Source: Deltaproteobacteria bacterium
Lineage (GTDB): Bacteria > Desulfobacterota > Syntrophobacteria > Syntrophobacterales > Syntrophobacteraceae
Direction of reading: 5' to 3'
Assembly: GCA_021813685.1 (NCBI GenBank)
Contig: JAKAJS010000146.1
Location: 1 to 49,882 of the forward strand
DNA: 49,882 bases
Below the pieces are notes generated by a model. That model searched no databases. It saw nothing but the letters and a program-made list of their open reading frames with translations, and was not told the origin of the DNA. The translations under genes were made by a program, and so were the position numbers. Of the stretch, positions 1 to 49,882 are shown piece by piece (the stretch's first letter is position 1; every line of letters starts with the position of its first letter).

Positions 1-23
1 TCCCGTTGGATTGGGAAATCGAG

Positions 24-45
24 CACATCACAGCACCGTGATGTG
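24..45. other. Perfect inverted repeat upstream of kinase gene
   Basis: CACATCAC-N6-GTGATGTG is a perfect 8-bp inverted repeat about 120 bases before the kinase start at 168. It could be a regulator operator or the end of an upstream terminator; there is no T-run. The rest of 1-167 shows no convincing gene. Confidence 0.35.
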
Positions 46-167
46 ACTCATTACGCATATCGGACCTCGGAAAAACCACTCTTGACAGTAGGTGGGCTTT
101 CTTCATGCTCAGTTCCGGGAATTGCTGAATCCACGGCGTCCGAATCAGCGTGATGTTGAGGTGGTAT

Positions 168-1391
168 ATGAAGAAGCCATCTAAGGAGAACTGGGACACC
201 ATGCAGGCCAAGGTGGTGGGGATTGGCGAACCCTCCTTTCGCAGGAGTTGTTACCCCAAACTGCAGGAAAAGCTCTCTGAACTGGAAAGATTCAAGACTC
301 TGATCCATCTGGCCGATGACATGATTTTCCTCATCCATGGGCAAACCGGAAAACTGGTTGATGTCAGCCGGTCCATGTGTATTCAGCTCGGATACTCCCG
401 GGAGGAACTCCTCACCATGAGAGTGGAGGATGTGCTTCTGGCAAAAGATGCCTCGATTCCAATCGATTGGCGGAAAAAGAGGCCTCGCGGAGAAAAAGGA
501 TTGGTCTCTACCCGGCTCTCCACCAGAAACGGCCTTGAATTGCCGGTCGAGACCACGTTGAGTTCGATCACCTTCAACGAGGTACCCTATTTCGTAGCGG
601 TCGCGCGGGACATTACCGAACACAAACGGGTCGTGGAAGAACTCCGTAAATCGCAAAATGAACTTGAACTGCGTGTAAAGGAGCGGACGGCGGAATTGGA
701 ATTAGCCAACGAAAATCTCCGCCTGGTTCCTTCCAGGCTGATTGGCGCCCAGGAAAACGAAAGGCAAAGACTGGCCGTCGAACTGCACGACAGCATCGGG
801 CAAACGCTTGCCGCTCTTAAGTTTCGCATCGAGCATGTAATCATTGTACTTGAGAAGCAGGAATACAAACAAGGGCTCAACCTGCTTCACGAATTCATTC
901 CCGTTCTTCAGCGTTCCATCGATGAAACAAGAACAATCTATATGGGACTGAAGCCTACCGTTCTCACCGAGTATGGTCTTTTGGCCGCTTTGAATTGGTA
1001 TCGGCGGGAGATTCTAAAAATTCATCCCGAACATCATATAGAACTTGAAACCTCAATCGACGAAAAAGACATCCCTGAAGGTATAAAGATCGCAATTTTC
1101 AGGATAACCCAGGAGGCCGTGAACAATAGCTTCAAACATGGCGCCCCGGAGTGGGTGAGCGTTCGCCTTGCCTTAAATAATGATGCCATTGAGCTTGAGA
1201 TAAGTGATGACGGGATCGGAATGAACCTGGATCACATTATGGGTTCGCATTCGGCAAACAGCCTGGGGCTCATAGGGATGAGAGAAAGGGCTGAGCTCAC
1301 AGGCGGAGAATTCCTGATAGAGTCATGTGAACATGAGGGCACTTCGGTAAGGGCCATTTGGCGGAATCAGCCAGGTGGGCAATCAGTATGA
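168..1391 (+). CDS. PAS-domain sensor histidine kinase, NarL/HisKA_3 type
   Basis: A cytoplasmic sensor kinase of about 407 residues that would autophosphorylate and pass phosphate to a response regulator. A PAS domain covers about residues 40-155, ending in the usual FVAVARDITEHKR. A coiled coil follows, then a HisKA_3 dimerisation region with ERQRLAVELHDSIGQTL (phospho-acceptor His near 207) and a HATPase with EAVNNSFKHG, DDGIGM and GMRERAEL. No membrane segment is visible, so the signal is probably internal. The ATG at 168 is chosen because TTGAGGTGG lies just upstream; GTG 150 and ATG 153 are in frame but lack a ribosome site. No LuxR-type regulator follows; a 34-codon frame begins at 1388 in an ATGA overlap but resembles nothing known. 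Confidence 0.9.
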   Translation: MKKPSKENWDTMQAKVVGIGEPSFRRSCYPKLQEKLSELERFKTLIHLADDMIFLIHGQTGKLVDVSRSMCIQLGYSREELLTMRVEDVLLAKDASIPIDWRKKRPRGEKGLVSTRLSTRNGLELPVETTLSSITFNEVPYFVAVARDITEHKRVVEELRKSQNELELRVKERTAELELANENLRLVPSRLIGAQENERQRLAVELHDSIGQTLAALKFRIEHVIIVLEKQEYKQGLNLLHEFIPVLQRSIDETRTIYMGLKPTVLTEYGLLAALNWYRREILKIHPEHHIELETSIDEKDIPEGIKIAIFRITQEAVNNSFKHGAPEWVSVRLALNNDAIELEISDDGIGMNLDHIMGSHSANSLGLIGMRERAELTGGEFLIESCEHEGTSVRAIWRNQPGGQSV

Positions 1392-1551
1392 CAAATCAGC
1401 GAGATACGCCCGGCAATCTGCGGATCCAGCCCTTCGAGATTCTTTTGCGCCTGCGTAGAAAGCTCAACTTTCCATGCCAGAGCATTTCATGACCCCTTGG
1501 AGAGGCGCGGTTTGGGACTCGCCGGAATGGACGGCTTCAAGCTCGAGTAAT

Positions 1552-1589
1552 GCCAGGCATCGGGTCTTCCGAGGAAGCCGATGCCTGGC
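1552..1589. terminator. Strong hairpin between convergent genes
   Basis: GCCAGGCATCGG (1552-1563) pairs perfectly with CCGATGCCTGGC (1578-1589), and an inner CTTCC/GGAAG stem continues it. It lies between the convergent ends of the kinase and glmS, so it probably stops transcription from both sides. There is no U-tract. Confidence 0.55.
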
Positions 1590-1627
1590 TTGCCAAACCG
1601 GTGCTCTGGTCGCCTCCCCTGCGCGTT

Positions 1628-3463
1628 CTACTCCACCGTGACACTCTTTGCCAGGTTTCTGGGCTGATCGACATCGGTGCCGCGAAGCACTGCGACATGA
1701 TAGGCCAGAAGCTGCAGGGGCAGACTGAAGAGCACGGGAGAAAGCCACTGCGAGGAAGGCTGGAGCACGAACTGGTTCTCGGCCGGCCCGACTATTTCGC
1801 TCGGCTCCCCCTCGATGAGGGCGAGCACTATTCCGTCTCTTGCCCGCACCTCCTGGATATTGGAGATCATTTTTTCAAAAAGAGGCCCGTGTTTTAACAG
1901 CACCATAACGGGCATCTCCGAATCGATAAGCGCTATGGGGCCGTGTTTCATCTCGCCGGCCGCATAGCCTTCGGCATGGATGTAGGAGATTTCCTTGAGT
2001 TTTAGCGCTCCTTCGAGGGCTATCGGATAGAGCGGGCCTCTGGCGAGGTAGAGAAAGTCCTTATAATCTTTGAATTGTCTGGCCCAGTCGCCGATCCTCT
2101 CGGCATCCGCAAGGATTTTCTCCATCTTTCCGGGAAGTTCGATGAGCTCCTGGATGCATTGCTCGATCGTCTCACGCGGCTGTTTGCCGGTTTGGGAGGC
2201 CCAGTGGACCGCAAGGAGATAGAGGGCGATGAGCTGGGTGGTGAAGGCCTTGGTGGAAGCCACGCCGATTTCGGGCCCGGCATGCGTGTAGATGACCCCC
2301 TGCGCCAACCTGGCGATGCTGCTTCCCACAACGTTTACGATGGCCCGGCAATGAGCGCCCTTGTCCAGGCCTTCTTTCAGGGCCGCCCGGGTATCGGCCG
2401 TTTCTCCGGACTGGCTTATGACCAGGAGAAGCGTCTTATCGTCAAGAATCGGGTCCCGGGAGCGGAATTCGGAAGCGAGGTCCACTTCGACAGGGACTCG
2501 GCAAAGCCCCTCGATCATGTACTTGGCAACCAGCGCCGCGTGGTAGGAGGTGCCGCACGCAACCAGAAAGACCCTCTCGATCTTGTCGAGCAGGGCCTTA
2601 TCGAGATTGAGTTCCGGGAAATTGACCGCCCTGCGCTCGAGGTCCACCACGCTGCGGAAGGTGTCGATGACGGCCCGTGGCTGCTCGTGGATTTCCTTCA
2701 GCATAAAATGCTTGTAGCCGGCCTTTTCGGCCATGATGGGGTTCCAGTTCACCTGCTGGGGCTCTGGGCGGCGCTCGCTGCCGTCCTGGAGGGATTCGAG
2801 CGTGTAGCCCGCTTTGGACAGGAAGACGATCTCCTCGTCGTTCAGGTAGACGACGCTGCGCGTGTAAGGCAGGATGGCCGGAACGTCCGAGGCTAGAAAG
2901 CAGGCGCCGTCGGAGATCCCCAGGATGAGGGGGCTTTCCTTGCGGGCGGCGACCAGCATGTCCGGTTCTTCTTCGTTTACGATGACCAACGCATAGGAAC
3001 CTTTGAGTTTTTTAAGGGTATTTCGCACCGCCTGCCGGTAGTCGCCGCATTTTCGCCGCTCGCTGTCCAGCAGAGCCACGATGACTTCGGTGTCCGTCTG
3101 GGAGGCGAACTGATGGCCACCTTTCTCGAGTTCCTCTTTGAGAGGGGCGTAGTTTTCGATGATGCCGTTGTGGACCAGGGCCAGGGGACCGCAGCGGTGC
3201 GGATGGGCGTTTTCTTCCGAAGGCCTGCCGTGAGTCGCCCACCGGGTGTGGGCCACGCCGACCTTTCCGAAAACCGGTGTTTCGGTGAGCTTGGAGGCGA
3301 GCCCGCTGAGCTTGCCCTGGCAGCGAACGATCTGGAGCAGGCCGTCGGGGCCGACCATGGCGATGCCCGCGCTGTCGTAGCCTCGGTATTCGAGCCGTGC
3401 AAGACCGTTCATCAGGATCTCGCAAGCTTCCTCAGGACCTATATACCCTACTATTCCGCACAT
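1628..3463 (-). CDS. glmS: Glutamine-fructose-6-phosphate aminotransferase (isomerizing)
   Basis: Makes glucosamine-6-phosphate from fructose-6-phosphate and glutamine, the entry step to UDP-GlcNAc for peptidoglycan and surface sugars. The 611-residue protein starts MCGIVGYIG, so Cys2 is the glutaminase nucleophile after Met removal. The glutamine amidotransferase domain takes about residues 2-220. Two SIS domains follow (about 285-425 and 455-600), with SQSGETADT and the C-terminal DQPRNLAKSVTVE typical of GlmS. Length matches the bacterial family. GGAAGAAA lies just before the ATG. It stands alone, convergent with the kinase; no glmS ribozyme-like leader was recognised. Confidence 0.98.
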   Translation of the reverse strand: MCGIVGYIGPEEACEILMNGLARLEYRGYDSAGIAMVGPDGLLQIVRCQGKLSGLASKLTETPVFGKVGVAHTRWATHGRPSEENAHPHRCGPLALVHNGIIENYAPLKEELEKGGHQFASQTDTEVIVALLDSERRKCGDYRQAVRNTLKKLKGSYALVIVNEEEPDMLVAARKESPLILGISDGACFLASDVPAILPYTRSVVYLNDEEIVFLSKAGYTLESLQDGSERRPEPQQVNWNPIMAEKAGYKHFMLKEIHEQPRAVIDTFRSVVDLERRAVNFPELNLDKALLDKIERVFLVACGTSYHAALVAKYMIEGLCRVPVEVDLASEFRSRDPILDDKTLLLVISQSGETADTRAALKEGLDKGAHCRAIVNVVGSSIARLAQGVIYTHAGPEIGVASTKAFTTQLIALYLLAVHWASQTGKQPRETIEQCIQELIELPGKMEKILADAERIGDWARQFKDYKDFLYLARGPLYPIALEGALKLKEISYIHAEGYAAGEMKHGPIALIDSEMPVMVLLKHGPLFEKMISNIQEVRARDGIVLALIEGEPSEIVGPAENQFVLQPSSQWLSPVLFSLPLQLLAYHVAVLRGTDVDQPRNLAKSVTVE

Positions 3464-3513
3464 AAATTTCTTCCTGCCTCATCGGGTTAGAAAAAGCATG
3501 CCGGCCGTAAAGG

Positions 3514-3547
3514 AAAATCCCCCCTGCCCCCCTTTGCAAAGGGGGGG
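3514..3547. repeat. C-run palindromic intergenic repeat, copy 1
   Basis: CCCCCCTTTGCAAAGGGGGG (3527-3546) is a perfect palindrome preceded by AAAATCCCCCCTG. It belongs to the same family as the element at 19214-19255, read in the opposite direction. It lies in the 374-base gap 3464-3837 between glmS and mntA, where nothing else recognisable was found. Confidence 0.75.
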
Positions 3548-3837
3548 AAATCCGGTCCATTCCGTAATTGACATGGGGTTTCCGGAGGGACACGAAATTG
3601 ATTTGGGATGCAACCTAATCACATTCCCCGGCGCGCCGCAAGATCAAAATGAAGGGCATCCGGGAACTCCTGACAACGAAAAACCTCCGGCTTATTTTCC
3701 GGGAAGAAGCCTCCGCGATATGTTAGCATTGTGGCGCCATCGCGAACCGGTGCTCCTCGGCAAACCGGGTCAATTCCATACCATGTTTTTGGCAACGATG
3801 CGGTGAAGCTACTTGAAATCAATGTGGGGTGCAGATC

Positions 3838-4128
3838 ATGAAGCGAGACGATGTCCTTGCCATCTTAAAAGAATTTAAACGGGACCGTGCGGAAGAATAC
3901 GGTATTCTGGAAATAGGGGTATTCGGCTCGGTTGCGCGAGACGAGGCCGGAGAAGACAGCGACGTGGATATCTGCATAAAGACCAGGACCCCCAATCCGT
4001 TCGCCCTGGTCCACATCAAGGAAGAAATCGAGCAGCGGGTTAAAAGGCGGGTCGAAATCATTCGTGTACGGGAAAAGATGAATCCTTTTCTCCGTGAACG
4101 CATAGAAAGAGAAGGCAGCTATGTTTGA
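3838..4128 (+). CDS. mntA: MNT-type nucleotidyltransferase antitoxin
   Basis: Antitoxin of a HEPN/MNT toxin-antitoxin pair. The 96-residue protein is a minimal nucleotidyltransferase with GSVARDEAGEDSDVDI, which fits the family motif GSX10DXD; the aspartates bind metal and nucleotide. In the characterised MntA/HepT pair the enzyme adds AMP units to a tyrosine of the toxin and so inactivates it. The same job is inferred here because the next gene is a HepT with the target motif. The two genes overlap by 8 bases, so they are translated together. ATG 3838 is preceded by GGGGT; a GTG at 3829 would add three residues. Confidence 0.9.
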   Translation: MKRDDVLAILKEFKRDRAEEYGILEIGVFGSVARDEAGEDSDVDICIKTRTPNPFALVHIKEEIEQRVKRRVEIIRVREKMNPFLRERIEREGSYV

Positions 4129-4492
4129 CAGGGATCTCGTTGTTGCGATACTCACGCAAATCGACGAGGCCCTCGAAAAAATCTTGACCCGCGCCATGCG
4201 GATTCGAAGTGCGGACGATTTCACCGATTCGCCGTCCGGGATGGAAACATTGGATAGCATTTGTATGCTCTTTATCGCAGTGGGCGAGGCATCGAAGAAT
4301 GTCGATAAAATCACGAATGGCAAGCTTCTTTTGCGATATCCCGAGATCGACTGGACGGGCACCATCGGTTTCAGGGACATAATCGCTCATCATTATTTCG
4401 ATGTTGATGCTCAACAAGTATTCTGGATATGCGCCCATGAAGTGGGACCGCTGTCGGCGACCATCAAAAATATGATAAAGGAGTTGCGCTGA
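4121..4492 (+). CDS. hepT: HEPN-domain RNase toxin (HepT, DUF86 family)
   Basis: A 123-residue all-alpha HEPN toxin, expected to be a small dimeric RNase. The active-site motif RX4HXY is seen as RDIIAHHY near residues 86-93: Arg and His are catalytic and the Tyr is the residue AMPylated by MntA in the known system. Length is normal for DUF86/HepT. The start overlaps the end of mntA, so toxin and antitoxin are produced together. The pair sits alone between glmS and dnaE beside a palindromic repeat, consistent with a small acquired module. Confidence 0.9.
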   Translation: MFDRDLVVAILTQIDEALEKILTRAMRIRSADDFTDSPSGMETLDSICMLFIAVGEASKNVDKITNGKLLLRYPEIDWTGTIGFRDIIAHHYFDVDAQQVFWICAHEVGPLSATIKNMIKELR

Positions 4493-4587
4493 TGGCCCTG
4501 CACCAGAAGGCCGTCGGGAGAAATATAAGCCCGGGTGATTGGGGCGATTAAAACATAAATGTGCCAATACTCAGGAGAACGGACCGA

Positions 4588-7500
4588 ATGGATTTTGTCC
4601 ACCTGCACGTCCATACCCAGTACAGCCTTCTTGACGGCGCGATCCGCCTGAAGGACCTTTTTGAAACCGCGCGCTCCTACCAGATGCCGGCGGCGACGAT
4701 TACAGACCATGGCAACATGTACGGGGCGCTCGAATTCTACGAGCTGTCCAAAAAGTACGGGATAAAACCCATCGTGGGGTGCGAGGCCTATGTTGCGCCC
4801 AGAAGCCGCCACGACCGGGGCAAAATCTCCGGCGCCCCGCAGGGCCAGGCTTCCTCGGAGACAGGGGGCGAGGAAGACCGAAGTTTTCACCTTACTCTTC
4901 TTGCCCGCAATCAAACGGGCTATCAGAACCTGATGAAACTGGTCTCCCTGGGGTTCATAGAAGGCTTCTATTACAAGCCGCGAATCGACAAGGAAATTCT
5001 AAGACTCCACAGCGAGGGGCTTATTGCCCTTTCGGGCTGCCTCAAAGGCGAGGTCGCCCAGATGCTTATCAAGAATCAGTTCGAGGCCGCCAGAAAATCG
5101 GCCCTGGAATATGCGCAAATATTCGCGCCGGGAGATTTCTACCTCGAAATCCAGGCCAACGGAATTCCGGAGCAGGCCGTGGCAAACGAGGGGCTGGTGC
5201 GCCTTTCCCGGGAGATGTCCCTGCCGCTTGTGGCCACAAACGACTGCCACTATCTGCGTAAAGCCGACGCGCGCGCTCATGAAATCCTCCTGTGCATCCA
5301 GACGGGAAAAACCGTTGCCGATGAAAGACGGTTCAAGTTTCAAACCGATCAACTCTACTTCAAATCCCCCGAGGAGATGGAGAAGGAATTCGCCTATATT
5401 CCCGAAGCGCTCGCGAACACGATCGAGATTGCGAACAAATGCGATTTGAAACTCGACCTTGGCAGCTATCACTTCCCGGTGTTTCCGATCGAGGAAGGCG
5501 AGAGCATCGACGAGAGGTTCGAAAAAGAGGTGCGGGAGGGCTTCGATCTGAGAATCGAGGCCATAAGACGCAAGGATCCGGGTTTTAACGAAGAGCGGCT
5601 GCGCGAGTACCGGGAAAGGATGGACTACGAAATTCGCATCATCAAGCAGATGGGCTTTCCCGCCTATTTTCTGATCGTTTCGGATTTCATCAATTATGCG
5701 AAAAGAAACGGAATTCCGGTAGGCCCGGGCCGCGGGTCGGCGGCCGGAAGCCTCGTGGCGTTTCTCATGCGCATAACCGATATCGACCCGATCGAACACG
5801 GGCTCATCTTCGAGCGCTTCCTGAACATCGAACGCATAAGCATGCCCGATATCGACGTGGACTTTTGCGTAAACGGCAGAAACAAGGTCCTGGAATACGT
5901 GACCCATCGGTACGGAAAAGACCGGGTATCCCAGATCGCCACATTCGGAACGATGCAGGCGCGCGCGGTCATTCGCGACGTGGGCCGGGCCCTTGCCATG
6001 CCCTATAACGATGTGGACCGCATCGCCAAACTCATTCCCGCAACCCTTGGCATCGATCTGAAGGGGGCCATGGCCGTCGAGCCGCGCCTGGTGGAGATGC
6101 AGTCGGAAAACCCGCAGATACGGGAACTCTTCGAAATAGCCCGGGCACTCGAGGGCCTTACCCGCCATGCCTCCACCCACGCCGCCGGGGTGGTCATCGC
6201 CGACCGGCCCATCGTGGAATATATGCCCATGTGCGTCGGGCCCGAAGGCGAAATCGTTTCCCAGTACCCCATGAAGTACGTCGAAAAGACGGGACTGATA
6301 AAGTTCGACTTCCTGGGTCTTCGAAACCTCACGGTCATAAAGGACGCCATACAGCTGATCGAGCAAAACCACGGCGTCCAGGTCAACATGGAAGCCCTCC
6401 CGCTCGACGACCCGGAAACTTACGCGCTGCTCTCCCGCGCCGATACGACCGGAGTGTTCCAGCTGGAAAGCTCGGGGATGCGGGACATCCTGATGAAGCT
6501 GCGCCCGGAGAATTTTTCGGACATCGTGGCCCTGGTGGCTCTCTACCGTCCCGGCCCGCTGGAAAGCGGCATGGTCGATCAGTACATAAAGGGCAAGCAC
6601 GGCGCAGAGGTCGTCTACGACCTCGATATACTCAAGCCCATACTGGAATCGACCCACGGCGTCATTCTCTACCAGGAGCAGGTGATGAAAATCGCAAGCG
6701 TCCTGGCAAACTACACCCTGGGAGAAGCCGATATTCTGCGCCGGGCCATGGGTAAAAAGATCGCCTCGCTCATGGACGAACAGCGCGACCGGTTCGTCAA
6801 GGGCGCGGTGGAAAACGGCATAGACGGCGCCAAGGCCAGCCATATTTTCGATCTCATGGCAAAATTTGCCGAATATGGCTTCAACAAGTCTCACAGCGCG
6901 GCCTACGCTCTCATAGCCTACCATACCGCCTGGCTCAAAACCCATTACCCGGTCGAATTCATGGCTGCGCTCATGAACAGCTTCCTGGGCAGCTCCGACC
7001 AGATCGTGAAGCTCATAAACCAATGCGCGCAGATGGAGATTCGCATTCTTCCCCCGGACGTAAACGAGAGCGGCATGGTCTTCCAGGTGGTGGACCGCAT
7101 GATCCGCTTCGGCCTCGGGGCGGTGAAAAACGTGGGCGAGACCGCCGTCGAGATCATTTTGCAGTGCCGGCGCGACCAGGGTCCCTATACCACCATCCAT
7201 GATTTCTGCGCCCGGATCGATTCGCAGAAAGTAAACCGGCGGGTAATCGAGCAGCTCATCCGGTGCGGGGCCTTCGACTCCCTGCACCCGAACCGGGCAC
7301 AGCTCATGGCGGGGCTCGACGAGGTGCTCGACCGGGCCGCAAGCGTCCAGAAAGACCGCTCCTCGGGGCAAATGAACCTGTTCGAGGTGCTGCGCTCCAA
7401 AAACAAGATAAAGCCCCCTTCGCTTCCCGACATTGCCGACTGGGACAGCCGCATGCGGCTCCAGTTCGAAAAGGAATCGCTCGGTTTCTACATCTCCGGT

Positions 7501-8091
7501 CACCCTCTCGATTTTTACGCCGACCAGATCCGCTCGGTCTCCACCGCCGACACCCAATCGGTAAAAGAAAAGAGGGAAGGCGCCGAGGTGGTGCTCTGCG
7601 GGCTGTTTTCGATCATAAAGGAAATCACGACCAAGCGCGGCGACCGAATGGCCATTCTGAACCTCGAAGACAGGGACGGGAACATCGAGGTTGTGGCCTT
7701 CCCCGAAATCTTCACCCAGGCCCGGGCGCTCGTGGCAGGCGACGAACCGCTTGCTCTGTGGGCAAAAGTCCAGCAGGACGAAAAATCGACCAAGCTGATC
7801 GCAAACCGCCTCATGAGCATGGAGGAGGCCGCGCTGCAGGCGGTCGACTCGGTGCGCATAAAGCTCGATGCGGCCGCGATGGATCGCGACGCTTTCGGCC
7901 GGCTGAGGCACCTTCTGGTGAGCCACTCCGGCGAGTGCCGGGCGGTGCTGCACCTGGCCGTGCAGGATCAGGGAGAAGCCATACTCGATTTATCCAAACT
8001 GCGGGTCACTCCCAACCACGCCTTTTTCGAGGAGATGCACCTCCACTTCGGTCCGAACAGCGCCGAGGCGACCTACAAAAACGGCGCATAA
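4588..8091 (+). CDS. dnaE: DNA polymerase III subunit alpha
   Basis: The replicative polymerase, about 1167 residues, the normal DnaE length. The PHP domain opens with FVHLHVHTQYSLLDG. The palm follows, with PGRGSAAGS and PDIDVDF carrying the catalytic aspartates, then the fingers/tau-binding part and the helix-hairpin-helix region. Near the end an OB-fold (VVLCGLFSIIKEITTKRGD onward) binds single-stranded DNA. ATG 4588 is chosen because AGGAG lies 10 bases upstream and the PHP motif starts at once; a GTG at 4561 would add an unlikely 9-residue leader. The last 50 codons or so are partly duplicated 2.8 kb downstream (10826-10869). A long open frame on the opposite strand is a codon-bias shadow. 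Confidence 0.98.
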   Translation: MDFVHLHVHTQYSLLDGAIRLKDLFETARSYQMPAATITDHGNMYGALEFYELSKKYGIKPIVGCEAYVAPRSRHDRGKISGAPQGQASSETGGEEDRSFHLTLLARNQTGYQNLMKLVSLGFIEGFYYKPRIDKEILRLHSEGLIALSGCLKGEVAQMLIKNQFEAARKSALEYAQIFAPGDFYLEIQANGIPEQAVANEGLVRLSREMSLPLVATNDCHYLRKADARAHEILLCIQTGKTVADERRFKFQTDQLYFKSPEEMEKEFAYIPEALANTIEIANKCDLKLDLGSYHFPVFPIEEGESIDERFEKEVREGFDLRIEAIRRKDPGFNEERLREYRERMDYEIRIIKQMGFPAYFLIVSDFINYAKRNGIPVGPGRGSAAGSLVAFLMRITDIDPIEHGLIFERFLNIERISMPDIDVDFCVNGRNKVLEYVTHRYGKDRVSQIATFGTMQARAVIRDVGRALAMPYNDVDRIAKLIPATLGIDLKGAMAVEPRLVEMQSENPQIRELFEIARALEGLTRHASTHAAGVVIADRPIVEYMPMCVGPEGEIVSQYPMKYVEKTGLIKFDFLGLRNLTVIKDAIQLIEQNHGVQVNMEALPLDDPETYALLSRADTTGVFQLESSGMRDILMKLRPENFSDIVALVALYRPGPLESGMVDQYIKGKHGAEVVYDLDILKPILESTHGVILYQEQVMKIASVLANYTLGEADILRRAMGKKIASLMDEQRDRFVKGAVENGIDGAKASHIFDLMAKFAEYGFNKSHSAAYALIAYHTAWLKTHYPVEFMAALMNSFLGSSDQIVKLINQCAQMEIRILPPDVNESGMVFQVVDRMIRFGLGAVKNVGETAVEIILQCRRDQGPYTTIHDFCARIDSQKVNRRVIEQLIRCGAFDSLHPNRAQLMAGLDEVLDRAASVQKDRSSGQMNLFEVLRSKNKIKPPSLPDIADWDSRMRLQFEKESLGFYISGHPLDFYADQIRSVSTADTQSVKEKREGAEVVLCGLFSIIKEITTKRGDRMAILNLEDRDGNIEVVAFPEIFTQARALVAGDEPLALWAKVQQDEKSTKLIANRLMSMEEAALQAVDSVRIKLDAAAMDRDAFGRLRHLLVSHSGECRAVLHLAVQDQGEAILDLSKLRVTPNHAFFEEMHLHFGPNSAEATYKNGA
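8028..8071. repeat. dnaE 3'-end direct repeat, upstream (coding) copy
   Basis: These 44 bases encode part of the DnaE tail (EEMHLHFGPNSAEA). They recur in direct orientation at 10826-10869 with 40 of 44 matches by eye. The two copies bracket the DUF262 island. Confidence 0.85.
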
Positions 8092-8115
8092 GCGGCGAGC
8101 CGCCGCGGCCGAGTT

Positions 8116-8138
8116 GCCCGCTGCCTTCGGCGGCGGGC
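8116..8138 (+). terminator. Hairpin after dnaE
   Basis: GCCCGCTGCC-TTC-GGCGGCGGGC forms a 10-bp stem with one U-G pair and a 3-base loop, 25 bases after the dnaE stop. It is a likely transcription stop, though it has no long T-run. Confidence 0.55.
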
Positions 8139-8175
8139 CTGTTAACCGGATGGCATTCGGGGAAGATAGAGGTAG

Positions 8176-8203
8176 GGTGGGCAAAAGCGCAGTATTGCCC
8201 ACC
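8176..8203. repeat. Intergenic inverted repeat GGTGGGCAA/TTGCCCACC
   Basis: A perfect 9-bp inverted repeat with a 10-base loop, in the 444-base gap 8092-8535 after dnaE. No convincing gene was found in that gap. It resembles short interspersed palindromes but has only this copy in the window. Confidence 0.5.
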
Positions 8204-8467
8204 AAGGGCTTTCCGGATGGACACTAACTAATTGCGAAGTGTCGCTGGTTCCATCATTTCAGCGCGCCCCCGGAGACGTTTACTCCGGGGCGGAACCCGG
8301 GTGTTCCTTCCGCTATTTGGCGCCCTGTTCCGGCCCCCGAATTTTACGCGTGATGACGTGCCTTATCACACATGAAATGAGGGGCGCAGATACGGTTCAA
8401 GCCGTCGAGGGGGCCTGCCGGTCGATATGATTTCCGGCCTGGTGCCCATGCCCGATGTCTTTCCCCT

Positions 8468-8510
8468 TGTCCAGAACTGTGAACTGGACAAATCCCGGCG
8501 ATTTGTCCAG
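8468..8510. repeat. Overlapping TTGTCCAG/CTGGACAA inverted repeats
   Basis: TTGTCCAG (8468-8475), CTGGACAAATC (8484-8494) and GATTTGTCCAG (8500-8510) can fold as two alternative hairpins; the second is a perfect 11-bp stem with a 5-base loop. The array lies 26 bases beyond the stop of the minus-strand HEPN-like gene and could terminate it. Related TTTTGTCC and GGACAAAA words occur at the far side of the island (about 10427-10498), so these may also be relics of element ends. Confidence 0.5.
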
Positions 8511-8535
8511 TTATGGTGGACTGCCGTACCGGCCT

Positions 8536-9159
8536 TCATCGGATGGCTGCTGCTATACATAGCCGCAATTCAGATATCCACCTATCAATCAACATCGGCC
8601 CAGTCCCACCTAAGCGACAGTATAAAAACTCCAAGGGTAAAATGTTCGATCCAAAATTATGGCTGGCTGCCATTGCTTTAAACCTTGAATAAGTAACAGG
8701 AAGAGAATGAACGACGGCATTTCGTGTAAACCGAACTTCATCCGCAACCAATACGGCACTTAATGCATTAAACACTGTGTCGTAATTTGCAATTCCTAAT
8801 AACCGCGCTGCTCGAAGGCATTGATCCGGTATATACCAATCAGGTTCCCACGTGTTTCTCATTTTACGTGATGAACTCCAATTTTTTCTAAGCCACTCTA
8901 TGGAATCAATGGATGAAGGAACGGCAGGGCTACGGGGAAGCGCTCTGCCCGCAAGGGTAGTATAACAGCCGCTACATGAGCAAAAAATCAACTGGCGACA
9001 ATGCGCGCTCCAAAAATCATGGAGCCTAATTACAGCCAGAGCTGAATACACTAAAAAAGCTCGCTCATTTGTGTCCCGAAGCGCGATAGCTTCGCTTACC
9101 AGGCTCTCAATTCGCTTGCAGCATGTGTCAAATCTACGCAGAACACGATGAAGATTCAT
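8536..9159 (-). CDS. HEPN-like protein paired with DUF262 gene
   Basis: A 207-residue protein with no confident family assignment. It is largely helical, with a Cys-rich patch (FCSCSGC, around residues 59-65). Late in the sequence it has RNAVVHS, which fits the HEPN RNase motif RX4-6H, here in a helix-rich setting (VADEVRFTRNAVVHS). It starts 8 bases after the DUF262 gene ends, so the two are co-transcribed. From this I infer a two-gene defence or toxin-antitoxin module in which this is the candidate RNA-cutting effector. Local base composition is clearly more AT-rich than dnaE, suggesting acquisition. The HEPN call rests on one short motif and could be wrong. Confidence 0.6.
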   Translation of the reverse strand: MNLHRVLRRFDTCCKRIESLVSEAIALRDTNERAFLVYSALAVIRLHDFWSAHCRQLIFCSCSGCYTTLAGRALPRSPAVPSSIDSIEWLRKNWSSSRKMRNTWEPDWYIPDQCLRAARLLGIANYDTVFNALSAVLVADEVRFTRNAVVHSLPVTYSRFKAMAASHNFGSNILPLEFLYCRLGGTGPMLIDRWISELRLCIAAAIR

Positions 9160-9167
9160 TAGGTCAC

Positions 9168-10241
9168 CTAAGACCCGAAGATTTCGACAAACCTCTTGAA
9201 CCGTACTCGTCGGCTCGCTATTCGTTGGGGGGAGGCGCTTGAGTGTATTATAAAGTTATGATCCCTTTTAGATCGATCAGCTTCATCACTACTAAAAGCC
9301 CGTTCCAGCTTCGCTATATCTCCTAATATTTTATCTTTTGAGGCCAAATTTCTCCTTTCAGGCATTTCTCCTGTTTTATCCTTTGACACAATCTGTCCAT
9401 CAGGAATTCCAAATTTGTGGTGCAAGATTGCAGCAAACATCATCAGCAACTGGTAGTGTTTACAAAACTGATTAGAGAGAATTTCTGGGGCTGTGTTTTC
9501 GAGAAAGCCCATAGCAAATTCTAATTTCTTTATGATATTAGTGTGGACAGAGTCAGTAAATTGGGAGTCATCTTGTTCTTTATACAATTTATGAAGTCGC
9601 GAGGCGCCTCCGTCTGTTACCCCATTCAGAATTAAACTAAAAGCCTCAGCGATAAACTCATCATCCGCCATCCGAAATCGTTGCTTTATTGTAAAGATAT
9701 TAAACTTTTCAATGAATGGTCGAAATCGTTCTGCCGCTTTTCTAACAGCAAATTTAAATTCAGTTTGAAATTCAGCATGGCGTTTTTCCGCCGGATTCAA
9801 TGTTACAGTGTACGAATTTAAGCGAGCAAATATGTCGATAATATCGTCATCTGTGGCATTTAGAAGTTGTTCTACGGTAAGAGTATATCCCAAAAATATT
9901 TCTTTGTGATCATCATCTAAGTTTTCGTAGGATAATCCCTTAAAGTCCTCAGATCGTTTCAATAATTTGAATTTATTATCTGCAAAATCCACTATGGCTC
10001 GGATTCTTTGTTGGCCATCAACGACCTCACGTATACTTGTTTGACGTTTAGGGTCCAAAATAGTTCTGATAAAAAGTTTGGGAATTGGAAGTTCGTGAAG
10101 TATAGTGTCTATTAGGAACGTCTTTGCCTGCGGTGTCCATACAGAATACCGTTGAAATGTTTCATTAATCACTAATTCCTTCTTTCGATACCACTGAACA
10201 ATATCCGAAACTTGCAGGGTTAAAGGCTTGGATTTTGCCAC
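9168..10241 (-). CDS. DUF262 (GmrSD N-terminal-like) domain protein
   Basis: A 357-residue protein with an N-terminal DUF262 domain of the ParB/sulfiredoxin-like nucleotide-binding fold: FQRYSVW, then IREVVDGQQRIRAIVDF with the hallmark DGQQR near residue 90. This domain forms the sensor half of GmrSD-type modification-dependent restriction enzymes and of several defence genes. The C-terminal half is helical, carries no recognised nuclease (no HNH DUF1524 motif) and ends with RDHNFIIHSSAS. The start is GTG 10241, preceded by AAGGGGGTG; a sigma-70-like promoter lies about 70 bases upstream. A partner HEPN-like gene follows after 8 bases. AT-rich composition and flanking dnaE repeats suggest horizontal gain. 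Confidence 0.85.
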   Translation of the reverse strand: MAKSKPLTLQVSDIVQWYRKKELVINETFQRYSVWTPQAKTFLIDTILHELPIPKLFIRTILDPKRQTSIREVVDGQQRIRAIVDFADNKFKLLKRSEDFKGLSYENLDDDHKEIFLGYTLTVEQLLNATDDDIIDIFARLNSYTVTLNPAEKRHAEFQTEFKFAVRKAAERFRPFIEKFNIFTIKQRFRMADDEFIAEAFSLILNGVTDGGASRLHKLYKEQDDSQFTDSVHTNIIKKLEFAMGFLENTAPEILSNQFCKHYQLLMMFAAILHHKFGIPDGQIVSKDKTGEMPERRNLASKDKILGDIAKLERAFSSDEADRSKRDHNFIIHSSASPQRIASRRVRFKRFVEIFGS

Positions 10242-10308
10242 CGCTGCACCCCCTTATGTTTTTTAGAGTCTAGCCGCATGCAGCAGCCATACCTTAAATG
10301 TTTCTTCA

Positions 10309-10337
10309 CTTATAGCGAAACTTTCTCGCGATGCCAA
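10309..10337 (-). promoter_or_regulatory. Sigma-70-like promoter of the DUF262 operon
   Basis: On the minus strand TTGGCA (10337-10332) is followed by 17 bases and TATAAG (10314-10309). Transcription would begin near 10302, leaving a leader of about 60 bases before the GTG at 10241. Confidence 0.55.
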
Positions 10338-10510
10338 ATAGCAAAATGAAAATCAGCACGCGATGCACGCTTAAAATTATGTGCTATTCCCCTCGCAATC
10401 AAAAAACTGGACATAAGCACGTCTTTTGTCCAAAAAGCAAAAAACGCCTCCAGGAGCTGGTGCGGGTTTGCGGCGGGTAGACAGGCCGATACCTGGACAA
10501 AAAGGCAGAA

Positions 10511-10753
10511 GTGTGTAAAATCAACCTCATGGAAACGGAAAAAACAACCCGACCGGATCCGGATGATATTGTTACGCTCTACCGGAGCGCTTTCAAGGAG
10601 TTCGGCAGCCGTGCGCTGTGGAACGTGCGCGAGCTTGAAGACCTGGGGCCACAAGACGCTCTGGTGATTGCCCGCTATTTGCGCGTCGAGGGTAACCTTG
10701 CCGCGCGGCGTTTGGCGGAACGGATCGAAATGGCCTGTCATGCCGCTCACTAG
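10511..10753 (+). CDS. Small conserved-looking hypothetical protein
   Basis: An 80-residue soluble protein of unknown function. It is predicted helical, with LYRSAFKEFGSRALWNVREL and a later RYLRVEGNLAARRLAERIE. No cysteine cluster, signal peptide or membrane segment is seen. AAGGCAG upstream favours GTG 10511; ATG 10529 is an in-frame alternative that gives METEKTTRPD. It lies on the opposite strand to the DUF262 operon but inside the same dnaE-repeat brackets, so it may be island cargo. Composition is GC-rich like the chromosome, unlike the neighbouring island genes. Confidence 0.55.
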   Translation: MCKINLMETEKTTRPDPDDIVTLYRSAFKEFGSRALWNVRELEDLGPQDALVIARYLRVEGNLAARRLAERIEMACHAAH

Positions 10754-10825
10754 GTTTCAATCGCGAATCCTGCGCTTGCTTGCCACACACCACTACCCCT
10801 CGTCTCCCGCCTGAAATTGGAAAAA

Positions 10826-10869
10826 CGAGGAGAGGCACCTCCATTTCGGCCCCAACAGCGCCGAGGCGA
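10826..10869. repeat. dnaE: dnaE 3'-end direct repeat, downstream (relic) copy
   Basis: Matches 8028-8071 at 40 of 44 positions. Read in the dnaE frame it still gives EERHLHFGPNSAEA. Three of the four differences are silent third-position changes, so this copy probably diverged while still coding in another dnaE. It has no open frame around it now. It marks the right edge of the DUF262 island. Confidence 0.8.
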
Positions 10870-11046
10870 TCAGTTTTGGATGGCAAGATCAATCCGCCCT
10901 GCCAGTTTGGAGCCTAACGGGACCACTCCCCCCGGATAGATTGTGATAAATTTCATTTACCAAAATGGCCGAACCTGCCGATACTTCAGGGTGCTCGAAG
11001 AGTAGGTATTTAATGGCTGATCTGCTGCGAAAAAAGGAGTCGCTCA

Positions 11047-12396
11047 ATGAGTCGCACAATAATGAAGATTATAGTCTCTACGGCTGCGGTAGCCATGGGG
11101 ATTGTCGTTATTGCCTCAGCAAATGTTTTCAGTCTGCAATCGAGACTTGTTATTGTTTCGGCGGCATCTTGTTCCTCGCTTATTTTGGGGGCGCTTTACA
11201 TACTCCGCGTTATTCTACTCCCTTTGCAGTCGTCGGTGGGAACGCTGCGAGGCATGGTCGATGAGGTCGAAAAGACCTCCATGCAATACTACAGTATGTC
11301 CAAATCGCTGGCTGAAGGCTCGGGAAACCAGGCGAGCAGCCTCGAGGAAACCGCTGCGAGCCTGGAGGAGATTGCCGCCACCACCAGGAACAACGCGGAA
11401 AAAGCCGAGACCGGGCGCACCCTGATCGAAGAGGCTCAGGCGATGGCGCATCGCGCCGCTTCGTCGATGACGCAAACCAGCCAGGCCATGGAGGAGATTT
11501 CGGAGGCAAGCCGCAAAATCAGCCAGATTATAAAGGAGATTGACGCCATCGCCTTTCAGACCAACCTGCTGGCGCTCAACGCGGCGGTTGAAGCGGCCCG
11601 GGCAGGGGAAAACGGGGCGGGGTTCGCCGTGGTGGCCGAAGAAGTGCGCAACCTGGCCAAACGTTCCGCCACGGCCGCTGCGTCCACACAGGGCCTGATT
11701 CAAGACGCCATCAACAAGACCGGCGCAGGAGTGTCACTGGTAAATCAAACGGAAGCCGATTTCGAGAAGATGGTGCAGTCGTTCGAAAAATCGGTCGCCC
11801 TGACCCGCGAAATCGCCGAGGCTTCGGCCGAGCAGCGCATAGGCCTTACGGAAGTCTCTACGGCTGTTCACCAAATCGACATCGTCACACAGGAAAACGC
11901 CGGCAAGGCCCAGGAGAGCGCAAACAATTCGGAACAGATGGAGATGGAAATAGAAAAAATGCGCGATGTCTCATCCGATCTGCTCCAGATATTGACCAGC
12001 GTCGATCGAAGAAAAAAGGCGATGGATTTAGTGAAAAAAGGGGTCGATATGGCAAGAAGACGCGGGCTGCAGGCCACTATCACCGCCGCTCAGGACAAGA
12101 ACGGCCCCTTTTGCGATGGTGAATGGTATCTCTTTCTTCATACTATTGAGGGGCACATAACTATACTGGCCCATCCTTTTGCGCCACAATTGGTGGGGAA
12201 GGATGCTGCCGCGAACCTGGACGTCAAGGGAAAAGCTATTACCCTGGAGATGATTGAATTAGTGACCAAACAAGGCTCCGGTTGGATCAATTACTGGTGG
12301 CCGAAGCCGGGGGCGACCGCCCCTTCTCTGAAAAGCACTTATTTATGCTCGATTCCCGGCGAGAATGCCTTTGTTGCTTGTGGCATCTTTGTTTAG
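11047..12396 (+). CDS. Methyl-accepting chemotaxis protein with C-terminal Cache domain
   Basis: A 449-residue chemoreceptor. Two membrane helices sit close together at the start (about residues 6-27 and 33-55) with almost no outside loop. The cytoplasmic signalling hairpin follows, with the tip [19 protein letters not shown] that contacts CheA/CheW. After it, residues about 330-449 form a single-Cache sensor: [19 protein letters not shown], then [12 protein letters not shown] and a final [11 protein letters not shown]. Cache domains normally sit outside the membrane before the signalling part; here the order is reversed, so sensing would be inside the cell. The ATG follows AAAAAAGGAG. It probably has its own promoter after the dnaE relic. 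Confidence 0.92.
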
Positions 12397-12498
12397 GAGG
12401 CAACGGTGGGCAACAGAGCCTCCATGCGGAAACCTATGTGAAAAGGGGGGACTGCATCCTTGCGCCTTGAAGATTATCTTGAAGGCGAGGAGTTCAAA

Positions 12499-12846
12499 AT
12501 GGCGGAGATAGGCAGATACCGGTTTGGCGAAATTGAGGTTGACGGGAAAAAGTACCGGGGCGACATCAAAATCGTCGAGGATTCGGTAGTCTCCAACTGG
12601 TGGCGCGCCGAAGGGCACAGACTCGCCGCCTCGGACCTCGAAGATATAATGTCCTGCCGGCCCGAAATACTGGTCGTGGGTAAAGGCCTGCCCGGCAACA
12701 TGGAAGTTGTGGGGCAGCTGCGGGCGCGCCTGGAAGAGGCGGGAATCGAACTGATCGACGAGCCCACGCCCCAAGCCGTCGCCACCTTCAACCGGGTACG
12801 GAAATCAGGGAAAAAGGTGGCCGGGGCATTTCACCTTACCTGCTGA
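12499..12846 (+). CDS. Mth938-like domain (DUF498/NDUFAF3 family) protein
   Basis: A 115-residue single-domain protein of the Mth938/DUF498 family, which includes the mitochondrial complex I assembly factor NDUFAF3; the bacterial role is not settled. Typical features are YRFGEIEVDGKKY at the start, NWWRAEGHRL, PEILVVGKG, and a C-terminal part with ATFNRVRKSGKKVAGAFHLTC. It is about the usual length. ATG 12499 has GGCGAGGAG just upstream; a TTG at 12460 would add 13 residues. It follows the chemoreceptor on the same strand by about 100 bases and may be co-transcribed. Confidence 0.85.
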   Translation: MAEIGRYRFGEIEVDGKKYRGDIKIVEDSVVSNWWRAEGHRLAASDLEDIMSCRPEILVVGKGLPGNMEVVGQLRARLEEAGIELIDEPTPQAVATFNRVRKSGKKVAGAFHLTC

Positions 12847-12901
12847 GTTTAGAGGAAGCGGGAAGCGAGAAGAAAACCGCGCCCCTCTTTTCAGCAGAAG
12901 T

Positions 12902-13282
12902 TTATGGCACGGTGACGGGGTTGGAAGGCTCCGAGGCAAGCCCGGTCCCAATCGAGCTGGTCGCCGTTACCGTAAACACATAGGTTTGCCCGCTGGTGAG
13001 CCCGCCTACCGTTATGGGGCTTTTGTAGCCTTGGACCATGATACGCCCCGGATAGGCAGTAACCGTGTATACTCTAACAGGGCTGCTGCTCATTTTCGGC
13101 GGATAGAAGCTAACGGTCGCAGCACCCTGGCCCGCGGTCGCTGTGACGTTTCTCGGGGGGCTGGGCATGAGGGTTTCCATGGGAGCGCCCACACCGGGAG
13201 CCCCTCCGATTTGTCCAAACGCTGCCGTCGCCGACAGCAAAAAGACCCCGATGACAGCGGTTGCAATGGCTTTACCGATCAT
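12902..13282 (-). CDS. Secreted single fibronectin type III domain protein
   Basis: A 126-residue exported protein. The signal peptide is about residues 1-22 (KAIATAVIGVFLLSATAAFG, cut after AFG or nearby). A short Gly/Pro linker and one FnIII domain follow (PPRNVTATAGQGAATVSFYP through VFTVTATSSIGTGLASEPS), ending NPVTVP. There is no catalytic domain or anchor, so it is a free beta-sandwich outside the cytoplasm. ATG 13282 is preceded by CAGGAGC; an upstream in-frame start at 13357 would hide the signal peptide. It is convergent with the Mth938 gene and divergent from holC. Confidence 0.8.
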   Translation of the reverse strand: MIGKAIATAVIGVFLLSATAAFGQIGGAPGVGAPMETLMPSPPRNVTATAGQGAATVSFYPPKMSSSPVRVYTVTAYPGRIMVQGYKSPITVGGLTSGQTYVFTVTATSSIGTGLASEPSNPVTVP

Positions 13283-13387
13283 GGTATTGCTCCTGTTGGC
13301 AAAAGACGCGGCAAGTGAGCGTCGGGTAACTTCGCCACTGTTTAATAATAATGACATATTGGATTAACCGCCACTCCGGTTTGCGCG

Positions 13388-13831
13388 ATGACTTCCATTC
13401 ATTTTGTAGAAACTACGCTGAACGAACAAAAAGATCTTCTTTGCCGCTGGACCGAGAGGTTCTACTCGGAGCGAAAGCGGGTGCGGATCGTGGTCGATTC
13501 CACGGCCGCCGCCCAGCTGATCGACCAGCTGTTATGGACATTTTCCCAGTCGAGCTTTATTCCGCATGCGATTTTCAGCCCGGGAGGAGCGGCGCAGCCC
13601 GATGAGCCGGTCTTGATAACCCCCGGCGAATTTAATGTCGACGGGTTCGATGCGCTGGTGTGCGACTGCGCGGCCGACATCGAATTCATGAGCCGGTTTG
13701 ACTCGGCGGTTCATTTCATTCTGACCGACGATCCCAAACGTAAGGAAAAGAGCCGGGGGCTTTGGCTCAAGGCCCGCAACTCGGGGCTCAACCCGATCCA
13801 CGTTCCTTCCGGGGGCAAAAACTCAAAATGA
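13388..13831 (+). CDS. holC: DNA polymerase III chi subunit-like protein
   Basis: A 147-residue protein matching the HolC family, the chi subunit that links the clamp loader to single-stranded-DNA-binding protein. Visible hallmarks are ETTLNEQKDLLCRWTERFY, the strand RVRIVVDS, IDQLLWTFSQSSFIPHA (the LWTF...FIPH signature), DEPVLITPGE, and DALVCDC. Length is usual for chi. It is followed 12 bases later by a DinB-fold gene on the same strand. Sequence similarity to classical HolC is moderate; the LWTF-FIPH block is the main support. Confidence 0.82.
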   Translation: MTSIHFVETTLNEQKDLLCRWTERFYSERKRVRIVVDSTAAAQLIDQLLWTFSQSSFIPHAIFSPGGAAQPDEPVLITPGEFNVDGFDALVCDCAADIEFMSRFDSAVHFILTDDPKRKEKSRGLWLKARNSGLNPIHVPSGGKNSK

Positions 13832-13843
13832 AAGGTGTACCTT

Positions 13844-14329
13844 ATGGAAAGCACATCCGACCTGTTGGAAAGCTTGAGTCGGTCCCCCGCGATTTTAGCG
13901 GGCTTGGTTAAAAGTATCCCGGCTGACCGGATGACCCTGCGGCGGGGGCAAGACTTCTGGACGATAGCCGAACATGTGAGCCACCTGGCGAAGGTGCAGC
14001 CCATGCTGCTCGGTCGCATCGAGCGGTTCATCGCCGAGGACCACCCCGAGTTCGTCCCCTTTATCCCGGAAGGTCACGACGAACGAACCGAAGTGCAATT
14101 GGATGCAAAAACCGCTCTCGAGCAGTTCTCAACATACCGGGACCGACAGGTCGCGCTTTTGAAGGGCGTGGACGAGGCGGCATGGAATAAGACGGCGACA
14201 CATCCGGAGTACGACCAATACTCTCTTTCCATTCTGGGAAGACACATTCTGATGCATGATTTCTGGCACATGTACCGGATCGAGGAGCTTTGGTTGACCA
14301 GAGACGCCTTCCTCACGAAACTGGATTGA
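13844..14329 (+). CDS. DinB/YfiT-fold protein
   Basis: About 161 residues forming a four-helix DinB-like bundle, a family of often metal-binding, thiol-dependent transferases or stress proteins. Histidines in the expected places are seen: WTIAEHVSHLAKVQPMLL early, and LSILGRHILMHDFWHMYRIEEL near the C-terminus. The spacing fits the family's three-His metal site. The substrate cannot be told. ATG 13844 follows AAAGGTG; GTG 13835 is a possible alternative. The gene is close behind holC (12 bases), suggesting an operon, but no functional link is known. Confidence 0.82.
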   Translation: MESTSDLLESLSRSPAILAGLVKSIPADRMTLRRGQDFWTIAEHVSHLAKVQPMLLGRIERFIAEDHPEFVPFIPEGHDERTEVQLDAKTALEQFSTYRDRQVALLKGVDEAAWNKTATHPEYDQYSLSILGRHILMHDFWHMYRIEELWLTRDAFLTKLD

Positions 14330-14412
14330 GCCACCGGGACTGAAGAGTGAACATCCCGGGTTATACTGGGCGCCTCTCATGTGAATTTTTGGACTATCTT
14401 CCGGGAAAGGCC

Positions 14413-14440
14413 TTGACATAGCACTGCAAGCGGCTAGAAT
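14413..14440 (+). promoter_or_regulatory. Sigma-70 promoter of the carboxyltransferase gene
   Basis: TTGACA (14413-14418), a 16-base spacer, and TAGAAT (14435-14440). Transcription would start near 14447, about 60 bases before the ATG at 14506. This is the closest match to the consensus in the window. Confidence 0.75.
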
Positions 14441-14505
14441 GGCCGGGCTGCCTGGAATCGGCGGCAGATCCCGACAATACAAGTAGATACGGAAGGATGG
14501 CCGTT

Positions 14506-16059
14506 ATGGGAGTAGTGGAGGATAAACTCAAGGAGCTTCGCGACAGGGAGGCCAAAGTAATCGGGATGGGCGGCGCCAAGGCCGTTGCCCAGCAGGTCGA
14601 ACGCGGGAAGATGACCGCGCGGGACCGCCTGAATCATTTCTTCGACCCGGGCAGTTTCCGTGAACTCGATATGTTTGTCAAACATCGGGGAACTCTTTTT
14701 GGAATCGATACGGTGGAAATTCCTGCAGACGGGGTCGTTACCGGGTTTGGAAACGTCAACGGCCGGCAGGTTTTCGCGTTCGCCCAGGATTTTACCTCCC
14801 GTGCCGGCAGCCTTGGGGAAATGCACGCCAAAAAGATCTGCAAGGTCATGGATCTATCCCTGCGCGCCGGGAAGCCCATCGTTGGATTTTGCGATTCGGG
14901 CGGCGCACGCATCCAGGAAGGAGTGGACGCGCTTTCAGGCTTCGGGCAGATATTCTATCGAAACGCATGCGCTTCGGGGGTCGTTCCCCAGATTTCAGCC
15001 ATTATGGGCCCTTGTGCGGGCGGCGCTGTCTATTCTCCCGCCATGACCGATTTTGTGTACATGGTCAAGGGGACCGGGTTGATGTTCATAACCGGCCCTG
15101 ACGTGATCAAGTCGGTGCTGGGCGAGGTAATCACCCAGGAAGAACTCGGCGGAGCCATGACTCACAACGCCAAGAGCGGAGTGGCCCAGTTCGCAGCCGA
15201 AAGCGATGCGGACTGTATCGACCAGATAAAGCGGCTGCTTTCCTTTTTGCCCGAAAACAACATGGACGATCCTCCCTTTGTCGATACCGGCGACGACCCG
15301 AACCGGTTGTGCCCCGAACTCGATACGATCATTCCCGATGCCTCGATGGGCGCCTACGATATGAGACAAGTCATCCGCTCGATTGTCGATAACGGGGATT
15401 TCCTGGAGGTGCATCAGTATTTCGCCGAAAATATCCTCGTGGGCTTTGCCCGGCTGGGCGGGAAAACCATAGGCATTATCGCAAACCAGCCCAAGGTGCT
15501 GGCCGGATGCCTCGATATCGACTCCTCCGATAAGGCCTCCCGTTTCATTCGCACCTGCGATTGCTTCAATGTCCCCATTCTCACCATTGCCGACGTTCCC
15601 GGCTATCTGCCCGGCAGACAGCAGGAATGGGGCGGCATCATCCGGCACGGCGCCAAGCTGCTCTGGTGCTATTCGGAAGCCACCGTTCCGAAGATCACCC
15701 TCACCACGCGCAAGGACTACGGCGGGTCCTATCTCGCCATGTGCTCAAGCGATCTGCGCGCCGATTTCAACTTTGCCTGGCCGACCGCAGAAATTGCGGT
15801 CATGGGCGCCGAAGGTGCGGCAAACGTCATCTTCCGGCGGGAGATCCAGGAAAGCGCCGACCCGGTGGCCAAGCGCCAGGAAGTGATCGACAACTACCGC
15901 AAAGAGCTCTACAACCCGTACATCGCGGCATCCCGCGGTTATATAGACGGGGTGATCATGCCCTCGGAAACCAGGGCGCGCCTGATCGACGCCTTCAGCG
16001 TGATCGCCAATAAGCGCCAGGCGCTTCCACCGAAAAAGCACGGCAATATCCCGCAATAA
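14506..16059 (+). CDS. Acyl-CoA carboxyltransferase beta subunit (PccB/MmdA type)
   Basis: A 517-residue biotin-dependent carboxyltransferase that moves carboxyl between carboxybiotin and an acyl-CoA, most likely propionyl/methylmalonyl-CoA. Two crotonase-like halves are visible: the first with RGTLFGIDTVEIPADGVVTG, FCDSGGARIQEGVDALSG and IMGPCAGGAVYSPAMTDF; the second with LVGFARLGGKTIGIIANQPK, DVPGYLPGRQQEWGGIIRHG and TRKDYGGSYLAMCS. The length and GGARIQEG/GPCAGGA signatures fit PccB, MmdA or the transcarboxylase 12S subunit, which cannot be told apart here. GGAAGG fits ATG 14506 (9 bases) better than ATG 14497 (no spacing). No biotin-carrier or carboxylase subunit is adjacent, so partners lie elsewhere. 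Confidence 0.93.
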   Translation: MGVVEDKLKELRDREAKVIGMGGAKAVAQQVERGKMTARDRLNHFFDPGSFRELDMFVKHRGTLFGIDTVEIPADGVVTGFGNVNGRQVFAFAQDFTSRAGSLGEMHAKKICKVMDLSLRAGKPIVGFCDSGGARIQEGVDALSGFGQIFYRNACASGVVPQISAIMGPCAGGAVYSPAMTDFVYMVKGTGLMFITGPDVIKSVLGEVITQEELGGAMTHNAKSGVAQFAAESDADCIDQIKRLLSFLPENNMDDPPFVDTGDDPNRLCPELDTIIPDASMGAYDMRQVIRSIVDNGDFLEVHQYFAENILVGFARLGGKTIGIIANQPKVLAGCLDIDSSDKASRFIRTCDCFNVPILTIADVPGYLPGRQQEWGGIIRHGAKLLWCYSEATVPKITLTTRKDYGGSYLAMCSSDLRADFNFAWPTAEIAVMGAEGAANVIFRREIQESADPVAKRQEVIDNYRKELYNPYIAASRGYIDGVIMPSETRARLIDAFSVIANKRQALPPKKHGNIPQ

Positions 16060-16063
16060 ATCC

Positions 16064-16101
16064 AACCCGGCAGCGGCGGCGACTGGCGCCGCTGCCGGGT
16101 T
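16064..16101 (+). terminator. 15-bp perfect hairpin after carboxyltransferase
   Basis: AACCCGGCAGCGGCG (16064-16078) pairs perfectly with CGCCGCTGCCGGGTT (16087-16101), five bases after the stop codon. It is a likely terminator. Its right part is also the left end of the MITE-like repeat that continues to about 16205. Confidence 0.7.
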
Positions 16102-16205
16102 GCCTGGCCCATCCGCACGACCTACTCTATAATCCTGATGGCCCCGCCGCCGCCAAAGGCAGCGGCGCTTCGGCTTGGCAATCCGGCTGCGGCGACGCGC
16201 CGCCC
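16071..16205. repeat. MITE-like repeat, copy 1
   Basis: Shares the core GCCTGGCCC-TCCGCA-ATAATC-CCCCGCCGCC with copies near 17757 and 34811. The left end (GCGCCGCTGCCGGGTTGCC) and the right end (GGCAATCCGGCTGCGGCGAC) are near-inverted repeats of each other. It encodes no protein. Confidence 0.7.
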
Positions 16206-16207
16206 GC

Positions 16208-16669
16208 TCACGCGGGGACTTCGAATTTTTCGCCCTTGGAAAAATTTCTTTTCCCGGCCATAATGCTTCCCTTGCGGCCGGTCTTTTCCCGGTTCAGAGC
16301 TGAAACGATACACTGCCTATCCTGCAACCGCTCCTGCGCTGCTTCGAAACTCGGAATGTTCATCCCGATCAATTCTCTGACTTCCTCATTGGCGCAGCTC
16401 CTTCCGTCTTCAGGCTGGCAGAGCAGACAGGCGACGATAATCTTAAAGGAATCATCCGGCACGCTGAGGGATTGGCAATCGACAATCAGCTCACACAACC
16501 TGAAGAAAAGATCCGAGGCATGCTCGATTTCTTGAAGCTCTCTCGAATAACTCTGCACTTCGGCAAAAACCATGCTTTTAAAATCGACTCCCAGACTGGA
16601 ATGGGAGCCGGCCAGCATGTGCAATATCTTTTCCCTGAATCGGTCCTCACTCCGCGGATCTTCTTTCAT
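16208..16669 (-). CDS. Hypothetical soluble protein
   Basis: A 153-residue protein with no family recognised. It is charged and helical, with FREKILHMLAGSHSSLGVDF at the start, a helical middle (EIEHASDLFFRLCELIVDC), a Cys pair region (ACLLCQPEDGRSCANEEV), and a basic tail (GRKGSIMAGKRNFSKGEKF). ATG 16669 is preceded by GGAGGTGAA, an excellent ribosome site; a longer frame to 16882 lacks one and overlaps the divergent kinase gene. The basic tail could bind nucleic acid, but that is speculation. The repeat copy 1 lies directly downstream. Confidence 0.65.
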   Translation of the reverse strand: MKEDPRSEDRFREKILHMLAGSHSSLGVDFKSMVFAEVQSYSRELQEIEHASDLFFRLCELIVDCQSLSVPDDSFKIIVACLLCQPEDGRSCANEEVRELIGMNIPSFEAAQERLQDRQCIVSALNREKTGRKGSIMAGKRNFSKGEKFEVPA

Positions 16670-16816
16670 TTCACCTCCATAAGGCAAGCCTCTGCGGCCG
16701 CTGCCTTTACGCTCCCAGTTCAAGGTATTATTCATAAATAATGACCGGGGGTATCGATGTCCATGGGGCGGACGATTGAGAAATGGCCCATGACCGTAGC
16801 GGGCGGGAGAGATCGG

Positions 16817-17791
16817 ATGGAAATCGACGTTCTGTGCGCGGGACTTGCTACCTGTGATCTCGTCTACGAGGTTGGGCATCATCCCGGAGAAGACGAGAAA
16901 TGTTTCGCCTCAAGCCTTCTTCTGTGCGGCGGGGGTCCGGCAGCAAACGCGGCGGTGGCGGTTGCAAGGCTCGGAGGCGTTGCAGCCTTCACCGGATACC
17001 TCGCAAACGACCTTTTCGGGCGAATGCACTTTGAAGAACTCGTCTCCGAAGGGGTGATAACGAGCCTCATAGCCCGGAACGATCCCGATGTGCAAGCGGC
17101 GGGCCGCGTTTTTTCGCCTCTATCCTCAATCCTGGTAAAGCCCGGCGGCAAAAGGACCGTCATTACCCACAAGGGGGCGACCCCCATCATCGAACCCGGC
17201 CAGATCGATTTTTCCAATCTGAGTCCGAGAACAATGCTTTTCGACGGTCACCAGCCCGCGCTATCGGGTTTCCTGGCGGCACGGGCACGGACGAAAAACA
17301 TTGCGACCATCCTGGATGCGGGCTCGGTAAGCGAAGGCACGGCGAGCCTCGCGCGCGTATGCACTCACCTCGTCGCCTCCGAAAAATTCGCAAGGGATTT
17401 CAGCGGGCAAAAGGATCCGCGCGCCGCGTTGGACCATCTCGGCCGGATTGCCCCCGTGGCGGTAATTACCCTGGGAGATGCCGGGCTCATCTACCGTGAT
17501 TCGAGATCCGGCGGCGGCGCCTGCATCGAGCTTCCCGCCTTTTCGGTACAAGCTCTCGACACCACGGGGGCGGGGGACATTTTTCACGGTGCGTTTGCGC
17601 TGCGAATCGCCCGGGGAGAGGAACTTTCCCGGGCCTTGCGGTATGCGAGCGCGGCGGCGGCCCTCGGGTGCACGAAGATGGGTGCGCGGCCGGCCATTCC
17701 TTCAGCGGCCGAAGTCGAGGCCCTGCTGCGACGGCGGGCGGCAGGACCGCCCGCCGGATCGCCTGGCCCCTCCGCATGGCCAATCCCATAA
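16817..17791 (+). CDS. PfkB-family carbohydrate kinase
   Basis: A ribokinase-fold sugar or nucleoside kinase of about 324 residues. The N-terminal PfkB signature region is CGGGPAANAAVAVARLGG. The C-terminal signature DTTGAGDIFHGAFALRIARG has the catalytic Asp in GAGD and the anion hole. The substrate cannot be read from sequence. ATG 16817 precedes MEIDVLCAGLATCDLVYEVG, the usual beginning of the fold; ATG 16757 would add 20 untypical residues. Oddity: the last 11 codons (GSPGPSAWPIP) and the stop lie inside copy 2 of the MITE-like repeat, so the repeat has replaced the original end of the gene. It is divergent from the hypothetical gene at 16208. Confidence 0.9.
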   Translation: MEIDVLCAGLATCDLVYEVGHHPGEDEKCFASSLLLCGGGPAANAAVAVARLGGVAAFTGYLANDLFGRMHFEELVSEGVITSLIARNDPDVQAAGRVFSPLSSILVKPGGKRTVITHKGATPIIEPGQIDFSNLSPRTMLFDGHQPALSGFLAARARTKNIATILDAGSVSEGTASLARVCTHLVASEKFARDFSGQKDPRAALDHLGRIAPVAVITLGDAGLIYRDSRSGGGACIELPAFSVQALDTTGAGDIFHGAFALRIARGEELSRALRYASAAAALGCTKMGARPAIPSAAEVEALLRRRAAGPPAGSPGPSAWPIP

Positions 17792-17859
17792 TCCGGCCCC
17801 GCCGCCAAAGGCAGCGGAGCTCACGGCTTGGCTACCCGGCTGCGGCGACACGCCGCCGA
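17757..17859. repeat. MITE-like repeat, copy 2, inside the end of the kinase gene
   Basis: Aligns with copy 1 over GCCTGGCCCCTCCGCATGGC, ATAATCC, CCCCGCCGCCAAAGGCAGCG and the right end GGCTGCGGCGACACGCCGCC. Its left part is read as the last codons of the PfkB kinase. Its right end touches the stop of the glutaredoxin-like gene. Confidence 0.75.
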
Positions 17860-18108
17860 TCAGTCGGGTTCTGAACGTGTCGTTTCCTCCAACCGCTTTC
17901 TATCCAGTCCGCATACTATCCGGTCGCCGATCTCGATCACGGGCGCCGCGCATGCTCCACGGGTGGCTTCCAGCATGTGTCTGCGAGCCTTCTGGTCAGA
18001 GTCGATATCATATATTTTAAAGGCTATCCCCCTGCTCGACAGATAATCCTTGATCTGCTCCGTGTCGGGAGATGCGGGAAATACGTACACATTGGCCTCT
18101 TTTTTCAT
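17860..18108 (-). CDS. Glutaredoxin-fold protein lacking the active-site cysteines
   Basis: An 82-residue protein with the glutaredoxin pattern: MKKEANVYVFP strand, helix IKDYLSSRG, DIDSDQKARRHMLEATRG, the cis-proline strand APVIEIGDRIVCGLDR and the final helix. Where glutaredoxins have CPxC this protein has SPDT, so both redox cysteines are missing. Remaining cysteines are elsewhere (GACAAP and RIVCG). No in-frame TGA replaces them, so this is not a selenoprotein read short. A loss of oxidoreductase activity and a binding or scaffold role are inferred. It resembles the small glutaredoxin-like (UXX-star) proteins of anaerobes. AAGGAGATACA lies before the ATG. Confidence 0.8.
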   Translation of the reverse strand: MKKEANVYVFPASPDTEQIKDYLSSRGIAFKIYDIDSDQKARRHMLEATRGACAAPVIEIGDRIVCGLDRKRLEETTRSEPD

Positions 18109-18267
18109 TGTATCTCCTTGTCGTTACAACAGCCGTTTACCTGGCCGGGGCTGAGGGCTTTCGCATCATGAATAGAGTGTAATTTTAGCTCTTTATCGTA
18201 CGTTGTGCAGTCTCTATTTCATACATATCATGATTAGAGATCCGAAAATAACGAGAAGGAGACAACG

Positions 18268-19128
18268 ATGGAGTCAATTTTGGTAACAGGCGCCTCCGGG
18301 AAGTTGGGAAAGGCAGTCGTCGGGGCGCTTTTGGAAAAAGGGTTCAACGTCAGGGCCGCTACCAGAAATACGGCGGGCATCAAATGGTCGGACCGGTTGA
18401 GGCCCGTGCTCTTCGACTACGAAGATTCGAGCCTGTACGGAGCCGCGCTCGACAACATCTCGAACGTTTTTCTGGTCGCTCCGCCCCTGGATTTTGAGGC
18501 GCCGGCAAAATTGATGCCTTTTATCGACAGGGCGAGGGATGCGGGAGTCCGCTATATAGTGTTCAATTCGGCGATGCGGGCCGATTTAGACGAAAGAAAC
18601 CCGCTGCGTATCATCGAGCGGCATCTTATGAAATCAGGCCTCGATTACACGATATTGCGGCCCAATTTTTTCATGGAAAATTTTTCAGCCGGGTGGCTGG
18701 CGCCGATGGTTTCAGCCGGAAGGTTACGGGTGCCGGCGGACGAGGCCAAAACCAGCTTCATTTCCGTAGAAGACATAGCCCGGGTGGCCGCAGTCTGCTT
18801 CGAGGAAAAGCGTTACGGGGAAGATTGCAGCCTCACGGGCCCCGAAGCGTTGAGCTACGGCGAGGCGGCTCGGGTACTCTCCGAGGTTTGCGGTCGGAGG
18901 GTCGCCTACATCCCCATGACGGAAGCCGAAATGGAGCAGGATGCCCGGCGGCAGGGAATGCCCGAGAGCGCAATACGCTACATGGTTGAGCTTTTCGCCA
19001 TGGTGCGCAGGGGATTTATGGCCGATACGACCGGCGTCGTCGCCGAAGTCACGAGAAAATCCCCCCTGTCGTTCAGGGAATTTGCAGAGAAGAACGCCAT
19101 GACCTGCGGCATCCGCAAAGCCGCCTGA
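18268..19128 (+). CDS. NmrA-like NAD(P)H-binding SDR protein
   Basis: A 286-residue atypical short-chain dehydrogenase. A Rossmann nucleotide-binding motif is at the N-terminus (ILVTGASGKLGKAVV, the GxxGxxG pattern), followed by VRAATRN after strand 2. FNSAMRADLDERNPL and LDYTILRPNFFMEN are typical of NmrA/quinone-oxidoreductase-2/azoreductase relatives, which lack the classical YxxxK catalytic pair. It may therefore be a reductase or a redox-sensing regulator; the substrate is unknown. A good site (GAGAAGGAGACAACG) precedes the ATG. It is divergent from the glutaredoxin-like gene with 159 bases between. Confidence 0.9.
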   Translation: MESILVTGASGKLGKAVVGALLEKGFNVRAATRNTAGIKWSDRLRPVLFDYEDSSLYGAALDNISNVFLVAPPLDFEAPAKLMPFIDRARDAGVRYIVFNSAMRADLDERNPLRIIERHLMKSGLDYTILRPNFFMENFSAGWLAPMVSAGRLRVPADEAKTSFISVEDIARVAAVCFEEKRYGEDCSLTGPEALSYGEAARVLSEVCGRRVAYIPMTEAEMEQDARRQGMPESAIRYMVELFAMVRRGFMADTTGVVAEVTRKSPLSFREFAEKNAMTCGIRKAA

Positions 19129-19213
19129 TGCATACCGGGAGTAGTGCCTGCTTGAGACTGCGGATTTTTACGGCATCGATCCGGAAACCCTGGCCGCCTC
19201 TGTGGGCTTCGAA

Positions 19214-19255
19214 CCCAAGTCCCCCTTTGAAAAGGGGGACTTGGGGGGATTTTGA
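19214..19255. repeat. C-run palindromic intergenic repeat, copy 2
   Basis: CCCAAGTCCCCCTTT (19214-19228) pairs perfectly with AAAGGGGGACTTGGG (19231-19245), followed by GGGATTTT. On the reverse strand it reads AAAATCCCCCC like copy 1 at 3514. It lies in the 389-base gap 19129-19517, where no convincing gene was found. Confidence 0.8.
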
Positions 19256-19517
19256 AAGTAAATCAGCTATATATCCGCTAAACTCCGACGAAAGAGAACC
19301 TATCCAATTCGCGCCGGAGTGCGGTTTCCGGATGAATAATTATGTCTTTCCAGTGAGGATATTTTTGCCAATTTGCATTCCCGTTCTCTCCTGCGCCTGT
19401 ATAGTGGAGGCTCGGGATCGATCCGCAGCGAACCCCGAATTTTTTTATAAATTGGAAACGAACAGTTGAACGCTGCCTCCACTTCCCGCTTCTTTTCCTG
19501 GCAGGAGAGCGAAATAA

Positions 19518-19919
19518 ATGCCAAAGGCGGTCAAATACATCCTGATTGCGACCTTTTCCCTGATAACGACCTGCTGTGCAGGGAACCGGCAGGCACACCA
19601 TGAGATTTCTCCCGAAGTGCGGATGCCCGAATACATTCTGCACCGGATCCTTCCGGGAGAAACCCTGGCCAGTATAGCCGCGTGGTATACGGGGCAGGAG
19701 GGCGAGTGGCGGGAACTGGCCAAATGCAACCCGAGCCTCGATCCGCGGCGCCTCAAACCGGGAAACCTGGTTAAAATCCCCCTGAGGATCGCCACGCGAC
19801 ACACAACTCCGCCGTCTCATTCCACTGCATTGAGAAAACGCAGGATAACACCCGTGAGGGCAGACCATTCGAAAGAAATCCCACCGGCATTACCCTGCGA
19901 GGTTTTCGGGCCAAGGTAA
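19518..19919 (+). CDS. LysM-domain exported protein
   Basis: A 133-residue exported protein. The N-terminal signal is hydrophobic (YILIATFSLITTCCAG) and ends in two cysteines; it may be a lipoprotein, but the residue before either Cys is not a standard lipobox residue. One LysM peptidoglycan-binding domain covers about residues 38-90 (YILHRILPGETLASIAAWYT, then LKPGNLVKIPL). A Pro/Arg-rich tail follows. It is convergent with the kinase cluster; the short gap 19920-19952 has a small ACCTC-CGGT-GAGGT hairpin. A cell-envelope location is inferred. Confidence 0.85.
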   Translation: MPKAVKYILIATFSLITTCCAGNRQAHHEISPEVRMPEYILHRILPGETLASIAAWYTGQEGEWRELAKCNPSLDPRRLKPGNLVKIPLRIATRHTTPPSHSTALRKRRITPVRADHSKEIPPALPCEVFGPR

Positions 19920-19952
19920 AAGGCCTCTTCCCCGACCTCCGGTGAGGTGGAG

Positions 19953-21566
19953 CTACCCCGCTCCAGGCCAGGAGACGCGGATGACTGTGCCCTGATTGTG
20001 GGAGGAACCAAGCGAAAAACTGCCTCCCGAGAGTTCGGCCCTCTCTCGCATGCCGACGAGTCCCAATCCACCAGAAGAGCCCTTCCTTTTGGAAACGGCG
20101 GCTGCATTGAACCCCTCGCCGTTGTCCCGGACGAGCAGCTCGATCTTTCCACTCCGGTTGGTGAGAGAGACTTCCACACGGTCGGCTTTGCTGTGTTTGG
20201 CGATATTGTTCAAGGCCTCCTGGAAGATCCTGAAAACCACGATCTTGAGCGACTCGGGGATATCGGATTCTTTGCAGTCCATTCGCTGCTCGATCCGCAT
20301 TTGAGGACACACCGACTTCAACCGGCCGCACACCCAGTTAATGGTTGGCAATAAGCCCGTGTCGTCAAGAAGGGAGGGGCGCAGGTCGGACATGATTCTT
20401 CTGGCGTCGTCGAGCGCGCTCTGCGCAGCCGACACGAGCGGCTCGAGAGATTGGACTGCGAGCGTTCCTTCCCGCAGCCTGTCGATGCTCAATTCCAAGC
20501 CCAGTTTTATGGCGCTGAGGCTTGAACCAATGCTGTCGTGCACCTCCAGTGCAATTTTTTTCCTTTCCTCTTCCTGTGCCTGCAATAACCGGGAGGACAA
20601 AACTCTAAGTCTTTTCTCAGACCGTTCCAGGGCCTCGCCCATCTGCACGCGGCGTATGGCCGACCCGAGGACCATTCCCACATTTTCCAGCAAATTAACG
20701 ATTTCGAGGGGTAATTTGAATTTTTCACAGTCGGCCACGTGGATCAGGCCCATGATTTGGCCCTTAACCCACACGGGGGTAAGCGCAACGGATTTATACC
20801 CCATCTTGTGGCAGTGAAGGCACACAGGCCCTGTCGTTTTCTCTTTCATCCCGGCGAAAAACCGGTCTGCATCGTTGGTATAAAACGAGCCGCCGTGGCT
20901 TATACAGTGAAGCTGGTGATCGACGGTCCCGGTTAGAACCTGGACGCACATCCCGGGAAGGGAGCGGTGGGAAGGATTTGTTGGAAATTCGTCGAAAGAG
21001 CCCACACAAGCGAGCAAAGCTAGATTGCCTTCGTTATCAGGAATTCGAATTCCCGCAAAACCGCAGCCGGATATATTTTGGATTTCGCTTGTGAACTCGT
21101 CCAACAGCGGGCGCATCGCGGTGTGACGGTTGGCAATCTCAAGGAAGCTGTGCGAGGCACGCAAGCTGCGCTCGGCCCACATGCGCTCCTTCTTTCTCCT
21201 GATTTCTCTATCGATAGCGGCCGGGAGCAGCATGAAAAACTCGGGACTCTTGACGATATAGTCGGAAGCCCCCGCTTTCATCGCCTGGACCGCTATCCGC
21301 TCATCCCCCTGCCCGGTGATCATGATGACGGGCGCCTCATTGCGCGCCCCCCGCATATGGTTTAAAAATTCGATCCCGTTCATGCCCGGCATCCGGTAAT
21401 CCACCAGAATGATGTCCGGGCGGATTTGGTCAAGGCTTTCGAGAAACCCGCCGGCATCCTGGAAGTGGTATATCCGGGCTTCCGGAAGGTCTTTGACGAT
21501 GGCTCGGCGGATAAGCTGGAAATGAGCTTCTTCGTCCTCAATGATAACGAGCTTGAGAGTAGCCAT
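19953..21566 (-). CDS. Receiver-GAF-histidine kinase (NarL/HisKA_3 type)
   Basis: A 537-residue soluble hybrid kinase with its receiver at the N-terminus. Receiver about residues 4-120 (IIEDEE, phospho-Asp in IILVDYRMPGMNG, Lys in YIVKSPEF). GAF-like domain about 140-305 with a striking Cys/His string (LHCISHGGSF, then PVCLHCHKMGYKSVALTPV), possibly a metal or redox site. HisKA_3 box ERKKIALEVHDSIGSSLSAI with the His acceptor, and a HATPase with EALNNIAKHS, DNGEGF and GMRERAEL. ATG 21566 has AGGTGTTAGGC upstream; an in-frame start at 21581 adds five residues. It is last in a three-gene minus-strand operon after a kinase and a receiver protein, with no DNA-binding output gene. Confidence 0.9.
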   Translation of the reverse strand: MATLKLVIIEDEEAHFQLIRRAIVKDLPEARIYHFQDAGGFLESLDQIRPDIILVDYRMPGMNGIEFLNHMRGARNEAPVIMITGQGDERIAVQAMKAGASDYIVKSPEFFMLLPAAIDREIRRKKERMWAERSLRASHSFLEIANRHTAMRPLLDEFTSEIQNISGCGFAGIRIPDNEGNLALLACVGSFDEFPTNPSHRSLPGMCVQVLTGTVDHQLHCISHGGSFYTNDADRFFAGMKEKTTGPVCLHCHKMGYKSVALTPVWVKGQIMGLIHVADCEKFKLPLEIVNLLENVGMVLGSAIRRVQMGEALERSEKRLRVLSSRLLQAQEEERKKIALEVHDSIGSSLSAIKLGLELSIDRLREGTLAVQSLEPLVSAAQSALDDARRIMSDLRPSLLDDTGLLPTINWVCGRLKSVCPQMRIEQRMDCKESDIPESLKIVVFRIFQEALNNIAKHSKADRVEVSLTNRSGKIELLVRDNGEGFNAAAVSKRKGSSGGLGLVGMRERAELSGGSFSLGSSHNQGTVIRVSWPGAG

Positions 21567-21587
21567 GCCTAACACCTGCAATTCGGA

Positions 21588-22037
21588 CTATTCATTCACC
21601 ACAGGGGGTTCATTTGTTTCCATCCAATAAGCATTGACCTGCATTACCTTCGCTTCAAATTCCTTGAATCCAACCGGTTTGGTCAAATAGCTGTTTGCAT
21701 AATTGAGATAAGAACTCGCTATATCTTCTTCTCGTTTTGAGGTGGTAAGCATTATGACGGGTACTTTCTTCAAATGCGGGTCGTTCTTAATCTGTTTGAG
21801 CACTTCTATTCCGTCTATGCCGGGGAGCTTTATATCCAGGAGGATCAGGCCGGGAGTGGGAAATTGAGAAGGCTCCGCGTACTTGCCCCTGGTAAACAGG
21901 TAATCCAGGGCCTCTTCCCCATCTCTTACTATATCGATCCGATTCGTGTGTCCCGCTTTTCGGATTGCCCGCTCGGTAAGAGCGGCGTGCGCCTCCTCGT
22001 CTTCGACTATCAATATGTTGTAGGGCTCCAAGTCCAT
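21588..22037 (-). CDS. Single-domain response regulator (Rcp1/CheY-like)
   Basis: About 149 residues, one receiver domain and a short tail, no DNA-binding part. The acidic pocket is VEDEEAH, the phospho-Asp is in LILLDIKLPGIDGIEVLKQI, and the conserved Thr and Lys are in MLTTSKR and YLTKPV. This form is typical of receivers serving phytochrome-like or bacteriophytochrome kinases as shuttle or connector. The ATG at 22037 has AGGAATCC upstream; a longer reading to 22118 runs into the preceding kinase. It sits 14 bases after that kinase and 21 bases before the hybrid kinase, so it probably carries phosphate between them. Confidence 0.92.
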   Translation of the reverse strand: MDLEPYNILIVEDEEAHAALTERAIRKAGHTNRIDIVRDGEEALDYLFTRGKYAEPSQFPTPGLILLDIKLPGIDGIEVLKQIKNDPHLKKVPVIMLTTSKREEDIASSYLNYANSYLTKPVGFKEFEAKVMQVNAYWMETNEPPVVNE

Positions 22038-22051
22038 ATAGGGATTCCTTC

Positions 22052-23695
22052 TTAAAGGTTTTTTTCGCCGATAGTGAAAAAAAATGTCGTCCCCCGCCCG
22101 AGTTCGGAGTCCAGCCATATCCTGCCGCCATGATACTCGATTATCCGTTTTACGATCGCCAGGCCGACACCGGTTCCCTCCTTCTTTCCAGCCGACGGAA
22201 GACGTTCGAATATTCGGAAGATCTTTTCAAAAAACTTCTTCTCAATCCCGATTCCGTTATCGCGGACGAAAAATACGCATCGCTCGTTCTGCTTTTGCGT
22301 TCCGATTTCTATAAAGGGACTCTTGTTGTCCTCACCGATGTATTTGATTGCGTTGTTGATCAGGTTGTACATGACCTGCACCATTCTTTTTTTCTCACAG
22401 TACGCCGTGGGAAGGTTTTCCTGGACGCTTATCCTGATGCCGCGACTCTCGATATTGGGTCGAAGCGTTTCGATGGCCTCCTCCACGATTTCTCCGAAGG
22501 GGAGCGTAGTGCGTTTGGCAACCATGCGCCCGATCCGTGAAAGCTCGAGCAGATCGTCGATAAGCGCTTCCATTTTTCGCCCGGCCCCGCTCATGTAGTC
22601 CAGGTAGCTTTCGGCTTCCTTGGGAATTGCCGCCCCGAAATCCTCCCGTAAAGCACCGATGAAGCCCCCGATGGTGACGATTGGCGTTTTGAGATCATGC
22701 GAGATGGTGTAGACGAACGACTCGAGTTCCGTGTTTTTTTCGGAGAGCTCCGAGACGAGTTCTTTAAGCCTTTTTTCCTTTTCCTGCAAAACAGCCTCGA
22801 CCCGCTTCCGTTCGGAGATCTCAGCGAGCGCCAGGTCCCTGGAGATCCTGTATGCTTCCATGCGCTGCAGCAATTGATAGAAGAGCAGGGAAAGGATGGC
22901 TGAGAGAATGATTCCAAAAACCAGGACCCAAACCTCACGGGGAGCGTCGTCGGCATAAAGGGCGTGGTTGCCCGCCATCGTCAGCAGCCATTTCCTGTCG
23001 CCGATCGCAATCTCGCGCTTCGAAGAAATTCGGCTCGCCGGCAAGTCTTTCTTCCCATAATGAAAGATGCGCTGCCCGTTGTCGTCTATGTCTACGACGA
23101 AGTCTCCGATGAATTTGCCGGGCATGGCATAGTCGATCACGTCCTCGACGTTGAACTCGCCGCACATGTAGCCCTGAAGTTTTCCTTCACTTACCAACGG
23201 GAGAACTATCCGAAAACTCTTCCCCTCCGAGAAAAGGTCAAAACAAGGCGATACCTTGTGGCCGGGAACGTATGTGATCTTCTTTCCAAGCCTGTCTGCC
23301 TCCGCCTTCCGAGGGAAGACATAGCGAATCACTCCGTTCGTATCTGCCAGGAATATGCACGAAAAGCCGGGATAATTCTTGTAAATGAGCCTTGCAAAGT
23401 CCAAAAAACGCCTGTGGCTGAAATCGTGCTTTTCATCATCCACCCATCTGGCCGCCAGGAGTTCGAGGGTCGCTTCGCGGCTGCTCATGATGGAGCCGAT
23501 ACGGATTCCGGCAATTTCGGTCGAGCTTTGCACATGCCGGACAACCAGCTGGCGAAAATGATCGACTTGCACCCTCCACAAAGCAACCGTGACAGAAGCA
23601 AAAAATGCGAATACCAGTATAGGCGAGAGCTTTCTCAAAGCAGACCTCAATGCTCGTAACTCCACAGTTTTCACGTCGTTCAACTCGCAAAGCAA
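22052..23695 (-). CDS. Membrane sensor histidine kinase (HisKA type)
   Basis: A 547-residue kinase. Membrane helix 1 is about residues 24-42 (ILVFAFFASVTVALW), then a CHASE/Cache-like outside domain of some 200 residues, then membrane helix 2 about 258-280 (EVWVLVFGIILSAILSLLFY). A coiled coil leads to the H box FVYTISHDLKTPIVTIGG. The ATPase has MYNLINNAIKYIG, FFVRDNGIGIEKKFF and GTGVGLAIVKRIIEYHGG. The ligand is unknown. It heads the operon with the receiver at 21588 and the hybrid kinase at 19953. The start is uncertain: TTG 23695 is the longest, GTG 23674 is also possible, and neither has a clear ribosome site. Confidence 0.9.
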   Translation of the reverse strand: MLCELNDVKTVELRALRSALRKLSPILVFAFFASVTVALWRVQVDHFRQLVVRHVQSSTEIAGIRIGSIMSSREATLELLAARWVDDEKHDFSHRRFLDFARLIYKNYPGFSCIFLADTNGVIRYVFPRKAEADRLGKKITYVPGHKVSPCFDLFSEGKSFRIVLPLVSEGKLQGYMCGEFNVEDVIDYAMPGKFIGDFVVDIDDNGQRIFHYGKKDLPASRISSKREIAIGDRKWLLTMAGNHALYADDAPREVWVLVFGIILSAILSLLFYQLLQRMEAYRISRDLALAEISERKRVEAVLQEKEKRLKELVSELSEKNTELESFVYTISHDLKTPIVTIGGFIGALREDFGAAIPKEAESYLDYMSGAGRKMEALIDDLLELSRIGRMVAKRTTLPFGEIVEEAIETLRPNIESRGIRISVQENLPTAYCEKKRMVQVMYNLINNAIKYIGEDNKSPFIEIGTQKQNERCVFFVRDNGIGIEKKFFEKIFRIFERLPSAGKKEGTGVGLAIVKRIIEYHGGRIWLDSELGRGTTFFFTIGEKNL

Positions 23696-24207
23696 CTTGT
23701 GTGCCGGGCCATCCCTTCTCGATCCGCGTCAAATTCCGGCGGAGAAGAGGAGGCGCTGCTAGTAGAGCCCGGTATGAAAACAGCCGGTAAAGCGCTGTGC
23801 CATCAGGCTGAACCTTCGAAAAGGCCGGAGAGATCCATGCTTCTGTTCTCGCGAAAATGACACTGAAAAATTTTCGAGGCGAAATATTATGGTATCTCCA
23901 AAGGACACACCTGGAATATAATAGTGACAGGTTGTCCCGACTCACTCCATTTCGGCTCACGATTTTGGAAAAGTGGACCTTCCGGTGCATGTCCGGAATA
24001 TCGCGGCCTGGCCCGGTTTCCCGGCTACCTTGAACACGATGCGACCCGTCGGACCGGCTCGAGCTGATTTCATTTGGCATCTTTCTTGATCTATCAAGTC
24101 CGGGAAGAGGAAAATCGCTTCACGAGTCGCCCCGCAAAATCGAAATTGAGGCGCCTGCCTGCGGCGGCTCACGGCTGCGCCTGCATCTCGGGTGGGAAGG
24201 GGGTCAC
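23696..24207. other. Gene-free stretch between divergent kinase and DsrC fusion
   Basis: 512 bases hold the control region of two divergent genes. No convincing gene, RNA or terminator was recognised. A TTGGCATCTTTCTTGAT stretch near 24076-24092 resembles a sigma-54 site but lacks the invariant GC at -12, so it is not called. Confidence 0.4.
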
Positions 24208-24978
24208 ATGCAGACATTTGAGAGACACAACAAGGTCTACTTCCTTGACGAAGACGGTTTTCTACTCGACCAGGAGCAATGGGACGAGGATTTTGCCGAG
24301 GGCATGGCGCCGGCACTGGGAATTCCGGACGGTCTTACCCCCTCCCACTGGGACGTTTTGCGGTTCATTCGAGACGCCTGGCGGCAAACAGGCGTATGCC
24401 CCGTGGTGTATAAGACAGGCAGGGCAAAAGGGCTGAGCGTCAAAGACATGCAAAAGCTTTTCCCCTCCGGCTATCAGCGCGGGGCGTGCAAGCTTGCGGG
24501 TCTCTCGTTTATGAGTGCGGTCCTCAAACAGGCCGAGCTTCAATTCCGGCTGGAGGCCGGTAAGGCTGCCGGTTTGCCTCGCATGGATGCCGACGCGCGC
24601 GCCCCTTCGCATCCGACACAAAACGGTCCGGTAAAGCCGATTCCTCTCGCGGAAAGAGTCTATCGGGTAAATGTTCACGGCTTTCTAATCGATCCGGGCG
24701 AGTGGGATGAAGAATTTGCCGTCTTCAAGGCTTGCGAACTGCAAATGAGCGGGCCTCTCGGCGAAAAGCAGTGGCAGATCATCCGGTACATGCGCGCGGA
24801 ATATAAAAGGAGCGGTGAGATCCCCACCGTCTATGCGACCTGCGAGGCCGTCGGGATCGATCTGGAGGAACTCTCCCAACTTTTCCCCTCCGGCTATCAT
24901 CGCGGGGCCGTTAAGATCGCGGGCTTGAACCTTTCGACAGCAGGGCGTTCCGGCGCGCCGGCGCGCGCGCCCTCCTGA
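24208..24978 (+). CDS. Tandem DsrC/TusE-family fusion protein
   Basis: A 256-residue protein made of two DsrC-like domains joined by a Pro/Ala-rich linker (about residues 105-150). Both show the family layout: DEDGFLLDQEQWDEDFAEGM and DPGEWDEEFAVF at the start; HWDVLRFIRDAW and QWQIIRYMRAEY in the middle; LFPSGYQRGACKLAGLS and LFPSGYHRGAVKIAGLN at the end. In DsrC two cysteines on the C-terminal arm carry sulfur during sulfite reduction; TusE keeps only the last. Domain 1 has only the upstream one (GACK) and domain 2 has neither (GAVK). Simple sulfur shuttling is therefore unlikely and a regulatory or binding role is inferred. GGGAAGGGGG precedes the ATG. Sensor kinases flank it on both sides. 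Confidence 0.9.
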   Translation: MQTFERHNKVYFLDEDGFLLDQEQWDEDFAEGMAPALGIPDGLTPSHWDVLRFIRDAWRQTGVCPVVYKTGRAKGLSVKDMQKLFPSGYQRGACKLAGLSFMSAVLKQAELQFRLEAGKAAGLPRMDADARAPSHPTQNGPVKPIPLAERVYRVNVHGFLIDPGEWDEEFAVFKACELQMSGPLGEKQWQIIRYMRAEYKRSGEIPTVYATCEAVGIDLEELSQLFPSGYHRGAVKIAGLNLSTAGRSGAPARAPS

Positions 24979-25205
24979 ACCTGAGGGAACGATTCTGCAT
25001 TCCCAATTCGGGGAACTGCGCGGCCTGCCAATCCAATAGCTTTTCCCTCTCATTATACCGGCGATTTTTTATCGAAATGAGCACCGGCCCCTGTGCTAGT
25101 GTGCTTCTTATAAGTATCTAAAAAGCCTCTCAAGAGCGTGGGGACCAGGTCGCCCTGCCCCCGTTCTTTGCCTTGATGCACGAAAAGAATCGCAGGCGAA
25201 TCGGC

Positions 25206-26708
25206 ATGAATGACAATTTCGAAAACCAGGCGGGAAACGCCCGGGCAACGCGCTACGGATTTTTCTCATCCATCCGGAGGCGATTTCTTTTACTGGTCCT
25301 CGCGGTGCTTATTCCGGTTCTGCTCGTCCAGGGCGCGTATCTATACGTGCGATACAGGGATCTCATGAAAGGCGAAACCCGCCAGACCGTGCAGACCTCG
25401 CGGGCAGTGGCGGCTGCTTGCGAGGGGTTCCTGACGGGCCTTCTGCTTTCGAAGACGGCCGTGGGGACCAGCCTTACGATGCCTCCGTCTCTCGCTCCGC
25501 AGGAGGTGGAGAGGATGCTGAAAGCAAACGCGGCCGGGTTTGCTGCAGTCCGTAATTTCGCTTGGCTCGGCCCGCATGGCCGAATCGACGCCTCCTGCCG
25601 CCGATCGGCCCTCGGCTTGTGCCTGAGCGGCAGCCCCCTCGATCCCGGGAGAGATGAAGCGGTGACTATTCTGGACAGCCGGGGCGCAACAGTCTGGCGA
25701 TTTCCGGGGAGCGGGCCTCCCTGGTCCGGGCATGCCGGGTTAAAGAATCTGCCCGCCGTCCGAAAGGCCTTGGAAGGCAGGGAGAGCATCGGAGCGATTC
25801 CCTCGGACCATGGGGAAAAAGAGAGCATTGCGGCTTTTACCCCTATCCCTTCCATTGGCTGGATTGCATGTGCCAGTCGACCGGAAAATGCTGTGATGGA
25901 CTCGATCAAATCGCGGGTGCTGCGCGAGGGGCTTCCTTTTTTTCTTTTCCTGGGCACGCTCTTTTTGATCACCGGAATACTCGTAGTCGCCCTCGATGTT
26001 ACCGATCTGAGGCATGCGCAGCAGGCGTTGCAACGATCGGATACCAGGCTGCGGTTTCTCTCCGCGCAGCTTCTTTCGGCTCATGAGGAAGAAAGAAAAC
26101 GGATCGCAAGGGAGCTCCACGACTCGGTGGGGTCCTCGCTTGCCCTCATCAAGATGGGGATTGAAAGCACGCAGGCCGAACTCAAACGAAAGGGATGCTG
26201 CCCGGGGATGCTCGATTCTTCGATCCGGTGGACCCAACTTACGATCGACGAGATACGAAGACTCATGGTCGATCTGCGCCCTCCTCTTCTCGACGACATG
26301 GGAGTGCTTGCGGCCCTTCGATGGTTTTTCGCACAATATCGGGCGGTTCATCCGGCAATCCACGTCGAGGCCCGGATCGACATCGAAGAACAGGAGATCC
26401 CCGAGTCTCTCCGGATTGTGATCTTCCGGATCATCCAGGAAGCCTTCCACAATATCGCCAGGCACAGCGGCGCCGAGTACGTCGATTTTTCGCTCGCCAA
26501 ACAGAAGGATGCCATAAAGCTCCGGATAGAGGATAACGGGGTTGGATTCGACACGGAAGCCAATTGTGACCGGCACGGGCTCGGCCTGGCCGGCATGAAG
26601 GAGAGATCCGAGCTTTCCGGGGGCTCTTTCAGCGTCCGTTCGGCCCCCGACACCGGGACTCTCTTGAGCGCCGAGTGGCCGGTAAATATCCCCGAACGTT
26701 CCGGCTGA
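25206..26708 (+). CDS. Membrane sensor histidine kinase, NarL/HisKA_3 type
   Basis: About 500 residues. Membrane helix 1 lies near residues 21-43 (LLVLAVLIPVLLVQGAYLY) and helix 2 near 246-270 (FFLFLGTLFLITGILVVAL); about 200 residues between them form a Cache-like outside sensor. The cytoplasmic part has ERKRIARELHDSVGSSLALI (His acceptor), EAFHNIARHSGAEY, EDNGVGFD and GMKERSELSGG. The ligand is unknown. ATG 25206 has AGGCG upstream; TTG 25173 and ATG 25176 are in-frame alternatives. It follows the DsrC fusion by about 230 bases on the same strand. No LuxR-type regulator is next to it. Confidence 0.9.
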   Translation: MNDNFENQAGNARATRYGFFSSIRRRFLLLVLAVLIPVLLVQGAYLYVRYRDLMKGETRQTVQTSRAVAAACEGFLTGLLLSKTAVGTSLTMPPSLAPQEVERMLKANAAGFAAVRNFAWLGPHGRIDASCRRSALGLCLSGSPLDPGRDEAVTILDSRGATVWRFPGSGPPWSGHAGLKNLPAVRKALEGRESIGAIPSDHGEKESIAAFTPIPSIGWIACASRPENAVMDSIKSRVLREGLPFFLFLGTLFLITGILVVALDVTDLRHAQQALQRSDTRLRFLSAQLLSAHEEERKRIARELHDSVGSSLALIKMGIESTQAELKRKGCCPGMLDSSIRWTQLTIDEIRRLMVDLRPPLLDDMGVLAALRWFFAQYRAVHPAIHVEARIDIEEQEIPESLRIVIFRIIQEAFHNIARHSGAEYVDFSLAKQKDAIKLRIEDNGVGFDTEANCDRHGLGLAGMKERSELSGGSFSVRSAPDTGTLLSAEWPVNIPERSG

Positions 26709-27039
26709 ATCGAGCAGCCGGCCGGACACGCTTATCGTATCGGTCCGGGCGACACCTGAAACGCCCAGGCGACACTTTAGCCTCCCCCCTTGGGCACACC
26801 CTGCGGGGAAGCCGCCGCCAAAAAGGCGAAATTATTGGAATAGCATCGCTTTTTTACAGACACAATCGGGAGAATTTATTTAAGATATGCATGATTTATG
26901 CAGGAGGGAAAAGCCCCGACGGCCGCCTGCTCCAAAACGCTACACACACAAAGAGTTCGCGCTTGCCGTTCGTGAAATGTTTTCGCATAATTGACGTGCT
27001 CGCCCCCGATGGGGCGAAGCCGATTTTCGAGCGGGTTGA
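26709..27039. other. Control region before the MshEN/DUF202 operon
   Basis: 331 bases without a gene. The middle is AT-rich (around 26825-26905) and is the probable promoter region of the four-gene operon, but no clean -35/-10 pair stands out. No riboswitch was recognised. Confidence 0.4.
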
Positions 27040-28746
27040 ATGCTGATGGCGCAAAAGAGTCTCAAGGCTGTGACGGAATTGGTGGAAGGACCGACAGAGG
27101 GCTACCTGGAAGCCCTTGGGGCGCTGGTGGGCCGGGGAGCGATCCGGAGGCCCGAGTTGGAAAGGATCGTTGACGAGTCGGAGGGGTCTCTCAGGCGCAT
27201 CGAGAAGTCGCTTCGCGCCCTGGGCGTTCCCAAACATGAGATCCTGCTGAGTTTGAGCACCCACTACGGCCTTCCGTTCGCAGAATTTCGTGAGAGACTG
27301 TCGGCGCCCGAGGAGATTCTCGAGCGGCTCGATTTTTCCGAGCTCAAGCGCGACCTGTGGTTCCCGATTTCTGTCACGACAAAAGAGGCGCGGGTGGTGA
27401 CCTCGAACCCGGGCGACCCGATGCTTCTCGACAAGATCAAAGGCAAGCTGGGAAAAGAGACGATTCGCTATATCTTTGCCCTGCCCACCGACATAATCCG
27501 CTTGATCGAGCACAGCCAGGATGTCAACCCGGGGTTTCCCCCCGAAGCCGGACGGACCCCTTTGGCGCGACTCCGCACCCGGCTTGCGGGCGAACGCACG
27601 ATCATGTCCCTCTACAGAAACACCATGGCAAAGGGCAGAACCGGCCTTGCCGCTATCCGGGCCGGGGTCCAGCTCGTCGCCATCAGCCTCACTCTTCTCA
27701 GGATTTTCGGGATCGGCTGGCTCAGCATCCTCGAGGCGGTCATTCTGTTTGGCGGGATCTTCATGGTGGTGGAGGGCATCACCTGGTACATGCCCATGAG
27801 AAAACTCGAGCCCAAGGGCATTGGCTATGTGCCTGCGCGGTCGACTTTCGGGACAACCATTGCGCAGATCAACTCGACCGAAGTCGGCACAGTGCTCACG
27901 AGATCCGACCCGGTCCCGGGGGCACAGGAGCTTCGCAACCGCTGGGCGCGGCTTTCTCCGGTCATGAGACGCAGATTTTTCGCGATCGACAGGACCGACC
28001 TTGCCGAAGAGAGGACTCTTCTGGCGATGTATCGCACCAAAATGGCGCGTTCCAGAACGGGCCTCGCCTTCGCCAGCACGGGCACCTCGGTGGTGGGCTT
28101 CGGGATACTTCTGTGGAGAAACTACCCCATCGGAGCCTGGTCTGTTTTTTATGCGGGTTTGATCGTGATGGGCGCCGTGATGTTTTTGGAGGGCGCCAGG
28201 TGGTATTTTCCGGGGCGGCGCGCGGTTGTGGAAAGCATCAAGACGACCCGCCAGATCGAGGAAAGCACCTCGATCTGGGATTTCATGTTCCGGGCCTTCA
28301 GCCGCCTGGACGATCTGCCGCCCAAACTGACGCTGAAAGGTTCTTATGCCCCGGGCATCTGGGGAACCACCGGGCTTGCCCTGGAGAGAACCCTTCTTGC
28401 CGAGAGGCGAAACGTCAAGGCGAGGCTCCGGACGACGCTGGCTAGGTCCAGGACCGGTCTGAGGTTCATCCGGACGGGAATGAGCATTTTTTCCGTCGGC
28501 TTCGGTCTGCAGGCCTATTTCGGCTTCGCCAATCTCTGGTGGACTCTTTTCGATTTCGTTCTGATTATCGCCGGGCTGTTCATGACGGCCGAAGGCATCT
28601 TCTGGTACGTGAAGGCGGAGCGCAGGAAAAAGCAGCTGCCCTATTGCTGGGAAGGCCTCGAGATCCGGATACCCGACTACGGTAAACCCAACCAGTTGTG
28701 GAAAAAGGTGACGTTTAGTTATGAAGACAATGAGTGCGGCGGCTGA
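27040..28746 (+). CDS. MshEN-like protein with three DUF202 membrane domains
   Basis: A 568-residue membrane protein of an unusual build. Residues about 10-165 resemble the GspE/PilB N-terminal (MshEN) fold (LGALVGRGAIRRPELERIVD, STHYGLPFAEF, LPTDIIRLIE). Three DUF202 units follow, each an arginine-rich amphipathic helix then a membrane hairpin: LAGERTIMSLYRNTMAKGRT (near 187), LAEERTLLAMYRTKMARSRT (near 323) and LALERTLLAERRN (near 446), each running into RTGL and about 60 hydrophobic residues. DUF202 proteins are normally single units of about 100 residues. No ATPase follows the MshEN part, and the canonical c-di-GMP RLG...Q motif is not evident. Start at 27040 or ATG 27046; weak ribosome site. 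It overlaps the next gene by 26 bases. Confidence 0.88.
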   Translation: MLMAQKSLKAVTELVEGPTEGYLEALGALVGRGAIRRPELERIVDESEGSLRRIEKSLRALGVPKHEILLSLSTHYGLPFAEFRERLSAPEEILERLDFSELKRDLWFPISVTTKEARVVTSNPGDPMLLDKIKGKLGKETIRYIFALPTDIIRLIEHSQDVNPGFPPEAGRTPLARLRTRLAGERTIMSLYRNTMAKGRTGLAAIRAGVQLVAISLTLLRIFGIGWLSILEAVILFGGIFMVVEGITWYMPMRKLEPKGIGYVPARSTFGTTIAQINSTEVGTVLTRSDPVPGAQELRNRWARLSPVMRRRFFAIDRTDLAEERTLLAMYRTKMARSRTGLAFASTGTSVVGFGILLWRNYPIGAWSVFYAGLIVMGAVMFLEGARWYFPGRRAVVESIKTTRQIEESTSIWDFMFRAFSRLDDLPPKLTLKGSYAPGIWGTTGLALERTLLAERRNVKARLRTTLARSRTGLRFIRTGMSIFSVGFGLQAYFGFANLWWTLFDFVLIIAGLFMTAEGIFWYVKAERRKKQLPYCWEGLEIRIPDYGKPNQLWKKVTFSYEDNECGG

Positions 28747-29938
28747 TTCGACGGCAAGCTTCAAACCGCTGGTGGACTGGGGGCTCATGAGCGCAGACGA
28801 ACTGCGCTTGGCGGTCGAGTCGGCCCGTGTCCGAGACATCGAAGTAGAAGAAGTGCTGCGCTACGAGCGGGGAATCCAGCGCCGCAAGCTCCTCGACGCG
28901 CTCGCCCTTTCTTTCGGATGCGACTGGGTCGAGTACGACGAAAGAATACCGGTACCCGCCGAACTCCTGGAGGACCTGGATCCCGAAAGACTCGATTTGA
29001 AGCTCTGGTTTCCTGTCGCGCTGGACGGGGAAACGGTGATAATCGCAGCCAGGTATCCCACCGATCCCTTCGTGATCGAGGATGTCAGGGAATGCATGGG
29101 GGCGGACAGAAACTATGAGTTTTTCGTGGCTCTTGCCGAGGATATTACCTTTTTTATAGAGGATTTTCTCAACTCCGACCCGGAGCATCTTTCCGGAAAC
29201 GAAAGAACCTCTCTGGCGATGTGGCGCAATACGATGGCTCTGTGGAGGACCAAACTTGCCACCTACCGCACCGATTTCGCCACCGTCAGGACCTTCATGA
29301 GTTTCCTGGGAACGGGGTTGACTTTCATACTGGTTGGAAGAACGCTTCTCAGAAACGGCAAGGCCGTTCACCTCGTACCGTTTCACTGGGCGATGGTCAT
29401 TTTCGGTTTGCTTTTGATACTTCTGGGCATGATCAGCTACTACAGAATCAAAAGATCCTATTTCCGCCCGCCCAGGCACCAGACGCTCATAGAAGTTACG
29501 GCGGCAAGCGTGCAGTTTCTCGAAGACTACCAGTTCGTAGACCCGGGGGAAGTGGAAAAAAAAGAGGGCAAGACCATGCTGGCCCGCCTTTTCGATCTGG
29601 TCAATCGCACGGTGGCCGATGTGGGCGCCTCGCGCGACAACAAAGCCCGTTCTCTTCTGGCTCACCAGAGAAGCATTTTTGCGGCCCGACGCACCGTAGC
29701 CGCCTGTTACCGCACCATCTATGCGCGGGCAAGAACCGGGCTTTCCTTCATCAGCATCGGCGTCTCCTTCGTATCCGTGGGGTTGGGCTTTATCGAGTAT
29801 TTTCACCCGAGCCTTCTCAATGTGCTCGATGCCTTCATGATCGTTTTGGGGCTTCTCATGATCGCAGACGGCATCATGTGGTCCTGGCCGTGCCGCAAAG
29901 AAAACTACGAGGCGTTAAAAAGCGGGGAGGCGTTCTAA
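28721..29938 (+). CDS. MshEN-like protein with two DUF202 membrane domains
   Basis: A 405-residue paralogue of the preceding gene product. MshEN-like part about residues 12-145 (LVDWGLMSADELRLAVESAR, LALSFGCDWVEYDERIPVPA, PTDPFVIEDV). Two DUF202 units: GNERTSLAMWRNTMALWRTK (near 159) and RTVAACYRTIYARARTGLS (near 327), each followed by a membrane hairpin. Its MshEN part and the order MshEN then DUF202 match its neighbour, so the pair arose by duplication with loss or gain of one unit. It overlaps the first gene by 26 bases and ends 2 bases before the kinase start, so all are translated from one message. A membrane complex with the neighbour is inferred. Function unknown. Confidence 0.88.
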   Translation: MKTMSAAADSTASFKPLVDWGLMSADELRLAVESARVRDIEVEEVLRYERGIQRRKLLDALALSFGCDWVEYDERIPVPAELLEDLDPERLDLKLWFPVALDGETVIIAARYPTDPFVIEDVRECMGADRNYEFFVALAEDITFFIEDFLNSDPEHLSGNERTSLAMWRNTMALWRTKLATYRTDFATVRTFMSFLGTGLTFILVGRTLLRNGKAVHLVPFHWAMVIFGLLLILLGMISYYRIKRSYFRPPRHQTLIEVTAASVQFLEDYQFVDPGEVEKKEGKTMLARLFDLVNRTVADVGASRDNKARSLLAHQRSIFAARRTVAACYRTIYARARTGLSFISIGVSFVSVGLGFIEYFHPSLLNVLDAFMIVLGLLMIADGIMWSWPCRKENYEALKSGEAF

Positions 29939-29940
29939 CC

Positions 29941-31371
29941 TTGAGGCAGGTGAAGATATTCCATAAGATCATCGCGGCGAATCTCGCCAATATTTTGCTG
30001 ATCCTCGTCACCGGCTTTCTTGCCTACCACAGTCTGGACCAGGTGTTGACAAAGCTCCGGTTCATGGAGATAGCCGATGGGTTGAGCGCGTCTTTTCTCG
30101 AAATGAGGCTGGCGGAAAAAAACTTTTTCCTGTACGGAGAAAAATCGGCCCTTCCGGAAATCCAGGCGAAAATCGACGAGACACTCGCAACAGTCAAGCG
30201 CGAAAGGCCCGACATCGTAAGCGCGATCGGCGAGGCCAAAACGGCGGGGCTCGAGTCCAATCTCCAAAATTACGGCCATACGCTCCAACAGGCCGGCACG
30301 GGGGGCGCTCCGTCGCAGGCGAAGGTCCGGGCCGCCGGCCACAAGCTCATGGGATTCATGACCTATATCACCGCCTCCGAACGTACGGAGGTAAACAGAA
30401 TCATCGCGGGTTCCGAAAGAGGGCTGTTTTTGTCGTTTGCGCTCATCCTGTTTACCGCCGTCGGCGTTACGCTGCTTCTGTCGGTACGGGTTCTGGGGTC
30501 GCTCAAGCGCATCGAGAAGGCCGCGCACCTGATTTCGGGGGGCGAATTCGAAAAAATCGAACCGGAAAAGTCCCGTGACGAATGTGGAATGGCCGTTTCG
30601 GCGTTGCTCACCATGGCCGGGGAGTTGCGAAACCGGGAGGAACAGATGATCGAGGCAAGAAAGCTTGCCTCCATCGGCATCCTCATCGCGGGCGTCTCCC
30701 ACGAAATCGGCAATCCTTTGAACAACATCTCCATGCTTGCACAAAACTTTGTCGAACTCTATGATAGAATGAACAGGGACGAACACATCGAGTATGTGAA
30801 AAGGATCGAGGATGAAACCGGGCGTATTCAGAGAATCGTAAAGGATCTGCTCGATTTTGCCAGGCCAAGGAAGCCCGACTTCCATGAGACCGATATCAAC
30901 AGTGTGATCACGAAGAGCATGCGGCTCGTACAGAACATGATCTCGGTCTGTAACCTCGACGCGCAGCTGGATCTGGAAGAGCGATTGCCAACGGTCTATA
31001 TAGACGAGGACCAAATTCAGGGAGTGCTCGTCAACCTGCTCACAAACTCCATTCACGCCTGTTCGCCGGGCGACAGGCTGCGCCTGGCGACCCGTTTCAA
31101 CCCCGGGTCGGCCCGCGTGGAAGTCGAGGTGGAAGATACGGGCGGGGGAATCTCCCCGGAGATTTTGCCCCATATCTTCGATCCTTTCTTCACCACCAAA
31201 GGAGCGAGCGGAACGGGGCTGGGCCTGTTTGTAAGCTATGGAATCATCAAGAACCACAAGGGCGAGATGCGGGTAAAGAGCGAAGCGGGGGCCGGCACCT
31301 GCTTCACCATAGAGTTTCCGGTGCACGGCACTACGGAAAGGAGCGAATCATGCCTGATTTCAGGGTCATAG
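29941..31371 (+). CDS. Membrane sensor histidine kinase with HAMP (NtrB/ZraS-like core)
   Basis: About 476 residues. Membrane helix 1 near residues 12-32 (ANLANILLILVTGFLAYHS), a helical outside domain like four-helix-bundle chemoreceptor sensors, helix 2 near 157-180 (LFLSFALILFTAVGVTLLLS), HAMP (RVLGSLKRIEKAAHLISGGEF), then the H box IAGVSHEIGNPLNNISMLA and the ATPase with VLVNLLTNSIHAC, DTGGGIS and GTGLGLFVSYGI. The start is probably TTG 29941: the upstream gene stops at 29938 and GGGGAGG lies 10 bases before. The open frame extends further upstream only as a shadow of the DUF202 gene. It overlaps the receiver gene by 22 bases. It is the signalling part of the operon. Confidence 0.88.
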   Translation: MRQVKIFHKIIAANLANILLILVTGFLAYHSLDQVLTKLRFMEIADGLSASFLEMRLAEKNFFLYGEKSALPEIQAKIDETLATVKRERPDIVSAIGEAKTAGLESNLQNYGHTLQQAGTGGAPSQAKVRAAGHKLMGFMTYITASERTEVNRIIAGSERGLFLSFALILFTAVGVTLLLSVRVLGSLKRIEKAAHLISGGEFEKIEPEKSRDECGMAVSALLTMAGELRNREEQMIEARKLASIGILIAGVSHEIGNPLNNISMLAQNFVELYDRMNRDEHIEYVKRIEDETGRIQRIVKDLLDFARPRKPDFHETDINSVITKSMRLVQNMISVCNLDAQLDLEERLPTVYIDEDQIQGVLVNLLTNSIHACSPGDRLRLATRFNPGSARVEVEVEDTGGGISPEILPHIFDPFFTTKGASGTGLGLFVSYGIIKNHKGEMRVKSEAGAGTCFTIEFPVHGTTERSESCLISGS

Positions 31372-31727
31372 TGATAGACGACGAAAAAATTGTAGGGCAA
31401 ATGATAAAGGTCGCCATGGAGCCCGAGGGCTATACGGTGGAGACCTTTCTCAATGCCGAACCGGCCTTTGCGAGGCTCCGAGAGGAGAAGTTCGACGTCG
31501 TCATTACCGACCTGAAGATGAAGGGCACCGACGGCATGGATGTGCTGCGCACGATCAAAACGGCCTACCCGGACATCAAGGTCATCATGATCACGGCCTT
31601 TGCGAGTCTGGATTCGGCGGTGGAAGCCATGAAAAGCAAGGTGGACGGCTTTTTCGCCAAACCGGTCAAAATAAAGGAATTGAAGGAATGCGTCCGGAAA
31701 CTTTTGACCCCGGCAGAACCGGGGTAG
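31350..31727 (+). CDS. Single-domain response regulator
   Basis: A 125-residue receiver-only protein. Acidic pocket VIDDEK, phospho-Asp in VVITDLKMKGTDGMDVLRTI, Thr in MITAFAS, Lys in FFAKPVK. The sequence is closest to the receivers of NtrC-type regulators but the AAA and DNA-binding parts are absent. Its start overlaps the kinase end by 22 bases, so kinase and receiver are made together and are the likely cognate pair. With no output domain it must act by binding a protein, plausibly the MshEN/DUF202 complex. A CCCCGG-CAGAA-CCGGGG hairpin (31708-31724) covers its last codons. Confidence 0.93.
   Translation: MPDFRVIVIDDEKIVGQMIKVAMEPEGYTVETFLNAEPAFARLREEKFDVVITDLKMKGTDGMDVLRTIKTAYPDIKVIMITAFASLDSAVEAMKSKVDGFFAKPVKIKELKECVRKLLTPAEPG
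31708..31724 (+). terminator. Small hairpin at the operon end
   Basis: CCCCGG-CAGAA-CCGGGG, a perfect 6-bp stem overlapping the last codons of the receiver gene. It has no T-run, so it may be an attenuator or mRNA 3' end rather than a classical terminator. Confidence 0.4.
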
Positions 31728-31733
31728 AGGTTG

Positions 31734-31869
31734 ACAGGATTGACGAATCCTGAAAAGGGGATATCGAGCGGTGCCCCCCCGGGTGTGGCTGCAGTGTCCC
31801 CTGCCTGAAAAAATCCTGCAATCCTGACAAAAGAAAAAACTTTGGACAGGATTACAGGATGTACAGGAT
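31734..31869. repeat. ACAGGAT short repeat cluster
   Basis: ACAGGAT occurs at 31734, 31846, 31854 and 31863, and its complement ATCCTG lies between them. The last three are spaced 8-9 bases apart. Such words recur between genes in many proteobacteria; no gene is seen in 31728-31901. Confidence 0.55.
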
Positions 31870-31901
31870 CGAGAGCCTTTCAACAGGTTTGCTACCGATA
31901 C

Positions 31902-33671
31902 CTAATATCTTTCAAACTCTTCGTAAGTCCCCTCTCCTTCCAAATGGAGATCAACGCCTTTGCCCCTGCGGCGCTCCTCACCACTTGCCAAAGAGCCATC
32001 GCCCGTCGTTTTGGCACCCTCGAGCTTTCTATGGATTGCCCCCGAGGACACATGGGCTATAGACGTCCCTTGCGACGCTTTTTTCCCTGCGCGGCCGCTT
32101 CCGGTGCGCCGGCTACTCTGGTAATCGGCGCCTGACGCCATCTGTGAAGCGCTGCCGTTTCCGACTTTGAAGAACGCGATAGAGCTTTGCAACTGAACTG
32201 CCTGAGTTTGGAGTTCCTCGGATGCTGCGGCCATCTCCTCGGAGGCGGAAGCGTTTTGCTGAATGACCAGATCGAGTTGCTGGAGCGCCCTGTTGATTTG
32301 TTCTCCACCGGTTCTTTGCTCGTTGCATGCGGAACTGATCTCCTGCACCAGGTCGGCCGTTTTCTGGATATCCGGGACGAGGCTGTGGAGCATCGCTCCC
32401 GCCTCTTCGGCAATCTCGACGCTCGAGATGGAGAGTTCGCTGATTTCGGCTGCCGCCGTCTGACTCCGCTCGGCGAGCTTTCTCACCTCCGAGGCCACCA
32501 CCGCAAATCCCTTGCCGTGCTCTCCGGCGCGGGCGGCCTCAATCGCGGCGTTTAGCGCCAACAGGTTGGTCTGCCGCGCAATTTCCTCTATGATCGAAAT
32601 CTTGCTCGCTATTTCCTTCATCGCCGTCACGGTCTGGGCCACGGACTTTCCGCCTTCTCTGGCGTCTCCTGCGGATTTTACGGCGATTCTTTCGGTCTGC
32701 ATGGCGTTATCGGCGTTTTGACTGATATTGGAACCCATCTGCTCCATAGAGGAGGATACTTCTTCAGCCGAAGCGGCCTGTTCGGTAGCGCCCTGCGACA
32801 TCTGCTCGGCCGTAGCGCTCAATTCTTCGCTTCCCGCCGCCACGTTTTCAGCCGCGGCCCGCACATCGCTCACGACCTGACGAAGACTTTCGATCATCCG
32901 CTTCATCGCTGCGAGCAATTCTCCCGTCTCATCGCTGGTCCGAACCTCGATATCCATGTCCAGATGCCCCTCGGCGAGTTCATTCGAGGTCTTGACACAC
33001 TCTATGATCGGTTTGCTGATCGTGCCGGAGATGAAGAAGCCGAGCCCTATGCCCAGCAGTACGGATAGAGCGACGACCACGAGCATAAGGGTGCGTGTCC
33101 TGGCATACAACTCACCGCTGGCAAGATAGGTATCCTTCCCTTCGGCGTCTTTCGCCTTGGAAAGAGTTTCGAGAAGATCGTCGATTACTTTGGCCTTTTC
33201 GCTTCCTTTGGAAAATGCCAGAGTCACTGCCACCTGTTGTTGAGTCGGATCGTTTTTGGAGGCGAGATCGATGACCTGCTTGCCGATCGCACGATAGTCG
33301 TCCCAGGATGTATAAATTTTGGCCAGCAGTTCTTTGCCCTTTTGGCTGGAGATAAGAGGTCTTGCCTTCTCCAGATTGGCCTTCATCGATTTTTCGCTCT
33401 CTACCATTCGCGTTGTAAACTCATCGCGCAAAGTCGCGGAGGGCGCCAGGAGAAAACCTCGCTCCGCACGGCCGAATAAGACCATATCGATATTGGCCTG
33501 CTTTACGTACGAAATTCCCAGCGTCTCCTTTTGATAGAGGTTCCCCAGCATAGTATTGATTCTGTCGATGTTCATTATCCCCAGATAGCCAACCAGGGCG
33601 GTAATCGTAGAGAGCACGAGAAAGGAAACGATCAGTTTTTTGCCGATTTTCAAATTGAAAAACCATTTCAT
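31902..33671 (-). CDS. Methyl-accepting chemotaxis protein (4HB sensor, HAMP)
   Basis: A 589-residue transmembrane chemoreceptor of classical order. Membrane helix 1 about residues 10-32, a four-helix-bundle ligand domain to about 185, membrane helix 2 about 190-213 ([20 protein letters not shown]), HAMP, then the methylated helices and the tip [19 protein letters not shown]. The C-terminus is an extended charged tail ending [11 protein letters not shown]-like, with no clear NWETF pentapeptide for CheR tethering. The ligand is unknown. AAGGAGAAAATCG precedes the ATG. It is convergent with the MshEN/DUF202 operon. Confidence 0.93.
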
Positions 33672-33967
33672 CGATTTTCTCCTTCAGCATAACGTGGTTT
33701 GAAATGTTTACGTCAAAAGAGCCAAACGGGCATCGGGCAGGAGAAGGAAACGGGTTCCAACATCGGAAAAGTCGGGATGCTTGTGAAAAGTATCGGCATG
33801 CCGGGGATTTGCGCGATACTGAAAAATATCGCGGTTAGTACTGATGCGCCCTCAGCAGTGAAGTGGCTAGCATCGTGTGGGAAAAGGGTTTACCAATGAG
33901 TTTCGGACGCGGAGAGATCCGTTGGAGGATCTTGGAGGTGGGATACATGCTTTTCGGAATCGATTCG

Positions 33968-34012
33968 ACGTCGACGGCGCCCCCCGGATCTGTGGAGGAT
34001 CGCCGTCGACGT
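33968..34012. other. 12-bp perfect inverted repeat with 21-base loop
   Basis: ACGTCGACGGCG (33968-33979) and CGCCGTCGACGT (34001-34012) lie in the 371-base gap 33672-34042, about 30 bases after the lepB stop (minus strand). It may be the lepB terminator or a relic of a small element; GGAGGATC also repeats nearby. No gene was found in this gap. Confidence 0.5.
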
Positions 34013-34042
34013 ATACATCAAAAAATGCGAAGAGTCAGGCCC

Positions 34043-34660
34043 CTAGCGAATCCATTTGCCAATCCGCGACCACCTCACCTTGTCTGCCCAGCTGCTCGCA
34101 TCGCCGTTCCAGGAAAAATAGATGACGAAAGCCTTTCCCAGCACGTTTTTTAGTGGCAGCGTCCCCCAGAACCGGCTGTCTTCGCTGTTGTTGCGGTTAT
34201 CTCCCATAACGAACAGGGCATTTTTGGGAACCACGATCGGTCCGAAGTTTTCAACGGCCTCGATAAATCCGGGCGGCTCCTTATTGCTAAAGTAGCCCCA
34301 CGGGTCCTGTATCTGTTTATTGTTTATGAGTATTTTTCCGTTTTTCACCTGAACTACATCCCCCGGCAGTCCGATGACCCTCTTTATAAAGTCTTCCGAG
34401 GTGTTTTTCGGGTAAATGAAGACAATTACGTCTCCCCGCTTGGGGACCTTGTGAAAAAAGAGCCTCGTCCCCACGAAGGGAATCCGCACCCCGTAGATGA
34501 ATTTATTGACCAGAATGTAGTCTCCGGGCAAAAGAGTCGGCTTCATCGACCCGGAAGGAATGAAAAAGGACTGGACGATGAAGGTCCGGATGAAAAGAGC
34601 GAGTATTACCGCTATGACGATAGCTTCGAGATTCTTTATTGCCTCCTGCTTATTGAACAT
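34043..34660 (-). CDS. lepB: Signal peptidase I
   Basis: Cuts signal peptides from exported proteins at the outer face of the membrane by a Ser/Lys mechanism. The 205-residue protein has one membrane helix (EAIVIAVILALFIRTFIVQS), then box B with the nucleophile Ser38 (SGSMKPTLLPGD), box D with Lys93 (FIKRVIGLPGD), and box E (VMGDNRNNSEDSR). The length is that of the short signal peptidase I form. ATG 34660 has AAGGAAGG upstream; the frame stays open for 150 more codons, but that part is not LepB-like. It stands alone, divergent from the htrA-like gene. Confidence 0.95.
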   Translation of the reverse strand: MFNKQEAIKNLEAIVIAVILALFIRTFIVQSFFIPSGSMKPTLLPGDYILVNKFIYGVRIPFVGTRLFFHKVPKRGDVIVFIYPKNTSEDFIKRVIGLPGDVVQVKNGKILINNKQIQDPWGYFSNKEPPGFIEAVENFGPIVVPKNALFVMGDNRNNSEDSRFWGTLPLKNVLGKAFVIYFSWNGDASSWADKVRWSRIGKWIR

Positions 34661-34810
34661 CTGCCCTTCCTTTTTTCGATCAACGAATATGCCGACTCCC
34701 CGAGTTCCCGGCCGCCGCAGCACCGGTAAACCGACAAAAAGAGTGACGCTTGCCCAAACTTGATGTGTGATAATAAAGGAAATGACGGTAAACGCAACCC
34801 CAATGACGCG

Positions 34811-34900
34811 TACGGCGGCGTGTCGCCGCTGCCGGGTCGCCTGGCCCTTCCGCACGGCCAACTCTATAATCATGATGACCCCGCCGCCGCCGCGCCGCAG
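34811..34900. repeat. MITE-like repeat, copy 3
   Basis: Shares GCCGCTGCCGGGT-GCCTGGCCC-TCCGCA-ATAATC-TGATG-CCCCGCCGCC with copy 1. Its left end GGCGGCGTGTCGCCGCTGCC is the reverse complement, with one mismatch, of the right end of copy 2. It lies in the 374-base gap 34661-35034 between lepB and the htrA-like gene, where no other feature was recognised. Confidence 0.75.
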
Positions 34901-35034
34901 TTGCAATGGTTTGAATCGCTGCTTACAATTGCGGCCAATTGGATGCACAAGACCCGATGAATACGGTAACCGCCATGATGTGAACCGGTGCAAAAATTGG
35001 AAAAATTGCATATCCCCAAAAGAGGAGTCCGTAA

Positions 35035-36468
35035 ATGGCCGAAAAGCGTTCGAGAAATCCTGTCTCCCTGCTTTTGCTGACTTCACTGGTCCTGGTCTTT
35101 GTTCTGGCATACGATACGGTCAAATCCCGCGCGCAAACCAACGAGCCAAATCTTGTCACTGCGGTGGAAAAAGTGGCAAAGGAGGGCATCCCCGCGGTCG
35201 TGCACGTCGAGGTGACGGAGCGCCAGGAGATTTCGATCCCTTCTTTTCCCTTTCAAAACGATCCGTTTTTCAGGCAATTCTTTGGACTTCCCCAGTCCGG
35301 CAAGGTTCAGAGGGAGATATTCGGGCTGGGCAGCGGGGTGATCATCGATGCTTCCGGCCATATTCTCACCAACTATCATGTCGTCGGGGGAGCGACCAAA
35401 ATCCGGGTGGTGCTGGCCGACGGCAGGGTATTTTCCGGAAAGTCGGTAAAGGTGATCGGAACAGACCCGAAGACAGACCTTGCAGTCATTCAGATTCTGG
35501 GAAAGGGCCCATTTCCTTATCTGCCGTTCGGAGACTCGGACCAGGTGAAAGTCGGGCAGTGGGTCGTAGCCATCGGGCAGCCTAGGGGATTGAGTGAAAC
35601 CGTCACCCAGGGGATCATCAGCGCCAAGCACCGCACCGGACTCTCCGAACCCAGCAACTACCAGGATTTTCTGCAGACCGATGCGGCCATAAACCCGGGC
35701 AACAGCGGCGGACCGCTCATGAATTTACGCGGAGAGGTGATCGGCATAAACTCTGCGATCATTTCCAAGTCGGGGGGGTTCGAGGGGCTGGGGTTCGCCA
35801 TTCCGAGCAATATAGCAGCCTATGTGTCACAGCAGCTGATACAGCACGGCAAGGTGGTCCGGGGATGGATGGGGGTGAGCCTCCAGAAGATCACGCCGGC
35901 ACTTGCCGGCTCGTTTCGTTTGAAAAGCTACCGCGGCTCGCTCGTTTCCGATGTGCTGAAGGGGGGCCCTGCCGATCGGGCGGGTCTGAAGCGTGGAGAC
36001 GTGATTACGGCCTTTCAGGGAAAATCCGTCGATAACCCTTCAATTCTACGAAACGACATCTCTCTTACCCCCCCCGGATCAGAGGTAAAGCTCACGGTCA
36101 TCCGCAACGGCGCAAGCCAGGATATATCGGTAAAGATCGGAAGTCTCGAGGCCCGCCAGAAGGCGCTCGAAAATTCATTGAAGGAGGACTTCGGGGTGAC
36201 GGTCCGGCCGCTAACCGCAGGCGAGGCAGACCGGTACGGACTGCGTTCGCAAGTGGGAGTGGCGGTGGTGGATGTCTTGCGGGACAGTCCTTTCGGGAGG
36301 GCAGGTTTTCAAAAAGACGATCTGATCCTGCAAGTCGATAACGACCGGATAGACGGCCCGGCAACTCTTTTCAGGATTCTACGCTCTCTTAAAGGAAGAA
36401 ATATCAAAGTCGTAGCCGTGGATCACAACTCCGGGCAAAGCACCCTGGTCGGGGTGCGTCTTAAATAA
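35035..36468 (+). CDS. HtrA/DegP-type serine protease with two PDZ domains
   Basis: A 477-residue periplasmic protease/chaperone. A signal anchor spans about residues 11-26 (SLLLLTSLVLVFVLAY). The trypsin-like domain has the full triad: His115 (LTNYHVVGGA), Asp148 (DPKTDLAVI) and Ser224 (NPGNSGGPLMN). PDZ1 is about 270-365 (GWMGVSLQKITPALAGSF, ADRAGLKRGDVITAFQG) and PDZ2 about 385-475 (GRAGFQKDDLILQVDNDRI). This layout matches DegP/MucD/DegQ. AGAGGAGTCC precedes the ATG. A terminator-like hairpin follows at 36501-36535. Its expected job is degrading misfolded envelope proteins. Confidence 0.96.
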   Translation: MAEKRSRNPVSLLLLTSLVLVFVLAYDTVKSRAQTNEPNLVTAVEKVAKEGIPAVVHVEVTERQEISIPSFPFQNDPFFRQFFGLPQSGKVQREIFGLGSGVIIDASGHILTNYHVVGGATKIRVVLADGRVFSGKSVKVIGTDPKTDLAVIQILGKGPFPYLPFGDSDQVKVGQWVVAIGQPRGLSETVTQGIISAKHRTGLSEPSNYQDFLQTDAAINPGNSGGPLMNLRGEVIGINSAIISKSGGFEGLGFAIPSNIAAYVSQQLIQHGKVVRGWMGVSLQKITPALAGSFRLKSYRGSLVSDVLKGGPADRAGLKRGDVITAFQGKSVDNPSILRNDISLTPPGSEVKLTVIRNGASQDISVKIGSLEARQKALENSLKEDFGVTVRPLTAGEADRYGLRSQVGVAVVDVLRDSPFGRAGFQKDDLILQVDNDRIDGPATLFRILRSLKGRNIKVVAVDHNSGQSTLVGVRLK

Positions 36469-36500
36469 GTAAAAAGCAGAAAAACAGGGAAGAAAACAGG

Positions 36501-36535
36501 CAGGCGGGAAAGGAGACTTTCTCCCTTCCCGCCTG
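36501..36535 (+). terminator. Terminator-like hairpin after htrA-type gene
   Basis: CAGGCGGGAAAGGAGA (36501-36516) pairs with TCTCCCTTCCCGCCTG (36520-36535) with one mismatch, 33 bases after the stop. It probably serves the protease gene and may also end the convergent membrane protein gene. Confidence 0.65.
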
Positions 36536-36596
36536 GTAAGTTTCACGATGGCGTCATCATGTCATATCCGACATTGCACGCCGACCTGTCCTGGGA

Positions 36597-37247
36597 TCAG
36601 TAGTTCCTGCGGAAGGAAACGACTCTGCTCACTAGCGAGCCGGCCATGAGCACGGCCGCCGCAAGAGCCAGCAGGGCCACAAGAGACAACGTTTCGGGGA
36701 CTATTCCTATTATCGCCAGAATTCCCAGCGTTACAGCGCCCAGCCCCACGAGCACCTGCATGCTGGATAGCGCCGAAGCCGACTCGCGGGCGATCTGCTG
36801 CGAAAAGCCCCGAACGCCGAAGCGCTGGCTTTCCATTTCGCTGAGACTCGACTGCGTTCCGCTGTCCATAACGAGGGTGGCGCCGTAGACGATAATGGCA
36901 ACAGGTATCAGCGTGTGCGGCACGATGCCAAGAATCGCCAAGATGCCCAGAGCGATTCCGGCACACCCGGATACGAATCCGGCCGACATGCCGCCCCATG
37001 CGTTCGAGGTCTCGGGAGCACCAGTCGTATCCTCTGCCGCGAGGCTTGCAAACCGCCGGCCGACATCACCGGCTTCGAAGACAAAGGCTGCTCCCAACGC
37101 GATGGTCGCAACCGCGGCCAACAGCCAGGGGTACACATTGGCAAGCCCGATAATCGCGATGGCGATCGCGCCCAATCCGACGACGGCCTCCGCCATGGTG
37201 TTGCCCATAGCTACCCTGGATTGCATAGTGCCACGTTCACCGTTCAT
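36597..37247 (-). CDS. Membrane protein of three repeated helical hairpins
   Basis: A 216-residue membrane protein of no recognised family. It has three copies of one hairpin: VVGLGAIAIAIIGLANVYP...LLAAVATIALGAA near residues 22-55; GCAGIALGILAILGIVPHTL...VAIIVYGATLV near 92-127; and LVGLGAVTLGILAIIGIVPE...LALAAAVLMAGS near 165-205. Each has a GxxxGILAIxGIVP turn and an Ala/Gly-rich second helix; charged loops of about 35 residues separate them. No catalytic residues are apparent. AAGGAGAATTGCA before the ATG supports the start. It stands alone, convergent with the protease. Function unknown. Confidence 0.8.
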   Translation of the reverse strand: MNGERGTMQSRVAMGNTMAEAVVGLGAIAIAIIGLANVYPWLLAAVATIALGAAFVFEAGDVGRRFASLAAEDTTGAPETSNAWGGMSAGFVSGCAGIALGILAILGIVPHTLIPVAIIVYGATLVMDSGTQSSLSEMESQRFGVRGFSQQIARESASALSSMQVLVGLGAVTLGILAIIGIVPETLSLVALLALAAAVLMAGSLVSRVVSFRRNY

Positions 37248-37601
37248 TGCAATTCTCCTTACCTCTTTTGGTGATTGACTCGCCGGGCGGGCATGCAGTT
37301 TGGGGAACCACGGTTATATAGGTAAACGGTAAATGTTCCTTTGGGTGATCCAAAAATATACATCAAACCGCCTCGCCACCCCCGACGAGTTGTCGGCAGA
37401 AACCTCACAAACTGCAAGCCGCCGACAATTTTATGATAATCACTTTGGGCAAATAGTCTGCAATTTCGACGGGAAGACGGCTCAGGACAAACAGATGCAC
37501 GGGGAGCTGCATCCACGAAGGCGTCGGGGAAGAGCGCAAAACCCCTCCCCGGAGCATGATTTACCTTGGGGCTCCGGATTCGCTCCCGGTCAGACGAATG
37601 G
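37248..37601. other. Intergenic stretch before the PEP-CTERM cluster
   Basis: About 350 bases between the start of the membrane protein gene and the first PEP-CTERM terminator. AT-rich near 37310-37450, where the promoter of the membrane protein gene probably lies. CTCCGGATTCGCTCCCGG at 37572 is also found, slightly changed, after the other two PEP-CTERM genes. No gene seen. Confidence 0.4.
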
Positions 37602-37636
37602 AAACGGGAAGCGGGTTTTCACCCCGCTTCCCGTTT
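37602..37636 (-). terminator. Terminator of PEP-CTERM gene 1
   Basis: AAACGGGAAGCGGG (37602-37615) and CCCGCTTCCCGTTT (37623-37636) form a perfect 14-bp stem with a 7-base loop, just after the stop of the minus-strand gene. The stem ends in UUU. Confidence 0.75.
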
Positions 37637-37664
37637 AACAGACTGGATCAGGTATTTTTAAAGT

Positions 37665-38318
37665 CTAGGCGTTCGTCTTTCTTTTTATGCCGAGGAGGCC
37701 CAGGCCGAAGAGGCCAAGACCCAGAAGGAGCAGGGTCGTGGGTTCGGGAACGGCTTGCAGATCAGTGGTTTGTAAAACCTCCGGGACGCCGTTGACCGCC
37801 GCATAATAGAGCGTGAAAGAATACACGACGCCAGGAGTCAGACCGGTAATATCAGTGGTTTCCGCAGGGGTTGGACCAGAATAATCGAAGGTCTGGGCGC
37901 CGATCTGCATCCAGAAGCCGTCGTCATGGGTTACCGTAGGGTTCGAGCCGGTAACAAGAAAACTGCCCGTGAACTTAAAGAGGCTACCGGACATCGGAGG
38001 ATTGGTCGAGGTGACGATAGGAGTAGTAGCTACCGTGCTGTTCAATCCGGCCAAACCGTTGGGATTACCGGCCCCTCCGCTCAAGAATGAACCGTAGGTG
38101 GTGCCGGGGGGATCAATGAAATTCAACTGACCGACCGTGAAGGTAGCCATTGTCGATCCTGCACTTGGAACCACCGTATTTAAATTGCTTGTAAACACCT
38201 GAGGGCTTGATGCGTTGAACCAGACCGTACCGTTAATCACACCTGCCTGAGCGTTTCCAATCGCAACGAAACCGGCTAAAACAAATACCATGCCGAAAGC
38301 CATCAATGTTTTTTTCAT
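37665..38318 (-). CDS. PEP-CTERM sorting-domain protein 1
   Basis: A 217-residue exported protein. The signal peptide is MKKTLMAFGMVFVLAGFVAI...AQA. The body is rich in Ser/Thr/Gly/Asn and beta-prone, of unknown fold. It ends with the exosortase signal VPEPTTLLLLGLGLFGLGLL and basic IKRKTNA: the PEP motif, a membrane helix, and a positive tail. The exosortase encoded at 43655 should cut and attach it outside the cell. CAGGAGGAAAGTTAC precedes the ATG. A sigma-54 promoter lies at 38388-38402. Its body is unrelated to the next two PEP-CTERM proteins, but its upstream region is clearly duplicated from theirs. Confidence 0.92.
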   Translation of the reverse strand: MKKTLMAFGMVFVLAGFVAIGNAQAGVINGTVWFNASSPQVFTSNLNTVVPSAGSTMATFTVGQLNFIDPPGTTYGSFLSGGAGNPNGLAGLNSTVATTPIVTSTNPPMSGSLFKFTGSFLVTGSNPTVTHDDGFWMQIGAQTFDYSGPTPAETTDITGLTPGVVYSFTLYYAAVNGVPEVLQTTDLQAVPEPTTLLLLGLGLFGLGLLGIKRKTNA

Positions 38319-38689
38319 GTAACTTTCCTCCTGTCTTTTGTCCAGAACCAAGTATTGCTGGCATCGAAACTCGCTGAGCTACCTTAAGCAAAGGACGTGC
38401 CGAGCTGGTTTCGATCGTTCGACATGCAGGCAACCCACCGATTTCGGGGGATAAAAGCAAATGGGCGCAGACCGGGGCAAAGGGTGAGGGGGGGCGAAAG
38501 ATGTAAATGATTCCGACGGGAAACCGGGAATAAAAAGCCGATGCAGTGATATTGCTTTGTAGATCAAGCCCTTATGCAGGCTTTGGAAATATGTAAGATT
38601 TATCGACGAAAGAGCGGTTTTTACAAATTTTTGCTGCCGCTCAAGGAGAGGTCATGAAAATATTTTAGGCGGGAGGTGGGGTGGAAGGA
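38319..38689. repeat. Duplicated upstream region, copy A
   Basis: Aligns with 39708-40100 and 41033-41447. Shared blocks include CGAAACCAG next to the promoter, GATTCCGACGG, CGGGGCAAAGGGT and TTTATCGAC. It contains the promoter and presumably the enhancer of gene 1. Confidence 0.8.
38388..38402 (-). promoter_or_regulatory. Sigma-54 promoter of PEP-CTERM gene 1
   Basis: On the minus strand CGGCACGTCCTTTGC, a GG-N10-GC match to the RpoN consensus. It predicts a start near 38376 and a leader of about 58 bases. It lies within the conserved upstream segment shared by all three PEP-CTERM genes. Confidence 0.8.
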
Positions 38690-38856
38690 TTGGGGACTGC
38701 TAGTGGCTGAGGCCAGTGGCGGAAAGACCGTGATGGTGCTGCCGATTCCCGCGCGGCTTTGGACTCCGATCAGACCTCCGTGGGCTTCGACGTTCAGTTT
38801 GCTCTGGTAGACTCCGATGCCCGACCCGCCAGGTTTGGTCGTCTTCATCGGATGGG
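38690..38856 (-). pseudogene. prsK: Relic of the prsK 3' end
   Basis: About 165 bases match the end of prsK (41447-41603). On the minus strand they still read KTTKPGGSGIGVYQSK and VEAHGG, the ATPase G2 region of the kinase. The last codons are frameshifted and the relic runs on past the old stop. Nothing before residue PMKTTKPG is present, so it cannot make a kinase. It continues without a break into upstream copy A, showing that the duplicated unit spanned the prsK end, the control region and a PEP-CTERM gene. Confidence 0.88.
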
Positions 38857-38925
38857 GGCGCAAAGCCCTCCTCTACAGGGCGGGTTAACCCGGGAGTTCC
38901 GGGTTCGCTCCCGGTCAGACGAATG

Positions 38926-38961
38926 AAAAAAGGAAAGCAGGTTTTACCCCGCTTCCCTTTT
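38926..38961 (-). terminator. Terminator of PEP-CTERM gene 2
   Basis: Arms 38928-38941 and 38948-38961 form a 14-bp stem. In the minus-strand RNA two G-U pairs complete it and a U-run follows, so it works in the direction of the PEP-CTERM gene. Confidence 0.8.
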
Positions 38962-38993
38962 GACACAGCCTCCATCAGGCACTTTTTGAGAGT

Positions 38994-39707
38994 CTAGGCG
39001 TTTGTCTTTCTTTTGATGCCGAGAAGTCCGAGGCCGAAGAGACCAAGGCCAAGGAGGAGAAGGGTTGCGGGTTCGGGCACAGGCGAGGGCGACGTCAGCA
39101 AGTCACCGCTGTGAACGTACGTTGACGTGAAGGTGGCCCCGTTAGAACTAGGGGTCGAGTCGAACTGAAGCGCGAACGTTCCGCTCCAAAGCGTGTAATG
39201 CCCATTGGAAAATGCCGTCAATCCGTAATAGTTTGCCAACGTCGGATTTACGATATCAAAGAAGGCTGAATAGACAACCTTCTTTTTGGTAGATGAAATA
39301 TTTGCGACAGTGGCGTTGGTGATGGCACCCAGGAGCAGAAGACTGTTGTTGCTAATGCCCAGGGCCGAAATTCCTCCAGCAATAGTCAACGAGGGCTTAA
39401 CGCCAGGCCCGAATTTCCATTGGCTACTATTGAAGCCGATCAAATTGCCCGAGGCAAAACCTAGATGGCCGCCTGTGATATCCAGGACCGTGCCGTTATT
39501 GAGGGGGGTGCCGTCTACTCCCACAACATTGGAAATCGTGATGCCGGTCCCTATAAGCGGACCTCCGGAGGTTGAATAACTAATGCCGGCAAATGAATTG
39601 ATGGCAGGAATCGTGAAATCCAACTCGGGATCTGCCAGGGCGCTCCCCGCCGTCATAAACCCCACTAAAGCAACAACCATACCTAAAACTGCCAATGTTC
39701 TTTTCAT
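38994..39707 (-). CDS. PEP-CTERM sorting-domain protein 2
   Basis: A 237-residue exported protein. Signal peptide MKRTLAVLGMVVALVGFM...ALA, a mature part starting DPELDFTIPAINSFAGISYS, and the C-terminal sorting signal PVPEPATLLLLGLGLFGLGL followed by IKRKTNA. It is close to identical in layout and length to protein 3 (same 237 residues, most positions the same by eye), so the two are recent duplicates. The body has no known domain. CAGGAGGTGAAAGAAC precedes the ATG, and a sigma-54 promoter is at 39783-39797. Expected to be processed by the exosortase at 43655. Confidence 0.93.
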   Translation of the reverse strand: MKRTLAVLGMVVALVGFMTAGSALADPELDFTIPAINSFAGISYSTSGGPLIGTGITISNVVGVDGTPLNNGTVLDITGGHLGFASGNLIGFNSSQWKFGPGVKPSLTIAGGISALGISNNSLLLLGAITNATVANISSTKKKVVYSAFFDIVNPTLANYYGLTAFSNGHYTLWSGTFALQFDSTPSSNGATFTSTYVHSGDLLTSPSPVPEPATLLLLGLGLFGLGLLGIKRKTNA

Positions 39708-39782
39708 GTTCTTTCACCTCCTGTTGTCCAAAAGGCCATCGTTTCGCGCTTTGCTGGTTTCGAAACTTGCTGAGTATTTTGA

Positions 39783-39797
39783 GCAAGAGGCGTGCCG
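39783..39797 (-). promoter_or_regulatory. Sigma-54 promoter of PEP-CTERM gene 2
   Basis: CGGCACGCCTCTTGC on the minus strand (GG-N10-GC). CGTGCCGAA and TTCGGCACG also form a 9-bp inverted repeat across the -24 element, which may be a regulator site. Confidence 0.8.
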
Positions 39798-39933
39798 AAC
39801 TGGTTTCGACGTTTCGGCACGGAGGTAACCAACCGATTTCACGGGATAAATGCAATTGGGCGCGCAGACCGGGCAAAGGGCGAGGCGGACAAACGACGTA
39901 AGCAATTCCGACGGAAAACCGGGAATGAAAAAC

Positions 39934-39954
39934 CAAGGCAGCGATACTGCCTTG
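39934..39954. promoter_or_regulatory. Candidate upstream activator palindrome
   Basis: CAAGGCAG-CGATA-CTGCCTTG, a perfect 8-bp inverted repeat about 140 bases upstream of the -24 element, where an enhancer for an NtrC-type regulator would sit. The other two copies keep it only partly (CGATATTGCCTTG and GTGATATTGC). Confidence 0.45.
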
Positions 39955-40251
39955 CAAATCGCGGCATTATGCAGATTTTGAGAATATGTAAAATTTATCG
40001 ACAGAAAAGCAATTTTCTGCAGCTTTATGCTGCCTCGGCAAGAAGATGTCAAGGAAATAATGTAACCGGGAAGCGAAAAAATATGGAGGCGGGATGGAAA
40101 AAAAGGCTTAGGGCCTTCCCCGAACGGTTACGGGTTTGCCGGAGATTCCCGGCGAGTGGCGTTCTCGATGGAATCGGCGGGGGGCGCAAAGCCCTCCTCT
40201 ACAGGGCGGGTTAACTCGGGAGTTCCGGGTTCGCTCCCGGTCAGACGAATG

Positions 40252-40288
40252 AAAAAAGGAAAGCAGGTTTTACCCCGCTTCCCTTTTT
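40252..40288 (-). terminator. Terminator of PEP-CTERM gene 3
   Basis: Same sequence as the terminator of gene 2: arms 40254-40267 and 40274-40287, with a U-run on the minus-strand side. The surrounding 40179-40320 is a near copy of 38854-38995. Confidence 0.8.
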
Positions 40289-40318
40289 CACGGTCTCCAT
40301 TAGGCATTTTTGGAGAGT

Positions 40319-41032
40319 CTAGGCGTTCGTCTTTCTTTTGATGCCGAGAAGTCCGAGGCCGAAGAGACCAAGGCCAAGGAGGAGAAGGGTTGCCGGTTCG
40401 GGCACAGGCGAGGGCGACGTGAGCAAGTCACCGCTGTGAATGTCGGTTGACGTGAAGGTGGCTCCGTTAGAGCTAGGGGTCGAGTCGAACTGAAACGAGA
40501 ACGTTCCGCTCCAAAGCGCATAATGCCCATTGGAATATGCCGTCAATCCGTAATAGCTTGCCAATGTCGGATTTACGATATCAAAGAAGGCTGAATACAC
40601 AACCTTCTTTTCCGTCGATGAAATATTCGCAACGGTAGCGCTGGTGATAGCACCCAGGAGCAAAAGACTGTTGTTGCTAATGCCGAGGGCAGAAATTCCT
40701 CCATCAATAGCCAACGACGGCGTAGCGCCAGGCCCGAAGTTCCATTGGGAACTGGTAAAGCTGGTCAAATTGCCCGAGGCGAAATCCAGCGTTCCGCCGG
40801 TGATAGCAAGGGTCACGTTGTTATTGAGGGGGGTGGAGTCTACGCCCTCAACCTGGCTGATAGAGATGCCGGTCCCTACAAGAGGGCCGCCAGAGGTTGA
40901 ATAACTAATGCCGGCAAATGTGTTGACGGCAGGAATCGTGAAATCCAACTCGGGATCCGCCATGGCGGTCCCCACCGTCATAAATCCCGCCAATGCCACT
41001 ACCAAGCCTAATATTAAAAGAGTTTTTTTCAT
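40319..41032 (-). CDS. PEP-CTERM sorting-domain protein 3
   Basis: A 237-residue exported protein, near twin of protein 2. Signal peptide MKKTLLILGLVVALAGFMTV...AMA, mature start DPELDFTIPAVNTFAGISYS, and sorting signal PVPEPATLLLLGLGLFGLGL plus IKRKTNA. ATG 41032 has GGAGGCAGAAGAG upstream; the frame extends to 41167 but that part lies in the leader and promoter. Sigma-54 promoter at 41108-41122. This is the copy next to intact prsK, so it or its ancestor is probably the original of the tandem set. No domain is recognised in the body. Confidence 0.93.
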   Translation of the reverse strand: MKKTLLILGLVVALAGFMTVGTAMADPELDFTIPAVNTFAGISYSTSGGPLVGTGISISQVEGVDSTPLNNNVTLAITGGTLDFASGNLTSFTSSQWNFGPGATPSLAIDGGISALGISNNSLLLLGAITSATVANISSTEKKVVYSAFFDIVNPTLASYYGLTAYSNGHYALWSGTFSFQFDSTPSSNGATFTSTDIHSGDLLTSPSPVPEPATLLLLGLGLFGLGLLGIKRKTNA

Positions 41033-41447
41033 CTCTTCTGCCTCCATCTTCTTTAAGGAACCATCGTTTCGGCTAATGCCTACATCAAAACTTCGCTCAT
41101 AGGTGGAGCAAAAGGCGTGCCGAGCTGGTTTCGACGGTTCTGAATGGAGGTAACAAACCGGTTTCAAAGGATAAATTCAATTGGCCGCGGACCGGGGCAA
41201 AGGGTGCGGGGGGCAAAAGGTGTAAATGATTCCGACGGGAAAGCGCGGATTAAAAGCAAAGGAAACGATATTGCCTTGCATATCAGGATCTTATACAGAA
41301 TTTAAGAATGCGTAATATTTATCGACAGAAAAGGGATTTTTACGGATTCTCGCTGCCTCGCGAAAGAGATGTCAAGGAAATCAGGTAACCGGGAAGCGAA
41401 AATATGGAGGCGGGTAACGGCAGGGTGGCAAGGAAGGATTGGGGGCT
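41033..41447. repeat. Duplicated upstream region, copy C
   Basis: The copy next to intact prsK, running from the start of PEP-CTERM gene 3 to the prsK stop. It aligns with A along its whole length and with B up to about 40100. No gene is seen inside. Confidence 0.8.
41108..41122 (-). promoter_or_regulatory. Sigma-54 promoter of PEP-CTERM gene 3
   Basis: CGGCACGCCTTTTGC on the minus strand, GG-N10-GC, with the conserved CGAAACCAG just upstream. The predicted leader is about 64 bases. Confidence 0.82.
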
Positions 41448-41448
41448 G

Positions 41449-43536
41449 CTAATGGCTGCCGCCCGGGGGCAGAAAGACCGTGAAGGTAGTGCCGATTCCC
41501 TCGCGGCTGTGGACTTCGATCCGGCCTCCGTGGGCTTCGACGATCATTTTGCTCTGGTAGACTCCGATGCCCGAGCCGCCGGGTTTGGTCGTCTTCAAGG
41601 GGTGGAAGAGGGATTTTTTGATGAACTCCCTGGACATCCCGCAGCCGTGATCGGTCACCGAGAAGCGAAGGAAACCGTTTTCAAAAGATGTTGCGACCCG
41701 GATTTCGGCACCGTTGGAAGAGGATTCGCAAGCGTTTAGAATGAGGTTGAGCAACACTTTTCGAATTTGTTCGGAATCGAGGAGGGCCGTGGGGAGGGGG
41801 ACAAGGTCGGCAAGGATCGGACGGCCGAGGTTGAGGCTCGCTACCGTGGTGGAAACGAGTTCGTTCAGATCGCATTCGCCCTTTTGCAACTCGAGCCTGC
41901 GGTCGAGCGGGGAAAGGCGGCTGCACATGTTTCGAATCTTCTCGACGCTTTTGGACATGATCTGGAAGGTATCGGCCCGAAACTCCGGGTTCTCGTAGTG
42001 GAGGGGGAGATTATTGAGGGTGAGCGCCAGGGTGGAGGCTATGTTTTTGAGGTCGTGGGCCAAAAACGCGGAGACGGCCTGGAAGGCTTCCAGTTCCCTC
42101 GCCTGGCCGAGATTTTCGAAAAGCTTGTGGTTTAGAATGAGCCCGGCGGCCTGGTCGGCGAAAGTCTGCAGCAGGTCGAAATCTTCGACGGAAAACGGAG
42201 GGCCGGTGCGCTCATTCATTGTCATCATGCCGATGAACCCGCTGCCCGTTCCCAGAGGAACGCAGTAGCGTATCTTCGCCTGTTCGAGATCTTGGACGGA
42301 AATCCCCGGAACTTCACAGGCACCGTCGCGCCCGACCTGGACGGGTCCGTGCAGATCGCGCACATATCCGAGGAGATGGGCCGCAAGCTCCTCGATTTCT
42401 CCGGAAACGCTTCCCGTGGAAGCAGCCATCGCGGGCATTTCGAACCCCTCCTCCGGGAGCCAGATAGTGACGATCGAGGCGATAAAAGTCTCGGAAACCG
42501 TGTTTACGATCGCTGCGCAGAGGCGTTCGAGATCGACCTCCGAGGAGGTTTTCCTGGTAAACTCGGTCCAGATCTTCCTGTAGTCGTAGTAGGGCCTCTG
42601 GAAATGAACATGAATGAACCGGCGGATCCTGTAGCGGACCGTTTCCGAGAGAAGGAGCAGCACGACGCCCGAGACGGCCGCAATCGCAATGAGGCCGTTT
42701 TGGAACAATATCGGGCCGATCCGAAGGTGCACCGCCAGTTTGGCGAAAAGGCCCACCCCGAGCAGGTAGACCCCGATCACGATGGTCGTGAGCGAGCCCT
42801 GCAGAACGTTTTGGGAAACGTAAAGCTTTGCCTCCCGCAGACGGTTTCGAACTGCGGAAACCATGAGCAATATGTTGGCTCCGAGCAGGATGATGCAGTT
42901 GAAGATATAGAGATCGGTCCTCAGGGAGGAAAAAAGCAGCACCTGGGCCGCCGTGTAGATGAGGGCGGCGAAAATAGCGCCCACGCCCAGGATCGAGAAC
43001 TTGATCTGCCACCGTATGGCGCCGTGCGAAGTCCGGAGCGTCTTTTCCAGGTTGGCGAGCACCATGGCCGAAAATACCAGCAGGGCCACATAGAGACCGT
43101 AGCCCGCCCAGCCAAGGGGGGTCACCCAGTTGCCGTTTTGTTCCAGGCTCGCATACGGGGCCAATAAGTGAGTCCAGCCCAAGACTGCGAGCCCCACCGG
43201 CATGACGAACGCCGCAACGATCACCCACTTCCACTTGCGACCGAACTCATCGAAGTTGCTGCGCGCATAGCTCAGGCTGAAAAGAAGCCAGCTTCCGGGA
43301 ACCAGGGCCCCCGCGGCCACGCACCACCGGGACCAGGCGACGGCTTCGCTCGGGCGCATGGCGTTGAGGACAAGGCGCGAGAGAACCGCCTGGGCCGCAA
43401 ATACCCCCATCCCCAGGGCAAAAGCCCTGTAGGCGGTCGAACGCACATCGCGCACCAGGGCGAGACCGCCCGTTATGACGCACAGAACGGCGGCCGAAAG
43501 GCAGAGGAAGGTTGAAAACTGCAGGTTAATGGTCAA
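41449..43536 (-). CDS. prsK: PEP-CTERM system histidine kinase PrsK
   Basis: A 695-residue membrane kinase of the PrsK family, found with exosortase systems. The first 310 residues or so hold about nine membrane helices (FLCLSAAVLCVITGGLALV onward to IAAVSGVVLLLLSETVRY). A GAF-like domain follows (about 330-480, with YCVPLGTGSGFIGMMTMNER), then an H box FLAHDLKNIASTLALTLNNL and the ATPase with VLLNLILNACESS, DHGCGMS and GGSGIGVYQSKMIVEAHGG. In characterised systems PrsK activates the RpoN-dependent regulator PrsR, which switches on PEP-CTERM genes. That fits the sigma-54 promoters next door. PrsR itself is not in the window. The 3' end has been duplicated as a relic at 38690. Confidence 0.93.
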   Translation of the reverse strand: MTINLQFSTFLCLSAAVLCVITGGLALVRDVRSTAYRAFALGMGVFAAQAVLSRLVLNAMRPSEAVAWSRWCVAAGALVPGSWLLFSLSYARSNFDEFGRKWKWVIVAAFVMPVGLAVLGWTHLLAPYASLEQNGNWVTPLGWAGYGLYVALLVFSAMVLANLEKTLRTSHGAIRWQIKFSILGVGAIFAALIYTAAQVLLFSSLRTDLYIFNCIILLGANILLMVSAVRNRLREAKLYVSQNVLQGSLTTIVIGVYLLGVGLFAKLAVHLRIGPILFQNGLIAIAAVSGVVLLLLSETVRYRIRRFIHVHFQRPYYDYRKIWTEFTRKTSSEVDLERLCAAIVNTVSETFIASIVTIWLPEEGFEMPAMAASTGSVSGEIEELAAHLLGYVRDLHGPVQVGRDGACEVPGISVQDLEQAKIRYCVPLGTGSGFIGMMTMNERTGPPFSVEDFDLLQTFADQAAGLILNHKLFENLGQARELEAFQAVSAFLAHDLKNIASTLALTLNNLPLHYENPEFRADTFQIMSKSVEKIRNMCSRLSPLDRRLELQKGECDLNELVSTTVASLNLGRPILADLVPLPTALLDSEQIRKVLLNLILNACESSSNGAEIRVATSFENGFLRFSVTDHGCGMSREFIKKSLFHPLKTTKPGGSGIGVYQSKMIVEAHGGRIEVHSREGIGTTFTVFLPPGGSH

Positions 43537-43654
43537 AGCTCAAAGGTCCGGAGTCCAAAGGCATAAATATTCACCCGGTCGCAGACCGGACATGGAAAGG
43601 CGCAGAAAAAGGCTGAGAAAGACAGAGTCCGTGCGGCAAGCCTGCCAACCCCCT

Positions 43655-44599
43655 CTAAACCTCAGGGTTCTCTTCGCGTCTGCGATGAGACATTTTTTCC
43701 AGCTTTCGCATGCCGAGAAGCACGAGTGCGAGCAGGGCAAAGCCCAGGCCGAAAACTATGATGCCCCCGTCCCGGTGCCAGTAGGTGGAAAGGATATTGG
43801 GGTCGATATAGATGGCGGCGAGTGTGAGGGCGGCGATTCGAACTCCGTTTTTGAACGTGGCGATCGGGACAGCCAGGATGGCGAGAAGGGTCCTGTTGAC
43901 TTTTGAGCGCAGGAAGAAACGGCCGCCCAAAAGGGCCAAAATAACCATGGCCGTGCAGGCGTGTATCCCGCTGCACTGTCTTGCGACTTCGATGGAAATC
44001 TGGGGAAACGTGAACGAAAAACCATGCTCGATGGGAACCTGCCCCGCCAGATGGAAAATCCAGCTCGCCGTCAGGTACGACCCTCTTTGCAGCAGACCGA
44101 CGATTTCATCCAGAAGCGGGGTGGGAAGAGGGACGGTGAAAAGAAGCATAAAAAGCGGGAAGGAGGCCTTGAGGAAGGCGCCCGGCCCGAAAAACAAAAG
44201 GAATATCCCCATCAAAAAGAGCCAGAAGGAAAAGGAGAGGACGCACAGGTAGTCTTCGTGCCCGAATACAAACTTGCGCCCCGCCGCTGCCACGACCAGA
44301 CTCAAAATCAGGATCGGCGCGCCCCACCCGAAAGACCAGCGGGTATGTTCGAAGACCTGTTTTCGATCCATCACGAGCAGATAGCCGCACAGGGGAAACA
44401 TGAGGGGGATGTAGTCATAGAGTTCGGACTTTAGCGACATTTCCACGAGGGCCTTGAGGGGCAGGGCGAAAAGGCCGATCCCGACCAGGAGCGATACGCA
44501 ATAGAGCATGAATCGCCTGCGGCCGCCGTTTGCAAGTGAACCGGCCTGCAGCGTTGCAGGGACAGAATCGAGGGAAGCCGGGCTTTTATCGTTTTGCAT
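43655..44599 (-). CDS. Exosortase
   Basis: A 314-residue membrane cysteine transpeptidase that recognises PEP-CTERM tails. Around eight membrane helices are visible. The catalytic set is present: Cys in EVARQCSGIHACTAM, Arg in FKNGVRIAALTLA, and His in YWHRDGGIIVFG. It ends with a basic Arg-rich tail (KMSHRRREENPEV). The exosortase subtype cannot be set from these motifs alone; no EpsI domain is fused. ATG 44599 has AAAGG upstream; TTG 44623 would add eight residues. It lies 118 bases before prsK and after the polysaccharide genes, as in known EPS/exosortase loci. Confidence 0.93.
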   Translation of the reverse strand: MQNDKSPASLDSVPATLQAGSLANGGRRRFMLYCVSLLVGIGLFALPLKALVEMSLKSELYDYIPLMFPLCGYLLVMDRKQVFEHTRWSFGWGAPILILSLVVAAAGRKFVFGHEDYLCVLSFSFWLFLMGIFLLFFGPGAFLKASFPLFMLLFTVPLPTPLLDEIVGLLQRGSYLTASWIFHLAGQVPIEHGFSFTFPQISIEVARQCSGIHACTAMVILALLGGRFFLRSKVNRTLLAILAVPIATFKNGVRIAALTLAAIYIDPNILSTYWHRDGGIIVFGLGFALLALVLLGMRKLEKMSHRRREENPEV

Positions 44600-44659
44600 G
44601 CTCGGAAAACCTTTCTTCAACACGAAGAGGTCGGTTAGAGAGATTAAAAACGAAAGATA

Positions 44660-44740
44660 TTCACCACGAAGGCAACGAAGAGCACGAAGGGGGGTTGGTT
44701 TTAAACGGGGTCACCGCGCTTTTGTGTTCTTCGTGGTAGA
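44660..44740. repeat. CACGAAG intergenic repeat
   Basis: ACCACGAAGGCAACGAAGAG and GCACGAAGG at the left, and TTCTTCGTGGT at the right, form a loose inverted repeat between gmhA and the exosortase gene. Similar words are common between genes of proteobacteria. No gene here. Confidence 0.5.
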
Positions 44741-44764
44741 GCGCACTTTGTAGTTGGCGCCCGG

Positions 44765-45358
44765 TCAATTTTTCTCCTGCACCCCGAAAAGCTGCTCTTC
44801 GACATAATCGCACAGGATATGGCCGAGAAGGATATGGACCTCCTGGACGCGGGCGGTCACCTTGGAGGGGATTATAAGAGGGTGATCGACAAGCTCCTTT
44901 ATGCGGCCGCCGTCTCCTCCGAGCAGCGCCGCGGTCCTCGCCCCCAGGCTCTTTGCGGCAATGAGGCCCCGGGCCACGTTTTCGCTGTTTCCCGAAGTCG
45001 AAATGCCGATGAGAAGATCTTTCGAGGTACAGAGCGCTTCCACCTGGCGTTCGAAGAGGTGATCGAAGCCGAAGTCGTTTCCGATGGCGGTGAGCGCCGA
45101 GGTGTCTGTTGTGAGCGCTATTGCGGGGAGCGCTTTACGGTTCCTTCTGAACCGCACTACGAACTCGGTTGCCAAATGTTGTGCATCGGCCGCACTCCCG
45201 CCGTTTCCGAAGAAAAGGAGTTTGCCGCCCCCCCGGAATACTTCGGTCGAGCATTTGGCAAGCCGAGCGAACCCCTTTTCCAGGCGCAGCCTCGAATCGT
45301 CGATGATTTTTGTGTGTTCTGCAAAAGAATCCTGAAAAAATTCCGATGGTGCCGTCAA
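44765..45358 (-). CDS. gmhA: SIS-domain phosphoheptose isomerase (GmhA-like)
   Basis: A 197-residue SIS-domain enzyme converting sedoheptulose-7-phosphate to D-glycero-D-manno-heptose-7-phosphate, first step to heptose for LPS or surface glycans. Signatures: LLFFGNGGSAADAQHLATEF, the LTTDTSALTAIGNDFGFDHLF loop, GISTSGNSENV and VQEVHILLGHILCDYVE. Length is normal for GmhA. The start appears to be TTG 45358 with GGGAGA 9 bases upstream; no ATG is close. It lies in the middle of a minus-strand sugar operon. The close relative DiaA is another possibility, but the context favours heptose synthesis. Confidence 0.9.
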   Translation of the reverse strand: MTAPSEFFQDSFAEHTKIIDDSRLRLEKGFARLAKCSTEVFRGGGKLLFFGNGGSAADAQHLATEFVVRFRRNRKALPAIALTTDTSALTAIGNDFGFDHLFERQVEALCTSKDLLIGISTSGNSENVARGLIAAKSLGARTAALLGGDGGRIKELVDHPLIIPSKVTARVQEVHILLGHILCDYVEEQLFGVQEKN

Positions 45359-45382
45359 AGCTCGAATTCTCCCGAAGTAGCG

Positions 45383-46249
45383 TCAATTTTCATGAGAGTG
45401 GCGGGAAATCCCCGGAAGGCGGCCGCTTAAAGCCAGCCGGGAAAATTCTTTGCAATCCTCGAAAAAGCTCCGCCCCTCCCTTTGCAGATAGAGCGGCAGA
45501 AATTTTTTGGCCGGCGTGAGCGACCGAAACACATCGTAGAGGCAGATATCAACCGCCCCCGGCTGCGGATACCTTTCCGCGTTGTGATCCAGCGATTTGA
45601 TGCTGTGGAAAAGACCCGGTCGAAGGGCCTGCCACGGATAGACGTGCCAGCAGATCGTACTTCGTTTGAAAAGCGGAAGGCGCCTGAATTTCAGATTCAG
45701 TTTCCTGATGGTCGTTCCCAGGCGAAGCTCGCAGAAGACGTCATGCCTGTACACGTTGGCGACTACTTTTTCCAGCGCTTCGTGACGAAACATCGTACAG
45801 GTGAATGGAGCGATTCCCGATGCCAGTTTTCTGTCTTCTTCAGGCAGCGTTTGCAGTTCACGAAACCATTGCCAGCGAGGATTTTCACGCATTGAAAAAA
45901 AATATACGCCCATGACGTCGGCGTCGTTCAGGTCACCGTAATACTCGGCCAGATTTACCGTACAATAGCAATCATACTCGATAAAAAGATATTTACGAGC
46001 ATTGAATGTTCGATTCTCAAACCATCGGTATACGGTTGTATCGATGCTTCTCCACTTCTCGGCATCCTGAAACGATGAGTCGAAGCCGGACACGTCAATC
46101 GAGCCGGGAATGAGCTCCTGAACCGTATCCGTAAGGGGAATTATGCAGGCGTCCGGGTTGTGCTTCCGAAGACTCTCCAGATGAAAAAGAGTGAGTTCGT
46201 CACACTTGTGATACAAAAAGAGCATGCAGAGATCATGGTCAAACCTCAT
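45383..46249 (-). CDS. Putative glycosyltransferase-like protein
   Basis: About 288 residues with no exact family recognised. It looks like a small GT-A glycosyltransferase: a DLCMLFLYHKCDELTLFHLE start, the strand YLFIEYDCYCTVN with an acidic DxD-like site (EYDCY), YYGDLNDADVMGVYFFS, and a later PFTCTMFRHEALEKVV typical of an acceptor loop. ATG 46249 is preceded by GGGGAAATACC; ATG 46279 directly follows the stop of the upstream gene (TGACATG) and would add ten residues. It is within the sugar operon, which supports the role. The catalytic assignment is not certain. Confidence 0.65.
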   Translation of the reverse strand: MRFDHDLCMLFLYHKCDELTLFHLESLRKHNPDACIIPLTDTVQELIPGSIDVSGFDSSFQDAEKWRSIDTTVYRWFENRTFNARKYLFIEYDCYCTVNLAEYYGDLNDADVMGVYFFSMRENPRWQWFRELQTLPEEDRKLASGIAPFTCTMFRHEALEKVVANVYRHDVFCELRLGTTIRKLNLKFRRLPLFKRSTICWHVYPWQALRPGLFHSIKSLDHNAERYPQPGAVDICLYDVFRSLTPAKKFLPLYLQREGRSFFEDCKEFSRLALSGRLPGISRHSHEN

Positions 46250-46280
46250 CGGTATTTCCCCGGCGCTTCTTCTCAACATG

Positions 46281-47699
46281 TCAGTTTCGGTAGAAAAAAT
46301 TTCTCAGAATCCCGCTCCTGCAAAGATAATTGTCCCTGACATCGCATGCGTAACGCCGCAGCGCCGTCTTTAGATACGACTTCATGGTGTAGCCGCACCC
46401 TCCGTTTTCACCGCTCGCGTCGAATTGGCTTTGCAGAGGGGAACCGGCGGGAGGGAGGTGATTTTCGACCACTTTGCCGAGCGGCATCCATTGCAGGTCG
46501 GGTTCTATGGTGTTCAGGCGGCGAATGAACGACAGGATGTTCTCCCAACCGTTTGCAAAATCTGCATTGTGCTGGACGATGAGCGCCGGCCGCCCAAAAA
46601 AGAGATCGTACGCAAAATCCTCGATCCGATCGGGATAACGCCTCAAAAAAAGCGGCAGTCCGTAGCGGGTGGTTGCAGGGGTCAGTAGATCGCGTATCTT
46701 GAAATCGTCGCTGCAGTTGTGGGCCCTCAGGTGGCTGTTGACGGTCGCCGTGATCCCGCAGGCTTGCAGGAACCGCATGGATTCCCGGGAAAAGACGCCC
46801 TGGGGGAATACCATTACGTTGTCGTAGGGAAGCCCGAAACGAGCGTGGTGACTCTGCATCCGCTCTTTGGCGAGTCTGCATTTCCAGTCGAGCAGGCCGG
46901 GCTCTGCGGAGCCGAATTCGCAGTCCTCGTGATCGCAGCCGTGGACACAGATACTGAGCCTGTCGGAATTGGCGGCGAAAAGATCGACGGTTTCCCGATT
47001 CGATCTCTTATGATTCCAGGGGATGAAGGCTATGGTTACGGCGAAATTCTCTTTTCGAACCAGGTTTGCAACTTCCCCGTAGTCTATGAACCCGTAGCGC
47101 CTCTGCAGGGCTGGATCGTCTATTGTGAGGTTGGCAACGGGCCTGCTCGTTTTTTGGCAGATGTACTGAAAGAACATGTAGAAGGGAAGCAGCTGGGGAA
47201 AAACGGCATCGATATTGAACTTTTCGTTCTCTATCGGATAATCCAGATCAATGATTCCATTGCCGCCGAGATAGAACCAGTCGCATCCGCCACGCGCCTG
47301 GCGGATGAAAAACGGCATTTCGCCCAGGCTGATGAGGATGTCGGAGTCTAAGGCTCCCGGGAATACATGCGCGCCGTCGCAGCAAGACGGTCCGGAAATG
47401 GTGAGGCCGGAAAGCTGCCTGGTGATGACTCGCGCTGAGCCGACGCGGTAGAGATTGCTCTTGGCTATGGCGGTCCGCAGAGTTCCAATATCTTCCCTGC
47501 AGTCATAGACCAACACCGCCCGGGGAGGCCGCATTCCGGAAAGAAGATCGAGATTTTTCCCGCTTATTATAACGGCGTACTCTGAGGAGTCTGGAGGCTG
47601 GTCCAGTTGCTCGAGTCCGAAAAACTCCACCATTTTCGAAAGCTTCACCCTATCGGCGCTGTTCCGTTCGGCGGGCAAAAGCAATATTTTGCTTATCAT
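46281..47699 (-). CDS. Polysaccharide deacetylase-like (NodB-fold) protein
   Basis: A 472-residue protein. Its middle has the NodB pattern: NLTIDDPALQ where the family has TFDDG, FAVTIAFIPWNHKRSN, and HGCDHEDCEFG resembling the metal-binding HxxxH motif; PQGVFSRESMRFLQACGI follows. The N-terminal 150 residues are a separate alpha/beta region. The change of TFDDG to TIDDP is unusual, so metal-dependent deacetylase activity is likely but not assured. It lies 14 bases after the acetyltransferase gene in the surface-sugar operon. No signal peptide is visible, so it may act inside. Confidence 0.7.
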   Translation of the reverse strand: MISKILLLPAERNSADRVKLSKMVEFFGLEQLDQPPDSSEYAVIISGKNLDLLSGMRPPRAVLVYDCREDIGTLRTAIAKSNLYRVGSARVITRQLSGLTISGPSCCDGAHVFPGALDSDILISLGEMPFFIRQARGGCDWFYLGGNGIIDLDYPIENEKFNIDAVFPQLLPFYMFFQYICQKTSRPVANLTIDDPALQRRYGFIDYGEVANLVRKENFAVTIAFIPWNHKRSNRETVDLFAANSDRLSICVHGCDHEDCEFGSAEPGLLDWKCRLAKERMQSHHARFGLPYDNVMVFPQGVFSRESMRFLQACGITATVNSHLRAHNCSDDFKIRDLLTPATTRYGLPLFLRRYPDRIEDFAYDLFFGRPALIVQHNADFANGWENILSFIRRLNTIEPDLQWMPLGKVVENHLPPAGSPLQSQFDASGENGGCGYTMKSYLKTALRRYACDVRDNYLCRSGILRNFFYRN

Positions 47700-47713
47700 A
47701 GGGCCAAATATTC

Positions 47714-48196
47714 TTATAAGGGTCTGAGGCCCGCCTTGAATTCTTCCAGGGTTGTTTGGAGCGTCATGGGGACGGTCACCTTCATCTTGGGTTTGGCCGG
47801 TACACCTGCAACAAAGGTAAACGGCGGGACATCTTTGGTGACTACCGCCCCTGCGGCCAGAACCGCGCCCTCCCCGATTGTAAGCGTTTGTCCGTGGCCG
47901 GCGGCTATGGTGCAGCAGGCGCCGATCCAGACATTTTTGCCGATGATTATCCTGCCGGCCCCGCGGAAATGTCCCACTATGGTGGTCCTCAGGACTATTT
48001 GTGCTCCGTCGTGAATCTCTATGGCCTCCGGGTGCGCGTTCTCCAGGTAAACGTCGTCGCCTATGAAGACGTTTCCGTAGATCTTTACGCCGCGCAGTCG
48101 ATGTATTCGCGGGCGAAGCGAGGTCGCCCCCGGCCCGAACCTGGCGAGAAGATGCAGTATTCTGGAGAAGGCCCCTCTGACAAATGGTTCTTCCAT
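47714..48196 (-). CDS. Left-handed beta-helix acetyltransferase
   Basis: A 160-residue hexapeptide-repeat acyltransferase of the maltose/galactoside O-acetyltransferase type. Repeats run [79 protein letters not shown] and [12 protein letters not shown], the usual ending. The substrate is presumably a sugar of the exopolysaccharide. AAGGGA precedes the ATG. It lies 12 bases after the glycosyltransferase gene and 14 before the deacetylase-like gene, so it is co-transcribed with them. Confidence 0.92.
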
Positions 48197-48208
48197 CCGT
48201 TTATCCCT

Positions 48209-49282
48209 TTATGCGAGAGAGTGCGGCCGGTTTTCACAAAGGTGAAGGCACTCGTATTTCAGCGCCAGATAGCGCTCCGTAAGCTTGCTGCCGGCGGTTT
48301 CGTACAATTGGTGGACCAGCCGATATGCCCTCCAGGCCCCGATGAGACGCTCGCGTCCGTATCTCGAATAGGACTGGAGTGCATAACGGAGCACTTTGAA
48401 CGCAAGGAATCGTTGAAGCTCATTCCTGACTTTTGGCTCCGGGCCAAAATTCTTGCATATGATGTAGGCTCTGTTCAGTATGTTCATTATTCCAAATTCA
48501 CGGCCGGAGGTGCGCTTTTCCGGCGACCTGTGGTGGAAGACTCTGCCCGCTTTGGCGCAAAGGATCATATGGGTTTTGAGCACTCTGAGCGACGCATCGC
48601 GATCTTCAAAGAGCGCATAGGCGCCGAGCGATTCGTCAAAGCCGCCCAGGCTCCGGATCAAATCGGTCCGAAATGTCATCCGGAAGCCGGTCATCGACCC
48701 GCAGATCTCCACGTCTCCGTCGTTGTACTGAGCCGGCATTTCCCTTCCGCCCCATGCGGAATTTCCCGCGGTCAAGAGGGGATCGGGATAGAAGGAGCTC
48801 TCGATCCTTTCGAAATGTCTGTCATAAAAGAACTTGAAGCGATCCAGCAGCGTCATCCGGTGCTTTACGGAGCTGTTTCCCCAGATCCTTACGGGGGGTG
48901 TCGCACTCTCGCTCGGACACACGGCGCCAATCGATCCGTTTACGTCCGCTTCGTAGACCCTCATGACCGACTCGGAAAGGCCGGGAAACCATAAGGCATC
49001 ATCGTCGGGGAAAAAAACGACCGGGGATTTGACGTGACACAACCCTACGTTGCGCTGAACGGTGAGCCCGACAGGACTTTCGAGGATCCTCAATTCGACG
49101 TTCGAACCATTTGGACAGCTTGCCGCAATTCTTTCCACGGCCGCCTTTACAGAGGCGTGGTCATCGCTTGCATCGACAACTATGAGCGATACCGGCAGCC
49201 TGCTTTGATTCAGCATCAGTGGAAGAGAAAGCTCGAGGGCCGCCTTCCTGTTGCGGGTCACAATTACGATGTCGAATTCCAT
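48209..49282 (-). CDS. Family 2 glycosyltransferase
   Basis: A 357-residue GT-A glycosyltransferase that would add a sugar from a nucleotide donor to a surface glycan. The fold begins FDIVIVTRNRKAALELSLPL, continues LIVVDASDDHAS and VQRNVGLCHVKSPVVFFPDDD with the DDD metal site, and has GGFDESLGAYALFEDRDASL, the ED motif of family 2 enzymes. A helical C-terminal tail of about 100 residues follows. The ATG at 49282 has no strong ribosome site; a TTG at 49285 is directly before it. It sits between cysC and the acetyltransferase gene. Confidence 0.92.
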   Translation of the reverse strand: MEFDIVIVTRNRKAALELSLPLMLNQSRLPVSLIVVDASDDHASVKAAVERIAASCPNGSNVELRILESPVGLTVQRNVGLCHVKSPVVFFPDDDALWFPGLSESVMRVYEADVNGSIGAVCPSESATPPVRIWGNSSVKHRMTLLDRFKFFYDRHFERIESSFYPDPLLTAGNSAWGGREMPAQYNDGDVEICGSMTGFRMTFRTDLIRSLGGFDESLGAYALFEDRDASLRVLKTHMILCAKAGRVFHHRSPEKRTSGREFGIMNILNRAYIICKNFGPEPKVRNELQRFLAFKVLRYALQSYSRYGRERLIGAWRAYRLVHQLYETAGSKLTERYLALKYECLHLCENRPHSLA

Positions 49283-49318
49283 CAAGTTTTGAGCTTTGCG
49301 AAAAATTGGTGCAACTCG

Positions 49319-49882
49319 CTAGTCGAATTGAAGCTTACGGCCGTCGGACCTGGAGTTCGGGGAGACCTGCAAAAAACCCGTTTCCATCAGAAATTGCATG
49401 ATCCGGGATGCGATCACGCGCGGTGGATAGTCGGCGGTTCTGCACGTAAATTCCGGGGCAATGGGCGGTTCGTAGGGGTCGTCTATGCCGGTGAACCCTT
49501 TCAGTTCGCCCCTTCTCGCCTTTGCGAAAAGGCCCTTCGGGTCGCGCGTCTCACAGATTTGCAGAGGCGTGTCGATGTAGATCTCGGCGAAGTGATGGCC
49601 CGCTTCAAGGTGGATCTGGCGCGCAAAATCCCTTTCGACCCTGTAGGGAGAAATGAAGCTCGTGATGGTCACAATGCCGGCATCGGAGAAAAGCTTGGCG
49701 ACTTCAGCCACGCGGCGGATGTTTTCCGCTCTCTCTTTGGCTGAAAAGCCAAGGTCTTTATTGAGGCCGTGCCGGACGTTGTCGCCGTCCAGAACGTAGG
49801 CGAGAAAGCCGTTTTCGAACAACTCCTGCTCCAGGGCATACGCGGTGGTGCTCTTTCCGGAAGAAGGAAGGCCTGTCAGCCA
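49319..49882 (-). CDS. cysC: Adenylylsulfate kinase (partial, runs off the window end)
   Basis: The last 187 codons of an APS kinase; the start lies beyond the window. It phosphorylates adenylylsulfate to PAPS. Visible: the P-loop [15 protein letters not shown] at the very end of the window, [49 protein letters not shown] and [20 protein letters not shown], all family hallmarks. The stop is 36 bases before the glycosyltransferase gene. In a sugar operon PAPS most likely serves to sulfate a polysaccharide rather than to assimilate sulfur; that is an inference, and no sulfotransferase is in the window. Confidence 0.93.

Follow-up and report, generated by a model that had tools for sequence, protein, structure and literature searches.

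A conserved bacterial operon joins multi-DUF202 membrane proteins to a histidine kinase and a stand-alone receiver

RESULTS

Organization of the operon

The window (the whole 49,882-nucleotide stretch of DNA that was analyzed) holds a compact operon whose first two genes, A and B, encode MshEN-like proteins with three and two DUF202 membrane units, followed by a sensor histidine kinase and an output-less receiver. The gene order and the 3+2 unit number are conserved among relatives, and every unit carries the same ladder of four arginines. We regard it as plausible, if not quite probable, that the kinase-receiver pair controls an arginine-lined membrane assembly of five DUF202 units; phosphotransfer, the action of the receiver, the ring, the pore, transport and the cargo are parts of this reading that we infer. 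A first-pass annotation had already proposed the four-gene operon with these domains, and both the ORF list (27040..31727, + strand) and Pfam confirmed it. The present analysis adds to it the constant 3+2 number of units, the ladder of invariant arginines, the kinship of DUF202 with the VTC channel and the absence of the cyclic-di-GMP motif.

The genes overlap or nearly touch, as first annotated: A and B share 26 bp, 2 bp separate the stop of B from the TTG picked for the kinase (29941), and kinase and receiver share 22 bp. The kinase start is a choice, because its frame stays open further upstream (GTG at 29221). A search with PADLOC (defence systems) returned no match for A or B, and a plasmid search no match to A. 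Gene neighborhood alone is no proof of contact between the products.

Table 1. Features of the operon and of its DUF202 proteins (positions in the window)
Feature	Positions	Strand	Evidence and remarks
Gene A, 568 aa, MshEN-like domain and three DUF202 units	27040..28746	+	ORF, Pfam, unit profile
MshEN domain of A, residues 76-161	27265..27522	+	Pfam; without c-di-GMP motif ahead of first DUF202 unit
DUF202 unit A-d1, residues 171-255	27550..27804	+	B-versus-A match, unit profile
DUF202 unit A-d2, residues 310-394	27967..28221	+	B-versus-A match, unit profile
DUF202 unit A-d3, residues 443-528	28366..28623	+	Pfam, B-versus-A match, unit profile
Gene B, 405 aa, MshEN-like domain and two DUF202 units	28721..29938	+	ORF, Pfam
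MshEN domain of B, residues 74-151	28940..29173	+	Pfam; Foldseek of AF2 model
DUF202 unit B-d1	29198..29455	+	unit profile
DUF202 unit B-d2	29645..29899	+	unit profile
Sensor histidine kinase, 476 aa, HAMP (below cut-off), HisKA, HATPase_c	29941..31371	+	ORF, Pfam; TTG start picked by eye
Stand-alone receiver, 125 aa, D10, D11, D54, T82, K104	31350..31727	+	ORF, Pfam

Domain content of A and B

Both proteins exceed the Pfam cut-offs for MshEN (PF05157, 23.1 bits) and DUF202 (PF02656, 23.4 bits), with 43.5 and 32.5 bits for A and 34.2 and 32.8 bits for B. In A, Pfam alone marks just two stretches as DUF202; a third unit was accepted because B matches three separate places of A (27550-27807, 27970-28245 and 28375-28617; E = 7.1e-12, 7.9e-11 and 3.1e-12) and the five-unit profile also finds three, so that the annotated composition of three units in A and two in B holds. 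By hydropathy, two membrane helices were found in 59 of the 75 units of A and B, or in 70 of 75 at a milder threshold, and one in the rest; depending on the threshold, the two-helix count spans 59 to 72 of 75, with three helices in one unit at the mildest.

The AF2 models, each built with six close sequences, are poor (A, mean pLDDT 53.6 and pTM 0.25; B, 61.4 and 0.41). With low confidence, they draw in each DUF202 unit one helix of 48 to 55 residues without a break, and show two membrane helices per unit. Foldseek placed the MshEN part of the B model alone well, matching MshE and PilF GSPII structures; no VTC chain stood among the best 50 of 427 matches, and ExbB rows (rmsd 14 to 31 Å) were left out.

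Conservation of gene order and unit number

The genome samples searched were of the phylum of the window (55, 297 and 395 genomes), together with a single scan across named genomes of every phylum, which is sensitive to close relatives only. Gene order was read from stop-to-stop frames, leaving out kinase matches of <300 residues and one locus with A at its contig end (L078). All 15 loci with room to show it keep the order A-B-kinase-receiver; they belong to nine genera and seven families, all within one phylum. According to the first-pass annotation, an order conserved across genera would support the complex that it proposed. Because other genera have these four genes arranged alike, the locus is more than a chance arrangement.

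All 15 complete A proteins have three DUF202 units and all 15 B proteins two, counting every DUF202 frame per locus and every match without a size filter. A contig-cut A fragment (L073) was counted for order and excluded from the unit count, the identity comparison and the receiver residue count. DUF202 matches of <60 residues (<75 in one further search) were dropped in the motif and gene-order counts; these were heptad repeats of single-unit proteins, and none lay in A or B. Among nine divergent loci, A proteins share 37-73% identity, and pairwise identities co-vary between A and B (0.91), A and kinase (0.94) and A and receiver (0.78).

Arginine ladder and comparison with VTC

Four arginines at exactly seven-residue spacing are present in 75 of 75 DUF202 units of A and B, which makes twenty over the five units of one set. 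Each of the five unit positions is monophyletic (support 0.998, 0.995, 0.984, 0.999 and 0.719).

A stretch of yeast Vtc1 matches PF02656 at 2.2e-16, so DUF202 is the family of Vtc1. As the channel description in PMC9911596 has it, Vtc1 is part of a pentameric polyphosphate channel with R31 as the constriction residue, and the pore of VTC, a 3:1:1 pentamer, is lined by R31 and by K24, seven residues earlier. When 52 units from 13 loci (48 belonging to A and B, four to single-unit proteins) were made into a profile, the last ladder arginine, R33, fell on Vtc1 R31, in weak PDB matches (E = 0.4 to 1.1) that a TetR-type chain outranks; the Vtc1 chains are the only DUF202 proteins that the profile met among solved structures. 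The K24 position is set by spacing only, because the aligned stretch starts at Vtc1 residue 27. At the columns so placed, by weak profile match for R31 and by the spacing of seven for K24, arginine occurs in 75 of 75 units.

A and B thus share with VTC the DUF202 membrane units, a conserved basic residue at the constriction position (as placed by the weak match to R31), cytoplasmic domains on the same chains and five units per set, 3:1:1 in VTC and 3+2 here, the last being a likeness of count. They differ from VTC in that the units are fused in two chains, have apparently two membrane helices each rather than three, and come with no SPX or TTM domain by Pfam; their locus has a kinase and a receiver, whereas VTC has inositol pyrophosphate control. 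Ten operon genomes were searched for polyphosphate polymerases: the VTC polymerase domain (PF09359) was found in 0 of 10, and PPK2 and PPK1 in 1 of 10 each, both times G105. Because nine of the ten lack all three families, polyphosphate is an unlikely cargo.

Kinase, receiver and single-DUF202 relatives

The sequence hallmarks of a two-component system are present. HisKA and HATPase_c of the kinase are above the Pfam cut-off and HAMP is below it (20.6 bits, cut-off 25), and the receiver has its acid pocket, phospho-Asp, Thr and Lys, with all five residues of Table 1 invariant in 14 of 14 loci. PF00072, scoring above its cut-off, is the one Pfam domain in its 125 aa, which bears out the annotated lack of an output domain, and kinase and receiver are adjacent in 15 of 15 loci. 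Spo0F and CheY are stand-alone receivers of two-component systems. As in such systems (CpdR), the bare receiver keeps a full active site, which makes a protein target likely; here the target would be a multi-DUF202 membrane assembly.

Single-domain bacterial DUF202 proteins of the YidH type, with an example at G000 C108 in the genome of the window, belong to the same Pfam family as the units of A and B, with one unit each; in the one example read by eye the four-step arginine ladder is absent. To our knowledge, no kinase-receiver operon is known for these proteins. DUF202 is present in control genomes as dissimilar as those of E. coli and Sulfolobus (4 of 14). Among the matches listed, four genomes encode a fusion of a DUF202 protein with a receiver, and four others have DUF202, kinase and receiver in the same order. 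We read 14 single-DUF202 loci, namely six of eight initial matches (without G001 and G003) and eight chosen among the matches listed, and 6 of the 14 have neither a receiver fusion nor an adjoining kinase-receiver pair. Single-DUF202 relatives have long, very regular arginine-threonine (RT) heptad helices ahead of the hairpin, with approximately 20 repeats counted by eye in L082.

The first-pass annotation had suggested an undescribed membrane complex with the DUF202 proteins as the target of the receiver. The domains, the operon and the conserved order stood; for the action of the receiver, the evidence is the fusions in four other genomes, which at the level of sequence suggest such a link. 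We found no description of the four-gene system in the open-licence literature searched, and "undescribed" holds to that extent.

Cyclic-di-GMP motif of the MshEN domains

A and B share the MshEN fold with MshE, PilB and PilF; unlike these, they have no ATPase domain after it (Pfam) and no c-di-GMP motif. The relaxed 24-residue motif, in the form of PMC5013675 (receptors carry two copies), was found in 0 of 30 A and B proteins; for this count the proteins were sorted by having three or two units, a sorting that would be circular for a unit count. Among MshEN proteins of the genome of the window, L085 has two copies, L088 one, and L086 and L087 none. The 21 PilB-like matches nearest to B are no positive control, because all 21 lack the motif too.

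DISCUSSION

The operon may encode a relative of the yeast polyphosphate channel that works under the control of a signal. The system would be a two-component one with a membrane assembly as its output instead of a promoter: the kinase would sense something and phosphorylate D54 of the lone receiver, which would then bind or modify the A+B membrane complex. By analogy with the transmembrane part of VTC, the five DUF202 units (3+2) could form one ring with the first helices at the center, so that the invariant arginines would make four stacked rings from the cytoplasm into the pore. The phosphorylated receiver might open or close this passage, or re-dock it, with an anion or an anionic polymer as the cargo. 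The MshEN domains would be docking modules on the cytoplasmic side rather than cyclic-di-GMP sensors. The most specific version, a two-component-gated cousin of VTC with the 3+2 units in one ring, a twenty-arginine tunnel, the lone phospho-receiver as its gate and an anionic cargo other than polyphosphate, we put forward tentatively; the five that results from three and two may be a coincidence.

It is also possible, though doubtful, that A and B form a pore-less scaffold in the membrane, on which arginine-threonine heptad helices form a charged coiled-coil platform that docks the receiver and other proteins. The long RT-heptad helices of single-DUF202 relatives such as L082 would be hard to fit in a membrane pore, and the unbroken helix predicted per unit, at low confidence, points the same way; however, the four arginines ahead of the hairpin are invariant in every A and B unit, and the last falls on the VTC constriction position. 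That an ordinary kinase-receiver pair merely sits beside unrelated membrane genes and addresses a distant regulator is improbable. It is generally known that an output-less receiver can serve other pathways, but the kept order in nine genera, the correlated divergence and the DUF202-receiver fusions argue against it here. Still slightly less credit goes to A and B as cyclic-di-GMP receptors, or as partners of type IV pilus or type II secretion motors through MshEN: both pass the MshEN cut-off and Foldseek likens the B model to MshE bound to c-di-GMP, but the motif is missing from all A and B proteins while L085 and L088 of the same genome carry it, and four A proteins (L070, L071, L074 and L075) look shorter in the N-terminal half.

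Another reading, which we consider unlikely, is that the system, bound to the membrane, regulates PEP-synthase-like enzymes (PPDK_N and a mobile histidine domain, ~860 aa), with the receiver and the DUF202 proteins anchoring or switching these phosphotransferases. In all 4 loci with a DUF202-receiver fusion, a gene for such an enzyme directly adjoins it. Of 8 genomes outside the genus of the window, 4 have one no more than 20 kb from A-B (rough chance 7e-4; G039, whose contig is 8.4 kb, and all members of the genus of the window excluded); with the genome of the window (G000) added, the count is 4 of 9 (rough chance 1e-3). G306 has three around the operon and a fourth further upstream. However, the window and stretches L005-L009 have no such gene near the operon; in G026, G300 and G370 the genes lie elsewhere, and in G055, whose operon contigs are short, on other contigs. 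The enzymes are also common, since each of 14 genomes has two to seven matches, and in L114-L116 they occur without DUF202 in the stretch read.

The operon gives a bacterial handle on DUF202 function, in which five units are tied to a kinase and a receiver. Its defined parts, namely A, B, the receiver and the four putative arginine rings, allow one to ask whether bacterial DUF202 proteins, too, make gated anion passages. If the proposed control of the five-unit assembly is true, the operon would be a case of a two-component receiver acting on a membrane assembly.

Organization of the operon

The first-pass annotation had described two MshEN-DUF202 proteins (A and B), a kinase and a stand-alone receiver as one operon, and our reading of the open reading frames in the window found all four in place. 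Both A and B exceeded the Pfam curated cut-offs for MshEN and DUF202. Pfam alone marks two DUF202 stretches in A; with B as the query, matches fell at three separate places in A (E 8e-11 to 3e-12), which makes the third unit plain and upholds the proposed count of three units in A. The close packing was also borne out, with a 26-bp overlap between A and B, a 2-bp gap between B and the kinase, and a 22-bp overlap between the kinase and the receiver. HisKA and HATPase_c domains score above the Pfam cut-off in the kinase and HAMP under it, while the receiver, as described, has PF00072 above the cut-off and no output domain.

Since HisKA_3-type kinases lie upstream of the operon both in the window and in the related stretch L005 (dCache/PAS/HisKA_3), another signal system may border it in the window's genus. 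Farther upstream, inspection by eye of the two-DsrC protein showed that RGACKLAGL in its first half reads RGAVKIAGL in its second, with the cysteine replaced.

Features of the window and of related stretches (L-numbers)
Stretch	Position	Strand	Feature	Source
Window	24208-24978	+	Two DsrC domains (PF04358), 256 aa	Pfam
Window	25206-26708	+	Second sensor kinase, HisKA_3 type; 331 bp upstream of A	
Window	27040-28746	+	A, 568 aa	
Window	28721-29938	+	B, 405 aa	
Window	29941-31371	+	Kinase, 476 aa, counted from TTG at 29941 (start codon our choice)	
Window	31350-31727	+	Receiver, 125 aa	
Window	31902-33671	-	Chemotaxis receptor (4HB_MCP, HAMP, MCPsignal), convergent with operon	Pfam
L070	1798-6533		TauE cluster	
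L074	1-15223	+	PEP-synthase-like gene row with operon	
L075	13412-18199		TauE cluster	
L076	14165-14890	+	Lone single-DUF202 RT-heptad protein	
L082	9259-10068	-	Single-DUF202 protein	
L111	8759-13595		TauE cluster	

Distribution and conservation

Among 55 genomes of the window's class searched with A, full-length relatives occurred in 7 of the 11 that belong to the window's genus, a count that includes the window's own genome; outside that genus, one further genus of the same family (G026) had them too. In the phylum samples, A was found in 9/395 genomes and full-length B in six distant genomes among 297. With so few matches, the system is rare and scattered, covering nine genera of seven families. 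The same gene order in relatives had been named as support for the suggested signalling complex, and A-B-kinase-receiver indeed stand on one strand in all 15 loci with enough contig, all frames being read (the window, L005-L009, L070-L077 and L083, the A of L073 being truncated by the contig end), again in nine genera; in L078, A stands by itself at the edge of a contig. L077, assigned to the window's genus, may be misplaced in its genome (G039), because its A is only 49% identical, its contig measures 8.4 kb and the genome carries 8% contamination. Across nine divergent loci, pairwise identities (A, 0.37-0.73; receiver, 0.50-0.89) correlate between the operon proteins, as expected if the genes travel together, a pattern that is no proof of contact. 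The four-gene system is real and conserved. No paper on DUF202 together with MshEN, and no description of a bacterial DUF202 two-component system, was found in the open-licence papers searched, among them a text on YidH (PMC4602095); within the reach of these searches, the system is undescribed, as had been supposed.

All 15 complete A proteins have three units and all 15 B proteins two. In a tree of these 75 units, each of the five positions forms one clade (support 0.998, 0.995, 0.984, 0.999 and 0.719, with B's second unit lowest), which suggests that the positions had already diverged from one another when these lineages separated. Four arginines at an exact spacing of seven are invariant in 75/75 units; arginine also stands one heptad ahead of this ladder in 60 of them and one heptad behind it in 57. 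The window's genome also has an ordinary DUF202 protein (L001), which reads LAAQRTFLAWIRTGLAL when translated by eye and shows the ladder's end only. The single-DUF202 protein of L082 has an extremely regular TELANKR heptad helix ahead of its hairpin.

Comparison with VTC and possible cargo

A Vtc1 stretch from VTC, the yeast polyphosphate polymerase/channel complex, scores 60.5 bits (E 2.2e-16) against Pfam DUF202, and two papers list Vtc subunits there (PMC7283521, PMC4400040); the family link is thus firm. When a profile built from 52 units (48 from A/B and four from single-unit proteins) was run against all PDB sequences, it gave seven matches, four of them Vtc1 chains (E 0.4 to 1.1, ranked below one unrelated chain); this weak alignment places the last invariant arginine opposite Vtc1 R31. 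According to the VTC structure (PMC9911596), the pentamer combines Vtc1, Vtc3 and Vtc4 at 3:1:1, and its five first helices make the channel, lined by K24 and R31 and narrowest at R31. K24, outside the aligned stretch, lies seven residues ahead of R31, the same step as in the ladder. Based on the R31 alignment, the shared step and the pentamer, one A and one B would together arrange five units around one axis, their arginines forming a stack of rings along its length. This five-unit, arginine-lined passage is a specific reading, which we hold with low to moderate confidence. However, VTC has three helices per unit, whereas hydropathy gives apparently two membrane segments in 59/75 units (threshold 1.3) or 70/75 (threshold 1.0), which suggests that A/B should not simply be equated with VTC.

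Polyphosphate is an unlikely cargo, judging from gene content, because the VTC polymerase was found in 0/10 genomes with the operon, and PPK2 and PPK1 in 1/10 each. A PEP-synthase-like enzyme (about 860 aa; PPDK_N and PEP-utilizers domains) adjoins all four DUF202-receiver fusions and lies within 20 kb of A-B in 4/8 genomes counted (G105, G153, G306, G339; rough chance 7e-4), or 4/9 with the window's genome included (1e-3); in the window and L005-L009, none lies close to the operon. At several loci it is accompanied by a TauE-type exporter, a TIGR02186-like protein and its own receiver. This neighbor could point to an anion that is phosphorylated or contains sulfur, but too loosely to name one. 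The TauE exporter, TIGR02186-like membrane protein, enzyme and receiver cluster beside DUF202 systems in L070, L075 and L111, and occur without one within L114-L116, with a sigma-54 regulator close by in L114. L074 has four PEP-synthase-like genes (one cut by the stretch) in a row with the operon, together with a second kinase and receiver.

MshEN domains and the probable partner of the receiver

The MshEN fold of B is likely real, since Foldseek matched the N-terminal part of its model with the GSPII domains of MshE and PilF (best E 2.3e-4). The c-di-GMP binding motif, searched in a relaxed form from PMC5013675, is absent in 30/30 A/B proteins; among own-genome MshEN proteins, the same pattern occurs twice in L085, once in L088 and not in L086 or L087. 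Because of this absence, and because four A proteins (L070, L071, L074, L075) appear shortened in the N-terminal half, we infer that docking is more likely than nucleotide sensing as the MshEN role.

The kinase H-box and receiver residues D10, D11, D54, T82 and K104 are kept in 14/14. Beyond the operon, one DUF202 unit is fused to a receiver in four genomes (G002, G315, G387, G405), and in L082, L111, L112 and L113 a kinase and then a receiver of the operon's type come after a single-DUF202 protein, as they come after A and B in the operon. The 14 single-DUF202 proteins whose surroundings we read comprise four fusions, four with the pair and six with neither alongside (L081, L084, L117-L119 and the lone protein of L076), shares of fusions and pairs that lean upward because 8/14 were found by a receiver-containing query; the six found by likeness to A/B (L076, L079-L082, L084) gave two fusions, one pair and three with neither. 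The lone protein of L076 sits on the opposite strand, some 1.5 kb away from a complete operon. The strongest evidence for a DUF202 protein as the receiver's partner comes from the fusions. They favor the earlier proposal that the receiver acts on the DUF202 proteins, and the link of kinase, receiver and DUF202 is likely.
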